From: Cerrena zonata
Taxonomy: Eukaryota; Basidiomycota; Agaricomycetes; Polyporales; Cerrenaceae
Reading direction: 5' to 3'
Length of the DNA stretch: 64,000 nucleotides
NCBI GenBank assembly: GCA_038087015.1
Contig: JASBNA010000004.1
Location: 1,240,001 to 1,304,000 of the forward strand
The number at the start of each line of letters is the position of its first letter. Positions within the stretch are counted from its first letter, which is position 1. A model generated the notes under the pieces. It was not told where the DNA came from. It did no database searches and saw only the letters and a list, made by a program, of their open reading frames with translations. A program made the position numbers and the translations under genes. Of this stretch, positions 1-64,000 are shown piece by piece.

Positions 1-812
1 GAGAGAACGTGCAGCTTGCTCGAATTTACCGTTCTCGACTAGGTAGCGAGGAGTCTCCGGTTGGAATGACATCAATATGAGGAACAGAGCGCCTGGAACG
101 ATTTGTACGATAAATGGAATTCGCCATTGCATCTCTCCCACTGGAATGTCCTTCTGGCATGAATAATTTACCCAGACTGTGTTCAAGATAATAATGAGAA
201 TCGGAATATTCGAAACTTGAATGAGACTTACAACTCAGCATGATACCGATATTATTAGCCAATTGTATCATTCCAGTACATCGACCTCGAATGGATTTTG
301 GTACACATTCAGAGACGTATGAAGGGACAAGTGCAGAGACCATTCCTACACCAATCCCACCAAGGAAGCGACTGAAATATAACAGGCTGAGGGCAGCATC
401 CTGGCTCATACCGATGCCAACGACAGATTGGATCACACTGCCGATGATATAGATGACACCTGAGCCTAATAGTGCTGGTTTACGGCCGAACCTCGAGGAA
501 AAGTAGCCTGTGAACAGTGCGCCAAAGCTGGGTGGTGTGGTTAGTCGAGTATTACAACATCATGAAGATGGAAAATGGAACGTACAAACATCCGCCTTGT
601 AGGATCGCGACAATATTGCCATTGAGATTGGCCAGTTGTGAAGGTGTTATCTTGTCGAGTCCGAAATATGATTTGAACGAAGGCATTACAAGGATACCTC
701 CAATGAGTCCGATATCCCAACCATAAAATATCGAGCCCATTGCTGCAGAGGCCGCTAGAAGATATGCATGGCGATAGCGGATGGTTTCTGAGAAGTATCC
801 TTCGGCACCCAT
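1..812 (-). CDS. MFS sugar/quinate-type transporter, N-terminal part (cut by window edge)
   Basis: Major facilitator superfamily sugar porter, predicted to carry a sugar or quinate-like substrate by proton symport across the plasma membrane. Only the first ~220 residues are here; the gene runs off the left end. The start ATG at 812 opens MGAEGYF and is followed by TM1 with a YGWDIGLIGG stretch. Read through two introns (donor GTACGT near 586, second near 230-180), the protein contains the loop-2 signature SSRFGRKP, a GGIGVGM helix, a PSYVSECVPKSIRG segment and the PETPRYL motif that ends the N-terminal half of sugar porters. The substrate cannot be read from this part. It is divergent from the PI4-kinase gene, sharing the 813-1584 spacer. 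Confidence 0.88.
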
Positions 813-1584
813 TGTTGATCTACTACTCAGCTCAGAGAGATGCCAATGAGGGAAGAAGGTCAAGCACAAAGCATCAGGAAGCGATCCTCAACCTTGTATA
901 TGATTCAGTTTACAGTTCGTCGGCCGTGCGGTGCGGGGTAGGTCATGAGGCCTATAAGAAAGTGCATTCAAGTTCTCAACAGATGCCTTGCGGCATCCCA
1001 TTTGTTTCAGGTACATATTAGGCAGTCTGACGTAAAATGGCCAGAACCTGTGAACGGTCAGTGTGAACTGCAGTGGTCAACTGCCAACTTTGAACGTTGA
1101 ACTTTGATATTCATAGCCTGAATCGACCAAGGATCATCGCTTGAAGAACCAACTGCATTGAAGTAAGTGAGGAAGTTTAATGTCAAATAGTAGGAGTTTA
1201 TAAGGCATCTTCGTCGGGTAACCGGTTGTTGGTACAGAGCACATTCCTGGCCAGTTCTTTTCTCTTGTTCTCGTATTTCACTTGGCAGTCCGATGATGCA
1301 TCATTGAATGCGTTCACTGGATAATTGAACGTTCGTACAATGAGTGCCGGGGTCAGCCAATGAGCGAGCGTCTCTGACGCGTGAGTGTATTACGGGCAAA
1401 TACACGTTACACAGGTATAGCTATTTCGAGAGAACTATCACTTCCCAGGAGCAACTCGTGCTACAACGGCTCTGTTCATGCTCTGTTGGAATCCAACTCT
1501 TCAGTTTTCTTGGTCTTGAACTTCCGTATACTGTACAGATTCTCTAGTTGACTTGTAACTCCAACACGGATCCAGATCCTTTAA
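813..1584. other. Divergent intergenic spacer, no gene seen
   Basis: About 770 bp between two divergently transcribed starts (transporter on minus, PI4-kinase on plus). Only short ORFs without codon structure or recognisable domains occur. It presumably holds both promoters, but no clear TATA element was seen near either start. Confidence 0.6.
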
Positions 1585-4500
1585 ATGCCTAACCGCTCGG
1601 AATACCAACCGCTTTCTCAAGGAGTTGACGATGAAGAAACTGACGTCGGCGAGGGTCTGCCAGTTCCTGTCACTTCACCAGGAGGACTTCGGAGAATCAA
1701 CAAACCTGGTCATATTGACTTGAGCAAGCTAGATACCGCTTTCAAGAGGCAAGTAATTGCATAGGAGTTGCTTCACTCTTGACTTACCTTACGGTATAGA
1801 TGGACAGAAAGCATCGCTCAGAAAGTGAAACGCAAGAAGAAGGTTGAGGACAACTCTCGAAAGGAGATATGGAAGAGTGTGTTTGACCCTCAAGTGACTG
1901 CTTTCATAACGGAGACTGGACCGGTACGTCCCTTGACATCGAGTATTACCCCTGGTCTGGGTTCTAGAAGCCAACTGACGTATGCCCATTCAATTCAGAT
2001 CAAAACCCTTGACCACAAATCTCCAATGAGCAAGGAAGATTTCGATATGTGAGCCCAGTGATGTTCTTATTAGGTTAACGTCTAATGACAAGCGAAGACT
2101 TGTGAATGCAGTCAAGGATGCCATAGGAGATGGTATTCATCCCAAGATGATCACGAAGGGATCTTCTGGGTCATACTTTGCGCGGGCTAAGGTCGACGGC
2201 CGGATACAAACTGTCGCGTACGTTGTTGCCGCTTGTATAGTTATATAATTACTGACTATAACTTCTAGTGTCTTCAAACCCAAGGACGAAGAACCTTATG
2301 GCAATCTTAATCCAAAGGTAGATCTATTACTGCCATGGGAATAACTACATATTTAATTCTGACCTGTCTAGACCACAAAATGGCTTCACAGACAATTCCG
2401 CTGGATTATTCCATTTGGTCGAGCGTGTCTTATTCCAAATTTAAGGTAGGCTTACTGTACTGTAATACTATACATTCACTAACACCCATATTAGTTATAT
2501 TTCAGAAGCTGCTGCTTCACTACTCGATAGACGTTTGGACTTAAATATCGTGCCTCGGACGGAACTGGTTTCCCTCTCGAGCCCAGTAGGTTTTACAGCT
2601 GTCAAGCCAACAGGGAATCTGTGATCTCATTTCAAATTTACAGGCGTTCTTTTACGATTGGTTAGACAGAAATGCTGCTAAGAAAGGCAAACCTCTACCT
2701 GACAAGATTGGCAGTATGCAATACTTCCTTCATGGTTATACTGGTAAGTTATATCGTTTCTCCAATGTAGGTATATTTATCAAACCACATGTTACCACCA
2801 TTAGACGCATCCGAATTTCTACGGAAACATCCTTGGCCAGGTCGGGCTATTTCCGATACATTCGATGACTCCAGTCACCGGAAGGGCAGTCTCAGCAAGA
2901 AGTTCTTGACCACCATGAAAATCATCTGTGGTAGGACTGGTGATGAAGAAGACTTTTATGACGATGAAGATCGGGAGGACGAACGAGTCTTGTTCGACGC
3001 TACTGAGAGTCAAACCAATACCCCTTTCTATTGGTCACAAGCGTTACAGGATAGTTTCCGCGAAGAACTTGAGAAGTAAGCCCTATTTTTCATCTACGTT
3101 AATATGTTCTAATATAACTATACCAGACTTGTAATTCTTGGTAGGATACATAATGCTTCTATTTCGTAAACTCATTTCATTCATTCTCTTCCAGATTATC
3201 TCATGCTCAACACCGATCGTGGTGCCGACAACTACATGATAAAATACTGCCTTGGCGATCATGGCAAAACTCTCGTCGACGTTGCCCCTTCACGATCTTC
3301 CCGTATCGAAGTACCTATGATGACCGAACTCCGAAGAACCAACTCAACTTCTAGCGCTCCTTCGACCATTCCTAGTATGAACCCATCTTCATCATACTCA
3401 CAACCAGGACCTTCTGCAGCAGGCTCTCAACTGCCCTATAATCGGCAACCGCATATCCATATAGCCGCTATAGACAATTCGCTCTCATTCCCTCATGAAC
3501 ATCCGAAAGGCTGGCGATCGTACACGTACGGTTGGTTGTATCTTCCAGTGACGATCATAGGACGACCTTTCAGCCAGAAAACTAGAGATCATTTCCTGCC
3601 ACTGCTAACATCTAGAACATGGTGGTCGGAAACGACTTTTGAGCTTCGGAAAATGTTTGCTGTCGATCCAGACTTCCACCCTAAGATGTTCAGGGTACGT
3701 AACAGGCAAACGAGAGTACATTAAAGCTGTATTCATTGATGCTATTATTAGCGACAACTCGCAGTCATCAAGGGCAAGCGTGGAACATCGTACAATCTCT
3801 CAAGCATGGTGTAAGTGCTTTCAGTCTTATGCGATCATTTTATTTTAGCTAACAATAATCCTCAGGACGAAGGTTAGCTTATTCATAGCCGCGATTTGAG
3901 TATACTTTCCTGACATTAATTAGGCCCGCTGGAACTTACTCGAAGAACCAAAGTCCTTGTCTGGGATGACGAAGTCGATCTAACAGACGAGAATCTCCCT
4001 ACCATGGTCGATGAACCAACTTCACCCATGGCTGGTCCCAGCTCAGAGCCTATAGCCATTCCTATTCCCTCGCCTCGACCATCTGTCGCGACTGTTCCTT
4101 TACCTCGTGAATCTCGCCGTACACGTAGTCAAGGTGCAAGTGACTTCCCTCCGCCTATGCGAAGAGTGTCAATGGACATGACTGGAGTCTCAAGACCTGT
4201 GTCCTTCTCAGCGAAGTTCTCTAGGGTCCATCCTGCAACAACAGGTGTAACTGTGTTGGAACATATGGAACGTCTAGATGCTGTCGAAGCCGGCCTGAAA
4301 CGGTTAGGCATCGAAGAGGCTGCGATCGAAGACGAGGAAATGGACGTCGGCGAATCATCACAGTCAAATCGCTCGAGACGCGAATCTGATGTCAACGGTC
4401 CACCAACGGCTGATTTAGTACCAGAGCCTTCATCTGCGCCTCTATTGCCTGCTCATTCCTCTCTTTTGACCCCTCCACCCATACTACAACGTCTACCATC

Positions 4501-4806
4501 TGTTCCTGAAGATGATGACCAGCAGTCTATCGCGGAAGAGGATCTTGTTGCTATGTCGAAGTCTATGTCACACATCGAGTCTGGTCATGGTCTACATACT
4601 AGGTTTGCGAGTATCAGCGGTTCGGAACGGAATAATCTAGATTGGATGCAGACAGATAATCTAGAGAGTCCGAAGAAGCGGCTGGTGATTGCGGAGGTGT
4701 GTATTCTTTCTTTTCGTTGATTGTGTAAGTAAGGTGGTTTACTGATATTTGCACGGAACAGCGTTTGGAGACGGTGAATGTCAAACCACTCTTCGATTGT
4801 TGGTGA
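1585..4806 (+). CDS. LSB6: Type II phosphatidylinositol 4-kinase
   Basis: Phosphorylates phosphatidylinositol at the 4-position on endosome, vacuole or plasma membranes; the yeast homologue is Lsb6. Exons are joined by many short introns. Family motifs in order: glycine-loop GSSGSYFAR, lysine strand VFKPKDEEPYG, GRACLIPN, EAAASLLDRRL, catalytic loop NTDRGADNYMIKYC, and metal-binding AAIDNSLSFP followed by HPKGWRSYTYGWLYLP. A Ser/Pro-rich insert (about 4000-4690) lies before the conserved tail ERLETVNVKPLFDCW, reached through a last intron at about 4696-4761. The first intron (1749-1799) uses a GC donor, and a 14-nt microexon (3127-3140) links ELEK to LDYLML. Start ATG 1585 is followed by an acidic Ser/Pro-rich N-terminus, as in other fungi. 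Confidence 0.93.
3127..3140 (+). other. LSB6: 14-nt microexon in LSB6
   Basis: Flanked by an acceptor (..ACCAG) and a donor (GTAGGA). Without these 14 nt, the conserved join from the E-L-E-K helix to the L-D-Y catalytic-loop strand falls out of frame. It encodes part of K-L-V-I-L-D, matching the family consensus before the DRG catalytic loop. Confidence 0.75.
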
Positions 4807-5069
4807 TCATTGCATTGCACTGCTATACCTTACGGGACTGCTTGGATTCGGAATACGGACACTTAGATTGCTTCGTCAATCCTTGCTTTTGACTGGTGTA
4901 CATATACAATTTGTACAGTTTGTACATTATAATCTGACCCTGGATGGAGTTTCCACCTTCGTGAAATGATCGTGATTGAGCAAGTATACCTAAAAGAAGT
5001 AGAAGCAAGAAAGCCAAGCTAGGAATAGAAGGCGAATTCAGGAATAAATAGATATTTAATGCCGAAGGT

Positions 5070-6634
5070 TTAGTCTCCTTCAGTCAGGAGCCATTGAGCA
5101 AAGTCATCCAGACGTTTCTTCTCCGCTTCATCGCTGTCACCCTCGATTTCATCACTTTGGCCGCTACGTTTGTACCGTTGTTTGCCCGAGTATAGGAAGG
5201 CATCCACTCTGCGACCGTCAAAGAAACGACCGTTCATTTTCTGAGTGACAAATTTGATTAGAGACGTACATGTAGAAAAATGGTGATGTACTTACCAGAA
5301 CGCATGCTTGAGCCGAAAGTGGGTCTCGGAATTTGACTGTCATGATTCCTTCTGGCTCTTTCTATAAACAAGGAAAATAAATGTGAGTACAATCAAATAC
5401 AGGTATCGATTCAGTTTCGGTGGAAACCTACATCATACAGCACAACATTTGTTACTTCACCAAGCGTCGATGCCTCATCGCGGACATCTTCCTTGAGGTC
5501 AAGGAGTAACGACTTGTCCGTTTCTAGGTCATGCAGGGTGAACATATGCTTTAGCACAACCACACGGCCATTCTTGTTCTCGACAGGAGCTTTGTCTTCT
5601 TCAGTGATTGCAGGACCGAAACCATCGTCGGCGTCCCATTCCCCAATCTTCCTGAAGAGAATGTAAATATGGCAATGTAAGCAATCGGAGGGAAAACAAA
5701 TGAAAATGAGAGGATACGCACTTCTGCATCTTCCCGATTCTCCTGGACGCAGCCTTCTTGTCCACTACTTTCCTCTTCACTTCGCCCCTCTCCTTATTCC
5801 CCCCTTCTTCATGTTTATGCCCAAACTGTGCCTTCTGTACCTTCATGACCGTCCCACCATCACCCAACCTCAATTCGCTCTCGTCCATGATATTCAACGC
5901 CAACCCCACACTTTCCTCTTTGAAATACACAACCAACGCTTCACCGCTAAATGACCCATCGGCTTTCGCGTAGAGTTTTACTTTCGGTTCCCCATTATCA
6001 TCTTCTTCGATGAGTCCACATTTACTGAAAGTCGAGACAAGCTCGTCGTGGGTGGCATCCAACGGGAGGTTCGTTACATAGACTGCCGTGTTCTTAGACT
6101 TTCGTTCTTCGAGTTTCTTGTTGCGCTTTTGAGAGGGTCCTGCGTCTGCGGGTACAGTATTGGATGTGTAGTCTTCGGGTGCTTTCCGCTTCTTGCTTTC
6201 GCGTTTTAAAACGGGTGCAGCTGGTGTCTAGGAGATAAATAAATGATACATTAGTACACAATGTGTCAGAACAAAACACATAACAACTTACCGATTCGTC
6301 AACTCCTGCAATGCTATACGCTGCTTGCTGTGCCCTCACTAGGTCATCGTCTAGCTACAGGGGAGTTTAGGCACAGTTAAATCGAGTGAGACTTCGCTGT
6401 TCTGTTGAAGAAAACTAGCCAACGCACCAGAGCCGACCACTTCCCCTTCACAGAATCATACTCAAATTCATGCCCCTCCTCATCTTCGAACCTCCATGTC
6501 CCAGAGGTTCGATCAAAGTGAATTCGTTCATCAGATGCAAACGCAGCAGCTTGTTGCTCTGCACTTGAGCCTGCCTCTAGCGAAGCTGGCTGTATGTACG
6601 CCGAAGGTGTTATGGAGTGGTTTGTGGGAGGCAT
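5070..6634 (-). CDS. CUS2: U2 snRNP-associated splicing factor, CUS2 / Tat-SF1 family
   Basis: Predicted nuclear RNA-binding protein that helps the U2 snRNP/SF3b complex during prespliceosome formation. The start at 6634 opens MPPTNHS. A tryptophan-containing N-terminal region (SGTWRFEDEEGHEFEYD, SVKGKW) resembles the linear repeats upstream of the RRMs in Tat-SF1. RRM1 carries TAVYVTNLPLDATHDEL and a GEALVVYFKEE strand. RRM2 is of the U2AF-homology type, with VVVLKHMFTLHDL, the insertion helix LLLDLKEDVRDEASTLGEV and an NGRFFDGRRVDA motif, the place where UHM domains bind tryptophan ligands of SF3b1. The C-terminus is acidic (SDEIEGDSDEAEKK). Four or five short introns interrupt it. The gene order and minus orientation suggest an independent promoter in 6635-6989. 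Confidence 0.9.
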
Positions 6635-6989
6635 GACATAGGAGTTTAGGAAGACTGAGAGCACGGAATGTGTTTATGGCTGTTTTGCCACAAACAGGAT
6701 GCGGTCCTGCGTCATAGCTCTAAACTCACAACTGTTGGGTCTTGGCGGTGCTTAGTCTACCAACTACAATACTAGGACGATAGCAGTCTTAACACACTTT
6801 ATACGACAAACAATTAAGAGAACGAATCCGGGTTTATGCTTATACTTTCAGAGTATCATGAATACCATAACCGAGGCATTGAGCATGTATATGAAACCAA
6901 TCATTTTTCGTCCTGAGTCGGGCAGAGATTCATAGTGACAGATAGATAAAGTGGAAAAGAGTATCCTCATCATTTCATCTATGACAGGT

Positions 6990-7692
6990 CTACTTGACAA
7001 GGATCATAGGGAAGTAGGAATGTGGGTCATGAGGAGCGTCTGGTGCACGCTCTGGGATCCAACGTTTGAAAGGAATCGGAGGCTTAGGTGGCAAGTGCGA
7101 TTCGGAGAAAGCTTTCTTGGCAGAAGTAATGGTAGCAATGGCAGCAGTCAAATCCTGGGGTTCCTTTGCTGTTGCGAGAACATCGGCCTTTTCACCTTCA
7201 ACTGGTGCAGCAACTCTGTGGTATTCATGAGTGCGTTTGTAGCGACATAAGTAGTGGATGTACTTACGCCGGTGCCTCCGCATGAGCAATAAGCAATGAT
7301 GACAGCCCGTCCTGAGTCACTACGGACAACTGTGGATATGTCCTTCGTACATCACGTTTCCAGTATGGGTTTTGAGCCGGGTCGGAGGCTATATCACGAT
7401 GCATCGTTTCAGCGACGTATGAAGATGATCATCGAGCATATTACAGACCTTTCGTGGCAGGTGTCGAATATCTCTCAGGTCTCGAACCAGGAGGAGGGTA
7501 TCTGTTAATGCCCTGGATGGGCAGACCACTTGAGATCTCGGGGCTCACGACCACCGCATCGCCTGAAAGTTGGGTCAGTCTTGATGCTCATTGTGGATTA
7601 AATATTTGTGTATACGAACGAAATTTCTTCCAGAAACCCCTTGGTGCGAGATGGTAACGAGTGTGGTCTGCAAACTTGCGAGCCGTGGCCAT
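6990..7692 (-). CDS. Probable fungal complex I accessory subunit (21.3 kDa / NUZM-like)
   Basis: Four exons give a protein of about 180 residues starting MATARKFADHTRYHLAPRGF. Introns lie at 7563-7619 (GTTCGT...TTTCAG), near 7388-7450 and near 7210-7262, and all keep frame. The segment SGLPIQGINRYPPPGSRP, then NPYWKRDVRRTYPQLSVVTQ, resembles the small mitochondrial NADH:ubiquinone oxidoreductase accessory subunit of filamentous fungi, as I remember that family. If right, it sits in the inner mitochondrial membrane arm of complex I and is not catalytic. The N-terminus is basic and lacks acids, fitting import. The family call rests on remembered motifs, so treat the name as probable; the gene model itself is firm. 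Confidence 0.68.
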
Positions 7693-8412
7693 GGTTGTTG
7701 CTGAATTATGAGCAAGATGAGTGGACGAACGCTGGAAGGCCAAATCCGGTAACGCCGTGCCGCTTTTGCCGGCAGCGAAATCCCACCTCGCTATCTCAGT
7801 CGACCTATCACTGTTCCGAACATTGGCCACAACAGCTTGCTAACTCACCTTTGATTAGGGAAACAGGTATCCGATACGTCAAACGTTTGATCTATTTATT
7901 CCGAAGATTGAAGTGCCATCCAATGGGTCCTCTCCCATAGTGTTCCAGAGGATCTTCCAGAGCCGGAAGATGTTTCTTATCTTTCCTATGTTTTCTAAAT
8001 CTTGCTATATTTACTGTGTATCCTTTAGGTTCTTGTGCAGATCGTTGCATATGGACGTGCCACTTTGTACCACTCCTTTCGAAATAAATGCTCGCAGACA
8101 ATTCATATCGGTCTGCGCGAATTTGTCGTCGTCGTCGCGCAATCGCTTGCATAATGGCACGCCATATCTGCTTCCGCCAGCCGCCGCTACAGCTCTTGGG
8201 TCACCGGTATTCATGCTTGCATCACTATGGTGCATCATATCTGCATGGGGGTTTCAGTGCTGACACGTAACTTATGCTTCTTGGGTGACTCAGATGTTCG
8301 ACAGCGAGAGAAGGACTATAAAAACCTTGCCTTGTTTTGGACCCAGCATCTCTCTTTCATCCCTTAGTCTCCCACTGAAAAGCAGCCCCAGTTTAGACCC
8401 TGAATATCACTC
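7693..8412. other. Divergent intergenic spacer with one TATA element
   Basis: Lies between the minus-strand mitochondrial subunit start and the UPF0643 start. A TATAAAAA element at 8317-8324 sits 90 bp before the UPF0643 ATG. Short ORFs across 7600-8260 lack coding character. Confidence 0.5.
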
Positions 8413-9347
8413 ATGGCTCAAGTCGCCGTGGCTCACCCGTCTCCTGTTCCAGACACCTTTTACTCGAACTCAGTTTACGAAAAATTACCGTCATCAGCAC
8501 CTGAGTCGTCATCTATAGACTCGGCTCCTAATGCACCCGCTGCCTCTTCAGAACCAAACCTGACCTCTACGAACGACCCACATCACTTGCCCGTCTTTGA
8601 CGGAACGACACTTACAGCTCCAACAGCTCCAATTCTCTATCTTCCTCCTCTGCTCTCATCTCTCCCGTCCAAATATGAGTCCCAAATTCCACCTGTGTCT
8701 ATTACAAACAACTCTAAACCTCCATTCCGAAATACTGAGACACGACTCCCCGACATCGATCCCGCCTCTCTTGCATTACACAAAGCGCTCCACCAATTCC
8801 GTCCTGTTACGGCGGAATATTCAACGACACCTTATGGCGAGGCATTTAACTGGGATGAACTGCATCTCCCAGAAGAAATGGAGAGAGAATGGTACTGCGT
8901 CGTATTCCGATCCAAGCGTAAGGAGGGCAGCGACGGTGGACGTGAGTACTGCATCTGAATAGAAAAGCTTGTGTGCTGATTCATCTACCTGTTCAGCCCT
9001 CTACGAAGCTGACAGACAGGCGCATGAAGAGGCGGTCCGGAACGGTGGAGTGAGTCTAATCATCTTTGGCCTAATACCTGTGCCTAACCTTGCTTAATTC
9101 TTCATAGCTGATCTTATATTGGTATGGCATACCACACCCCGAAACGGGACTTAACCTCGCCACTTGTATTTGGCAATCTCGTCAGCACGCCATCGCCGCC
9201 AACAGCCGCCCTCATCATGTGAGGGCCATGAAACTCGCTGCCGCTAGCTACGAGCGCTATGAACTTCAAAGGTTCAGGTTGGCGAAGGTCAAGGGCGAGA
9301 CCAGTGTGACCATCACTCCGTTCGACAAAGGAGACGTTGGCTGGTGA
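8413..9347 (+). CDS. Conserved fungal protein, UPF0643 family
   Basis: Protein of about 270 residues in three exons. The disordered Ser/Pro-rich N-terminus (about residues 1-110) is followed by a conserved C-terminal domain: LHKALHQFRPVTAEYSTTPYG, FNWDELHLPEEMEREWYCVVFRSKRK, then LILYWYGIPHPETGLNLATC, IWQSRQHAIAANSRPHHV and AAASYERYELQRFRLAK. This is the pattern of the UPF0643 proteins known from S. pombe and many Ascomycota and Basidiomycota; their function is unknown. Introns after GGTGGAC (about 8942) and after AACGGTGGA (about 9051) keep frame. The start ATG 8413 is the first ATG after a good TATA element. Confidence 0.85.
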
Positions 9348-10046
9348 TATGGGACGTCTAGATGCATGATTCCATCTTCCCATACTTGAATCAATCCCGT
9401 GGACTTTAATACTTCTCGTCGTTCTTGCTGTGTCATAATACCGTGTTTTGTTTTCGTTCGTACCATACCCTTCTGTTCTGTTTGTTATTTTGGATTTCTT
9501 CCGGGTCATAGAATATTTTGGGAAATACATCTCGTCCTTCTCCAAATCAATTTGATTCATGTCAGAAACCCCGTTTATGATTTTAATAATTATATAAGTT
9601 TATATGGCAAATACGATCACAGAGTTGAACAACACTGTGAAGTTGAGCCTATGCATTCCTTCAACGCCGGAACTAACATTTTGTCACCTTTTTCCATGAT
9701 GATACGGAGCTTGGACTGATCAGACATTCGTGTAGCATACCCAACGCTGATGATACCATGTATCAACTTATGATAATGACCTTTCCGGCTGAAAAGCAAG
9801 CTTCGAGCACGCTGGAGGTTATGAAGCTATATCACCTGCTTTAAAACCCGGATCTATATCTTTCGGGAATTCGAGCAGTGTTATCAGCAACTCAGAGCCA
9901 ATTCAATTCAAACTAAAAAGTTCCTACAGAAAAATACTAATACTAATTACTACATTGAGTGGATGCTCATCATTAGTGCACAGCACTTGATAGCGGCAGT
10001 CGAATAATGAGTGTCATCGTGGGAGGGTCGTACGCTGGTTTCGTGT
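9348..10046. other. Convergent intergenic region
   Basis: AT-rich spacer between two converging genes. It presumably holds both 3' ends. No gene or repeat was recognised. Confidence 0.5.
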
Positions 10047-11569
10047 CTAATCCAATTCGTTAAGGCTGCGCGCAGTGTTCTGACCGGTGGGTGCCATCGA
10101 AGCTGCCGTGTTGGTGGTGGTAGTACCACTGGAGCTCGCGACGGGTGCCCCACTGGCACTAAGCGGGAGCGAGTCAGTGGTAGTGGGTATAACAGAGCCC
10201 GTCGAAGAAGCTTTAACCGAGTTCTTCCCCTGGTGGGCAGGCAGACCGTTGTTGCCACGTTGTTGTTGGTGGTGCTGATGATGATGGTGGTGCTGGTGGT
10301 GCTGGTGACCTTGGTGTTTGGTCTGACCCTTCTGCCTGATGGGCTGCTGGTGCATAGTGTTTAAGCGATTGGAAGGCCTAATTGAATCAAAAGCTACGTC
10401 AGACAGTAGATCAATGAGGAACACAGTGGTACTCACCGAGGGATGATTGGTTGCATCTGGCTCATTATCGCTCGCATTGATAGCTCTTCAAACTCTCGAC
10501 GTTGCTGAGAGTTATCGTTATCCCCACCGCCGAAAATCTGACCTAAACCGTCAACAACTTTGGGGATTATGCCAAAGATTTTCCCAATGTTGATGGCACC
10601 AGATTGGTCTGTATCATCACGGGCAACAAGCGCGTCAAATAGTTCACGAGCGACGAACTCTTTCAGCTCCCTTCGTTGAGGTTGAGCGGATTGTGAAGGC
10701 TGGGGTGCAGGGGCGCTCCCTCCACCGCCGAAAATCTGCTCGAAACCGTCGACGACTTTAGGGATTCCGCTGAGAATTTTCCCGAAGTTAATTGCGCCAG
10801 ACGGGTCAACATCCGAGTCGCGAGCAGCGAGAACATTGAAAAGTTCACGAGCAACTAGATCTTCAACTTCCCGACGCTGCGATTGGGTGGTCGGGTCACT
10901 GGTGACAGGAGCAGGAGCAGGAGGTGGTGGAGGTGGCGGAGGAGGAGCACTGCCTCCTCCAAACAATGGCAAGAGATGTTCGACGATGCCCGGAAGGTGT
11001 TGCACGAAGGTTGGAATTTTGAAGGCTCCAGATTCGTCATCATCACGCGAGAGGAGAGTGTTGATGACTTCACGGGCAACCAGGTCGTCAAATTCCCTTC
11101 GTTGTGCGGGCTGTGATGGTTGAGGAGGTGGAGGGGGTGCGCTACCACCACCTAGGATATCGCTAGCACCCTTGATCACATCAGGGATTATATGGATGAT
11201 CTTTCCCCAATTGATAGCACCGGATTCGTCAACAGCATCTCGTGCAACGAGGTGGTCCAGAAGTTCGCGAGCAACGCTTTCCTCGAACTCGCGCCGTTGT
11301 GCTACTGGCGTGACCATGACGGGTCCGTGTCCCCTATAGGGGCCACCAGATTGTCCAAAGAATCCAGGTGCAGCAAGAGTGCTAAGCAATTCGCCACGAG
11401 CCTCGTTATGTACTTGACGGGAGAGGAGTTCTCGAGCGTATGTACCGTCCCTGGAAGCCAAGTTAGATATAATTTGATCATGAGCTCGCAACACTTACGA
11501 CAAGGGAGCAGACAATACAGGGCTGGCCACGGCAATGGCAGCAAGTGCAGCGATAGTCGAAGAACGCAT
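10047..11569 (-). CDS. Secreted repeat protein with dibasic sites and His-rich tail
   Basis: Three exons. Exon 1 encodes a signal peptide (MRSSTIAALAAIAVASPVLS), spliced at GTAAGT to a second exon with four ~60-75-residue repeats. Each repeat opens with QRRE and shows the order QRRE(F/V/L)-x-VARE(L/V)-L-x-RD, then D-x-SGA, then a hydrophobic helix ending in (I/L)(F/L)GGG, then a Pro-rich linker. A fifth partial copy starts QRREFEEL near the end. A GTGAGT donor right before a potential stop joins to a last exon (10047-about 10376) coding a Gln/His-rich run and a Ser/Thr-rich tail ending NELD. The RR pairs at regular spacing look like KEX2-type processing sites. No known family was recognised; function unknown. 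A TATA element lies at 11821-11827. Confidence 0.8.
10700..11310 (-). repeat. Protein-level tandem repeats, ~60-75 residues each, with polyproline linkers
   Basis: Four imperfect copies begin near 11297, 11103, 10878 and 10677 (reading leftward on the minus strand), and the last runs on to about 10500. Linkers are rich in Pro codons; one has nine prolines in a row. Copies 1, 3 and 4 share SGAIN-x-GKI; copy 2 is diverged to SGAFKIP. Confidence 0.75.
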
Positions 11570-11820
11570 GCCGTAATGAGAAGAGGATTAGAAGGGGTTT
11601 ATACGTGTGTAGTAAAAGTGGTCGTGAAAAGGTAGGAACTTGAACCAAAAAAATTTGAAGAACGAAGAGAAGGCTCGGCTTGAGAAAAAAACCAATCAGT
11701 ACCATAGTTCATAGATTCAATAACTTTGTCATTACTCACCAACCAGTGCCTGAGTCTGAAGAAGAATTGGCTTGAAGGGATGAGCTGAGTGCTGAGGAAC
11801 CTAAGACGACCTGAGGCGCA

Positions 11821-11827
11821 TTTTATA
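11821..11827 (-). promoter_or_regulatory. TATA-like element upstream of the secreted repeat protein
   Basis: TATAAAA on the minus strand, 252 bp before the ATG at 11569. The distance implies a long or intron-containing leader, or another start point. Confidence 0.35.
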
Positions 11828-12449
11828 CTGTTCAAGACAAGGGGTATACGTGCGTGTCTTTATGGAGTTAGCTAATTACTGTGCAGGGCTAAACATACCT
11901 GAGACATGTCAGTGAAGTCGGCGCTGAGTAGTGAAGGGCTCACATCATGACAGGAATTGTTCCGGTGATGGGATGACAGTGTATTGCAGTGGGTCTATTC
12001 TTGACTTTTACGAATTGTGGATTGTCAAGGCGAAATGTGCACATCGCAAGCCGAGCACGGATTCTTGATCCATAACACCACATTCTAAAAATAAAGTCAG
12101 AAAACTAACGCGTTAATCAACTCGTCAGTCTGAGAAATGGAGGTCAGGGCTGTACTGCCGAACGGGTCGAGTGAGACTTTCGAATGTTTATATACCGTGT
12201 AGTATATTCATTGGACATTCACCGCGCCAGGAAGAACATACGACACAGAGCGATCTATCGCTAGGGGGAAAAGCCAGTAATAATCCATAGAAGTCAGGCT
12301 GAAGGGGTACTTGGTCAATCAAGACATATAGAAGTCCGCGTATTGAAAAGACGCCAGAATAAGTAATGATCCCTCTGGAGTTTGGAGACATTGTGCATGG
12401 TGTATTCTTGATCGGAAACTGAGACTAAGGACCACAAAGATACCGTTTT
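11828..12449. other. Intergenic region, nothing recognised
   Basis: Lies between the upstream side of the secreted repeat gene and the 3' end of the next minus-strand gene. Only short non-coding ORFs. Confidence 0.4.
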
Positions 12450-14747
12450 CTAAGGATCATCACTCCATGACTCTATAGTATCATTTGATTGTTGACTTTG
12501 CGATGAGCAGGTGCCGAGTTCGACAGCGTCCTCGTCAGAGGGTGGTTCCTGGCAATTTTCTGAAGCCGGAATTGTCTTAGACATCCGGCTGCCTGCATTA
12601 GCACTTGATGTGGCGTGTTTAGCGACAGCAGAGGTGGTGTTCTCGGGAGGAACAGAGGTCTAACAGCGGTTTCAAAGTTAGCTGATGAGGGTGTCAGTGC
12701 GACAAAATAAAGTTTGCTTACTAGTAGGGTTGGCCGTTGAGAAATGCGTGGCACTGGGGACGGGTGGGGTACACGGTCTGGGTCAGGAGACATAGTCACC
12801 CGAGTTAGGCTGTTCTCCTCCTTAGTTTGATTCCGAAGTGGAGAGACATAGATCCCCGTCCCTGGTGCGAAGGCCGTTGTCGGTTGGGAACGAGTAGACG
12901 GCGGATCGGAGATAGCTGAGAAAGCTTGATTTATGTGAGTACCAGGGCGGGCGTTGGGAGAACATTGGCTGTTGTCCGTTTTTTTGACATGCGAAAGCAG
13001 AGTCCAGGATTCATCGCTCGTCCGAGATTGTTCAGTATCGTATCCAGAGGAGTTTTCATCAATGGTGGATGAATCATCCTCGGGCTGCAACTCCTCCAGG
13101 AGAATACGTTCACTTTTCCGAACCGGAGTGCGGGGAGGCGGCATTGCGTTGATATCACGATCGTAAGCGAAGGTAGTTTGTTTCGTCCAGAAGTTGTTCG
13201 TTTTTCTTGAGACCTCAGGGGTCTCAGGAAGTCCAATAGGCTCGAATCGACTCCACTTGAAGTCGACAGGACCATAGTCAAGATCTAGTCGATAGTCAGG
13301 CTCTTCCAGGGGATCGGAAGAAGGATCGCTCGGGTCTTCAATTGGATCGTCAAAGTAGACCCTGAAGCCAGGTGCCACAGGTGGTCGCAATATGGGGGAA
13401 TGCGTCAAAGGGGGAGTATGAGAGGACGGATCATTTTGCACTTGGATATCGGAAAGGGCCTCCTGGTAAGAATGAGTATATTTTCGATTCGATTCTGGTG
13501 ATAGAACATCAACTGGGGAGAAAGACGATGACCGAACGACATCTGAGAGTGAGTACTGATCTGGGTCAGATACTTCATTGGCGATGTCATACATCAAGTC
13601 GTTCGATGCAGAAGTTCTTGTGGCGGGGCTTGGTAGGTCATTTGGTGATTGTATGCGAGTAGTCTGGGCTGCGATGGGAGTATGAGTGGGCATGTCTCGT
13701 GCCGTTACGATAGATGAACGTTGTCTATCATTGTATGGGGTTCTAGTGTTCACGCGAGCATCTTGTGAATATAATACCTGGGGACAGGAAGGAGGCGCAA
13801 AAGCAGGACTGAAACTAGCAGTAGAGGGTCCTGGAGTAGTGAAGGGTACCTGTTTCAGCGCATTGGCCTGGTGAAGGAGCTCTTGTACAGGATCAGTAGC
13901 AAATTCAGTATCAAGAGAGCCGTATGAGCGTTAGTAGGAAAAGCATCAGCAGTTTGGTATGTAGTATCTTGATCATTAGAAGAAAGCGCATTAGTCGAGA
14001 GTAAATCGTTAGAATTTTGAGCAGTTGGTGGTCTGAACGCGAATATTTGCTCGTCATGAGTCGCAGGGTCGTCTACAGCACATGACTGGTGAGGGATATC
14101 CTGGTTCATTCTCGGCTCTGGTCGCTCTCTGAAGGCAATTGGCAAGGGCATTATCGACCGTAGAGGATGGTGTTGATCCAAAGAAGGAGACTGTTTCAAA
14201 AATCCATTGGGGAACCGGTTCCTTTGGTTCTGTAGAAGGTGTATGCATGATCATCGAGGTGTCATGGTCTAGTGTAGGAGGAGACAGTGGTCGGACAATA
14301 TCTGAGGGTATGTGCTTCTTGCTAGAAGCCTAGTATTCCGTGTGCGCGATCATTATATGCATCGACGGGAGTCCTGGGGATGTCATGACTTGCTATAGAG
14401 GATGATCCACTAGCCGAAGAGATAGCACGTTGTCGCCGAGATCGACTAGAGTCTACAGGGTTCGAAGGGCGATGAACAATATTTGCAGCTTCAATCATTC
14501 GATCATAACGTGCATTGAGACCTTCCGTTCTGCGACGCTTAGAGGGTCTAGCTGCATACCATGTTATTCGGATAAGTAACGCGTCGAATAGTCTCACAAG
14601 TTACACCTGGACATACCGAGAGAAGAGCTGTATTGGAGCAGTTTGAGGTTTAGTCCTTGAGAGGTTCTAAATAACAGCTACTTACGAAGTGCCAGATAAT
14701 GATTCGATGTCTGATGCAAGTGACATGGCGTGTGTCCTCGATGGCAT
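12450..14747 (-). CDS. Disordered Ser/Pro-rich protein, no known family (middle of the gene model unresolved)
   Basis: Supported parts: exon 1 at 14686-14747 (MPSRTHAMSLASDIESLSGT), an 11-nt microexon at 14617-14627, then an exon with a basic PSKRRRTEG motif. A probable GC-AG intron at 14330-14393 leads into a frame reading DIVRPLSPPTLDHD onward. The 3' part is a long exon from about 13890 to 12450, with an intron GTAAGC...TTAG (about 12660-12721) before an acidic end (ESWSDDP). Between about 14090 and 13900 the frame shifts and shifts back. This is either an intron with weak sites or a pair of indels. The protein is low-complexity, with RPSKRRR as a possible nuclear signal; no function can be assigned. 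An in-frame ATG at 14868 could extend the N-terminus. Confidence 0.55.
14617..14627 (-). other. 11-nt microexon
   Basis: Flanked on the minus strand by acceptor ATACAG and donor GTATGT. It is needed to join the reading frame of exon 1 (..SGTS) to the downstream exon (ARPSKRRR). Introns on both sides are about 58 nt. Confidence 0.6.
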
Positions 14748-15539
14748 GTTCAAACTGATTCGAAGGTTTGGATATAAAACCCATATAATACTGCTAGTAA
14801 GATTGAGGGTCGAGGACAGCCTGCGGACTTGACCAGCCGCGGCATAAGTGTGGTCAGTGTATAATGACAAGCTCGCGCTCAGTCAGAAGGATGGTCCCAA
14901 TTAGGTAGTTCGTACGAGACGAGCCCACTGCAGGCTTACTATCACCCTAGATCTTCTACTACTGCCTCCACTACTATTACTACCCTAAACTTAAAGTTAT
15001 ACAATGGACTCGAAATGTCTACTAACCGACTTTGCGCTTCCACAAACTAACAGGTTATAAATAGTGTTCAAACCTCGGACACGAGCCCATACTATACTCC
15101 GAGTCGTAAACTGGCCACTAGCGTAAAGAAAACAGTCTTCGAGACTACTCTAGATGCTTCAACATCTTGCTTTACTTGGAACTCGCGAGAGCCCCGAACT
15201 ATTTCAGTACCGACCCTTCTCTAGCACACATCTTGAGCATGCATGCATGCAAACGCCGTCTTATTAGCTTAATTGCTTGCTCCTGCTTCCGGTCTTGGTC
15301 ATGGGTTCGACAGTGGCCCGACTCGTCCCTCTAACAGCATTCGTGGATGGGAAAAATCGCTGTTCCGCCCACAATAATAGCGGGGAAATCAACACGTGAA
15401 CCTTGTCCCAGGGGGTACAATATGCAGCGCGATGTGCGTTATTGGTCACCTTGTGTCTGTGTCTGTTCTCTCCAGCGGCGGGCCTGGTCTATTCTTGCGA
15501 CGGAGTACCATGGAGGTCGTAATTGCAGCTTGGCGGGGA
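14748..15539. other. Intergenic region, promoter side of xylanase copy 1
   Basis: Contains a block at about 15481-15510 that resembles the block at 31783-31815 upstream of xylanase copy 2, and a TGCTTGCTC element shared with 31590-31605. No gene was recognised. Confidence 0.5.
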
Positions 15540-15547
15540 TATAAAAT
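15540..15547 (+). promoter_or_regulatory. TATA box of xylanase copy 1
   Basis: TATAAAAT, 53 bp upstream of the ATG at 15593. The paralogue has TATAAAA 46 bp upstream of its own start. Confidence 0.6.
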
Positions 15548-15592
15548 GGACGCTCCACAAGACTGTCGTGTCTCGTCGCACATCGTATCATA

Positions 15593-17021
15593 ATGATGAA
15601 GCTTCTCCCTGTTCTGTTGGCTCTAGTTGTCTCTGTCGTATGTGCTCCCTGAGGCCCAATCAAAATTAGGGTCTAAATGCTGTTGCGAAACAACATCGTA
15701 AACTGTATTTCGGAACTGCCACGAACAATGAAGAGTTCACAAACGACACGGCCTACCTAAACGTCATCAAGGACAGTCGAATGTTTGGCCAGTTGACAGC
15801 AGCCAATAGTATGAAATGGGTCGGTCTTCTTATTACACTAAAAACCTATGAATAGTGTCTAAATTTCAGCATAGGAAAACACGGAACCGAGCCCCGGCCA
15901 ATTTACTTTCGCAGATGCCGACCAATTCGTGCGATTTGCACAACGCAATGGTCAAATCCTTAGAGGTGAAGTAGATCCCCGAATTGCAATATCTATATCC
16001 AAAAGCCAATACGAATGACCTCATAGGACATAATTGCGTATGGCACCAACAGCTCCCAGATTGGGTTCTCGATGGTACCTTTACCGAATCCGAAATCCTC
16101 GCCGCTGTTGAACGACACTGTGGGACGCTAGTAGGACATTATCGCGGTCAAATGTAAGGTCTCGATCTGACAGAAACATTTTTTAATTTTGACATTTTCA
16201 TATTTCATCCAGTTGTAAGTCATTCCCGATGAACATTTAGCTTGAATACTCAATTAATGACGCACTTAATGCTTCCGAAGATTCCTGGGATGTCGTCAAT
16301 GGTTTGTACATCGCCCACTTCACATTTTGACATATTTTCATCTGACTTCACTTCCATGCAGAGGTCATCAATGACGATGGAACCTTCCGTCAAGACGTGT
16401 TTTTCAACACATCTGGTACCAAATATATCGCTGCAGCCTTCCGTGCCGCCAGAGCAGCAGACCCTCACGCCAAACTCTACGCCAACGATTTCAATATCGA
16501 AGGTCCCGGCCCCAAAGTGACAGCCTACCACAATCTCATCAAGACCTTAAAGAAGGAAGGTGTCCCCATTGACGGTATCGGTATCCAAGCTCACCTCATT
16601 GTCGGCCAACTCCCGTCTAACATTACAGAAAACCTCGAGTCTTTCACTAAACTCGGAGTAGAAGTGGCCTTGACTGAACTTGACATCCGTATGACGTTAC
16701 CTTCCACACCTCAACTACTCGCGCAGCAAAAGAAGGACTATGAAACTGTCATCTCCGCATGCAATGCGGTAAAAGGGTGTGTCGGCGTGACCGTATGGGA
16801 CTTTACGGATAAGTATTCGTGGGTACCTGGAACGTTCACTGGAGAAGGTGATGCATGCCCTTGGGACGACGTGAGTCCTCCTTCGTTTCCTTCTCTCGCA
16901 CAATTCGAATTTCTCGTCATCGGTCGTCCTATTAAGAGTTCTTTTGCTGATCATGCTGTTGGGTTAGAATTTGCAAAAGAAACCGGCATTCTTTGGCATC
17001 ATTGACGGCTTCAATGCTTAA
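15593..17021 (+). CDS. GH10 endo-1,4-beta-xylanase, copy 1 (5' end altered)
   Basis: Secreted xylan-degrading enzyme of glycoside hydrolase family 10, retaining mechanism. Motifs: NSMKW then ENTEPSPGQFTFADADQFV, HNCVWHQQLPDWV, SWDVVNE with the acid/base Glu, AKLYANDFNIE, and TELDIR with the nucleophile Glu; it ends FFGIIDGFNA. There is no carbohydrate-binding module. Introns sit at 16154-16212, 16215-16280 and 16302-16361, with a 2-nt microexon (TT, 16213-16214). Near the signal peptide, a stretch homologous to coding sequence in copy 2 has an in-frame TGA and a one-base shift. The frame survives only if a 32-nt GTATGT...ATTAG segment (about 15638-15669) is spliced out. It may thus be functional or a young pseudogene. 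Confidence 0.85.
16213..16214 (+). other. 2-nt microexon (TT) of xylanase copy 1
   Basis: Acceptor ..ATCCAG, then TT, then donor GTAAGT. With it, AT+TT+AT reads Ile-Tyr before S-W-D-V-V-N-E. Without it the catalytic exon is out of frame. The paralogue shows the same layout. Confidence 0.75.
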
Positions 17022-18504
17022 TTTCCGTCTCTCGATACGTCATGGAATAGTAAACACCACAGCTTGGGTCGTGAGATCCGTGTTTTTTTCTAGTGGAATG
17101 AGCAAGGTGACTTGTTTTGGAAGGAGCCCATTATGTCGGTACCGCGGTGTTTATGAATTGTTTAGTGGTTCTTCACCATGTGCTCCACCTATGTTTTCCA
17201 AATTCCAATATGTCTTCGGTTCGGTATTTCTACCGCCTACCTGGCTAAAACGAACTCAAAGAAAACATTCAAGCACGGAGAGCGCGTGGTTATGAATAAG
17301 ATAAGATTCCAGAGAAGACCTAAAAACAAAAAGGAAAACGTATCATGCAGCGAGAGGGGAGTTCTATGGTAAATGGTACATGACAATCGGGAACACAAGT
17401 TGATCAGAAGAAAGAAAAAACCGAGAATACTATCGATATCGTAAACAGAAGCTTGTGAAAAAGAAGTAAAGAAGAAGAAAAAATGGATTGGCAAAAAAAG
17501 AAATGGAATATGAAATTTGCAACAATTTGACCAACTCGCCACAACCCCCATTCTCTGCGTAAAAAAGTGAGAGGGAGAAAAGAATATGTCAATGAGCATC
17601 CGGGGTCTGATTAGAAGAGACGGAGGATGTTCAGAGGTTTAGAATGCACAATTCCGTGAACGGTTAGATGTTTGTATGTACGTGAAGGCGAAGCATAGAG
17701 GTATTCACATGAATAGGAGAGATGAGAGGACGGAGAGAGGGAGGAGGCATACACACAAACAACCCGACAACTTAGATAAGGAGATTGGAGATATATGATA
17801 CTAAGGTAATAGGATAAAAAGAGAGTGGGTTCATACTTTGTAGGGAAAAAAGGAAAAAGACCGAAAAGAGTGATTCGTGAGTTGGCGTCATCCCGCAAAC
17901 AGAAACGCGGAGATAGTTGAGAGGGAAAAATGAATGTGGTTGAACAAAAGAGTCAGAGAAATAATGCGGCGAGTGATAAGTCGGCGCGGAGACGTAAGAT
18001 AACGGGGGTTTGAGAGTAAGTTGTCGGAGGGCCGGAATTGAATGGATGTTTGTAAGGGAATAGGATGAGGATAGAGGGAGAATGTAGAAGAAGGAACGAA
18101 TTGGAGGTGAGGGGGGAGGAAAAGGCTAACAGGAAACCGTGGATCAAGGTCGTAATACATTGGATTGTAATATTTTGCCTTCAGAGGTTGGTAAAGAAAA
18201 CAAAAAATGTGGAATTTCCCGGTACGGTATAAAGATAGGTAGAGACGCGTGATTGAAGAGAGGACAAGGAAAAAGAGATGTATGTGGAACCAAATCAGCA
18301 AGGACGAAAGCGCTCCAATAGGGTGAGTATTGAATATAGGCAGATGAAGAGACGAAGATAGCGAGAGACAGAATATGAGAGGACGGCGAGAAAGTGGAGG
18401 GGGGAGGATGAGGGGACTGTGATAAGGGTCAGAATGTGCATCAAAGTGAAAACAGAGAAGACGACATCGAAAGAGGGGAAGCAAAAGTCAAAAAAACGGT
18501 TCGC
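17022..18504. other. Convergent region with a ~1.2-kb purine-rich (GA) tract on the plus strand
   Basis: From about 17260 to 18500 the plus strand is strongly biased to A and G, so the minus strand is C/T-rich. It lies directly 3' of CDC24 and probably forms a pyrimidine-rich 3' UTR of that gene. The long minus-strand ORFs here follow from the base bias and show no conserved motif. Confidence 0.55.
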
Positions 18505-21500
18505 TCATTGCACAAACAATGTCACTTGTTTCCCCTGGAACGACTCAAACGCCATCTGCACATCCTCTGTTGACCCTAGTGAGACCAAATCCCCATCCTC
18601 ATCTCTATACTTCACTCTCAGCGGTCCATCGTCTCTCCTGGGTCCACATAGCCGAATCTTCTTCCCTACTCTCTCCACAAGCTCGTTATACTCCGTCGAT
18701 GGCGGGACTTGAATCACAAAGATATCCTCATGGAAGTGCACCTTGACTTTAACCGGTACCGACAGTGAGAGCTGTTCCGCCGCCGACGAGACCACTTTAT
18801 CGAAGTGTTGCTGTTGGTGTGAATTCCTGCCATGTGCTCCTGCCAGTGACGAATCACTCGAGCCGTACGGCGTAATTGGCGATCCGCTATGTGGTGAATA
18901 GTCTGAGCTGTCCGGAACTGTCGATTGACTTGATCCGCTTCCCCGTCTGCTGTCCGTCGTGGAGCTCTGTGACCGTTCTGCCCACGGTGTTGATGTGGGC
19001 AGGGGTGGCGGAGGCATTTGTCGTGGGATGTATGCGCTTGGTTGACTCGCACTCCGCGAGCGCGTTGATGGAGGGAAGGGGTTTGGTTGTGGGCTAGGGC
19101 CGGTTGAGCGCACATCTTGACGGTATTCACTCCGCAATTTCGTAGAGCTGAATTGACTGCGAAGTGCATTCGGTCTCTGCGGAACCCCAGGGCCAAAGCT
19201 AGCATCCGAAGCAGGAGCTCTCGAGATTGACGGTCGGCCAGATAGCGGTGTCGGTGTTGGCGTTGTCGAGATGGCACTGTGCGGCATGACGGGTGAAACA
19301 CCATGACTTTGTCTCTGATGAGCATACGAGTCCATTCCGGCACCATTCGATCTTCTGCTGACAGGGGTCCCGCGGCCGGAATGGGGTACACTCGATGCTG
19401 GCGGGTAGTCTTCATAATCATCTTCTGGATCAAAGTCGAATCCGTTGTAGTATGATGGATGTCCTTGGTTGAAACTGCCCTGGGATGTAGATGTCGGAAG
19501 CCCTCCATCTTCATACATATGCGAACCAGTAGTGTATCGTGCGCTCTTGGGATAGGCAGGATGTGAAGGAAGGGAGGAAGGGCTATTGTAGCCGGTAGGA
19601 GAGTTGCTGTAGGAAGTTCCGTTGGAGAACGTAGACATATGCCGCTCGCCATAGCGATGATATTGAGGGTCGAGGGGCGGAGGCCCGTTACTGTAAGAGA
19701 ATACCTGGCGTGCGGCTGGCGCAGGGCTGGTACTATTAGGTACATTAGATAGCTGTTGTTGTGATTGAATACTGCGTAACGCCGTCTTGTCTGAGGTACG
19801 TCGGGCTACAACGTCTTCGATGAGGCGTTTGAGAGTGATTTCCCACAGACGGAGTTGTTCTTCATTACGACAACGTAGGGTAAAGTATTCGAGGTCATCG
19901 TCGCCCTTCCAGTATACAGCCAAGGAGTATGTACCTAAAGATAGCACGGCACACGATCAGTCAGCGTGGGGAGGGTGGAAGTAAGCAAGCGCATATACAC
20001 ACCTCCTTGAATTTTAGGGGTCGCGCTAGTAACATTATTAAGGAAAATACGGCCTTTGAGGAGTAAAGGAGTGGATTTCTTCTTGTTTCCGCTCGCACCA
20101 AAGTTCAGTGGTGACGGGGAATATTGCTTCTTGAGAATGGAGTTGCTCTTGCCGACCTTCTTGCTGTTGACAGATGGGGTGTATTCTTTGCAGCACAGGA
20201 TAATCTTCTCGAACAGGAATACGTGGTACTCTCTGTCCATATCCGACTTCGTGACGGTGAAGATGTCGTCCAAGAGCAGGTTACCAAAGTTGCTGATGTG
20301 GTGGCCTTTCCAGTCTTCTACTCGATTCTCGAGGTTCGTAACGGTGGCTCGGTTCTCCGCCCGTCTTTGCTCCTCATTCACCTTGTCCGGTGATTCGCTT
20401 CGAAGATGCGTGCCCAGCCTTGAGTTCTTCGAGATGGGCATACTCGGTGTTTTGCACTTGCTTGATGAGCGACTGCAGGAATGGTCAGAGCTGTCAGCTC
20501 ATGGTTCTGCGTCCTACAGGAATTATCATTGTGATTACTCGCCTCCAGGAGTAGCGGGTATTTGCAGACACGCTGGACCGGTTTGATCAGAAAAGCGGGA
20601 AGCTCAGACTTTACATTCAACATGCCATCCAGCGCCTGTGGAGATATGTTCGTATTTAGTTTCCAAATACGGCACCATAATAGAGAAAACATGCAGAAAC
20701 TCACCATCAGATGATGCTCCTCGTGCATAAGGATATCGCTAGCGTTGGTATAGTTGGCACAATAGGACTCGTATACAGCAAATTCTTCCTCCTATTGTTC
20801 CGAATGAAGGTAGGCAGAGATGCATAAATGCGTATATGTGAACCAAACAAGGACAAACAAAAGAGACAAACGCATGCGCCGCATTCAGTCATGGGCTTGT
20901 AAGACTTTACGAGGAAGAGGGTACTCACGAATTCGGTGAAGGCACTTCCCCATCGACGTTCCTGCCAAGGAAGCTCGTTTATACTCTCGAGCTTAATCAG
21001 GAACCGACGCTGGAAATTGAGAAGCTTGTTGAGATTCGGGAAAAGAAGATGGATAGTATCCAAGTCGATAGTGTTACTCTGGGCAAGAGTATTCGAATAT
21101 GACTGCATGACATGTGAGAATTGGTTACAAGGACAGAGTTGCCATATACATACCTGCATGGTTTCCAAATCCTGGACATACTTGCGTTCAGTGTACAACA
21201 ACTCCTTGGTAACGTTTGAACCGGGGTACTTGTCGCTAGGGCCTTCTGAGATCTCTGTAGGTAGGGAGTCGCTGGAGTCTTTGGCAGAGAATTCAGTGGG
21301 AGGTGACGAGGGGGGTGACTCGATGAAAAAGTCGTCCGGGATGTTATCTACGACAAGCGAGACGATGTTGACGACCTTCAAGCGGGTTCAAGCGTCATGA
21401 AAAATAAGGTCGATGCTGGTCGGGAAATTGACATACCTTGACGAAACCGTCAGTAGAACTACGGTCCCAGAGATCCGTTACAGTAAAACTCGGGCAACCG

Positions 21501-21907
21501 TCGATCTGACGAACACCCATTGCGAACTGGGCGATTGCGCGCTTTCTTGTTTTCTCGTTTGTAGGATCGAAATCGGTGGTCTGAACAGCGACATTCTGTA
21601 TGGGAGGGGGTAGTAGATTGAGGAGGAAGCAGAGGGGGACGCCGAGAGCAAAGCAGTCCCAGAGCTGGGTGACTGGGTCAGTTGACCGGCGTGCAGAGGG
21701 GGCATCTGAGGATGCAGAAAGAGCGAAATAGGGAGGAAAGCCTTCAACCCGCATCAAGCGAGCGCGGAGGGCAGAGCATTGCTGATAGAGAGACGTTGAC
21801 TGGGAAGCGGCCTTGTTGAGGAGGGTGTTGTTTGCGACGGGGATGTCGATGACGGGGCCTCCTGAGGTTGAGATGATAGACTTTTTGCGTCCAGCGGAAG
21901 TGGACAT
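18505..21907 (-). CDS. CDC24: CDC24-type guanine nucleotide exchange factor for Cdc42
   Basis: Activates the Rho GTPase Cdc42 for polarised growth at the cortex. The start at 21907 opens MSTSAGRKKS. Domain order: CDC24 calponin-like region (PVTQLWDCFALGVPLCFLLN, then TVTDLWDRS), DH domain (KELLYTERKYVQDLETM, then LLNFQRRFLIKLESI, then ELPAFLIKPVQRVCKYPLLLE), PH domain (FGNLLLDDIFTV, YHVFLFEKIILCCKE, LKGRIFLNNVT, YSLAVYWKG, EYFTLRCRNEEQLRLWE), a long Ser/Pro/Tyr-rich linker, and a C-terminal PB1 domain (KVKVHFHEDIFVIQVP, VKYRDEDGDLVSLGSTEDV) that binds the scaffold Bem1. Seven or so short introns interrupt the DH/PH half, while the linker and PB1 are one long exon. All family domains are present and in frame. 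Confidence 0.95.
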
Positions 21908-24900
21908 TGTCGAGAGCGGGTGGGACTACAGGGTGGAAAGGGAGAGACGGAGAGAGGGTAGGACTGGCAGTCGGTGAGAAGGAAAGCAATAGAGGCAGCG
22001 CAAAGCAGGCACTCGATCCTTTCCTTGCCCTCTCTAGCGCCCTGCCGCCTGCTCAACAACCAACTCTCCCACAGCCAGACAAGGGCCCGGCACTGCCCGC
22101 CATCTCCGGCTGTTTGGCACTCTTTGTCGACCTCTCTCTGCCGCAGTCCATGCACCGACTCTCCATCTGTTTCGAGGCCCCGACTCTGCATACAGCCTTG
22201 CACACCATCCTCTTGCTCCTCCGCCGTTCCTCTCTGCGGACTCTAATCTTTCTGTTTCACCCCGCCGTTTCATGCTCCCAAATCTTCAACATATGTCCCC
22301 CTGATCGGCATCGTGATGTCAATATTCCCAATACAAAAAACTATCATCCCCCTGATTTCATCCAAAATCTGTAATAAATACCGCACACTGATACACTCTT
22401 CATCCCTTCACTCATCAACCCGTGTATTCTTAGCCACTAGCGATGTCACCTAACAACTGTTCTCGCTTTACTCTCCCTTCCAAGCTCCCTCAACAGTTGC
22501 CACCACAGAATCCTAGAATTCATTATTCCATCTCCCGTCAACCCATACCAATCACTCAATCCGTCCAAACTATCCCATACCATTCCTACGGTCCTTCCCT
22601 TCCCACAACGTCTCTCACACTCTATTCCTCATGCGCAAATCCTACGCAACCAGCCCGCAACCTGTCCCATGACGCTCACGGCCAATTCCCCCATCGGCCC
22701 ATCAAACGCTTCTCTCATTCAAAGCCCTTTAAATGCGAACCTACCGCTCTCATTTCACTCTCTATTTGCTTTCTATCCTCTCCAAGAAGTTTCAACGCTT
22801 CGAATGAACGGACAAATCGGCCTTAATGGGGACCCGATCTCCATCGACCGATGGGTCCAGCCATTCCGGGGATTCTTTGTCAACTCAAACTTTGTAACTT
22901 TAGATTCGATGGAAATGAATGCCGGAGGGCCATGCCGTTCTTGGACGCTTCGTATCCTTTCTCTGGGTCGTCTCTTCTGACCTTCGACAGCGTCTTTCGT
23001 TGTCTTTTCTGGGTGTTCCCCGGATTTAATGGGTGCACGGGATTACTTGGGATTACACGGGACACAAAGCAACGCCTAGGAGACGATATCGATAGCGACT
23101 TCTAGCTTGGATACCCTCGTGTTTGTGTCCCACAGAACCCCACGAAACGCGTCTCTTGGTTCTTGACATTGTGACAGTTGGAACCCACGTCTAGCTTATC
23201 AACTTGCCACGAGAGGTTCCTACTCAATTGCGAGCTGCGGTAAATCCCAAGTTCTTGCTTGCGGATTGACAGCTTCGTGGCTGGATTCACGTCCATTTTT
23301 TGTTCCCTCCTACATTTCGCTGTTCCTTCTAAATCTCCATGATCCTCTTCCACCGGTTGATCTCGGACTCTTGTCTTTTGATCTCCCCCTTACATCACCA
23401 TGATAGACTTTCAGTCTTCTGATCGTACAGTATACCATCGTGTATACCAATTTTCAACTGGTGGGTAAATATACTGTAAACATTATGTACTAAACACTTC
23501 AAAAAGAAGTCCAACTCCACCGCTCTCCACTCCTTCTCCGAAAGAACGAATCTCCCCTCCAACTTCGACGTTCGAGGCCTAATAATCGTGCACCACTCAT
23601 TTGATTACTTTGCTTAACTCCGGTTAGCCTATAAACTATATGGCTAAATGCGCTGGCTTGTGCTGCTCTTTTTGTTGTACGCCGCTGCTCCGTTTAGTAC
23701 GGCCCAAACGTAAGTATGTATGGCTAGTGCATCTCCTCATATCACGTTTCGTAGCTGCAGCTAACTGCGCATATATGCGTACATATGAGACGTCCACTGC
23801 CATCTATATGCCCCACATGAGTTTCGGGAACCCCGCACTAAATCCCGCATACTCGGTGTCAGGCATCGGGCAAGGCTAGTGGATACTGTAATGTTTTTTT
23901 GTTGTACAACTATTGTACGACGGAGGTATGGAGACACGGAACGGTACGAGCGGGTACTAACGCAAAACCCAACAGAACCTACTAGAAACTACCACACAGA
24001 AAGAAAGTATATAGAAATGATCAAGAAGCAACAACAATGAGAAAAGGGAAAAAATGACCCACCGCCCTTAGACTTTTCTGATCGTCCCAGCCTAGAGCCC
24101 ATTGTCTTCCCTCGTCTCCTCGTTACAGAGCGTTAAAATATAAAATACAGTGTAACTGTAAGATACCACAAAGGAAAAAAATTATTAGGGGATGCAATGA
24201 AGAGAAACGGATATATACATCAGATCAATGGTGGTGGGGGTTTTGGTTTTACCCTGCATGTGGGCTCATGAGGGCCTAGATGAGAGAGATGGGAGGTGCG
24301 ATGGTCGGCGGGTGGGACTCGTGATGAGGGATCGAGATTTGCAGCTTGGGACATGTGGGGGGTGGATTGTTGGGTAGTCGATATGGGTATGGGATCACAG
24401 GTGCTGCTATATGTCGAGACTATGTTTTTGTGTTTTTTTTACCCTTGGAAGAGCAGGATGGTGAACGACTGAACGAAATTCAGCTTGAAGGTCAAGCAGT
24501 AGATCAATGTACCCGAACCCGAAATGGACGGATCGTTTCGTGCTTCTGGCATGATCAGCGACGTCATCACGCACCCGAATGGTAAGCCGGCGGCGAGAGC
24601 ATATTGCTCTGATTCAAGTTGTTGCGAAAGATACGGCAAAGTGGTTTTTGCTGCATCTCCTCCATCTGTGGCTTAGCCTAATTAGGAGCTTTATTCAGGT
24701 TTCAGGAGAGTTTGGAAGCCTTCCACGTTTCTTTGCTGAGATAGGAGTCGTGCGCAGAGAGATTGGGAAGAGCACGGTGTGATCGATCCCTTAAGTCGAT
24801 CTTGCCGCGAAGACAGGTAGCGTTTTTTTTTGGTGAGAGTGCGAGACCGGTTTTGCCGTGGGGCAACGTGGAAAGGGACCGTCCGTGCTGGGTCAACAGT

Positions 24901-25025
24901 TTTGCTTACTGTTGAAGGTGTGTCTTGAAGTTGATAACCGATTTCTTTTCGAATCTCACTCGTCTGGTTTAGTCAGGGCTCAGGAAGCGTTGCTTGATCA
25001 TAGGAACATTTCGAATTCGACCAAC
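21908..25025. other. 3.1-kb region without a recognisable gene
   Basis: Holds the CDC24 promoter or leader at its left (pyrimidine-rich on plus to about 22700) and the THI6 promoter at its right. ORFs up to about 155 codons occur but overlap each other, have no domain motif and do not splice into longer frames. An RNA gene or a fast-evolving gene cannot be excluded. Confidence 0.45.
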
Positions 25026-27609
25026 ATGACAAAGAAACCGGAAGTAGACTATTCATTGTATCTGGTGACGGGACGAGATCTGTTGCCTCCTGGTAAAGTG
25101 AGTGATTCATACAACACTGTGATTCAATAACGTAGATCACCCGATACCTTGTTGGGATCTGTCCATCGTGGCAGGTGAGGTCATAGTGCAAGTATCGTTG
25201 ACTGATTGTTGTTTCTGTTTTCTTGCGGTTCAGGATTACTTCGAGTCATTGGAAGAGGTACATACCCCAATGCCATGACTTTTGTCGATTTCTGCTTTGG
25301 CTTAGACATGTAATAGTCTATCCGCGGTGGTGTAACCCTTGTTCAAATTCGCGAGAAGAAAACAGATACCGCTGAAGTACGTCCTTTGATTTTGATATTA
25401 CCGCCTCTGACATATTCATCTCTCAAATTAATTCGTGACCTCTTCCATCAACTCAGTTCCTCGAGATCGCGCGCAAATCACTTGAAATATGCAACAAATA
25501 CAACATCCCTCTCCTCATCAACGACCGCCTCGATATCGCCCTCGCCATCGGTGCTCATGGCGTTCATCTAGGTCAAACAGATATGCCCGTCTCTATCGCC
25601 CGTCGTCTCTTACCTCCGAACGCCATCATAGGGAAGACGTGTAATAACGTTGAGCACGTAAAACAGGCGGTTGAGGAAGGCGTGGATTATGTGGGATTGG
25701 GTCCCGTTTGGGGTACTAAAACAAAGGATGTGACAGCTCCGTTGACGGGGCCGAGAGGAATTGGGGTCATGTTGGATGCCCTTGAAAAGAGTGAGGTAAA
25801 GGCTGTTGCTATTGGTAAGTTCTTTACGACAACATCTTCTCTTTCTTCTGTTGCGTTCTACCAATCATATTGTATCCCCATTTGTCATCTCTTTCATTCA
25901 TTCCGACTCCATATCCGGGCTCAAACTCTCAAACTGAATAACTGATACTCCAACCCCCCTTTGATGTAGCGGGGATCAAATCAACCAATGCCCTTTACTG
26001 TTTGCATGGATCCGGTCTCACCCCAGACATCTCGGCCTCTCGATGGACTCGCAGTGGTCAGCGATATAGTCGCCTCCAATGATCCGCTGGGTGCCGCGAA
26101 GCAACTTAGCACGATCATCCAAGCGTTCAAAAATGCTCAATCAGTACAGGCGCACGTATTTAGCACTTCACTGAAAACGCCTGGAAAATATACCTCCGAT
26201 GAGGTGAAACGGGCTGTTGGGAAAGCCTTGGGTGATGTTAGAGAGTTTGGCCCGTTGGTGCATCAGGTGAGTTGGAGTTTTAAGTTAAGGTTTTTCTGGT
26301 TTGATAGTTTGATAAATGGATCTCTTGGATTCTCGTGATGACAGACGTGATTTACATGATCGTATTTCTTGGTTCTAGATCACAAACAATGTTGTAACGA
26401 CCCAGTCGGCAAATGCGACCCTCGCGTTGGGTGCATCACCCATTATGGCTACCGCCCCTGAAGAAATGGAAGATCTAAGCAAAGTCACGGGTGCTTTGCT
26501 TGTCAATTTTGGAACTATCCAGAGTCTGGCTGGTATGCTCGCGGCAGGTATGTTTACCCTTTCCATTACTACCATCACAATTTACTCCCTCCCCGCATTC
26601 GGCATTTTTGGGAATTGCCTAAGCGATAATTATTGAATCTTGACCTGTGACTGTGGTCCTGTGATTGTGGTTGACGGTTCTATGATCATCTAGGTCGAAA
26701 CGCGAATATTAATCGCAAGCCTGTGGTGTTTGACCCTGTCGGTGTGGGTGCTACGCAATACAGACGGACTTCGGCACAAGGTACGCGATTTACCATTTGG
26801 GACCTTGGAGTGCCTTCGTTTGACATTAAGGTTTTTCAAAAACCACGCAGCGTTGCTTAATGAATGGCAAGCAACTGTCATCAAGGGAAATGCTGGGGAA
26901 CTCGGAGCTTTGGCTGGTTCTAACGAGGTTGGTCTCGCTAAGATTAGACAGCCGGGTATGAACTGACTTTCAAATTCAAAAGGTACAAGCCCGCGGAGTA
27001 GACAGTGTCGATTCAGGTTTCGCAGACCCAGTCAGTTTCGTCAAGAAACTCGCTCGAAAAGAACGTACGTCTGTACCTTTGCTAACATTCTCTTTCGTCC
27101 TTTACTCAATGTAATTTCCCACACTCATCCGCTTCACTATTGATAGGCTCTATCGTTGCACTGACGGGTGTCACGGATTACATTTCTGATGGGTACACGG
27201 TACTCAAACTATCAAACGGACATCCCTTGCTAGGCGAGATTACTGGGTCGGGTTGCATGGTCGGGACATGCGTAGCCACGTTCTGTGCGGGCGTGAGCCT
27301 AAGGGAATATGCTGATCTTACTGACAATGAAATGGACGATGGAAGGTTAGCAAGAGGCGATATGCTGATTGCTGCTGCTGGAGGGTACGTTATCTCCTTG
27401 ACACTTCCGATTTGCTTCCGTTATTGATTGATCATACAAATTCTAATACTTCAATATTCAGTGTACTTGCCTTGACGATCGCCTCGGAGTTTGCGGCTGC
27501 TCGTGAGGACGTCAAAGGGAGCGGTACTTTCCTTCCGGCTCTCATCGATGAGCTTGGAAAACTCACAGCGGAGAAAATCGAGAAGGCAGCGAATGTCGAA
27601 GTCCTATAG
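25026..27609 (+). CDS. THI6: Bifunctional thiamine-phosphate synthase / hydroxyethylthiazole kinase
   Basis: Thiamine biosynthesis in the cytosol: the N-terminal half couples HMP-PP with HET-P to thiamine phosphate, and the C-terminal half phosphorylates hydroxyethylthiazole. Start ATG 25026 opens MTKKPEVDYSLYLVTGRDLL. TMP-synthase motifs: RGGVTLVQIREK, PLLINDRLDIALAIGAHGVH with LGQTDM, and DYVGLGPVWGTKTKD. Kinase motifs: ITNNVVTTQSANATLALGAS, PVVFDPVGVGATQYRR, VIKGNAGELGAL, LTGVTDYISDG and ITGSGCMVGTCVA (phosphate loop). There are several short introns. At about 26014 the two halves are out of frame by one base within an exon (GGATCCGG), so the copy is either frameshifted or mis-assembled. 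Everything else is intact. Confidence 0.9.
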
Positions 27610-27771
27610 AGTCAATCGATCATAACGGAAGAAGTTCCATGACATACACTTAATGTACAAATACAAGAATCTCCACTCATCACACGACTATACATACAAT
27701 GATAGACTTCTACATGGCGACAGATCCCTTCCATTCCAATCAGTTCACAGGCATTGGTAACTTGTTTGCCA
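27610..27771. other. Convergent 3' spacer
   Basis: Short convergent gap between THI6 and the PhyH gene; nothing but presumed 3' UTRs. Confidence 0.4.
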
Positions 27772-29338
27772 TCAGTATGCTAGAACCTCGGCGTTCGGCG
27801 TGTCCAAAATCTTGGAGAAAGGCATTTGTGAAGTTGGCTGGAGCCAATTCTTCTCGTCGTACTTAGCGTACGGAGGAGATTCAATCATATGGAAAGTATA
27901 TGCGAATCGTGTGTGCGGACTGGTATTCCTTTCTGATTTGTGCAAGACGGACCCATGGATCAGGACCAAGTCGCCTACGAGAAATGGTTACATATCAAAT
28001 TCGCTTGTGAGTTTTTTTAATCATTTCACGTACCTGGCGAGCAAGCTTCAAGAATATACTTTCCCTCAGGCTTCGAGGGAGCATCTTCCGGTGGGATTAG
28101 TTCCTCGAAGCCGACGCCACCTTTAGGCATTCGAACGAAACGTTTGGTAACGGGTGCGGTTCGATGAGACCCTGGGAGGAAGGAAAGGGCGCCGTTCTCA
28201 GGAGTACACTTCTCCAGAGCAATCCAGAAGCCGAGAGCTGATGGTGGGTTGGTATACTGCGCGGGTTGTCAAGGGGGTGTTATTCATAGAAGCCGAGAAT
28301 GGAGGGTTTTAAGCTTACGAGGAAGGTCCTGGATTCAAGTGGGTGTGAGATACCTGTCAGGCTAGTGTTTATGATTATGGTAATTGTACGTACGAATCGT
28401 TGTGCTCAGGAACTGGGTTGTGTCCGCAATAGGTTAGTATACGAGAGTACGGAAATGGGAATTCATGCCGTAGTACGTACCTTCGCCTCCGATTTCGGTT
28501 TGCTTGCAAATTACCATGGATTGTAAAGCTGGTTTGGGAGAGTTGCGTAAGAAGTATGACCAGTAAGAACTCTGGAGATCGTCTTACCAACCGGGTCGTG
28601 ATGGAATTGGAGGTCCCGCGCAATTGCCTTAATTTTCGGATTGTTTAGTGTGACATCCCGAAAAGCGGGGTCAAGTTCATGGAGAGCTTTCATTGCACAG
28701 TAGGTAAGTTGACCAACACCGAGTGATGAAGAAACAAAAAATGATGCTTACCGTGACCTATCTTATTTACTGCCTTAGACTTCTCCCTGGCTAGCTTTCC
28801 ATCCTTATCTACTGCGTCTACCTCGAGGAAGTACCGGATTTTATCACCCGAGTTCAGGAAATAATCATCCCCAACATGATCATCATCATTAGTACTGAAC
28901 TTGGTCTGAAGGTACTCTCAGTATCTAGCCTCCAGTTAGCATAGCTTTGTGAGTGATAAGCGTACTAGCGGATGATCGTGTAAATCAAAACTTTCGAGTA
29001 ATTCCTTTGCTCGAGATAGGAGAGCTTCGGTCTGTTCAACACTGAGGAAGCCTGGAATGCGTATGTATCTATTTCAACTAAATTCAGTGTTGACGGTCCC
29101 AAAACACACATCGTGAGGGTGTTATCTACCCATCATTGTAGAACTGCCGAAGAGAGGATCAAAGTGAGTACATATTTCTCAGTACGGAAACACTTACTTG
29201 TTTAACTTGGTCTTCAAGAAGGTATTCTAAGGACGATTCAGCCATGATGCCTTGTGCAGCAATATCACGGTCAGTATGGTTATAGAAGCTTACAGTGACA
29301 TTCGGAGAGTCGGACTGGATATCGACGCCAGCGCTCAT
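27772..29338 (-). CDS. Phytanoyl-CoA dioxygenase (PhyH) family protein
   Basis: Fe(II)/2-oxoglutarate-dependent oxygenase, closest in layout to the short PHYHD1-like group. The start ATG 29338 (MSAGVDIQ) is preferred; the upstream TTG is not a likely start. Order of motifs: FYNDGFLSVEQ near the N-terminus, KIRYFLEVDAVDK, ALHELDPAFRDVTLNN, LQFHHDPVVLQSM and PQHNDSTFLYT, where HxD gives two iron ligands. Then LGFWIALEKCTPENGAL and FLPGSHR, then GDLVLIHGSVLHKSERNTS with the third His, and HTRFAYTFHMIE with the Arg expected to bind 2-oxoglutarate. Six or so short introns. The substrate is unknown. Confidence 0.87.
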
Positions 29339-29978
29339 AGTCAATGATCGATCACCGATCAATCACGGTGATGCCTTCAATGTTCCAATTTACTCCTTGC
29401 TTTCAACCAGTCCATCGGTATTACAGCAATACCCAGCGTAACCCTTCTGTGCTGCTGAGCTATCAAATAAGCCCATAGTCGAATACCTTCGACGACGATA
29501 CTTGACAAGGCCTACACAGCTTTATGGTGGTGTCTACAAGACATGGAGTCCCTGCGGTATTTTTAAGTACCCGATCCAACTTTGACCACGATGCTGTCAT
29601 GATGCTGTCAAGACCACCAGATATGATTCGTATGTGCAGTGGACACTAGATATAACCCAACAATCCACCTGGAAGTACCCTCTTGTGACCGTTGGCGAAA
29701 GCAAGGTGTGCTAAACGAATAATATATCTGCATCTACGTGTGAATGCTTCCCATAGAGATATCATGTATCTTTTCACCCACTGACTCACCAACAAAAAGG
29801 GTCCTTCAGCATCTAGGGTCCTTACGAACAAACACAGCTATTCTGTGTTCGAAGATCTTCTTGCATAGCACGCACTCCATTCATGTTGGCGCAGCACAGT
29901 CTGCCCTTATACCCTCGACGTATCACGTATCCCAATCCCAGTCTTCCCCTAAAGCGACCAAACTTTGTGGTAGACGAT
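29339..29978. other. Divergent intergenic spacer
   Basis: Lies between the PhyH start (minus) and the seven-TM start (plus). A short ORF on each strand near 29750-29980 shows no conserved motif. Confidence 0.4.
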
Positions 29979-31252
29979 ATGAGTTCTTGCGATACTCTGT
30001 CATACTCTCTCGAAGCAGCGTCTGGGTTGTCATCCGGCGATGTCAATTGGTATCTAGCCACAAAGTATGGCTTCTTCGTAATTTTGGGAGTAAGTCTCAA
30101 AGTTCTCTCTACATGCTGTGCTCATTCCCAAAGGAATATCTAGGCATGGTTCTGGGACGTGGTTATGGTAATTGGCGAAGAGCTCACAATGCTGAAGAAG
30201 CATCTATTCAGTGTACCAAATGTGGTGTATATCTTGTCGAGGTGGGTAATAGGACTATAGCTGAAATATGGCACTTACTTCTTTACATAGGGCTCTAACC
30301 TTTGGTACCGTTTTGTCAGCGATAATATTTATATGTTGGTATCAAGTATTCGTTTCATAGCCCCTTCTAGAAACTAAGCCACGTCCCTAGCGAGATCTGA
30401 CATTAACTGCGTAAATGCCTTTCGAGCCCTGGCGTGGATGGGCGCATTTGCTCTCCCGACAAATGCTGCACTCTTCCTCCTTCGTGTCAATGGCGTTTTT
30501 GGTCATTCCCGCCTCGCTACTTTCAGCTTCGTATTCCTTTGGTTGTCGACGTTCGCATCATTAACACTACCATTCGGGGCGAGACCTATCAACATCGATC
30601 ACAGCCTGTTCTGTACAATCGGTAGTTCTGATAGATACGGAGGAGCCGGCTTCATCACCCTCACGATATTCGACACAATCGTCTTCGTCTCTATAACCTT
30701 GCGTATCTTGTCCTTCACCGCGAAAACTACATGGAGAGCATGGTTATATGCTTTCATCAGCGGTCGCGGAATAGGGCATGTTTCCAGAGCTATACTACAA
30801 ACCGGCCAGCTCTATTACTTGTGAGTTCTTAATCTCACGAGCTGTTTGATATTTCTCATTTGAAATTTTCTAGAGCGACCTGCTGTGTCAATATAGCATC
30901 TACAATCGTTACTTTTGGTGCTTTCGGTCCGCCTCAGTTCCAAGGCGTGGTCCTGGTGCTCAATGTCGCATTGCAAAATGCAATGGCGTGCAAAGTTTAC
31001 CGAATCCTGAGGTTGAATCTCGCCCTCGGTGACTCCTCCCGTAGCACTGCGATGTCAAGCACTTTAAATTTTGCAGGCACTCCCATCCAGTCGGATCCAT
31101 TCGGATGGTCTGAGACCCAAAAGCAGAGCAATACGACATTGGATGGAAGGTATATCGTTTTCAGCTCTATCAAGTCTCAAGAAACTAACGTCGTTGTAGA
31201 TTCACAATCTTGTTCTTCAACAGAAGAACAGACGGATTTTACTGTTGTGTAA
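29979..31252 (+). CDS. Seven-TM membrane protein, DUF6533-like fungal family
   Basis: Exon 1 starts MSSCDTLSYSLEAASG (ATG 29979) and ends YGFFVILG at a GTAAGT donor. Exon 2 reads AWFWDVVMVIGEELTMLKKH and NVVYILSR, matching the WD..L.(L/I).EE pattern of this Agaricomycete-expanded family. Exon 3 is short and probably ends at a GTTGGT donor near 30335. Exon 4 carries SDINCVNAFRALAWMGAF and several more hydrophobic helices. The last large exon begins ATCCVNIASTIV and contains ALQNAMACKVYRILRLNLAL. The C-terminal end is uncertain: a possible intron at about 31152-31199 would extend it to about 31290. The family has no known function. Confidence 0.72.
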
Positions 31253-31299
31253 CGTTTCTATCACCATCGATATTCTTCGCGGATCGTGTATAGAACGGT

Positions 31300-31832
31300 T
31301 TTCCGGAATAACCTCGGCAAATATCATGCTCGTAGGACTTCTTGAACTTCGGCTGCTCGACATGTTCCTCCTGACGCACTACACAAGTTCATTGACTTTT
31401 ACGCCTATTTCTCCTTCTAGCTGGACTGAGAACAAATAAAATCAATGTAAAGGACGGATCTTCAGACACGTTTCGTCTATTCAGCAACATTTAGGTAACG
31501 TATTATATTGCTCGAGAAGTCGTACAGCGTATTCTTCGTCTTCTCTGGTGCACGTTGTGCCTATGAATGGACGTAAACGCCGTGCCAAATGCTTGGCTGC
31601 TTGCTCGTGCAAGCTACTGTTGAGAATATTGATCATGGGTCTCCTGGTGGTGGTCCGCCTCGCTCTCTTGCTGTCCTCGTAATGCGGAAAAGCTCTCTTC
31701 CGTTGGCATTAATAGCATTCATAGCAACATGTGAGGACGTTCCACTCGGACTCCCCACTCATCGGTCACACTTTAACAACACCAGGCCCGGTGTACTATT
31801 CTTACGACAGTATACAATTGAATCTTCGTGGC
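31300..31832. other. Intergenic region, promoter side of xylanase copy 2
   Basis: Shares short blocks with the xylanase copy 1 promoter: TGCTTGCTC near 31595, and a block at 31783-31815 resembling 15481-15510. Confidence 0.5.
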
Positions 31833-31839
31833 TATAAAA
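31833..31839 (+). promoter_or_regulatory. TATA box of xylanase copy 2
   Basis: TATAAAA, 46 bp upstream of the ATG at 31879. Confidence 0.6.
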
Positions 31840-31878
31840 CTGATCATAGACGTACCGCTGTCAGTGTACGGATAATTG

Positions 31879-33257
31879 ATGCAACTCCTCAAGATGCTTA
31901 GTCTCTTGCTAGCTGTGTTGACTTTCGCTCTCTCCGTCTCCTCTGCTCCCAACGCTCGACCAAAATTGGAACTAAATACTCTCGCCAAACAGAACCACAA
32001 ACTATACTTTGGAACTGCCTCGAATAATGCCGAGTTCATCAATGACACGGATTATCGAAGGATTATACAGGATACCGGAATGTTTGGCCAACTCACACCA
32101 GCTCACGGTATGAAATGGGTTCGTTAGTTCTTACTGGAACAACAAAATTATGTCCTTAAACGAAATACAGTCGGAAGTAGAACCAAACCCTGGACAATTT
32201 ACTTTCGCTGCCGCCGATCAATTCGTACAGTTTGCTCGTGGTAACGGTCAACTCATCCGAGGTACGACCCTCTTCTATTACGATGCTCTTAATACTAAGT
32301 GTGGATTACAGGACATAACTGTGTATGGCATGAACGTCTCCCTGACTGGGTTGCTAATGGCACATTTACCGAGTCCGAGATTCTTAATGTAGTTGAGAAT
32401 CACTGTGGTACCCTGGTAGGACGATATCGTGGGCAGATGTGAGTTTTCAGGTCTTCAAGGATGAACACAGCCTAATGTTGCAAAATTTCTCATAGCTGTA
32501 AGTAGAACATGCGGCAATGCACTCGGATACACTGATACATAACATCCTCTTCAAAAGATGCCTGGGACGTCCTCAATGGTGAGCTTGTAATAAAATGATA
32601 AATTTCATAACATCGAATTCAGCTAACTCTTCACCAGAGGTAATCAATGACGACGGAACATTCCGCCAAGACATATTTTTCAATGTATCTGGCACCAAGT
32701 ACATGGCTGCGGCCTTCCATGCTGCTAGAGCTGCTGACCCTCATGCCAAACTTTACGCCAACGATTTCAACATCGAAGGGCCTGGTCTCAAAGCGTCGGC
32801 TTACCACAGCCTTATCAAGGCATTAAAGAAGGAAGGTGTCCCAATAGACGGACTAGGGATCCAATCTCATCTCACTGTCGGTCAACTGCCGCCTAATATC
32901 AAGGAAAACCTAGAATCCTTTACGAAGCTTGGAGTTGAGATCGCCTTGACCGAGCTTGACATTCGGATAACGTTACCTTCGACACCCGAATTACTTGCGC
33001 AGCAAAGGAAGGACTATGAAACGGTCATCTCTGCTTGCAATGAGGTAAAGGGATGCATTGGTATGACCGTTTGGGACTTCACGGATAAATATTCGTGGAT
33101 ACCTGGATCATTCCCCGGGGAGGGAGATGCGTGCCCTTGGGACGATGTAAGTTACCGAATCTCGTCTGATATAAGTCTCTATCATTGACTTCCTCTCTGG
33201 TAGAATCTACAACGAAAGCCCGCGTTCCTTGGTATTATTGATGGACTGAATGCTTGA
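31879..33257 (+). CDS. GH10 endo-1,4-beta-xylanase, copy 2
   Basis: Secreted beta-1,4-xylanase, paralogue of the gene at 15593-17021. The N-terminal signal sequence (KMLSLLLAVLTFALSVSSA) is followed by NHKLYFGTASNNAEFINDTD, MFGQLTPAHGMKW, the SEVEPNPGQFTFAAADQFV exon, HNCVWHERLPDWV, AWDVLNE with the acid/base Glu, KLYANDFNIEG, TELDIR with the nucleophile Glu, and a C-terminal end LGIIDGLNA. Introns: about 32118-32170, about 32261-32311, 32439-32495, 32498-32557, 32579-32637 and about 33148-33203. A 2-nt microexon lies at 32496-32497. ATG 31894 is an alternative start. The frame is intact throughout, so this is the better candidate for the active enzyme of the pair. Confidence 0.92.
32496..32497 (+). 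other. 2-nt microexon (CT) of xylanase copy 2
   Basis: Acceptor ..TCATAG, then CT, then donor GTAAGT, with introns of 57 and 60 nt on either side. AT+CT+AT reads Ile-Tyr ahead of A-W-D-V-L-N-E. The base difference from copy 1 (TT) is synonymous. Confidence 0.78.
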
Positions 33258-33672
33258 TACTTCGCATGAATATCATGTACTCGTACGTATTATGAAATGC
33301 CACTGTACCGTATAGAAAAACGTATCCATTCTACTGTAATCCTTTACTTACTATAGGCCGTTCTGCACATATTGCTGTGTCATTGTTCGAGGAGTGAATT
33401 TGAATACAATCAATTTCGGCGTCTGGTGGCGCTATGTTATTCAAATTAGCATAGACCGGAGTAAACGATCAGGAGACAATTGAATATTGCTCATAATAAC
33501 ACCTTGTCTCATACTGCATTGACCGTCTAGCTCTTGCTATCAACTACGCCCCCTATTCCAGCATTCTACTCACAGGCAATTTGATTTCTTATGTAATCGG
33601 TTTACCCTAGTTCTCGAATGGTCGACTCTGACTCGTGTACGCTAAGAACCATCTTGAACCTCTACCACCATC
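33258..33672. other. Intergenic region, nothing recognised
   Basis: Spacer between the xylanase copy 2 stop and the MYND gene start; presumed 3' UTR and promoter. Confidence 0.4.
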
Positions 33673-34676
33673 ATGCCTACCGCTGCTCAATCCTTCAAAT
33701 CGGCCTATATGGCCTTCTGCAAAAATGACTACGACAAATCTCTTGACTTGTATCAGAAATGTATCAAGAAACTCGTCAAAGACGAAAGACTGACTCAGGG
33801 ATTACCGGCGATCAGTCCCTCCGATGAAATTCCCCAGGAGCTTCTTGGGGTCGCGTTCCATCAACTTACTAGCTTCTTCAGAGATGGAACGTACAGTCAA
33901 GGTATGTAACCGACTTCAAGCTGTATCGTATGTTTGGCCTTGTCTCTGATCGAGTGTATAAATGCATCATAGAATCTGCGCCCGATGCCTACAAACTAAT
34001 CAATAGTTTCCGACCAGGTGGTAACAAGGAGTACCCGCGTTTCACCACCCCAGAACAACAACTCCTCTTGAAAGCTATTCAGATCAACGCCGGTCTTACC
34101 CTGGGTCTCATCGCATGGGACAAAAAGGATCGTGCCACAGCAGCAAAGCGGTACAAAGAGGTCATAGACCTCGCCTGCTACTCATGCACCATGGGACACC
34201 GCCGTTGACCCTAAGAGCAAATACCTTGATCGTTGGGCTGCTAATAACGTGCAGCAGGTTAAGGATAATCTAGCTCTGATCATTGAAAACGACACTATCA
34301 ACGCCCAGATGGCTCAACTCTTGGGAAGTCAAGGTGGTGACTTTAGGAGAGATGTGGTACCGACACCGAATGTTAGGATCGACGGGTCTGGTGATACTCA
34401 CGTCGGTGATACCGTCTCGATGGCCACCGATGCTTGTGGTCGTTGTAGGACGCGTGGGGTAAAGCTTTCGCGTTGCAGCAAGTGCAAGAAGATCGCATGT
34501 AAGTATATCATAGTTACATATGTCATGACTAGTAGCTGACGATATGATCGAAAGACTGTGGTAGGGAATGCCAGGTCGCAGACTGGAAGTGCGTATTTTA
34601 CAACACAACTTATTCACAAGGCTAATGTAGAAATCGTGCCCATCTTAGGACGCACAAAGCTGTGTGCCATGCTTGA
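33673..34676 (+). CDS. MYND zinc-finger protein
   Basis: Start ATG 33673 opens MPTAAQSFKSAYMAFC. The N-terminal helices (YDKSLDLYQKCIKKLV, PQELLGVAFHQLTSFF, LLLKAIQINAGLTLGLIAWD) look TPR-like. The C-terminal MYND finger reads CGRCRTRGVKLSRCSKCKK, then YCGRECQVADWKTHK and AVC, giving all seven Cys and the His of the zinc ligand set across three exons joined at about 34500-34554 and 34590-34649. MYND domains usually bind proline-rich partners; no target is evident. At about 34174 one extra C (CTCGCCTGCT) throws the frame off between VIDLA and THAPWDTAVDPK, so the gene is frameshifted or mis-assembled here. Confidence 0.85.
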
Positions 34677-34894
34677 TTTTCATAAATCACATAATTCCGA
34701 GCTTCGGGATTTCCCCAAGGAGACTCCCTAGCACCCAAGTTCGGATCAGTTCAGACTTATATCTTTTTGAGAGATGGTCATTAGAACTACAGAACCGTGT
34801 ATACGCAAGTGGTGCCTGCGAAGGATGATGCTATGGAGGTATAAGTGAATAAGGATACAGAATATAATATCTAATCAAGAATCGTAACTAGTAA
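34677..34894. other. Convergent 3' spacer
   Basis: Short gap between converging 3' ends of the MYND and Rap1-like genes. Confidence 0.4.
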
Positions 34895-37489
34895 CTACTC
34901 TTCATCGTCTCCGTCTATGGTTTGGCCGTTCGCCAGCAATGTAATTAAATGGTCTATCTTAGCTTTGTGTATGCGATGGTGTTCTTGCCAGCCTTTCCAA
35001 GGATGATGTGGATGCTAAAATATGAGTAATGTTGGTTAGTGCAATTTTATAAAAGGAGATAGAAGTCCTTACATCTCGGGCGAATTGCTGGAATATTTTG
35101 TCCGATGTGCCCTCTGGTTTGTTGTAAAAGAACTTGGCAAGCAAGACGTCATCCGTCGTACTATACCGCATTTTCTTTTCCGGAGGCGGTGGTAATGGTT
35201 CGTCACCCTCTGTATGGTGGAGTTCGTGTTTATGTCTCCGATAGAATTTCATCCACGATGCCCGAGAATGGTGTGGTGCCTACAACAAAATGGAGTTAAA
35301 CAACCGATCAATGAAGGATCTCAGTCAAGTCTGCTCACCTTCTGTGCAACATCTTTCCAAAACGCGACCATATCCACCTTTCCATTCTGAGTCCTGTTCC
35401 GATACTCCAAAAAGCGCACGAGAAATATCACATCCTCTTCTGTAAACGCTACGCCCTTCCCTGTTGTACTCCTATACAACGCCCGGGGTGGTGTAGGTGA
35501 CCGAGCACGATTCTCATCTGCTTGTACCGCTTGTCGAGCAGTAGCGATAGTATTGGGTCCCACGCCCGGAGTCGGAAGTTGTTGCAAGGCTTCTGGGTCG
35601 ATAGGGCCTGCTCCGCCATTGAGATCCGCTTCTGGCACTTCGGGGTTGTCGTTCACGTCCATTGCATATCCGCCCAGACGAATCTGATGTTTATTGCAAT
35701 ACCGTCGCCATGAGTAGAATCTGTGTTCAAAAGAAATATACACCGGTCAATTGAGATTGAGTATACCACTTGGTCGGACAGTTGCTAACGTACGTGTGAT
35801 GAGGTGCTTTCACAGCAACGCGTTCGCATATTTCTCGCAGGCTAGTCATAGTAATCCGGTCATTTTTGATACGTCTATTAATGAATGGGACTATGCTTAC
35901 CTCAGGACGAGTCCTTGTTCTTGGCAGTAGTCGATATATTTTTTCAAATATTCAATATCATCCGCGGTGAACAAGTTTCCACCAAAGGTACTCTTGATAA
36001 CACGCGTCGGAGGTGTTGGTGAACGCGCGGGAGCATTCCTACGGTTGACTACTAGTGAAGCCGCAGGCGGTGCTGGTTGAGGCTGCACGGCAGCATCCAA
36101 TCAGAGATCAGTCGAAAGCTTAATATGCATGACGACATACCTGATTGCGCGTACGTTTACGTCCTCTTGTTGGTTCCGGCGCGGGAGGTTCTTCTGCTGG
36201 TGCTGCAGGAGGCGGGGCAGTGGATGGTCCAGCTTCCTGCACAAAAGTCGGTTCCGCATATGTTTGATCATACTAATACATGAGAATTTAATATTGAGTG
36301 TTGAGCGATATGCAGAATTGAGAAAAGTTATTGTTTGTACCTGTTGATGATAATATTCACTTGCAGTCGCGACCCAGTTCGGTGGTTCCTCACGGTATCT
36401 GTATTCGTACTCCTGAGGCACGTTAGGAACCATCGGCTGTGCAGGTGCCGCCTGATGATGGTATGCCCAAGCCGTCTGTTGGTCATCCTGATATTCGTGA
36501 GGATGTCGAGGCATCATGTGAGCCGCAGGAGTCATATGCGTTTGTTGTGGGGCAATTCCGTTAGGTGTTTGCCAGGACTGAGGTGGGGCAGCAGTAGAAG
36601 GATGCATAGTGCCGTGGGGATAAAGTGTGTAACTGTATGCGGCTTGTTGGTGTTGTACAAGCTGTTCCGCTGCTGGAGCGGTCATAGACGTTTGAGCAAG
36701 TGTGTGCGGATGCGTTGGTTGTTGCATCATTGGAGGAGGAGGTGGTACTGCTTGAACCATTTGTTCATGCATAACCGGAGCCATATGAACATCAGGAACA
36801 GGTGCAGGCTGGGGTACCGGAGGTGGTACTGGTGGTGTAGGAGGTGTGACTCTGTGAGAGAGAAGAAATTAGGTTGCTTATGTCTAACGTTAGGGGCATA
36901 TTTGCTTACTGCTCAGTACCAGTCACCTTACAACCCGCGAAATTTGTCTGATATGTCTGCAGTTCACCGAGTTTGACACATTCAACAACCCAGGCTGCAC
37001 TAAGGACGACCTTTTGCTTTCTTGCCTGCATACTGGCGATATAGGTTCTGACCCGACTCTTTATGAGGGTCGACTAGAAGCCAGGATAAGTACATGAATT
37101 AAGGCACGAATGGTCGTGTACATGCCTAAGATATATACTACGCCACTATAACCCGGTGAAACTACACCGCCATTTTTCTAAAGCAAGCATACGTCAGTAC
37201 AGCGATCGAATGCATGCTCGACGTGCCTAAGGGGTGTCCGAGCGGGATGGATTGCTTAAAGCTCTTGAAACGCGGTAACGGAATGACATACCGTAATGAG
37301 TTCTACAATCCGGTCCCGCTCGTCGACGTCCTTGTCGACGTAGAGGGAGAGGGGTGTCCCCATCATGGGGTCGAGAAAGAGCTCCCCATTCGGGTCCTGT
37401 TCGACCTGGGGGAGCTGGTGGGTGTCATGGTGAATAGCCAGGTTGTGTTCGCGATGGCTTCGACGGGTCTGAGTGCGAACTGGTGCCAT
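34895..37489 (-). CDS. Rap1-like telomere protein candidate: BRCT domain plus three Myb-like modules
   Basis: The start ATG 37489 opens MAPVRTQTRRSHREHN. The N-terminal BRCT-like domain begins LFLDPMMGTPLSLYVD and runs across two introns through KNGGVVSPGYSG to VVLSAAWVVECVKLGELQ (ends about 36905). A Pro/Gln/His-rich linker follows (about 36850-36050). Then come three copies of a Myb-like unit. Copy 1 is FTADDIEYLKKYIDYCQ with PHHTFYSWRRYCNKHQI. Copy 2 is FTEEDVIFLVRFLEYRN with PHHSRASWMKFYRRHKHEL. Copy 3 is TTDDVLLAKFFYNKPEG with HPHHPWKGWQEHHRIHK. The (P)HH-x3-5-W pattern is that of the Rap1 Myb domain, and BRCT + Myb is the Rap1 architecture. A C-terminal RCT domain was not recognised. 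If correct, it acts at telomeres or as a chromatin-bound regulator. Confidence 0.75.
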
Positions 37490-38940
37490 GGGTCTTGGTC
37501 GGCAGAGACAGAGTCGGTGTCCTCCTTTGAGCGCCCAGCCTATTTCAGTGCAGACGCCCGTTGTGTACAGTGGACTCAGGCTAGAGACAGTGCTTTTGTC
37601 GTAAACACCAAGAGGGACTTGCAGGTATCTTCACGTCCCACTGACACTTGATCTTGGGCATCGGGGGCTTTCTTCTGACCATGCCACACTCGCAGCTTTC
37701 TTTTAAATTACCTCCCCAGACTCGATCCTCCTTCCCCGGACTCCAACATACATTCTACTGCGTCGTCCAGTGTCGGGTAAGCAAAGTCGTATTTGTAACA
37801 CCAAATGGGTCTTTGCACATCTCCGATTCACCCAATACCGGCTATCCTACAATGAAGCAATCTCGTACACTCAAAGCAGACTGTTCATCATTGGCTGCTG
37901 CCACCTTCGCTGCGGCAGGCTCGGCCTCAAACTCACGACGGTCACCACTCCCGAACAAACTTCAAGTCTACTTTGCAGCGCTTTAATATTCCTTTTGGCG
38001 ACTCAAAGCAAAGTAGGTGAGGCCATCCTCCGAAGTCTACGGTGCTTTATTCGGTCTCTCCTCAATACCGCGGTTGACTTGCTACACTCGTTCTAAACTT
38101 TCTCCGCTTTGCGCCGCTCATGGTCTATTAGTATCCAAAGCATACCTCCTTTTGTGCGCAGTGCATTTACTATTGATGGCATACATCCTAACAACGTTTG
38201 ACACTTCCTATACCGCTGGTTGCATAGCTTTAACCTTGATTGATCTTAAGTTCAAATTCATACGCTCGTGCTCGCGCAGTCTGCACTGCCGTGACTGTCA
38301 CCTGTAATAGACCAGGTGATCTAAACATAGGCAAACTACTCGTCGTCTGTTCGCAGCCAACTTATACTCTCGCATCCAGGAAACGACCATCTTTGTTGAA
38401 CACAGGTGTACTACTGTACCTCTCACTGCTCCTTTCTTTGACTGCGCTTTCTTGACTTTCAGGCACCTACCGAGATTTCAGTTTATACAAGCAGGCAATG
38501 CTACAGAATTTTTCGCAGCAAAGGTCACTCCGATCCGCAAAGGCTCGGTCGTAAAACAAGAGTGACTGCATCAAGCCACGTGAAACTCGACAATTGTCAT
38601 CTATCAAACGATATGGCCTTGTCAATATCAAATCTCTCCCTTGAAAGTCAAGTTGACACTTGCCATCTTCACAAGCACGGTTGAACACTGGTGACCGGTA
38701 GCTGCCCATCGTTGTTTTACCGTTTCGGCTTGCATATCTTAGGCGTTCTGTTAAGCTTCTTTACTGGGTTCTGATGATAGACTACGTACTGATGAAACTT
38801 TGCTACTGGTTCTATCCGTGACAGGCTCGGACTCGCTGCGGGCTAACGCTGTCTACTCTAGGAAAGCTCGCGTCAGAACTCATGCACATGAATAACGATT
38901 TCGATATTGGTGCTTTTATCAGCGCAGTTTATCGCCAGCG
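37490..38940. other. 1.45-kb intergenic region, no gene recognised
   Basis: Upstream of the Rap1-like gene. ORFs of up to about 145 codons overlap in several frames and show no motifs. No tRNA was found. Confidence 0.4.
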
Positions 38941-39190
38941 ACACTGGTATAAATGTATATGTGTGTTTCAGGACGTTTTTCTTTTTCTATCCCCTTCCCT
39001 TCGTCCGTGTCTCTGTCTTGTTCTCCTCTTGTGGTGACTGTTGTTTTTACCATTCCCATCGTCCGCTGGAGGCGCACCATTGTTCTATTGACTCCACGCC
39101 ATATATCTTATTCGCCGTTATTCATGGCTTGTTGATCCAACGACATTCCCCCTTCTCATTAGGACCTTGGCTGTCGCAATCGAGGGGTAA
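38941..39190 (+). pseudogene. Decayed 5' fragment of the seven-TM gene family of this cluster
   Basis: A TATA-like element at 38948 and the stretch 39035-39140 align with the promoter and first exon of the genes at 40638 and 43310. Matching landmarks are TTACC(A/T)TTCCCATCG(T/C)CC, GGAGGC(G/A)CACC, CATCTAT or ATATATCTTATTCGCCGTT, and a GC(T/C)TG exon end. The frame is broken by several indels. The match stops at the exon 1 end, where a (T/C)GCAATCGA...GTAA remnant is followed by the flank of the next unit. Confidence 0.65.
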
Positions 39191-40566
39191 ATAAATACGT
39201 TGAGGCTGATATTCAACGTTTTCAAACATACACGATGGTCGCTTCGCTCAGAAGAAGCTCGCAATGCAGACGGGCGCACGTCTAGACTCACCCATTATAT
39301 ACATTCAAACAACTTGAGATACCGAATCTTCTCTTTGGCAGTCGTTTCAGCTAACCTGCTCTGTCCCCTGACTCCCCTCCCCTCCCTGTCGCCAACCCGT
39401 ACTTCACGGAACATGCATACCTTATGGTACAGGAATGCTGTTCTCGAGTTTGTCCGACTTGGTCCTGTTGATCCCTGGGATCTCTTGCGGGGACAAGCCC
39501 TGTGTTTCGGTTGGTACTCCGCGAACTTTTGTTATAAAATCATTTAAGTATTAACGTCAAATCGCCATAGGCATCCCACAACTACCGAGACATTTATCAT
39601 ACTTGTAATACAGAGAATTGCAACTTTCGGCTACTTCCTCGGCATGCCCTCAAGTCCTCGGCGATCGTAATTGCATCACTGCGGTCACCTTGTACTACAC
39701 CTCTTCCTCCTTCTATTCGATATCACGAGGCTCGAGGAAGGACACACGACTGACAGAGTGTGATCTCAGTTTCGTGATGCCAAATTTAGATCACCCCCAA
39801 AACCTGGCTCTCTCGACAATACCTCAAAAGGCATATATTCTATGTTTTCCTGATCGCACTGGGATAGGCTATTCCATGGTATCAACGTGAACAAACGTTT
39901 CAAGACGGGATGGTTGATGGTTTGACGAAATTGAAGAACTGACATAGAGTGGCTTGGTACCCTGGCGAGATGGAGATATCTGTTTCATATGACTGCAGGT
40001 TCATCGCCGCAGCAGTCTGAATGTGGTACGTCTATAACGTACCGTTTCTCAACGATGTGACTTTTGCCATATCGATCTATTATTTCAAGGTGGGAGCCAT
40101 CTACAAAATGGATAGGCAAGCTTTCAATCTTAAATTATTGGATTCGGATACGAGAAGGTCTGTTATGCGAGTGGTGCCGAAAGCACGTTGCAATGTCCCG
40201 CAGCGCCTTGGTGTCAAATATCCGCGACACACTCCGACTTACCTATTCACTATACTCGCTTGCTAAATGTTAAAGTGAAAAGACCGTCTCTCGATTTACG
40301 AATGGGTGTAAGTGGATACCTTAAATGTCGCAATAGCATCGGACGCGAACAAGTGGCGCCCAACCGATGATGCGTATAATTAAGAATGCTCGATCTACGA
40401 CCCTGGCTGTGTTCTTGGCTATGAAATTGGGGTAGGTACCTTCAAAACGTGGTGAGAGTGACAGGCTGCGGGGTAGGCGTCCACCATTAACTCTCTCAGG
40501 GCTTAGCGTCGGAGATTCTGAGGGATATTGGGAGCGCAGTCCATCATGCATCACCTGTCATGCTGG

Positions 40567-40573
40567 TATAAAA
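40567..40573 (+). promoter_or_regulatory. TATA box of seven-TM copy A
   Basis: TATAAAA followed by CATAAAGGGAGGTCGAT, a block repeated almost unchanged upstream of copy B. Confidence 0.6.
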
Positions 40574-40637
40574 CATAAAGGGAGGTCGATGTCCTGATCT
40601 CTTTAACGTCCTCTTCTCCTTTATGAGTGCTACTTCT

Positions 40638-41802
40638 ATGTCATCAGAACAGTTTACCTTCCCATCGCCCATTGGAGGCACACCGTTTGCTATCGATTTT
40701 GCGCCATCTATTTTATTCGCCGTTCTTTACGGCCTGGTAATTCCCCTAGGAATCTACCGTCTCCTTAACCCTAGATCAAGAAGTGTACTTATCTTCGGGA
40801 CCGTTGCTTTCACAATCGAACAGTAAGGCGACATCATTTCTTTGATTTAATGTTGTATTCAATACCCTCCTGGTCATGTAGTGTTGTGATCATGGCTCTC
40901 CGTGCATCACAAGCCCACAATGAGCATCAACGTATGTCACACTCACTGACAACCTACATGCAATCATCCTGGGGTATGGGACACCTCTCCATGGCCTCAG
41001 ACCTAGTCAACTTACTCGCTGTCTCCTCGTTGCCGCTACCCAGCCTCCTACTCCCTCTCCCTCTCCGGTGTCCGTAGCCGATCCTAGTCCCGAAGAAGCC
41101 ACAGCGGATACATACCCCATGACTGAAGGATCAAGCAAGGCAACTGCCACAAACGAAGATGATAGACAAGTGGAGAGGTTCTGGTGTAGGACGATATGTG
41201 GATATGTGAGTTTATTCGGTTTGGCTCCGATGATTACCGGAATCATTGCGGGGATACAATATGTTGGGGCTGAGAGCGACGCCAGCAAGGCAAAATCTGT
41301 ACATACCCTCCGGTTGGTAGTTTATGAGACTTCACTACCAACGCTTCCACTCACCTGAGCTTGAACACACCCCAGATACGTCTCGAGCGCAATGGCGTTG
41401 GTGTATCTGCTTATTATCCAAGGAATTGCTACATACGGTATTCTCTACACTCGGAATCTCATTAAATCCTCGGCCTTCATAATTATAGCACTTGCAACTG
41501 TCCTCGTACGTTCCTTCCTACGTCATACTATATTACAGAGCTAATCATAATAATATACCCCAAAGAATGTCATTTCAGTCTACCGACTAGTCGTCCTCGG
41601 ATTCCAAACCACCTCCATCACTTCCCTCGAACCAGGCTCCCTTAACAGTACCTCCTCAAAGGCGACCTTCTATGTCTTCCATCTTGCACCGGAATGGATC
41701 GTGGCTGTTACTCTGCTTGGAATCAATGTTAGGGAAAGGTTCAAGACGGGGATGTGGGGCGATAAATTGTATGAGCCCTTGAAGAAAAAGGAGAAGAAGT
41801 GA
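40638..41802 (+). CDS. Seven-TM fungal membrane protein (RTA1-like), copy A, frameshifted
   Basis: The start ATG 40638 matches copy B (MSSEQFTFPSPIGG); an in-frame ATG at 40623 also exists. Exon 1 ends at 40822. Exon 2 carries VVIMALRASQAHNEHQRMSH and MASDLVNLL. Near 41017 one base is missing compared with copy B (CTCGCTG against CTCCGTTG), which moves the frame, and the downstream part reads on in the other frame (ERFWCRTICGYVSLFGLAP, QYVGAESDASKAKSVHTL). Further exons give YLLIIQGIATYGILYTRNLI and a conserved last exon, FHLAPEWIVAVTLLGINVRE. Seven hydrophobic segments are expected. Lipid-translocating or stress roles known for RTA1-like proteins cannot be inferred for this gene. Confidence 0.72.
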
Positions 41803-42299
41803 AGCAGGGTGATCCGGTACTACTACCATCGAGCGAGACGAAAGTATTTATGATGGTATGCTTTGCATTTCCATTCGACCTATTCAATATAATATACCAC
41901 AGTCGTTACTCGCGCTCAGGCTACAGTCGTTGCGAGAGAATGCAAATTGCATGGGTGGCTTGTCAGAGTTTGTTTATCAGAATGTTTAAAGACATCGCTC
42001 GATTTATTTTTTGTTACTTTTAGTTTAGACTCTAGAGTTACTACTAGTACATCGTTTCACACACTCTAAAATACTCCTGTACTACGGCGGAATCCTGATT
42101 ATTTATTAATGGGGAAGACTACACTAGTACCTTGTATTTGTGATCACGCTGGGATACCAAGTTAGCAGCCTAAGTCCAGTGTATGCCACCAGCTTTGTTT
42201 GTGTTTGTTATAATTAGAGACATTTACTTCATTTGGAAATCACTGGAAATTGTGATTTGTGACAGTGACTGTGGCAACTGTCTTTCGGCGCCAGTGACT

Positions 42300-42535
42300 C
42301 TCTTCGGATTCGGAATAACTCTTGCTCAAAGCAATTGAATGTATAGTACCCTTAACCTGCATACCTCAGTGTCTTATGGCCATGATCTAGATACTGTCAT
42401 GCTAGATACTGTTGCCGAAAAGCTCCAAAACGACGCCCAAGGCAACAACTCAGTACAAGCGATCCGGTGCAATACACTCCAAGATTTCATTCTATCGTCG
42501 CATCGAGACCTTTGCTATCGCAATTGAACTGTAAA
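42300..42535 (+). pseudogene. F-box gene 5' fragment joined to a seven-TM exon 1 remnant
   Basis: 42339-42480 matches the region before and at the start of the F-box gene at 44992 (..TATAGTACCC, GTCTTATGGC, CCAAGATG/GCCCAAGGCAACAACTCAGTA, GCGATAC/GCAATAC). It then switches near 42486 to a (C/T)GCAAT(T/C)GAAC..GTAA stretch like the exon 1 end of the seven-TM family. It marks the junction between duplication units. Confidence 0.6.
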
Positions 42536-43231
42536 TGAACAAGTTTAGGCTGATATTCAACGTTTTTCAAATATACAGGATGGTCGCTCCGCTCAGAATA
42601 AGCTCACAATGCAGACGGGCGCACATCTAGACTCACCCATAATATACATTCAAACAACTTGGGGCATAGGATATTCATTTTGGCAGTGGATATAGCCAAT
42701 TTTCCCTATTGCCTCCCTGTCGCTAACCCAATAATTCACAGAAAATACATGTCCTGTGGTACAGGAATGCTGTTCTAGTATGGGAAGATAGAAAGAAGAA
42801 GGCGTTATGGTATAGAAGAACATGTGGAATCTTGAACTTGTCCTGTTGATCCTTGGGGACGAACTACATACTTCGGTTGGTGCCCCGCGAACTTTCATTA
42901 TGAAAATATACTGCTATAAATTCGTCATAGGTATCCCACAACTGCCTAGACATTTATCATACTTCTTGTAATTCTGGGAATTGCAGCTTAGTTCTTTCCT
43001 CGACATATCCTCAAGTCCTCAGCAATCATAACTTGAAATGGCACTCAACCAATGATGCGTCTAGTTAAGAATGCTCGATCTAGGACTCTAGCTGTGTTCT
43101 TGGCTCTGAAATTGAAGTAGGTACCTTCAAAACTGTGGTGAGCGTGACAGTTCATTTTTCTCAGAGCCTACTAGCATCGGAGATTCTGAGGGCTACTTGG
43201 GAGCGCAGCCTTCCATCACCTATCATGCTGG

Positions 43232-43238
43232 TATAAAA
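43232..43238 (+). promoter_or_regulatory. TATA box of seven-TM copy B
   Basis: TATAAAA in the same CATAAAGGGAGGTCGAT context as copy A, 78 bp before ATG 43310. Confidence 0.6.
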
Positions 43239-43309
43239 CATAAAGGGAGGTCGATATCCTGATCTCTTTCACCTTCTCTTTGACGTTCACCTTAAAGACT
43301 GCTACTCCT

Positions 43310-44446
43310 ATGTCGTCAGAACAGTTTACCTTCCCATCGCCCATTGGAGGCACTCCGTTTGCTATCGACTTTGCCCCATCTATCTTATTCGCCGTTCTCT
43401 ATGGCCTGGTGATTCCCATAGGAATTTACCGACTCACTATGCCCAAATCAAGAACTGTACTTAGCTCCGGAACTATTGGTTTCACAGTCGAACAGTAAGG
43501 CGACATCTCTTCTTTGATTCAATGTTGTATTTAATACTTTCCTAATCCTCTAGTGTCGTGATTATGGCTCTCCGTGCATCACAAGCCCGCAATGAGCACC
43601 AGCGTATATCTCACTCACTGACAACATACATGCAAACATCCTGGGGTATAGGTCACCTATCCATGGCATCAGACCTGGTCAACCTACTCCGTTGTCTCCT
43701 CGTTGCCGCCACTCAGCCTACCCCCTCCTCATCATCCGTACTCGATGGTAGTCCCGAAGAAGCCTACCTCATGACCGAAAGATCAAGTGAGGAAGTTGCC
43801 ACAGACGAAGATAATAGACAAGTGGAGAGGTTTTGGTATAGAACCATATGTGGATATACGAGCTTATTCGCTTTGGTTCCGATTATTATCGGTAGCATTG
43901 CGGCGTCACAATATGTCGGGGCTGAAAGCGATGCCAGCAAGGCAAAATCTGTACATACCCTTCGGTTTGTATTTCTTGAAACTTTGCCACAGACGCCCCC
44001 GCTCACATGAACACGCCACAGATATGTCTCGACCGCGATGACATTGGTGTTTCTGCTTATTATCCAAGGAATTGCTACATACGGTATTCTCTACACTCGG
44101 AATCTCATCAAGTCCTCGGCTTTCATAATCATAGCACTTGCAGCTGTTCTTGTAGGTCCCTTTCTTTCACTGCATACTATGTCACAATGCTGACTATTAT
44201 AATAAAAAGAATGTCATCTCAGTCTACCGACTGAGCGTGTTAGGGTTCCAAACCACTTCCATCACATCCCTCGAACCAGGTTCACTCAACAGTGCCTCCT
44301 CAAAGGCGACCTTCTATGTCTTCCACCTTGCACCAGAGTGGATCGTGGCTGTGACTCTGCTTGGAATCAATGTTAGGGAAAGGTTCAAGACAGGGATGTG
44401 GGGCGATAAATTGTATGAGCCCTTGAAGAAGAAGGAGAAGAAGTAA
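43310..44446 (+). CDS. Seven-TM fungal membrane protein (RTA1-like), copy B
   Basis: Intact paralogue of copy A. The start ATG 43310 opens MSSEQFTFPSPIGGTPF. Exon 1 ends at about 43494 (CA, then GTAAGG). Exon 2 spans VVIMALRASQARNEHQRISH to VHTLR and contains MASDLVNLLRCLLVAATQ and a variable acidic loop. Exon 3 begins YVSTAMTLVFLLIIQGIATY. The last exon runs NVISVYRLSVLGFQTTSITS to the Lys-rich end LYEPLKKKEKK. The hydrophobic profile suits seven TM helices with a cytosolic basic tail; the KK pair near the end could be an ER-retrieval signal. Function unknown. Confidence 0.78.
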
Positions 44447-44991
44447 AACAGGATGGTCTACTACCAGTGGGCGAGACGAACATATTTATGATAGTATGCA
44501 TTTTGACGCAGTCTATTGAATATAATATACTGCAGTGATTACTCGCACCCAGGCTAAGATCGCCCGGAGAGAGAGAACGCTAATAAAAATATTACCGGAA
44601 GCTGCGCTACTGCACAGGTGGCTTGTTGGACTTTGTTTTAAAGGTACCTAGTAGGCACTGGCATCGCCCGGTTCATTTCTTGTTACTTTAGGTCTAGAGT
44701 CATTACGTGAGTTCGCACACTCTAGAGCATATTTCTGATCGCGTCGGAGTTTCAAGTTAGCAGCCTGAGCCTTCTACTTCAAATTATGTGCCACTAGCCT
44801 TGTTTGTATTTGTTATAACTAGAGGCATTTACCCCATTTGGCAGTAGCCGGTAATCGTGATCCAGTTGGCGGTACGCTGTCACGGTTCGCCAGTGACCCT
44901 TTTCGGATTCGTACAATTCAGATCAGGCCTTGGTCAAAGTGATTAAACGTATAGTACCCATAATCTGTATACTGATCTACCTGAGGGTCTT

Positions 44992-46670
44992 ATGGCTATG
45001 GTCCACCTAGGTACTGACATCATGCTCAGTCGGAATTCCAATACCGTTGCCGAGGAGCTTCAAAACCATACCCAAGATGACAACTCAGTAGAGGAGAGCC
45101 AGTGCGATACACCTCAATCTTGTCAAGAAGCTATCGCATTGCGCAGAAGATCCAACGCGGAACTACCAGTGTCTCGTCTTCCAAACGAACTCCTTTGCCA
45201 TACCTTCTTGGAGTATATCACCTACTACGGCAAGGAGGAGGAATTGGGAGACCTCTTAACGGAAGAGGGTATACCATTCTGGAAGTGGTGGCTAATCCTC
45301 ACCCGAGTGTGCCGCCACTGGAGAACCGTCGTGCTTTCGACTCCCATGCTCTGGGCTGAGCTGAATCCGAAAGTGTGCAGGGATCCTAGCTTGGTCAAGA
45401 AGTTTATCTTCAAATCGAACCTAATTAATCTCAATATCAGAGTGGTGATAAGGCACAGCGATGATGAAGACTCCTTGCAAGACTCCGTATTGCACATCTT
45501 ACGCGAGTCATCGCGTATTGCGGCGATCCGTGTGCAGTGTCCATTACAGCAAGTGATTCTGGATTCAGCTTTGCAGAACGGAGCTGTTGGTCCATTCTCA
45601 CAACTTCGGGAATTGACTGTTCGCGCTAAAAATGAAGACGAACCGAGTATCCTTCCCTTGGTATTTCATGAAACGCCACGGTTCCTGACTCAGATTGACG
45701 TTAGTGGAGTACGCTGGGATTGGGCGATGATTGCCACCAAGCTTCCTGCGACGGTCACATACCTTAACATTACCCAAACTAGTGAGGATTCTGCTACAAA
45801 ATCCTCAGGTAGTCTGGAGGATGTTATATCAGCGCTGCAGAACATACCGCGGCTGGAAACCCTTCAACTTACACATTCCCTTCCATCGGCCACGGGCCCC
45901 AAAGCGATACAGCCAATACTTCTTCGTAATCTGAAAAAACTCATCATAGTCGATTCGTCTTCTTATGCTTCCGCCCTCATCCAATCTCTCGTGTCCCCAT
46001 CTCTCCACTTCATCCATCTACGCTTGATAGTCAATCTCAGAGAACATCAACTCTCGATGTTTCTCCCTTACACCATTTCGACAATTTTGTCTTATCGAGA
46101 CCGTATCACATGATGATCGAAGAGCTTCCCTCCGGCATGATTATCGATGGATGTATGGACAAATGCCAGCATTCAACGGGATTCGAGTTTAGGTTCCAGT
46201 TTGACGATCCTAGGTGGACACCGTTCGAAGCGTGGACATATCTGCTCGACGATACTGGTGTCAAGCTCTTCTCTTCTCTTACAGAGCTTGATATCTATCC
46301 TCTCCACGTAATACAAGCCCCCTACATGACAAGATTATTCGCGCATGCTGATCAGGTGGAAACTTTGAAGATTTCCGTGAGCTTCCTCCCAACCTCAGAA
46401 GCCTTATATAGCACATCGCACAATCCTTCGATCTTGCCCCGACTCAAAACGCTGACTTACCTCTGCGCGCATAATAATATCCGATTTAGGGAGGAGATGG
46501 AAGCGTTGTGCACTGCGTTGGAAAAACGCAAAGTTGTGGGGTATGGGCTTTCGCATTTCATATTATTTTCGCAATGTGAACTTGCACTGTCCAATGAAGT
46601 CCGCAGTAGGATACCAGCGGCGGTTGACGTTTACGACGAGAACTTTCCAGGGGGTATGGGGCGTTTGTAA
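44992..46670 (+). CDS. F-box/LRR-type protein, frameshifted
   Basis: Probable substrate adaptor of an SCF ubiquitin ligase, from a family much expanded in Agaricomycetes. The F-box spans VSRLPNELLCHTFLEYI to VCRHWRTVVLSTPMLWAEL, and irregular leucine-rich segments follow (FSQLRELTV, LLRNLKKLIIV, LSPSLHFIHLRL-like). Near 46051 the frame changes: a CTCTC run has two bases more than a frame-keeping CTC would need. The second half (MMIEELPSGMIIDG to GGMGRL) continues the same protein in another frame with natural residue use both sides. So this is one gene with a dinucleotide frameshift (real or assembly). It is intronless here. Confidence 0.78.
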
Positions 46671-46978
46671 GGTATGCCGGATCGATGGATGTGAATGGTA
46701 CCCAATTTTACACTTGTTCCAAACTCATCGTTTTCGAAATTCAAGATTTGCGTGAGGAAATGACATAGTGATACATATCCTGAGAGTGAATCTGAATAAG
46801 GGTTATAGTACAATAGAGGTCATTGAAAAGGTCATTAGAAACAATTGCGAAATAATGAAGCAAAAATAAAACTCGTCAAAAAGTGTCATCTAGGAAGACG
46901 CGCGAAAGAGTTCGAATGGATATAGAATTTTGTGCCAATAACAAGACATTCATTCTGCTGGAGTCGAGAGTCTCAGCC

Positions 46979-47721
46979 TTAATATGCGGCTCTTCTGTTT
47001 CGGTAGCTTCCGAAGATACCGCAAGCACTGGTGAAGAAAGCGATAATGAGGGATACAAGTGCGCCCAATACGATCCAGTTGGCGTTGCCGAATTCAGCAG
47101 AGAAGCCATTGCCACGGATGTGATCACGGGCGACACCGAAGAGGACCATCTCGATGACCCAGGCTACGAGGGTGGTGAGAAGCGCGAGTGCGCTGACGAG
47201 GGTCATGAAAACGGTTCCGGCGCGGTGGTATGCGAAGCCGCAGAGGCCGAAAATAAGAGCGATTCCAGACAGACCGGCAGCTGTTGAAATGAAAATGAGG
47301 GTCAATATAAATACCATAAGGGGTTTAGGTGGGAATAGACTTGCCGACAGGGATGAGAACGAGAATCCGGGTAAAGTTGTGGAATAGTCCACCGTTCAGA
47401 CGACTGTCACTGTAATGAAAATGTTCAGCATAGTGCTGCCAAATTATGTGTAGCAGAGATACATACCCAATACTTCCAGGGAAGAAATAGCCAACATGCG
47501 TGTCAGAACCGGTGAAACCAAATACACCAAAGTGGGTTTCGCCCCCGTTAGCATTTGTGTTGAGGAAGGATATGCGTTCCCATGTTGGCGAGGATACTGA
47601 AGCCTGTACAAGATGGTGAGACTTTTTGGAACATAAATAAATAGACAATACTTGCGATGATCAGGAGAACGGTAGCAGCAAACGTAAAGATGAGACCTGG
47701 TGCAGCAGCTCCGGCGCCCAT
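46979..47721 (-). CDS. SUR7/PalI-family four-TM membrane protein
   Basis: Plasma-membrane protein of the SUR7/PalI group, linked to eisosomes or ambient-pH sensing in fungi. The start ATG 47721 opens MGAGAAAPGLIFTFAATVLLI. An extracellular loop begins SSPTWERISFLN and contains THFGVFGFTGSDTHVGYFF. Then come three helices: AAGLSGIALIFGLCGFA, FMTLVSALALLTTLVAWVIEMVLFGVARD and NWIVLGALVSLIIAFFTSACG. It ends RNRRAAY. Three introns interrupt it. The last (47281-47344) has a GC donor (GCAAGT), and the frame needs it. The LINE is inserted about 400 bp upstream of its start. Confidence 0.82.
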
Positions 47722-48105
47722 TGTTGTAGATCTTGAGTCGTTAGGGTCGTGAAACTGTGATTCAGGAAAGGTGTTAGTGGTTGTGGGTGTGTAATGACGG
47801 GGTGGAAACCTACGAGGATGGAGTTGTGGGGGATGCTTGAGAGGGGGGGTGCGGACGGAGGAAAGGGAAGGAGGGGGTTATAAAAGCACTGGGAGCAGAC
47901 TCATAGTGCGGCTGGACGCGAGTCGGAAGAATACCGTGTCATGGCATTACGTCATAGGCGGAAGGTACCCCTTAAGTTCTCCATCATCTTACTAGATCTT
48001 ACTCCGCCCAACGCTCGTCTCCACTCTTGGTCCTCTACATTTTGGCTACATATTCTCACCTTTTTCCCAGGCGCGTATAGAGCGTAATCCAGAAGGCGAA
48101 TGGAC
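47722..48105. other. Upstream region of the SUR7/PalI gene, ending at the LINE insertion
   Basis: Non-coding spacer. With 58111-58622 it formed one divergent promoter region before the LINE inserted. Confidence 0.5.
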
Positions 48106-48119
48106 AAAACGTCAGAGTA
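48106..48119. repeat. Target-site duplication, left copy
   Basis: AAAACGTCAGAGTA, repeated as CGTCAGAGTA directly after the poly(A) at 58101-58110. The four A bases merge with the tail on the right side, so the duplication is 10-14 bp. Confidence 0.9.
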
Positions 48120-48191
48120 CCCCTAGCACGGTGCTGGCCTTGTCGTGGCCTAGGGGCTGAGTACCTCTTTGGAGGGAAGCTAACGAGCACC
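48120..48191 (+). ncRNA. HDV-like self-cleaving ribozyme at the 5' end of the LINE
   Basis: Helices in HDV order. P1 is CCCCTAG (48120-48126) with CTAGGGG (48150-48156). P2 is GGTGCT (48130-48135) with AGCACC (48186-48191). P3 is GCC (48137-48139) with GGC (48147-48149), loop TTGTCGT. P4 is CCTC (48164-48167) with GAGG (48172-48175). Joining segment J4/2 reads GAAGCTAACG, where the C of GCTAA (48180) is the expected catalytic cytosine. Cleavage is expected just 5' of P1, between 48119 and 48120, exactly the element's border with the target-site duplication. P1.1 is weak (possible U-A and U-G pairs between the L3 start and 48159-48160). No search or fold was run. Confidence 0.68.
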
Positions 48192-48864
48192 AACCGCCTC
48201 TACTGAATACCAGAGTAGAGGATGGCACAAATGTCTTACAGTTTACACCCCTCATCGAATCGTATGAAGTACATCCGATACAAAAACAATCAATCCATCC
48301 CCATACACCTTGTCTAACACCATCTTAAATAGCTAAAATGATACCTTTACAACAGCAGAACAATATAGCCTCATAATGGCCACACAGAATTCTGTAAATT
48401 CCCTCTTAAAAATGAATTCCTTCCTTGTCTGCGAGTTACTCGACTGGCGTCTAAAAACGAACGAGAGCAAGAGCCAAACCAAATAAGGAAACTTCCCCGG
48501 AGGGGGAGGATCCACACCACTAAACTACAAGAGGAAACAAGAGCCCCAAAGCTATGTGCTTGATGCTGACTGACATATAGAAGATCAGATAGGCATCTCC
48601 AGACTGCTCTGAACACCTCGAACCTTTCACTTAACCAAGACGACCCACAAGAAACTGATAATGTGTATCATCTTACCTACAATTCAAACCAAACAGACCT
48701 TATATCTCGCCAATCAATGTGGCCGCCACAAATTATTACCTTCACTGAATAGCAATCAATGGAATGTTCGACATAAGAGAAATCTGACTAACAGCTAGCC
48801 GATCACCGCTACAGCTGCGCAAACCACTAAATAGCTCACACCTAACATAACGCTTAAATAACAG
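48192..48864. other. LINE 5' leader
   Basis: About 670 nt between the ribozyme fold and ORF0. No long ORF or motif was recognised. It presumably holds the internal promoter and the leader of the element. Confidence 0.5.
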
Positions 48865-49597
48865 TTGCCCCCATCACCATCCCCAGAAATGTCTACTGAA
48901 TACTCCCCAACTGTCTCCCCCACTCTCCCTGTCAGGGCGCTGCTAATTCGCCCCAACGTTAACCTGCCTGACACCTGTACCTCTCACATCATCTACGGTC
49001 TCTTCACCAATCCAATCGCCTGGATCACTGCCATTTTCTCCTCCCGACCATTCCCCAAACCTAACGATGGGTGCAAATTCTGTGTAGACCGCGATCTCAT
49101 CTACTACAAAGGAAAAATGATCAGACTTGCAGGAAACTGGGGAAAGGGAAGAATCACCAACATTGACCACTTCCAACGAGACGTTGTGATAGCGAGGGTA
49201 GAAGGAAGAGATATTAGAACACCAGACCACATCGCGTATGTTGCCATCCCATACGACCACATATCCCTCAGCTTTGTCGACGAAATACGCTACCGACTCA
49301 CCAAACATGGTGAGGATGTTTATCGTGGCGACCACATTTGGATCGACCGAGAAAGCCGAGACACCCTGATGGTGTAAAGTAGAACATCTTATCTAATCAA
49401 ACTAATCATCGCCTAACGAGCTTCCACAGAAACCGCCACTCGAGGCCGAAGGCCTAACTCAGCAAAGTACTGTCATCACCTTCCGCTCGTGAGTAAAATA
49501 TCTAACTGACGCGAGACAAGAACACTGATCAAATACCATAACAAGATTTACATCGCACCTATTCACACCGACAACCAGTACTCCAGTCGAGGCATGA
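48865..49597 (+). CDS. LINE ORF0: extra upstream ORF, spliced, no known domain
   Basis: The open frame from ATG 48865 (or 48889) encodes about 170 residues to DTLM. Then an intron 49372-49429 (GTGTAA...CCACAG, CTAAC branch-like) and a second one (GTGAGT...ACAAG, from about 49489) join two short exons ending TPVEA. Conserved-looking core: CKFCVDRDLIYYKGKMIRLA, then GRITNIDHFQRDVVIARVEG and HIAYVAIPYDHISLSFVDEI. It could carry a small SH3- or tudor-like barrel, but I recognise no family. Such an ORF before ORF1 is not usual for LINEs, and the splice sites suggest it was derived from a cellular gene or is expressed by splicing. Confidence 0.55.
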
Positions 49598-50016
49598 CTA
49601 ACAGTCACTTGGCCCCGACGACCGTGGGGTCGGATTCTTACTATCTTCCTTAAACCTCCCCCCATCCCTAGATCGACTTTTCTCATTTGATTAACCATCC
49701 AAATTATGCATTCCCCGCTCCCGTCCCTTACCCGTTCCGTGACCGTAAATATACAATTCTACCAACCTACTCCCTTCTTTGCCGCTTCTTGGCCATCCTA
49801 GACCCTCCTTAGCCACTATGTATCTTACTCATCCTATGTTTTAATTCAATGTTCTACTTGGGACCCCCACGATGAACGGAACTGCAGACGCACAGACAAC
49901 GAACGAACTTAGCATGTGAGGCCGAAACTGCCCCACAGAACTGCCACCAGATGAGGACGGTCAACAGTATAAAAACGAACGAAATACGACAGGAAGGAAA
50001 ACACTCACTCGGGCTA

Positions 50017-52089
50017 ATGCCTAAACACAAACCCAACTCTAAACCAAGATATAAACCTGCTCGTCGAATGTCTTCGCGTTTGAACCCCTCTGCGAAACCA
50101 AGCAAGGCTGTGCCAGCTAGCAAACAACTTGGCGCCCCGCCTGCTCCGGTCACAGAACCTGTGACCAACTCCGACACGACAACAAAAACTGCCGGAACGA
50201 TCGCAGACACTCAAACTGAGACTGACCTTCCCTTCACGAACGACAATGACGACTACACTAGTGCCACTAGGAGACGCAAATACTCTCCTGTCATTATTCA
50301 ATGTCTCCCAGACGACGTTCCTGGTCGCTTTCCAATCCACACCAACTTCTTTGCCCAGCTTGACACTGGAGACACATCCGCCATCGCGGCTCCCACTGAT
50401 GGGCATGAACAAGACACTGTCGTAAGCACTACTTGACTCGCACAACTGATCACCACTAAGCAACACCCTTACTGCAGGTAGTCAATGATGGGGCCGCTGC
50501 GGTCTCTGACAGTAACGCGCTTGGTATCACCTCTACAGCCGTTACAGTCGATGACGACATTGAATTTGACATTCCACCCATCCTCGAGAAAGATGTGGAG
50601 ATGACGAGTGCCCCCTCCCAATCCATCACAGTCCAGATGGACAAGGGAAAAGGAAAGGCTACAGAGATTAGTGAGTTTACAGAACATACCGACCTTGACC
50701 AATAGACTGAAGCAACGACGCTAAGGTTCGGTGACCTTCATCACTCCCTCATCCACTCCCTCGGGTCCAAGTCGCAAACGTCAACGTCGGGAAATATCGC
50801 CTTCCGAATCTGACTACGCACCGGCCCAGGCGATCGCTGGCGAAATCGTCCTGACACGCGAAATCGAGCAAGATATGCCCAACCCTTTCACCTCATCCTC
50901 TAAAGGGTCCCCTCCTATCTCGATGAAGGCGTTCGAGGAGTACATGCTCTCTCAATCTACCCCGAGCGTCGCATCCACCTCACGCTCCCAAGACGGGAAC
51001 GTCACTCTCGAGAATATCACACTCGAGAACATTGGACAAATCCTCGACGCCGCAGATGCCACCAATAGTCAAGTAGCATCCGCCCCGCACGCTCCCCTCG
51101 AGTTCATGAGCACTCCAGATGAGGGATGGCCTCCTATTAACGACGGGAAGCTCGTCCGACTCGCGGAAAACATGAAACTCAGCCAACTAGCTGAATGGTG
51201 CAGAGCACAGGACGATAAGTTTTTCTTGCAGGTTTTTGGGACAACGGCACACAACAAGGACACACCATGGGTTGTAGCCCTTCTCCGCAGCGCACTCCAA
51301 CGTCTGGTGGGACTCAACGACCCGATCATTTCCACACCCAACCCATCTCCGAACTGGAGGGATTACCGCCCCCGCGCTTTCCTCCTCAGTGGCGTCCCGG
51401 CAGAAATTGGACGCCGCCTTCTCGAACAATTCTGCTGGTCAACACACGACATTGCCTTCTTTGTTTATAGATTCTCGTTCAACATCCCTCGCTACATCGG
51501 ACCTTTCATAGGATTCACCACTACCGATGCCGAGCTGATAAAACAAACCTTCCAGGCCCAGTTGAACACGCCCTCGGCGAGGGCTCTCATTGACCAGCTC
51601 CGGTCATCTAACGCCTTGCTCAAGCAAATGCCGCTCGATGCGGTCGTTAACATGCTCTCGCGTTCTGTTGAAACCGACATCCTGATCGTCGCCGAAGATG
51701 GTCGCCCGGCGATTCCTATTGCAAACCTATACATCAGCTCCCCAACCCAGGAGCTAGGCAAATGGCTGCTCTGGCAACAGTTCCTCCAACGCGCTGTATA
51801 TGCCACCCAGTACAACGGCACTGGTACCGGTCGACCACTTTGGAAATGCTCCGGTTGTCATGCTGATGACCACCCCAGAGGCCTCTGCAAATATCCCAAG
51901 CTCACCGGGTGGTTAACCCAACCCTTTCGATTCAACAACGTGAACGACAACACAGCGCAGTCCACGAACGGTGAAACAAACGGGCCACGCCCATCCGGCT
52001 CGCAGAACTACAGACAAAACCAAGGTAACTACAGAGGCTCTGGCAGAGGTGGCTACAGAGGGGGTCGGAACTACGGGCCCACTTACTAA
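50017..52089 (+). CDS. LINE ORF1: nucleic-acid-binding protein with zinc knuckle, two introns
   Basis: Gag-like protein that should bind element RNA. The start ATG 50017 opens MPKHKPNSKPRYKPARR, strongly basic; an in-frame ATG at 49951 is an alternative. Introns at 50422-50477 and 50671-50725 keep frame and join a Ser/Thr-rich N-terminus to VTFITPSSTPSGPSRKRQRR. The middle domain includes EYMLSQSTPSVASTSRS and a helical region from LSQLAEWCRAQDDKFF. A CX2CX4HX4C zinc knuckle (CSGCHADDHPRGLC) is followed by an RGG-rich tail (GSGRGGYRGGRNYG). The introns are unusual for a LINE and mean that genomic RNA is unspliced, while ORF1 protein would come from spliced RNA. Confidence 0.78.
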
Positions 52090-52479
52090 ATCTCACAATC
52101 CTTTCACTTATTTATGTCTTCTTGTCGATAACAGCGGACTTGGCGGGTAAACAGCTGAATGTAAAATACATGTACGACAGCGGACTTGGCGAGATACATG
52201 GCTGTGTAACAATACCTTAACAAATTATTTATGACATATACTTTGTTGATATGCCTTATACGACCCAACATCACTAAAACGGTTACGATGGGAAGGAAAA
52301 GTAAAGAAGAGGGAGCAAAACATACCGCCCAAATTTACTGACTGCCAAGCAGGACAGGAAAGCGGATATGCAAACAGTGAGGAAAGCGGATATGCAAACA
52401 GTGAGGAATACGACCTCACAAAAACGGCGACCTATTTAGGTCCGAACGTGCCATGCCGAGAGGCTGAAGTCCCCTGAAA
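52090..52479. repeat. ORF1-ORF2 spacer with short tandem repeats
   Basis: Two direct 24-nt copies at 52357-52380 and 52381-52404 (start GGAAAGCGGATATGC), plus two copies of ACAGCGGACTTGGCG near 52132 and 52176. The similar GCGGA(C/T) cores suggest one ancestral repeat. Confidence 0.7.
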
Positions 52480-55400
52480 GTGCCCACTCTGTATCACAGT
52501 CTGGACGCAAGTACGACGGACATAGTTCAAGGAAGGAAGCCCCGTTCTGGCCCCCCATCCTGGCAGACCGTTGCTAAGCCAGGTTTGGTAAATGCAACGA
52601 CCAACTCACAAAATTCTAATCGAACCAACAATGGGAACACGTCGGCTACTAGTCAAGGCCTCCACCGACCCGGAGAGGACCACCGTGTACCTGCCCACCA
52701 TGCCTCAAATGAAGGGTCGATGGATAACGGTGACAGGACTCCGAGCCAGCCACATTCTCGGAGAATGCACAGTGGCACAACCGCAGAGCGGGAAACACGG
52801 TCCTGGATCCACGGGACCACTGCCGACGCAGCGCAGGCGCTGCACCAACCGGCTGATACACCAACAGCTGGATTGGCACAAACAGACCCGACAGCGAACC
52901 AGAGACCAAAGAAGCGAATAAACAAAAATACTAAAGCCCACCTCAAAATCGCCTCCCTGAATATGAGGGGAGCAGGCACGAGCGCTCCTATGCACCCCAA
53001 TAACAAATGGAGTGCAATCAACTTCTTGCTGAGAGACAAAAAAATCGGAGTCCTCGCGCTACAAGAAACCCACCTCCCCGACACCTCAGTCACCAATCTC
53101 CATAACCTATACGGTAAACGAATGCAAATATTTCATTCAGCCGACCCAGTGGCCCCAACACAGAGAGCAGGAGTTGCGGTAGTTATTAATAGAGAATTAG
53201 CGAATGTAAAAGGGGCTACAAGCACCGAAATAATACCCGGACGAGCTATGTTAGTCAACATCCCATGGCATAAGTCACAAACGATATCCATTTTAGCTGT
53301 ATACGCACCTAACGACCCTTCCAAGAATAAAGCCTTCTGGCAGGAGATCAGTCAACGATGGGGTGACCTCAGCCTGACCCCGCCAGATATAATTCTAGGT
53401 GACTTTAACCTCGTCGAAGAAGTTATTGACAGACTACCGGCACACTCAGACGACCCAGATGCAGTAGCGGAACTGGCGGGTATGAAAAATTTCTTCCATG
53501 TCACGGACGGTTGGAGGTCCATGTTTCCGGACACTCGAGACTACTCGTTCGTACAAGACGCCACCGGGTCGCACTCACGCATAGATCGAATCTACATCTC
53601 GGACAACATGAGGGCATCCTTTGTAGACTGGGAGATCCAAAACACGAACGTACCAACAGATCACCGGATGGTATCGACGATCCTTGTAAACCGAAAGTCA
53701 CCCTATATCGGGAAAGGAAGATGGGTCCTACCAAAATTCCTACTAGGGGACAAGGAGTTCATGCATGAAGTCTATGAACTGGGACTAGCACTAGAAAAAG
53801 AGCTCGCAGATATAACAATGAGAGGCAGGACGAATGACAGAAACGCACAATCAACTTTTGCAGAATTCAAAGAAAATGTTAAGACGAGCGCCCAGATCCG
53901 CGCGAAGAAAGCAATTCCGAAAATGGAAAAGAAAATAAAAGAACTTAAAACCGAACTCAAACTGCTTACTAACGATGCTAGGATGGCAAATGAGGAGGAA
54001 ATACAGCTCTCTGCAGCCTTAATAAGAAAAAAGATAGAGGAATTAGAGAAGCAAAGATACCATAAAACGAGACTAACGACAATGGCCCGCTACCGGATCG
54101 AAGGTGAAACAGTAAGTAAATACTGGTCGCAAATAAATAAAGAAAAGAAACCACGGGATCTCATCTACGAGTTAAAACGACCTGATACCACTGGACCAAA
54201 TGGAACAAGAGACAGGAACCGAGACTACGAACGTCGCTCAGATAAGATGGCACAGATAATGAAGGACTTCTTCGATGACCTACAAAGAAAACCATACAAC
54301 GCGAGTGAAAACGAACGTCAAACTACCATTGATGAAGTGATTGCTATGATTCCAGAATCAATATCCCAAGGAATAGACATGTCGCCACTAGAAGCTGAAA
54401 TCACGGAAGAAGACATTACCAAAGCTTTAAAAATGACGGAGAATGGCAAAGCCACCGGCCTCGATGGGCTACCTTATGAGTTTTATAAAATACTACATGA
54501 AAACTATAAAACCGACACTCGGGCGGAGAAGAAAACCCCGTTCAATGTTATAAATGTCCTCACGAGCGTATACCAAGATATTGAATCCCACGGAAGTGAT
54601 CATTGGCAGGAAGCCCCCTTCGCACAGGGCTGGATCTGCCCACTCTGGAAGAAAAATGACCCTACCTTACCGGCGAACTATAGACCAATCACCCTGCTAA
54701 ACTCGGATTACAAAATATACACAAAAGCTATGACAACGAAGCTAGCGACCGTTGCACCAAAGCTAATACATGAAAACCAAGCTGGCTTCGTCCCGGGAAG
54801 GAACATATTCGATCACATCCAGCTGTCGAAATTGATGATTGAATATGCGGAAGCAATGGAAGAAAATGGCGCCATAATTGCACTGGACCAAGAAAAAGCA
54901 TACGACCGAATCGCACACGATTACCTATGGCGAGTTCTAGAACGCTTCGGTCTACCCGAACGCTTCATAAATGCTGTAAAAGCGCTTTACAGTCACGCAA
55001 CGTCAATAGTCATCCTTAACGGAGAACGTAGTCATCCTTAACGGAGAACGTAGTCATAGCTTTGAAATAACAAGGGGAGTACGACAGGGAGACCCCCTTT
55101 CTTGTCTTCTGTTTGACCTAGCAATAGAGCCATTAGCGGAAATGATCCGCAAGTCTGAACTGAAAGGATATGACATCCCTGGCATCAGGGACAAAGTCAT
55201 TACCACATTGTTCGCAGATGATACCACAGTGTATCTATCAGAAGGAGACCGGCTCGAAGATTTAGAAAAAATATTAGCAACATGGTGTGTAGCCTCCGGA
55301 GCACAATTCAATCTCAGCAAAACGGAGATAATACCCATCGGAACCACGGAATTCCGAGAAAGAGTAATACAATCGCGAAAACTGAATGACAACCTAGAAG

Positions 55401-57922
55401 ATAGCATACCCCAGAATGTCAAACTAGCAGATGATGGACAGCCAGTCCGATCTTTAGGTGCCTGGATAGGAAACAAGGTTGAACAGGCCACCCCATGGGC
55501 CAAAACTCTAGAAAAAATCAGCAGCGCACTGCACCGTTGGAAGAAGTGCTCTCCCACTCTACGAGGGAAAGTGCTAATAGTACAAATGATAGTGGCAGGG
55601 ATGACTCAATATCTGACAAGAGTCCAGGGCATGCCAAAGGCGATAGAGAAAACGCTACTAAAATTAATGCGGGATTTCATATGGGACGAAGCTAGACCCA
55701 TGGTGAGCATGGAACACTTAAGCGAAGATATAGACAATGGAGGGATAAAACTGCTTGACCTTACATCTCGGAATGAAGCCATTGACTTGATGTGGCTTAA
55801 ATCTTTCCTCGACTTGTCGGATAAGAGACCAGCGTGGGCGTATGTGACCGACATCTTGATCGGAGAAAACATAACGAAGTCCTCCGGGAATGTACACAAA
55901 CTGTCGCAGATCAATATGTTCCTCCAATCATGGAACGTCAACACATCGGGCACTAGTAAACTACCTAAGAACATACAAAAGATGATTAGAGTGGCGAGCA
56001 AATACAAGCTCACCTGCAATGCCATAAAGCTGAATAGTCCCTTGAAAGAACAACTACCAGTTTGGTACCACTTTGGCGCGAATAAAGCACTCAAAAACCT
56101 CAATAACTCCGTGACTGGGAAATGCCTAAGAGATAACCACGGTGTCACGGTGGTAGGAGACTTGATTCGAGTAAAACGGAGACTTAACAGGGCGATTGAA
56201 CCCAGTCATACACAAAACAAAAACTGTAAATGCACGCCCTGCTTCACGGACCGAACAACGAGACTGTGCGGGAATCCCCACGGCTGCGCAAAAGCGGCAG
56301 AAAGAATTATCACAATTCTCCACCCTAAATGGAGAGTAGAAGAAGAACAAGCAAATGACAACCTATCCCTGACAAAGAGACGTCAAGCCGCAAACGACGT
56401 GGCAAGGCAGGAAAATGAAGCAGTCATATTCGACCCATCCGCTACCCTGAAATCCACGATATCCAAAATATTCCGAATATTCTCGGAAACTGGAGTCTCC
56501 ACACAGAACCCGGGACAACGTCCACGACAAGGACTATCAGTGGCGAACGAAACCCTGACGGTCTACATTAGTGGAGGATATAGTAACAAGAAAAGGGACA
56601 TACCCCGAACGGCCGGTTGCGCCTGGTTTGGACAGGACCACCCCTTGAATATAACGAAACAGATTGAAGTGAACTCCAAACCAGCAGCGGACATAGCGGC
56701 CGTGCTGCTTGCGGTGCAGAGAGCCCCAAACTTCGCCCCCTTGCACATTGTCACCACCTCCGCATATGTAACAGAGATCTTCACCAAACACTATGTGAAA
56801 TGGGAGGCAAAAGGATGGACTGATGTGAAAAATCCAACCTTGATAAGAGCAACACTAGCAAGACTAAGACGGCGATCGGCAGTTACCACCTTCAAATGGA
56901 TCAAGAAAGAGGAAGCAGGTCCAGCGAATGAAGAGCCGGCAACACGAGCCAAAAGTGCGCTAGTAGACCAGGATGTGGAGGAGCTGGACGTCTCGATCCC
57001 GGAATCATTCAACCTTACAGGCCTCGAATTAGCCACAGCAAGCCAAGCTCTCATATACAGACGCATCCGCAAGGAAAAGAACCCGGAACTGCGTGCAAGC
57101 ACAGAAAAGAACATGGAGAAAATAAGAGATGAAATAAGGAAAAGAGCAGGGAGGACGCCAGACCGATCGCATGTATGGAAATCCCTACGAGATAAGGCCT
57201 TCAGCCGACCTATTTCAGATTTCCTTTGGAAAACACTGCATGGTGCCTATAAAGTAGGCAAATTCTGGACAAAACTTCCCGGCTATGAAGAAAGGGGAAT
57301 GTGCCCAAAATGCAAAACTACCGAAGACATGGAACACATACTGTTCCAATGTAAAGCCCCTGGCCAACGACTGGTATGGCGACTCGCACAAATCCTGTGG
57401 AGTAGATCAAAAAGGAAATGGCACGGGAGAAACATGGGCCTCCTGCTAGGAAGCGCACTTGTCCCCTTCCAACCTCCACCCCAGACTGTACCGGAGGCCA
57501 ATGACCTACAGGAGGCAGGCCGACAGCCAAGAGGGAAAAAGAAGAAACGACGAACAAATAACAAGTCAACGACGAATGGTGCCCAGCGACTATACATGAT
57601 CTTACTCTCTGAGTCTGCCTACTTCATATGGAAGCTACGCAACGAAAGACGCATCAAACATGGATCCAACCCAGAGTTCGAACACACCGCTATTGAGATT
57701 GAGAACAGGTGGTTTAATATGGTAAACACTCGCCTGACACTAGACAGGGCAATGGCGAACACCGGAAAATTCGGTAAACAAGCAATAGACCCAAACTTAG
57801 TATTGAGAACATGGAGCGGAGTGCTCCATGATGAAGATAGGCTTCCAGATAATTGGATTCGTACTCCTGGGGTTTTAGTGGGTAGGGGGTATCCGGAGAC
57901 GGGCGGTAAAACGCACCGTTGA
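52480..57922 (+). pseudogene. LINE ORF2: AP endonuclease / reverse transcriptase / RNase H-like (frameshifted)
   Basis: Target-primed reverse transcription enzyme. Endonuclease motifs: KIASLNMRG, LALQETHL, ILGDFNL, HSRIDRIYIS and TDHRMVS. RT motifs: GKATGLDGLPYEFYK, NYRPITLLNSDYKIYTK, NQAGFVPGRN, ALDQEKAYDRI, then after the break RQGDPLSCLLFDLA and the catalytic FADD. An RNase H-like region follows (about 56550-56970), then a C-terminal zinc motif, CPKCKTTEDMEHILFQC. A direct 22-nt duplication (55009-55052) shifts the frame inside RT, leaving an 853-codon part and a 926-codon part. No ATG is found at the very start; the frame opens with GTG at 52480 and the first ATG is at about 52720. This copy cannot make full ORF2. 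Confidence 0.92.
55009..55052 (+). repeat. Direct tandem duplication of 22 nt in the reverse transcriptase
   Basis: Two identical 22-nt units starting GTCATCCTTAACGG, at 55009-55030 and 55031-55052. It is not a multiple of three and is the only break in ORF2. Confidence 0.93.
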
Positions 57923-58074
57923 CGAAGGGTACCAGAGTCCCACACTGTTCACTGGAAGGTGATCGTGCGTAACTGCATTTTTCCCCTTTGGTAGATCGCC
58001 CGGCCACGCCGGGGTATAGCTTGACCTTCAGAACTAACCAAGTTAGTTGCTGAACGGTCGTACATAGCTCTTCC
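57923..58074. other. LINE 3' UTR
   Basis: About 150 nt between the ORF2 stop and the poly(A). It carries GATCGCCCGGCCACGCCGGG, whose CCCGGC/GCCGGG halves could form a short 3' stem that ORF2 recognises. Confidence 0.5.
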
Positions 58075-58100
58075 AAAAAAAAAAAAAAAAAAAAAAAAAC
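58075..58100 (+). repeat. LINE poly(A) tail
   Basis: An unbroken run of 26 A, a fresh L1-type tail. Confidence 0.95.
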
Positions 58101-58110
58101 GTCAGAGTAA
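58097..58110. repeat. Target-site duplication, right copy
   Basis: CGTCAGAGTA (58101-58110), with A bases shared with the tail; matches the left copy. Confidence 0.9.
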
Positions 58111-58531
58111 AACGTAGCGCTCGATGACGAAAGGATCGTCCCGCGCACTGACAATGATCTATCCGCAGCCATTTTACCTCCCAATCTAGAAGCTATCCTG
58201 CCAGGTTCACCTGTTCTACAGTGGGCTATGCAGACCATTTCGTATAGCCTCGTCTGTGGGTCCATCCACCTTCTTGGCAAGCCGTATAAGTGTCACAAGC
58301 CCATACATTCGAGTTTCAGTTCGAGTTTGACTTGAACAAACAACCAGTGCAATATGTTTGTTCATTATCAACTGGTTTATCACTAGACAATTATCGGCCT
58401 AGAATGGACAATAGGTGTATTGTCACTATTTAGGACCGTCTAGGCCTTGTGGCTCAGCGTGTTTGACTTTAAAGGTACTATTAGCATTGACCTACCGTAC
58501 CTTCCGTTTGTCAGTGGCAAATACTTGGGTG

Positions 58532-58538
58532 TATAAAA
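58532..58538 (+). promoter_or_regulatory. TATA box of the disordered-protein gene
   Basis: TATAAAA, 91 bp before ATG 58623, followed by a CT-rich leader (TTTCTTTCTCTTTC) typical of fungal core promoters. Confidence 0.55.
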
Positions 58539-58622
58539 TGCGCCTCCTACATCGAGTGGTACTGTATCCTTTTCTTTCTCTTTCTTATTCTCTTTCTCAT
58601 CCCCCCACCCTTCACATCCACC

Positions 58623-59490
58623 ATGCCGGCCACGGAGAAATATACATCTTACAACAATTCTAGGAGCCATTTTGCAGTGGACACATGGTACAAACAGTTA
58701 GTCTTATTGAATTTCGCTCTCACCATTGATAACTGACCGTTTGATGTTCAGAGAAACACAGGTGGATCCTACTACTCGATTCAGGCTACCTCGACCCTCC
58801 AGCCCCGAGCCTGAGACGTCCGGGTGGTGCTCTGGGTGGTTTAAAGCGAGACCCATTCCAGTCAAAGAACACTCGCGTTCTAACTCGAATTCTAACTTGG
58901 TACTAGAAGTGTATAGCCTCCCATCAGAGAACTCTGCAGAGCAGGATTCGTTTTCATCTCCCGAGCCATTCAGGAACTTCTTTCGAGAAGATAACGACTC
59001 AATAATCGCTTCGGAATATTCTTATGAACAATTACCTGGCCTCCGGACCAAAGACAAATCTTCATGCGAGGCATTACCGGGTGCCTTCACCCTCAATCGT
59101 GACATTTCTCAGCTCGACCTCCAAGACCCTCGTCAGAATATCATACTTCGAGGGGACCCCCACCAGAGGGCCAAGTCTATCAGAGTGGAAACAATTGGCA
59201 GAAGAGTTGCGTACACGCCTGAACCCGTACCTCCGATGCCCACCAGCTTGAATATGGCTAGGCCTCAAGGCCCTAGTAGCTCGGGCCTTACGGAAACCAT
59301 ACGCTACACGGGGGACCGCGGCTACCTTCATCCCGGTGGTCAAACAGGTCCTCAATCCAGCCCCTCTCCGCCTCCACCTCCGAGAGTCATCAGACGTCTT
59401 CCAATACCCCCTCAGAATACTGAACCTCAAGGACGCCCCAGACCCCTTCCACCGACCCCTCAGACCCCTCAGACTCGTGCTACACGCTAA
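58623..59490 (+). CDS. Disordered Pro/Ser-rich protein, no known family
   Basis: ATG 58623 (context CCACCATG) opens MPATEKYTSYNNSR. Exon 1 ends TWYK at a GTTAGT donor and joins the exon beginning ETQVDPTTRFRLPRPSSPEP. The rest is low-complexity and acidic to Pro-rich: WCSGWFKARPIPVKEHSRS, a NSNSN run, SPSPPPPPRVIRRLPIPP and PRPLPPTPQTPQ at the C-terminus. The polyproline runs could bind SH3 or WW domains. No TM, signal peptide or known domain was recognised. The gene's upstream side is now next to the LINE 3' end. Confidence 0.65.
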
Positions 59491-59751
59491 ATTGGCTGGA
59501 TCAACTAGCTTCATCAAGAGTCTCCTGCGTACCCCTCATACCACTTTCCTCAGCTGGATTCTGATTCTGTATCCATTCTCGCCAACCCCATCCCCCTGTT
59601 CTGTAGCATTAGTCATCCACATACCCATCTCACCTCCCTATCGTCTGGTTACTCAGGGCCACACTCATTTTGTATTACAATTATCGTCATCATTATCACC
59701 GAAGTATCGTAGCATGTCGTATAAATCTTAAAATGCGAAACTGGTTTCTTG

Positions 59752-62293
59752 CTACCAAATCCTTTTGACCATCGTGAACCTCGTAATCTCCTCCAGCTCT
59801 AATCGTTTTCGTTTGTTACCGCCACCACCGCTACCACTAGGGTCGCTCTTGTTGCCACCTTTCCCATCGTCTGGCTTTTGTTCGCCTATTTCCGCAACGG
59901 AGACTGCATCGTCACGTTTGTTGTCGAGAATGGTCTTCAGTTCACGATTGTAGTCCTGCGTGATGGTTTTTGAAAACATTAGTTGACATGTACTGAAAAC
60001 CTCTATGAGAGCACGTACACGTTCAGCTTTGCCTTCACCAATTGGATCTCGGCCAAAGTCGTTAATCACATCTGCCGCAGCTCGAGCCCCCATACCTGCT
60101 TGTCGCCGCGTAGCATAACTCAGTAGTTGAACCCCAATAAGGATTTTGATGACGAGTGTGCTGAAGAATAATAAAAATAAAAATTGTTATTGAACCTAAT
60201 TCAAAAGCGTCAAAGTAGAGTGGGGACTTACCAGAACCAGAATAACAATCCCAACGCGAACCATTTCGCCATATTGATCCATTCATTGGTACTCATGTCA
60301 GAGAAGTTCCGTATCCACGGGGAAGAATCATCTGCATGCATAGCGATGAAAAGCGATATTGTCTGTGAGCCGATGAGGATGGCCAGGACAGCAAGTGGTA
60401 GAGAGGCAAATCCGAGACGGCGAGCGACGAGTGGGGATTGGTCAACATAGGAATGCTAAATGCAAGAATGGTACGATGAGGATGTCGAGTAAAAGTTATT
60501 GAAGGCGACTATAGACAGACCTTGCGAGCACCTTTCCGTCCGACAGCGCTCCCAGATGAAAGGTCGCGACAGAGAACGTCCGTGTAACGTTCATATACCG
60601 ATGGTCGGATATGGTTGAATTTGGCGATGAAGGCATGTTTGAGCCAGTCGACGAGCATTTCAGATATCATCACAGACACTACAGGCTAGAGAGACAAGCA
60701 TAGATAAGCGGCTTGAAGGTATAAAACATACTAGGGGAGGCAACTTACATATGAGATTGTCCAGAGAACGTTATCGCCTCTGAACCATCCGAAACTTTTC
60801 GGTAGCGTAAATCCTTCGCTGAAATTGAATGCAGCGCCACTGAGCTCGATGAGATTTCGGAAAGCAACCACCAGTAGCATAAGAAACAGTGTAAACCGCT
60901 CGACAATATCTGAGGCAAAGTTACTTCAATAAATACGAAGGGGCTGAATCGAGATATGTTTACCTGCACAGGTGATTTGGAACAAGTTGTCCTTTTCGAA
61001 TTTCTTGAACACGCTTCCCTTTATCTCAACGAATTGATTTGAAACCAGTAATGTCAGCAGTGCATGGTCGTAGGAATTGACTGCAACGTTAAGTGCAATC
61101 ATTTGGTAAATCATGACGAGCGTGTGGGACACTGTCAATGTCAATACATGAGCCATTATCCAATGACGCACATTAATGCAACATACCATTGTAAATCAGA
61201 GCGAGCAAGAAGTAGACAACAGGACGCAACGTGTGTGATGTAGGAGTCTTCCTATGAGAGATGACTTCTAGAGTAGATCTAGAAAATAGACAATCTAAAA
61301 CGTCTTGTCCGATGGAGGCGCAAAGTCGATCAGCAATCTATTCAAGCAAGTGTTCAATTTTAGCATTGGCACAAAATTATATAAAACAAAATGAGAAAGC
61401 GTACTTCAAGCGCATTGAAGATAACATACAGTTTGATTGTGTCCTGTCCGCGAATTGAATGGTATATTTTGCTCGCGTCTGTCAGAGGACTCAGAATAAC
61501 TATAGATATCACTAGAAGTAAGGCCCTGAGGATATCAGCCTTTTGGGAAGGTGGGAGTGGGGTCGACTTCAGTGTTAGGGTGTTGAATACCAAACGGCTG
61601 AGTGCAAGGATGAATCGAATAGGAAGGATCGTGAATGTATATAGGAATGAATCGAAGCATAAGATAAATCCAAAGAGAAATATCTGTATAATAATAAGGT
61701 AAGTCAGTACAAAGGAAGAAGGCTTGGGGACATACCTTTTCTAAGGCATAAGGCATACTCAGAAAGTTGCTAACTCTTTCCCACTTTAACTCTTGGTGAG
61801 AGTCAAAGTCTGTAGCTAGCAGCTCCTCACGGAGGTAGTCCCATAACGAGAACGGAGGATCTGGAGAGGTTTCACGAGAAGCGTTGTGCATAGGGGCACG
61901 TTCATAATCTCTCCTAGTATCTTGCTTTTGGCTAATTGGTGGAGGTGTAATTTCCCGAGGAGGTGAGGTGGATATGGGCGTAGGAGGAAGAGAAGCGTAG
62001 GTTAGTGGTGGGTGCTCAGTAGAAGGAAACGATTGTCGACGTGAAAGCAGCCTGTCATCTGCAGTTAGTGGCGGTGAGCGGTCTTCGTTTATATGGTCTT
62101 CGTCTATATCAGAGGCTTCGCTCTGAGTTTCGGGTGAGAAGTCGAAAGCACTGGAACGTGACGGCGAGGAGTCCCTCCTGGCTTGAGGAAATCGGAATGG
62201 TGCATTCTTCGTGCCCCATCTCGTTGCTGATGCTGCCGAGGAGGAAGCACGTCTTCTCATACGCTTCCGTCGAGGTGAATGTGATGATGGCAT
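59752..62293 (-). CDS. TAPT1 / EMP65-family multi-pass membrane protein
   Basis: ER or Golgi membrane protein of the TAPT1/DUF747 family (yeast Emp65), implicated in protein folding and trafficking in the ER. The start ATG 62293 opens MPSSHSPRRKRMRRRASS, and a long disordered N-terminus follows. The family core begins SLWDYLREELLATDFDSHQE and ERVSNFLSMPYALEK, then FGFILCFDSFLYTFTILPIR, KADILRALLLVISIVIL, YNVSHTLVMIYQMIALNVA, LLVSNQFVEIKGSVFKKFEK, PVVSVMISEMLVDWLKHAF and AKFNHIRPSVYERYTDVLCRD. The C-terminal tail has Gly-rich and Lys/Arg-rich stretches. About nine short introns. The conserved blocks NQFVEIKGSVFKK and EMLVDWLKHAFI..FN are diagnostic for the family. Confidence 0.9.
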
Positions 62294-62622
62294 TTAGGAA
62301 CAGTCAAGTTGTTGCAAGCTGCAACGATGCAGGTACTATACTTCCATATCAGCGCCTATCTAATCTTATCTTGCTTCCTAACTTACTGCCGACCTCGGAC
62401 TTTGTCGCTCTCAGGCTGGTCTTCAACTTTCAAGCTTTCAAGCTTCAAGTTGTAGTAAGTAGCCAACCCAAGTATGTGTACCATACTGAGCTCCTGACTG
62501 AACACAACCATCATATTTGCAGCCGTAAGTTCACGACTACATACTCTTCTTTGCCAGATCATCCCTGATTAACTTCCGAAGTAGACACCGGCGGTGTAGG
62601 GACTCGGGGGTGTAGCGTTACT
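62294..62622. other. Divergent promoter spacer
   Basis: Lies between the EMP65-like start and the F-box start; no gene or clear TATA. Confidence 0.4.
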
Positions 62623-63811
62623 ATGCACACCGACCTTCCTCAAGAACTTCTGGATGAAATCATCTCATATCTGTCTCATACAGATATCCCCTCCCTTGCT
62701 CTTGTCAGCAAAAACATCCAGTCGATCACGTATGCTCGGTTGTACAGAGACATACCCGCGGTGTGTCCAAAGAAGACTGTGCTCCTCCTCAAGGTGCTGT
62801 CGAAACGACCTTACCTAGCGGAAATCGTCCGAATATGCACATTATTGGACCTTAAAGCGTATGGTCTTGTAATATGGTCGACTGCATTTTTCCAGCTCAT
62901 GTCAAAAGCCCTTCGAAATATGCGCAACTTGAAGGACCTCAGATTGTACGCTATTGGACCTTACGCCGCTTATCTCATGGGTTGTCCATTCAGGCTTCAC
63001 TCATTACGTGTAGCCTGCGATTGGAATCAAGAACTAATCAATTGGCTCGAAGAACAAAACCAAATCTATGACATTTGGGTTTTCAGTCTACGGCATGCTG
63101 GGAATGTGGAGATGCCGTCGAGCATACTTCCCTTATTACGCCGTACTTTGGGGTCCGTCAGAGCGTTATCGGAATTGGTTCCTGCAAGACCGGTTGAATC
63201 AGCCGATATCAGCTTCCCGTCCCCTGATGGCTTCAATGCGGAAATTATTGGTCTCACCTGCAAAGTTCTATCACACTCCTCGGGTCCACTTACCGAACTC
63301 TTTCTTACGGTGGACTTGACAGATTTGGAGGTCCCTCATATATTGGAAACACTCGCCGTAGTACCTGATATACTTCCAAATCTGCATACGTTTGGTTTGT
63401 TTGGAGCACGGGGATTTGTTAGCGCGGTCAGTTGCATTTTCTCGTAAAAATTTAGTATCCATGTTAAGTTTTATCGAACAGAATCTCGTTGAGAGATTTA
63501 CGGAGGTGATTTCCAAGTTCAAAGACCTCAAAAAGGCCTCCCTCTATTCCACTCAGCTGAATGATGCGCTGAGCGATCATCTCGTCACCAAAGAGCTTCC
63601 TCAACGGTGGCACAAGGCCTGTGCCAGTCTGGAGTCTATCGATATCAACGGCGTGCCCTGGTTGCATGTCCCGAACGATGGCTGGATGACGACCGAAACG
63701 TGCAAGCTGAGAATGCTTGACATGTTGAGCGAAGCGCGGAAGGAGGAAGCTAGGTTGCGAAAAAAGTTGAAGGAGGCGCAGAGAAGGAATGCATTAAACC
63801 GGATTGCATGA
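62623..63811 (+). CDS. F-box protein, frameshifted near the 3' end
   Basis: ATG 62623 opens MHTDLPQELLDEIISYL, a clear F-box, followed by VSKNIQSITYARLYRDIPAV, and LRR-like segments with no repeat regularity. Intronless up to about 63430. At 63437-63440 (TTTT) the frame changes: it reaches TAA in GTAAAAATTT, while the other frame continues with RKNLVSMLSFIEQNLVERF and ends RRNALNRIA at 63811 after a Lys/Glu-rich helix (ARKEEARLRKKLKEAQ). A homopolymer indel (real or assembly) is the likely cause; a 29-nt intron is too short to be credible. A probable SCF substrate adaptor. Confidence 0.75.
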
Positions 63812-64000
63812 GGTTTAGGGGTGCAAAAATAGAGTTTTAGTGTGATCCAACACATATAGGGAAGTTGTGTATAAAACGGTAACAAACTTTATTGCAGCCT
63901 TTTCCGTCGTGTAAGCTCTTCTTCATGAGTTGAGGGAGAACGCCGGTGCGGGAATCATTCATTCGTTTAATCGTGGCAGGGGCGTGTTTGCTTGAATTTC
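63812..64000. other. 3' flank to window edge
   Basis: Short region after the F-box stop; nothing recognised. Confidence 0.4.

Follow-up and report, generated by a model that had tools for sequence, protein, structure and literature searches.

The first 72 nucleotides of a non-LTR retrotransposon (LINE) of Cerrena zonata very probably form an HDV-type ribozyme, which is predicted to cut at the left border of the element and with which the LINE would likely free its own 5' end from read-through transcripts. The element lies in the window, i.e., the whole stretch of 64,000 nucleotides that was analysed, and positions given below without a prefix refer to this window (Table 1).

The insertion border at 48120, proposed in an earlier note on this DNA, was upheld by the two copies of AAAACGTCAGAGTA at 48106-48119 and 58096-58109, which enclose the element. 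Pfam analysis of the LINE detected an endonuclease (EN) domain (E 5.2e-12), a reverse transcriptase (RT; 2.6e-19), and an RNase H (8.9e-8); the RT carries a FADD motif, and the closest solved protein is L1 ORF2p. This domain content, the FADD and CCHC motifs, and the L1 ORF2p match are what bears on the Tad/L1-like label of the earlier note, which is kept here as tentative. Among the protein matches listed (120 of 302), those that carry a species name are fungal, for instance Gymnopilus, Trametes, Lyophyllum, and Mycena, all mushroom formers, which points to a basidiomycete host. Two perfect tandem duplications were found within the element, of 24 bp (52356-52403) and 22 bp (55007-55050), and the window copy is likely defective because the latter splits its RT frame. 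Other copies in the genome have frames of 1591-1776 aa.

Table 1. Features of the LINE and of its predicted 5' ribozyme in the window. Pair counts refer to the related LINE 5' ends described in the text.
Feature	Position	Strand	Remarks
LINE (non-LTR retrotransposon)	48120..58095	+	9,976 bp including poly-A tail; based on duplications, poly-A, and EN, RT, and RNase H domains
Left target-site duplication AAAACGTCAGAGTA	48106..48119	.	exact 14-nt direct repeat with 58096-58109
Right target-site duplication AAAACGTCAGAGTA	58096..58109	.	directly 3' of poly-A tail
Predicted HDV-type ribozyme	48120..48191	+	predicted cut between 48119 and 48120
P1 5' strand CCCCTAG	48120..48126	+	partner 48150-48156; 5/7 pairs changed on both sides in nine elements
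P2 5' strand GGTGCT	48130..48135	+	partner 48186-48191; 5/5 counted pairs changed on both sides in nine elements
Single nucleotide G between P2 and P3	48136..48136	+	a single nucleotide in 9/9 LINE ribozymes (seven G, two A)
P3 GCC/GGC with 7-nt L3 TTGTCGT	48137..48149	+	P3 identical in 9/9
P1.1 5' partner G, paired to C48157	48142..48142	+	G-C in 3/9, U-A in 6/9 LINE ribozymes
P1 3' strand CTAGGGG	48150..48156	+	nine-row helix count
AGTA of J1.1/4, 5' half of proposed loop E	48160..48163	+	AGTA in 9/9
P4 CCTC-TTTG-GAGG	48164..48175	+	3/5 aligned pairs changed on both sides in six elements
J4/2 GAAGCTAACG, C48180 predicted catalytic C	48176..48185	+	C-N-A-A in 9/9
P2 3' strand AGCACC	48186..48191	+	nine-row helix count
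Second hairpin CCTCTACT/AGTAGAGG just 3' of the ribozyme	48197..48221	+	three-row alignment
ORF1 frame, one CCHC knuckle	50725..52086	+	element frame 2606-3967, stop to stop
EN-RT-RNase H region	52480..57922	+	two frames in the window copy

HDV's own ribozymes combine the helices P1, P2, P3, and P4, in this order, with a catalytic C in J4/2. The same order of P1, P2, P3, P4, and J4/2 is read at the 5' end of the LINE as CCCCTAG-CAC-GGTGCT-G-GCC-TTGTCGT-GGC-CTAGGGG-CTGAGTA-CCTC-TTTG-GAGG-GAAGCTAACG-AGCACC. The helices announced in the earlier note (7 bp for P1, 6 for P2, 3 for P3, and 4 for P4, in HDV order), as well as a J4/2 containing C48180, were all found in place, and its judgement that P1.1 is weak proved correct, this helix consisting of the single pair G48142-C48157 and a U-U opposition. 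The window fold resembles HDV's own ribozymes in its P1-P4 order and in the C of J4/2 but differs from them by this one-pair P1.1, by a C at position 1, and by AGUA/GAA around P4. AGTA/GAA beside P4 may correspond to a loop E.

Nine LINE 5' ends, including that of the window, carry this fold, with the double-pseudoknot order P1, P2, P3, P4 nested in the same way in all of them and a single mismatch in P2 of one locus, C5. All nine have a C-G pair at the cut site, a single nucleotide separating P2 from P3, AGTA on the 5' side and GAA on the 3' side of P4, and, in J4/2, a C that precedes an A-rich strand (C-N-A-A). The second position of P1.1 is an unpaired pyrimidine-pyrimidine opposition in all nine ends, which counts against the ribozyme reading. 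The hairpin that follows the ribozyme at 48197-48221 differs in its letters in the C10 copy, where 7/8 pairs persist as judged by eye.

The related elements were found by two kinds of search. A 301-nt query from 48100 gave two other matches in the genome, both beginning at 48119 or 48120, and 13 further loci were reached with the 3' end of the LINE and its EN-RT protein as queries. Eight of these retain a 5' end, which carries the fold (C7a, C10, C14, C20, C18, C99, C5, and C7b). Four others lack a 5' end that could be examined: the match to C77 starts only around element position 5016, that to C71 is limited to one 3' part and one internal piece, C30 is truncated at its 5' end and has a target-site duplication of its own, and the C3 LINE locus has only its last 57-66 nt in common with the window element. 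C159 (28% RT identity) was kept outside the counts of loci with or without the fold. The EN-RT proteins of C7a, C14, C20, and C10 are 59-76% identical to that of the window and those of C18, C7b, C99, and C5 43-45%; element lengths are about 8.3-8.4 kb (C14, C20), 9.9-10.0 kb (window, C7a, C10), and 10.4-11.3 kb (C18, C99, C5). The nine fold-bearing LINEs are taken as three subfamilies.

Target-site duplications of 13-16 nt, unrelated to one another, were found in nine elements (window, C7a, C10, C14, C20, C99, C5, C7b, and C30), and they adjoin P1 in all of these except C30, so that the predicted cut is the 5' border of the element in 8/9. The flank and tail of C7b were matched by eye, and in C20, C99, and C7b the duplication and the element share one base, which places the border to within 1 nt. 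A target-site duplication was also sought at C18, where the fold is present, and was not found. For C14, C20, C99, and C5, the duplications had fixed the border before the fold was recognized there: C14 and C20 had escaped the descriptor scan, and neither C99 nor C5 had been scanned by then. The earlier note had considered that related copies might start at other points; this was not borne out, as the full-length copies start at P1 (8/9) and the ninth element, C30, is 5'-truncated.

The C7a copy (C7:142327-152277) contains five in-frame TGA codons in the main matched RT stretch. Compared with the window, it shows C-to-T or G-to-A changes in J1/2, L3, and J4/2, plus some T-to-C changes, and these changes are perhaps due to repeat-induced mutation.

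Covariation was assessed in two sets of 5' ends. In a six-row alignment made by MAFFT without structure, 22 pairs were counted, 99.2% of the cells were paired, and ten pairs had changed on both sides, as compared with 39.5-59.1% of paired cells in slid controls. In four of five measures, 0/500 shuffles scored as high; the fifth, the number of further pair types, was not above the shuffles (468/500 as high) and counts against the ribozyme. An eight-row MAFFT alignment was set aside: C14 and C20 have a long J1/2 (29 nt, with a hairpin of its own), and their rows were misplaced as a result; these two loci also have a different P2 (ACACC/GGTGT). For the nine rows, pairs were therefore counted helix by helix, with P1, P2, P3, and P1.1 placed individually (16 pairs) and P4 left out; the helix registers were picked to suit the structure, a choice that is likewise to be set against the reading.

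In the nine rows, 143 of the 144 cells were paired and 11 of the 16 pairs had changed on both sides, with 0/2000 shuffles as high; these shuffle counts are not probabilities and are inflated because the nine rows, from one genome, share ancestry. All P1 cells (63/63) and 44/45 P2 cells were paired, with both sides changed in 5/7 and 5/5 pairs, respectively, while P3 was fully paired (27/27) with a constant sequence, and P1.1 was paired in 9/9, by G-C or U-A. When only five subfamily representatives were retained (window, C14, C99, C5, and C18), 79/80 cells remained paired and all 11 pairs were kept. The covariation among related copies that the earlier note had called for was thus observed for P1 and P2 across nine elements and for P4 across six. 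The single P2 exception, a C-A mismatch in C5, and an A that replaces the G of L3 in C7a both speak against the ribozyme. The eight positions that vary among the window, C7a, and C10 within the first 72 nt all lie outside P1, P2, and P3; one of them falls in P4, where the change in C7a still permits a U-G pair. What is directly observed is that the strands are complementary, that they covary, and that P1 coincides with the insertion border.

Variant HDV ribozymes of fungi are the subject of a study in BMC Genomics from 2017, the authors of which are reportedly Li and Breaker. This work describes 230 representatives in 26 species, marked by a C-G pair at the cut, a P4 partly replaced by loop E, and an extra nucleotide between P2 and P3; for two of them, from Penicillium chrysogenum and Aspergillus niger, in vitro cleavage was shown, at the base of P1 (PMC5640933). 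The LINE ribozyme, as far as its sequence indicates, is closest to these variants: it has the C-G pair at the cut site and the one-nucleotide insertion that separates P2 from P3, its P4 is flanked by a loop-E-like AGUA/GAA, and its host is likewise a fungus. In contrast, the extra nucleotide is described as mostly C in the published variants (PMC5640933), whereas it is G or A in the LINE ribozymes, and the 'widely variable gene associations' reported there (PMC5640933) differ from the LINE 5' borders found here. The string 'retrotranspos' is absent from the main text of that article. HDV-type ribozymes in fungi being already known (PMC5640933), the suggestion in the earlier note that such a fold in a basidiomycete would extend the known range does not hold for the host group; it stands for the placement at a LINE 5' end, the part that was not found in print. 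Among the literature matches listed (titles and abstract openings, with supplements and most subscription papers outside this scope), none described a fungal LINE with an HDV-type ribozyme.

Outside fungi, HDV-like ribozymes at the 5' end are described for R2, R4/Dong, L1Tc, and RTE elements, and in Drosophila R2 the HDV-like fold lies at the 5' junction and is cut there (PMC3774820). Like R2, the window LINE is a non-LTR element with such a fold at its 5' junction; unlike R2, which is described as rDNA-specific and as having one ORF (PMC12203849), it has an ORF1 in addition to EN, RT, and RNase H, and the duplications of its relatives are mutually unrelated. In the L1Tc/ingi elements of trypanosomatids, the 77-nt 5' end (Pr77) contains an HDV-like ribozyme (PMC4035085, PMC8256844). 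The placement at the 5' end of a LINE is common to both systems, but the host lineage is another one, the fold is a variant, and no promoter function is known for the window LINE.

Beyond the border match and the covariation, the steps of the mechanism that we propose are inferred from R2 and L1Tc. An RNA started at an upstream promoter and reading through from the upstream DNA would fold in the cell into the ribozyme at the LINE border, where C48180, as the putative catalyst, would help the 2'-OH of the nucleotide just before the border to attack. The LINE RNA would be released with a 5'-OH at 48120 and with its ribozyme intact, and reverse transcription to the cut end would copy the ribozyme into each new insertion. 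P1 would lie at the border of every full-length copy because reverse transcription, as proposed, reaches the cut end.

The weight of this reading depends on how readily the fold arises by chance. The HDV descriptor had a single match in the real window, at 48120, and 51 matches in 60 dinucleotide-shuffled windows, with at least one match in 35/60. Such a rate, about 0.85 chance matches per 64 kb with both strands counted, speaks against the ribozyme, and the topology of the fold alone is not significant in 64 kb; the strict descriptor was rejected as proof by itself, since shuffled windows match it too, and other descriptor matches, which lack the conserved core, were judged to be chance. The search of the window with Rfam 15 at the gathering thresholds gave no match, which also weighs against the reading; around the ribozyme site, the only match at E up to 10 was a non-HDV one (RMST_4), and the six related loci gave none at E up to 5. 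The pseudoknot-free minimum free energy (MFE) fold was no better than that of shuffles (z 0.39, 128/200 shuffles at least as good), nested MFE folding being uninformative for a pseudoknotted ribozyme. A mere chance resemblance to HDV, for which the match rate in shuffled windows would speak, can nevertheless be practically dismissed, as both strands have changed in 11 of the 16 pairs across the nine related 5' ends and the fold coincides with the element borders. The ribozyme fold stands above chance because P1 coincides with the insertion border and the nine related 5' ends covary.

Alternatively, the fold could be a conserved but non-cleaving RNA element, such as a ribozyme-derived structure that binds a protein or serves the start of translation, with a promoter at that very base setting the uniform 5' end. 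Cleavage of the LINE 5' fold is a prediction, and the downstream hairpin also occurs in related copies, in agreement with such a role. However, a binding structure needs no HDV pseudoknot, the C-N-A-A of J4/2 is constant (9/9), and P1 starts with the first nucleotide of the element in all eight cases in which the 5' border is fixed; we regard this explanation as improbable. More weight, though still on the unlikely side, is given to an internal promoter near the 5' end that starts most transcripts, with the ribozyme merely trimming them or aiding translation. L1Tc offers a precedent, and the duplications vary between copies so that no common upstream promoter is evident, but a cut at +1 leaves little to trim if transcription starts there. 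Release of the LINE 5' end from read-through RNA by the predicted ribozyme is the reading that we retain.

Folds of this type are not restricted to LINE ends. The genome census was made with sequence patterns, the core pattern being taken from the LINE ends with up to one mismatch. This pattern occurs at 29 places in the genome, nine of which are the LINE ends, and at none in a reversed control; P1 (7/7) and P2 (5/5) are complete at 27 of them, and the two others (LINE C5 and C30:418230) have a P2 of 4/5. In viral contigs, the core pattern had 27 exact matches, with P1 in six, P2 with J4/2 in one, and both in 0/27, the J4/2 spacing used there being one step narrower than in the genome check; these matches were rejected as ribozymes. 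The pairing of 31 non-LINE folds was not used as evidence, as the parser that picked them demands pairing. A second pattern gave 84 places in the genome versus none in the control, two of them at LINE ends (C5 and C20), and 71 of the 84 fall into 21 one-strand clusters of two to five, whose neighbours are 116-345 bp apart, mostly 160-200. Dozens of such folds thus lie in tandem arrays rather than at LINE ends; the fold was confirmed in part of the array stretches, the rest being known from pattern matches.

Six pairs of clusters are in inverted order with members within 10 kb, namely four outward pairs on C3, one outward pair on C5 (1658810 with 1668994), and one inward pair on C5 (1209006 with 1218031). 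Three outward pairs on C3, L067, L068, and L069 (C3:695472-697284, 760821-762817, and 1304070-1306232), have three or four tandem folds per array and arms that are 88-99% identical within a pair; the folds of L067 are 161-176 bp apart, and a ATAAAAGG motif lies between its two arrays. A simple reading of the arrays as TIR transposons was rejected, as none of the three examined (L067, L068, and L069) had a flanking duplication. The inward pair L097/L098 (C5:1209006-1209658 on the plus strand and 1218031-1218623 on the minus strand) is made of four-unit arrays facing each other over 8.4 kb; its halves contain no listed ORF above 173 aa, and those of its units whose sequence was inspected are preceded by TTTTACAG or TTTTCTAG, which resemble 3' splice sites.

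Among other HDV-type folds, L064 and L065 (C7:805395 and C7:816129) have CTGCAGG as P1, directly followed by GTAAGT, which resembles a 5' splice site, and ORF pieces that look like a host gene by eye lie downstream of L064. L061 (C29:197403) has a window-like G-C P1.1 and a 28-nt J1/2 and is followed by a long TTTTTC repeat.

A single ribozyme lineage might serve both the 5' ends of at least three LINE subfamilies and promoter-led tandem arrays, several of them in inverted pairs, that would shed unit-length RNAs as an HDV-type counterpart of retrozymes. We put this forward as speculation that is quite unlikely to hold in full. If it were true, the array units (two to five, mostly 160-200 bp) would yield ribozyme-bounded RNAs with ends fit for circularisation, and the unexplained HDV variants of fungi would mostly be parts of retroelements and their offspring.

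The printed cases of LINE 5' ribozymes that we found concern animal and trypanosomatid elements (PMC3774820, PMC4035085, PMC8256844), and the variant HDV ribozymes of fungi, the cleavage of which was shown in 2017, are presented without a clear role (PMC5640933). With HDV-type ribozymes at their 5' ends, LINEs that lack a promoter can keep these ends intact. The variant-marked folds at the borders of three diverged LINE subfamilies link the fungal ribozymes to LINE 5' ends and thereby give the fungal HDV variants a testable job, and the nine naturally diverged sequences provide material for working out which parts of the variant fold are important.
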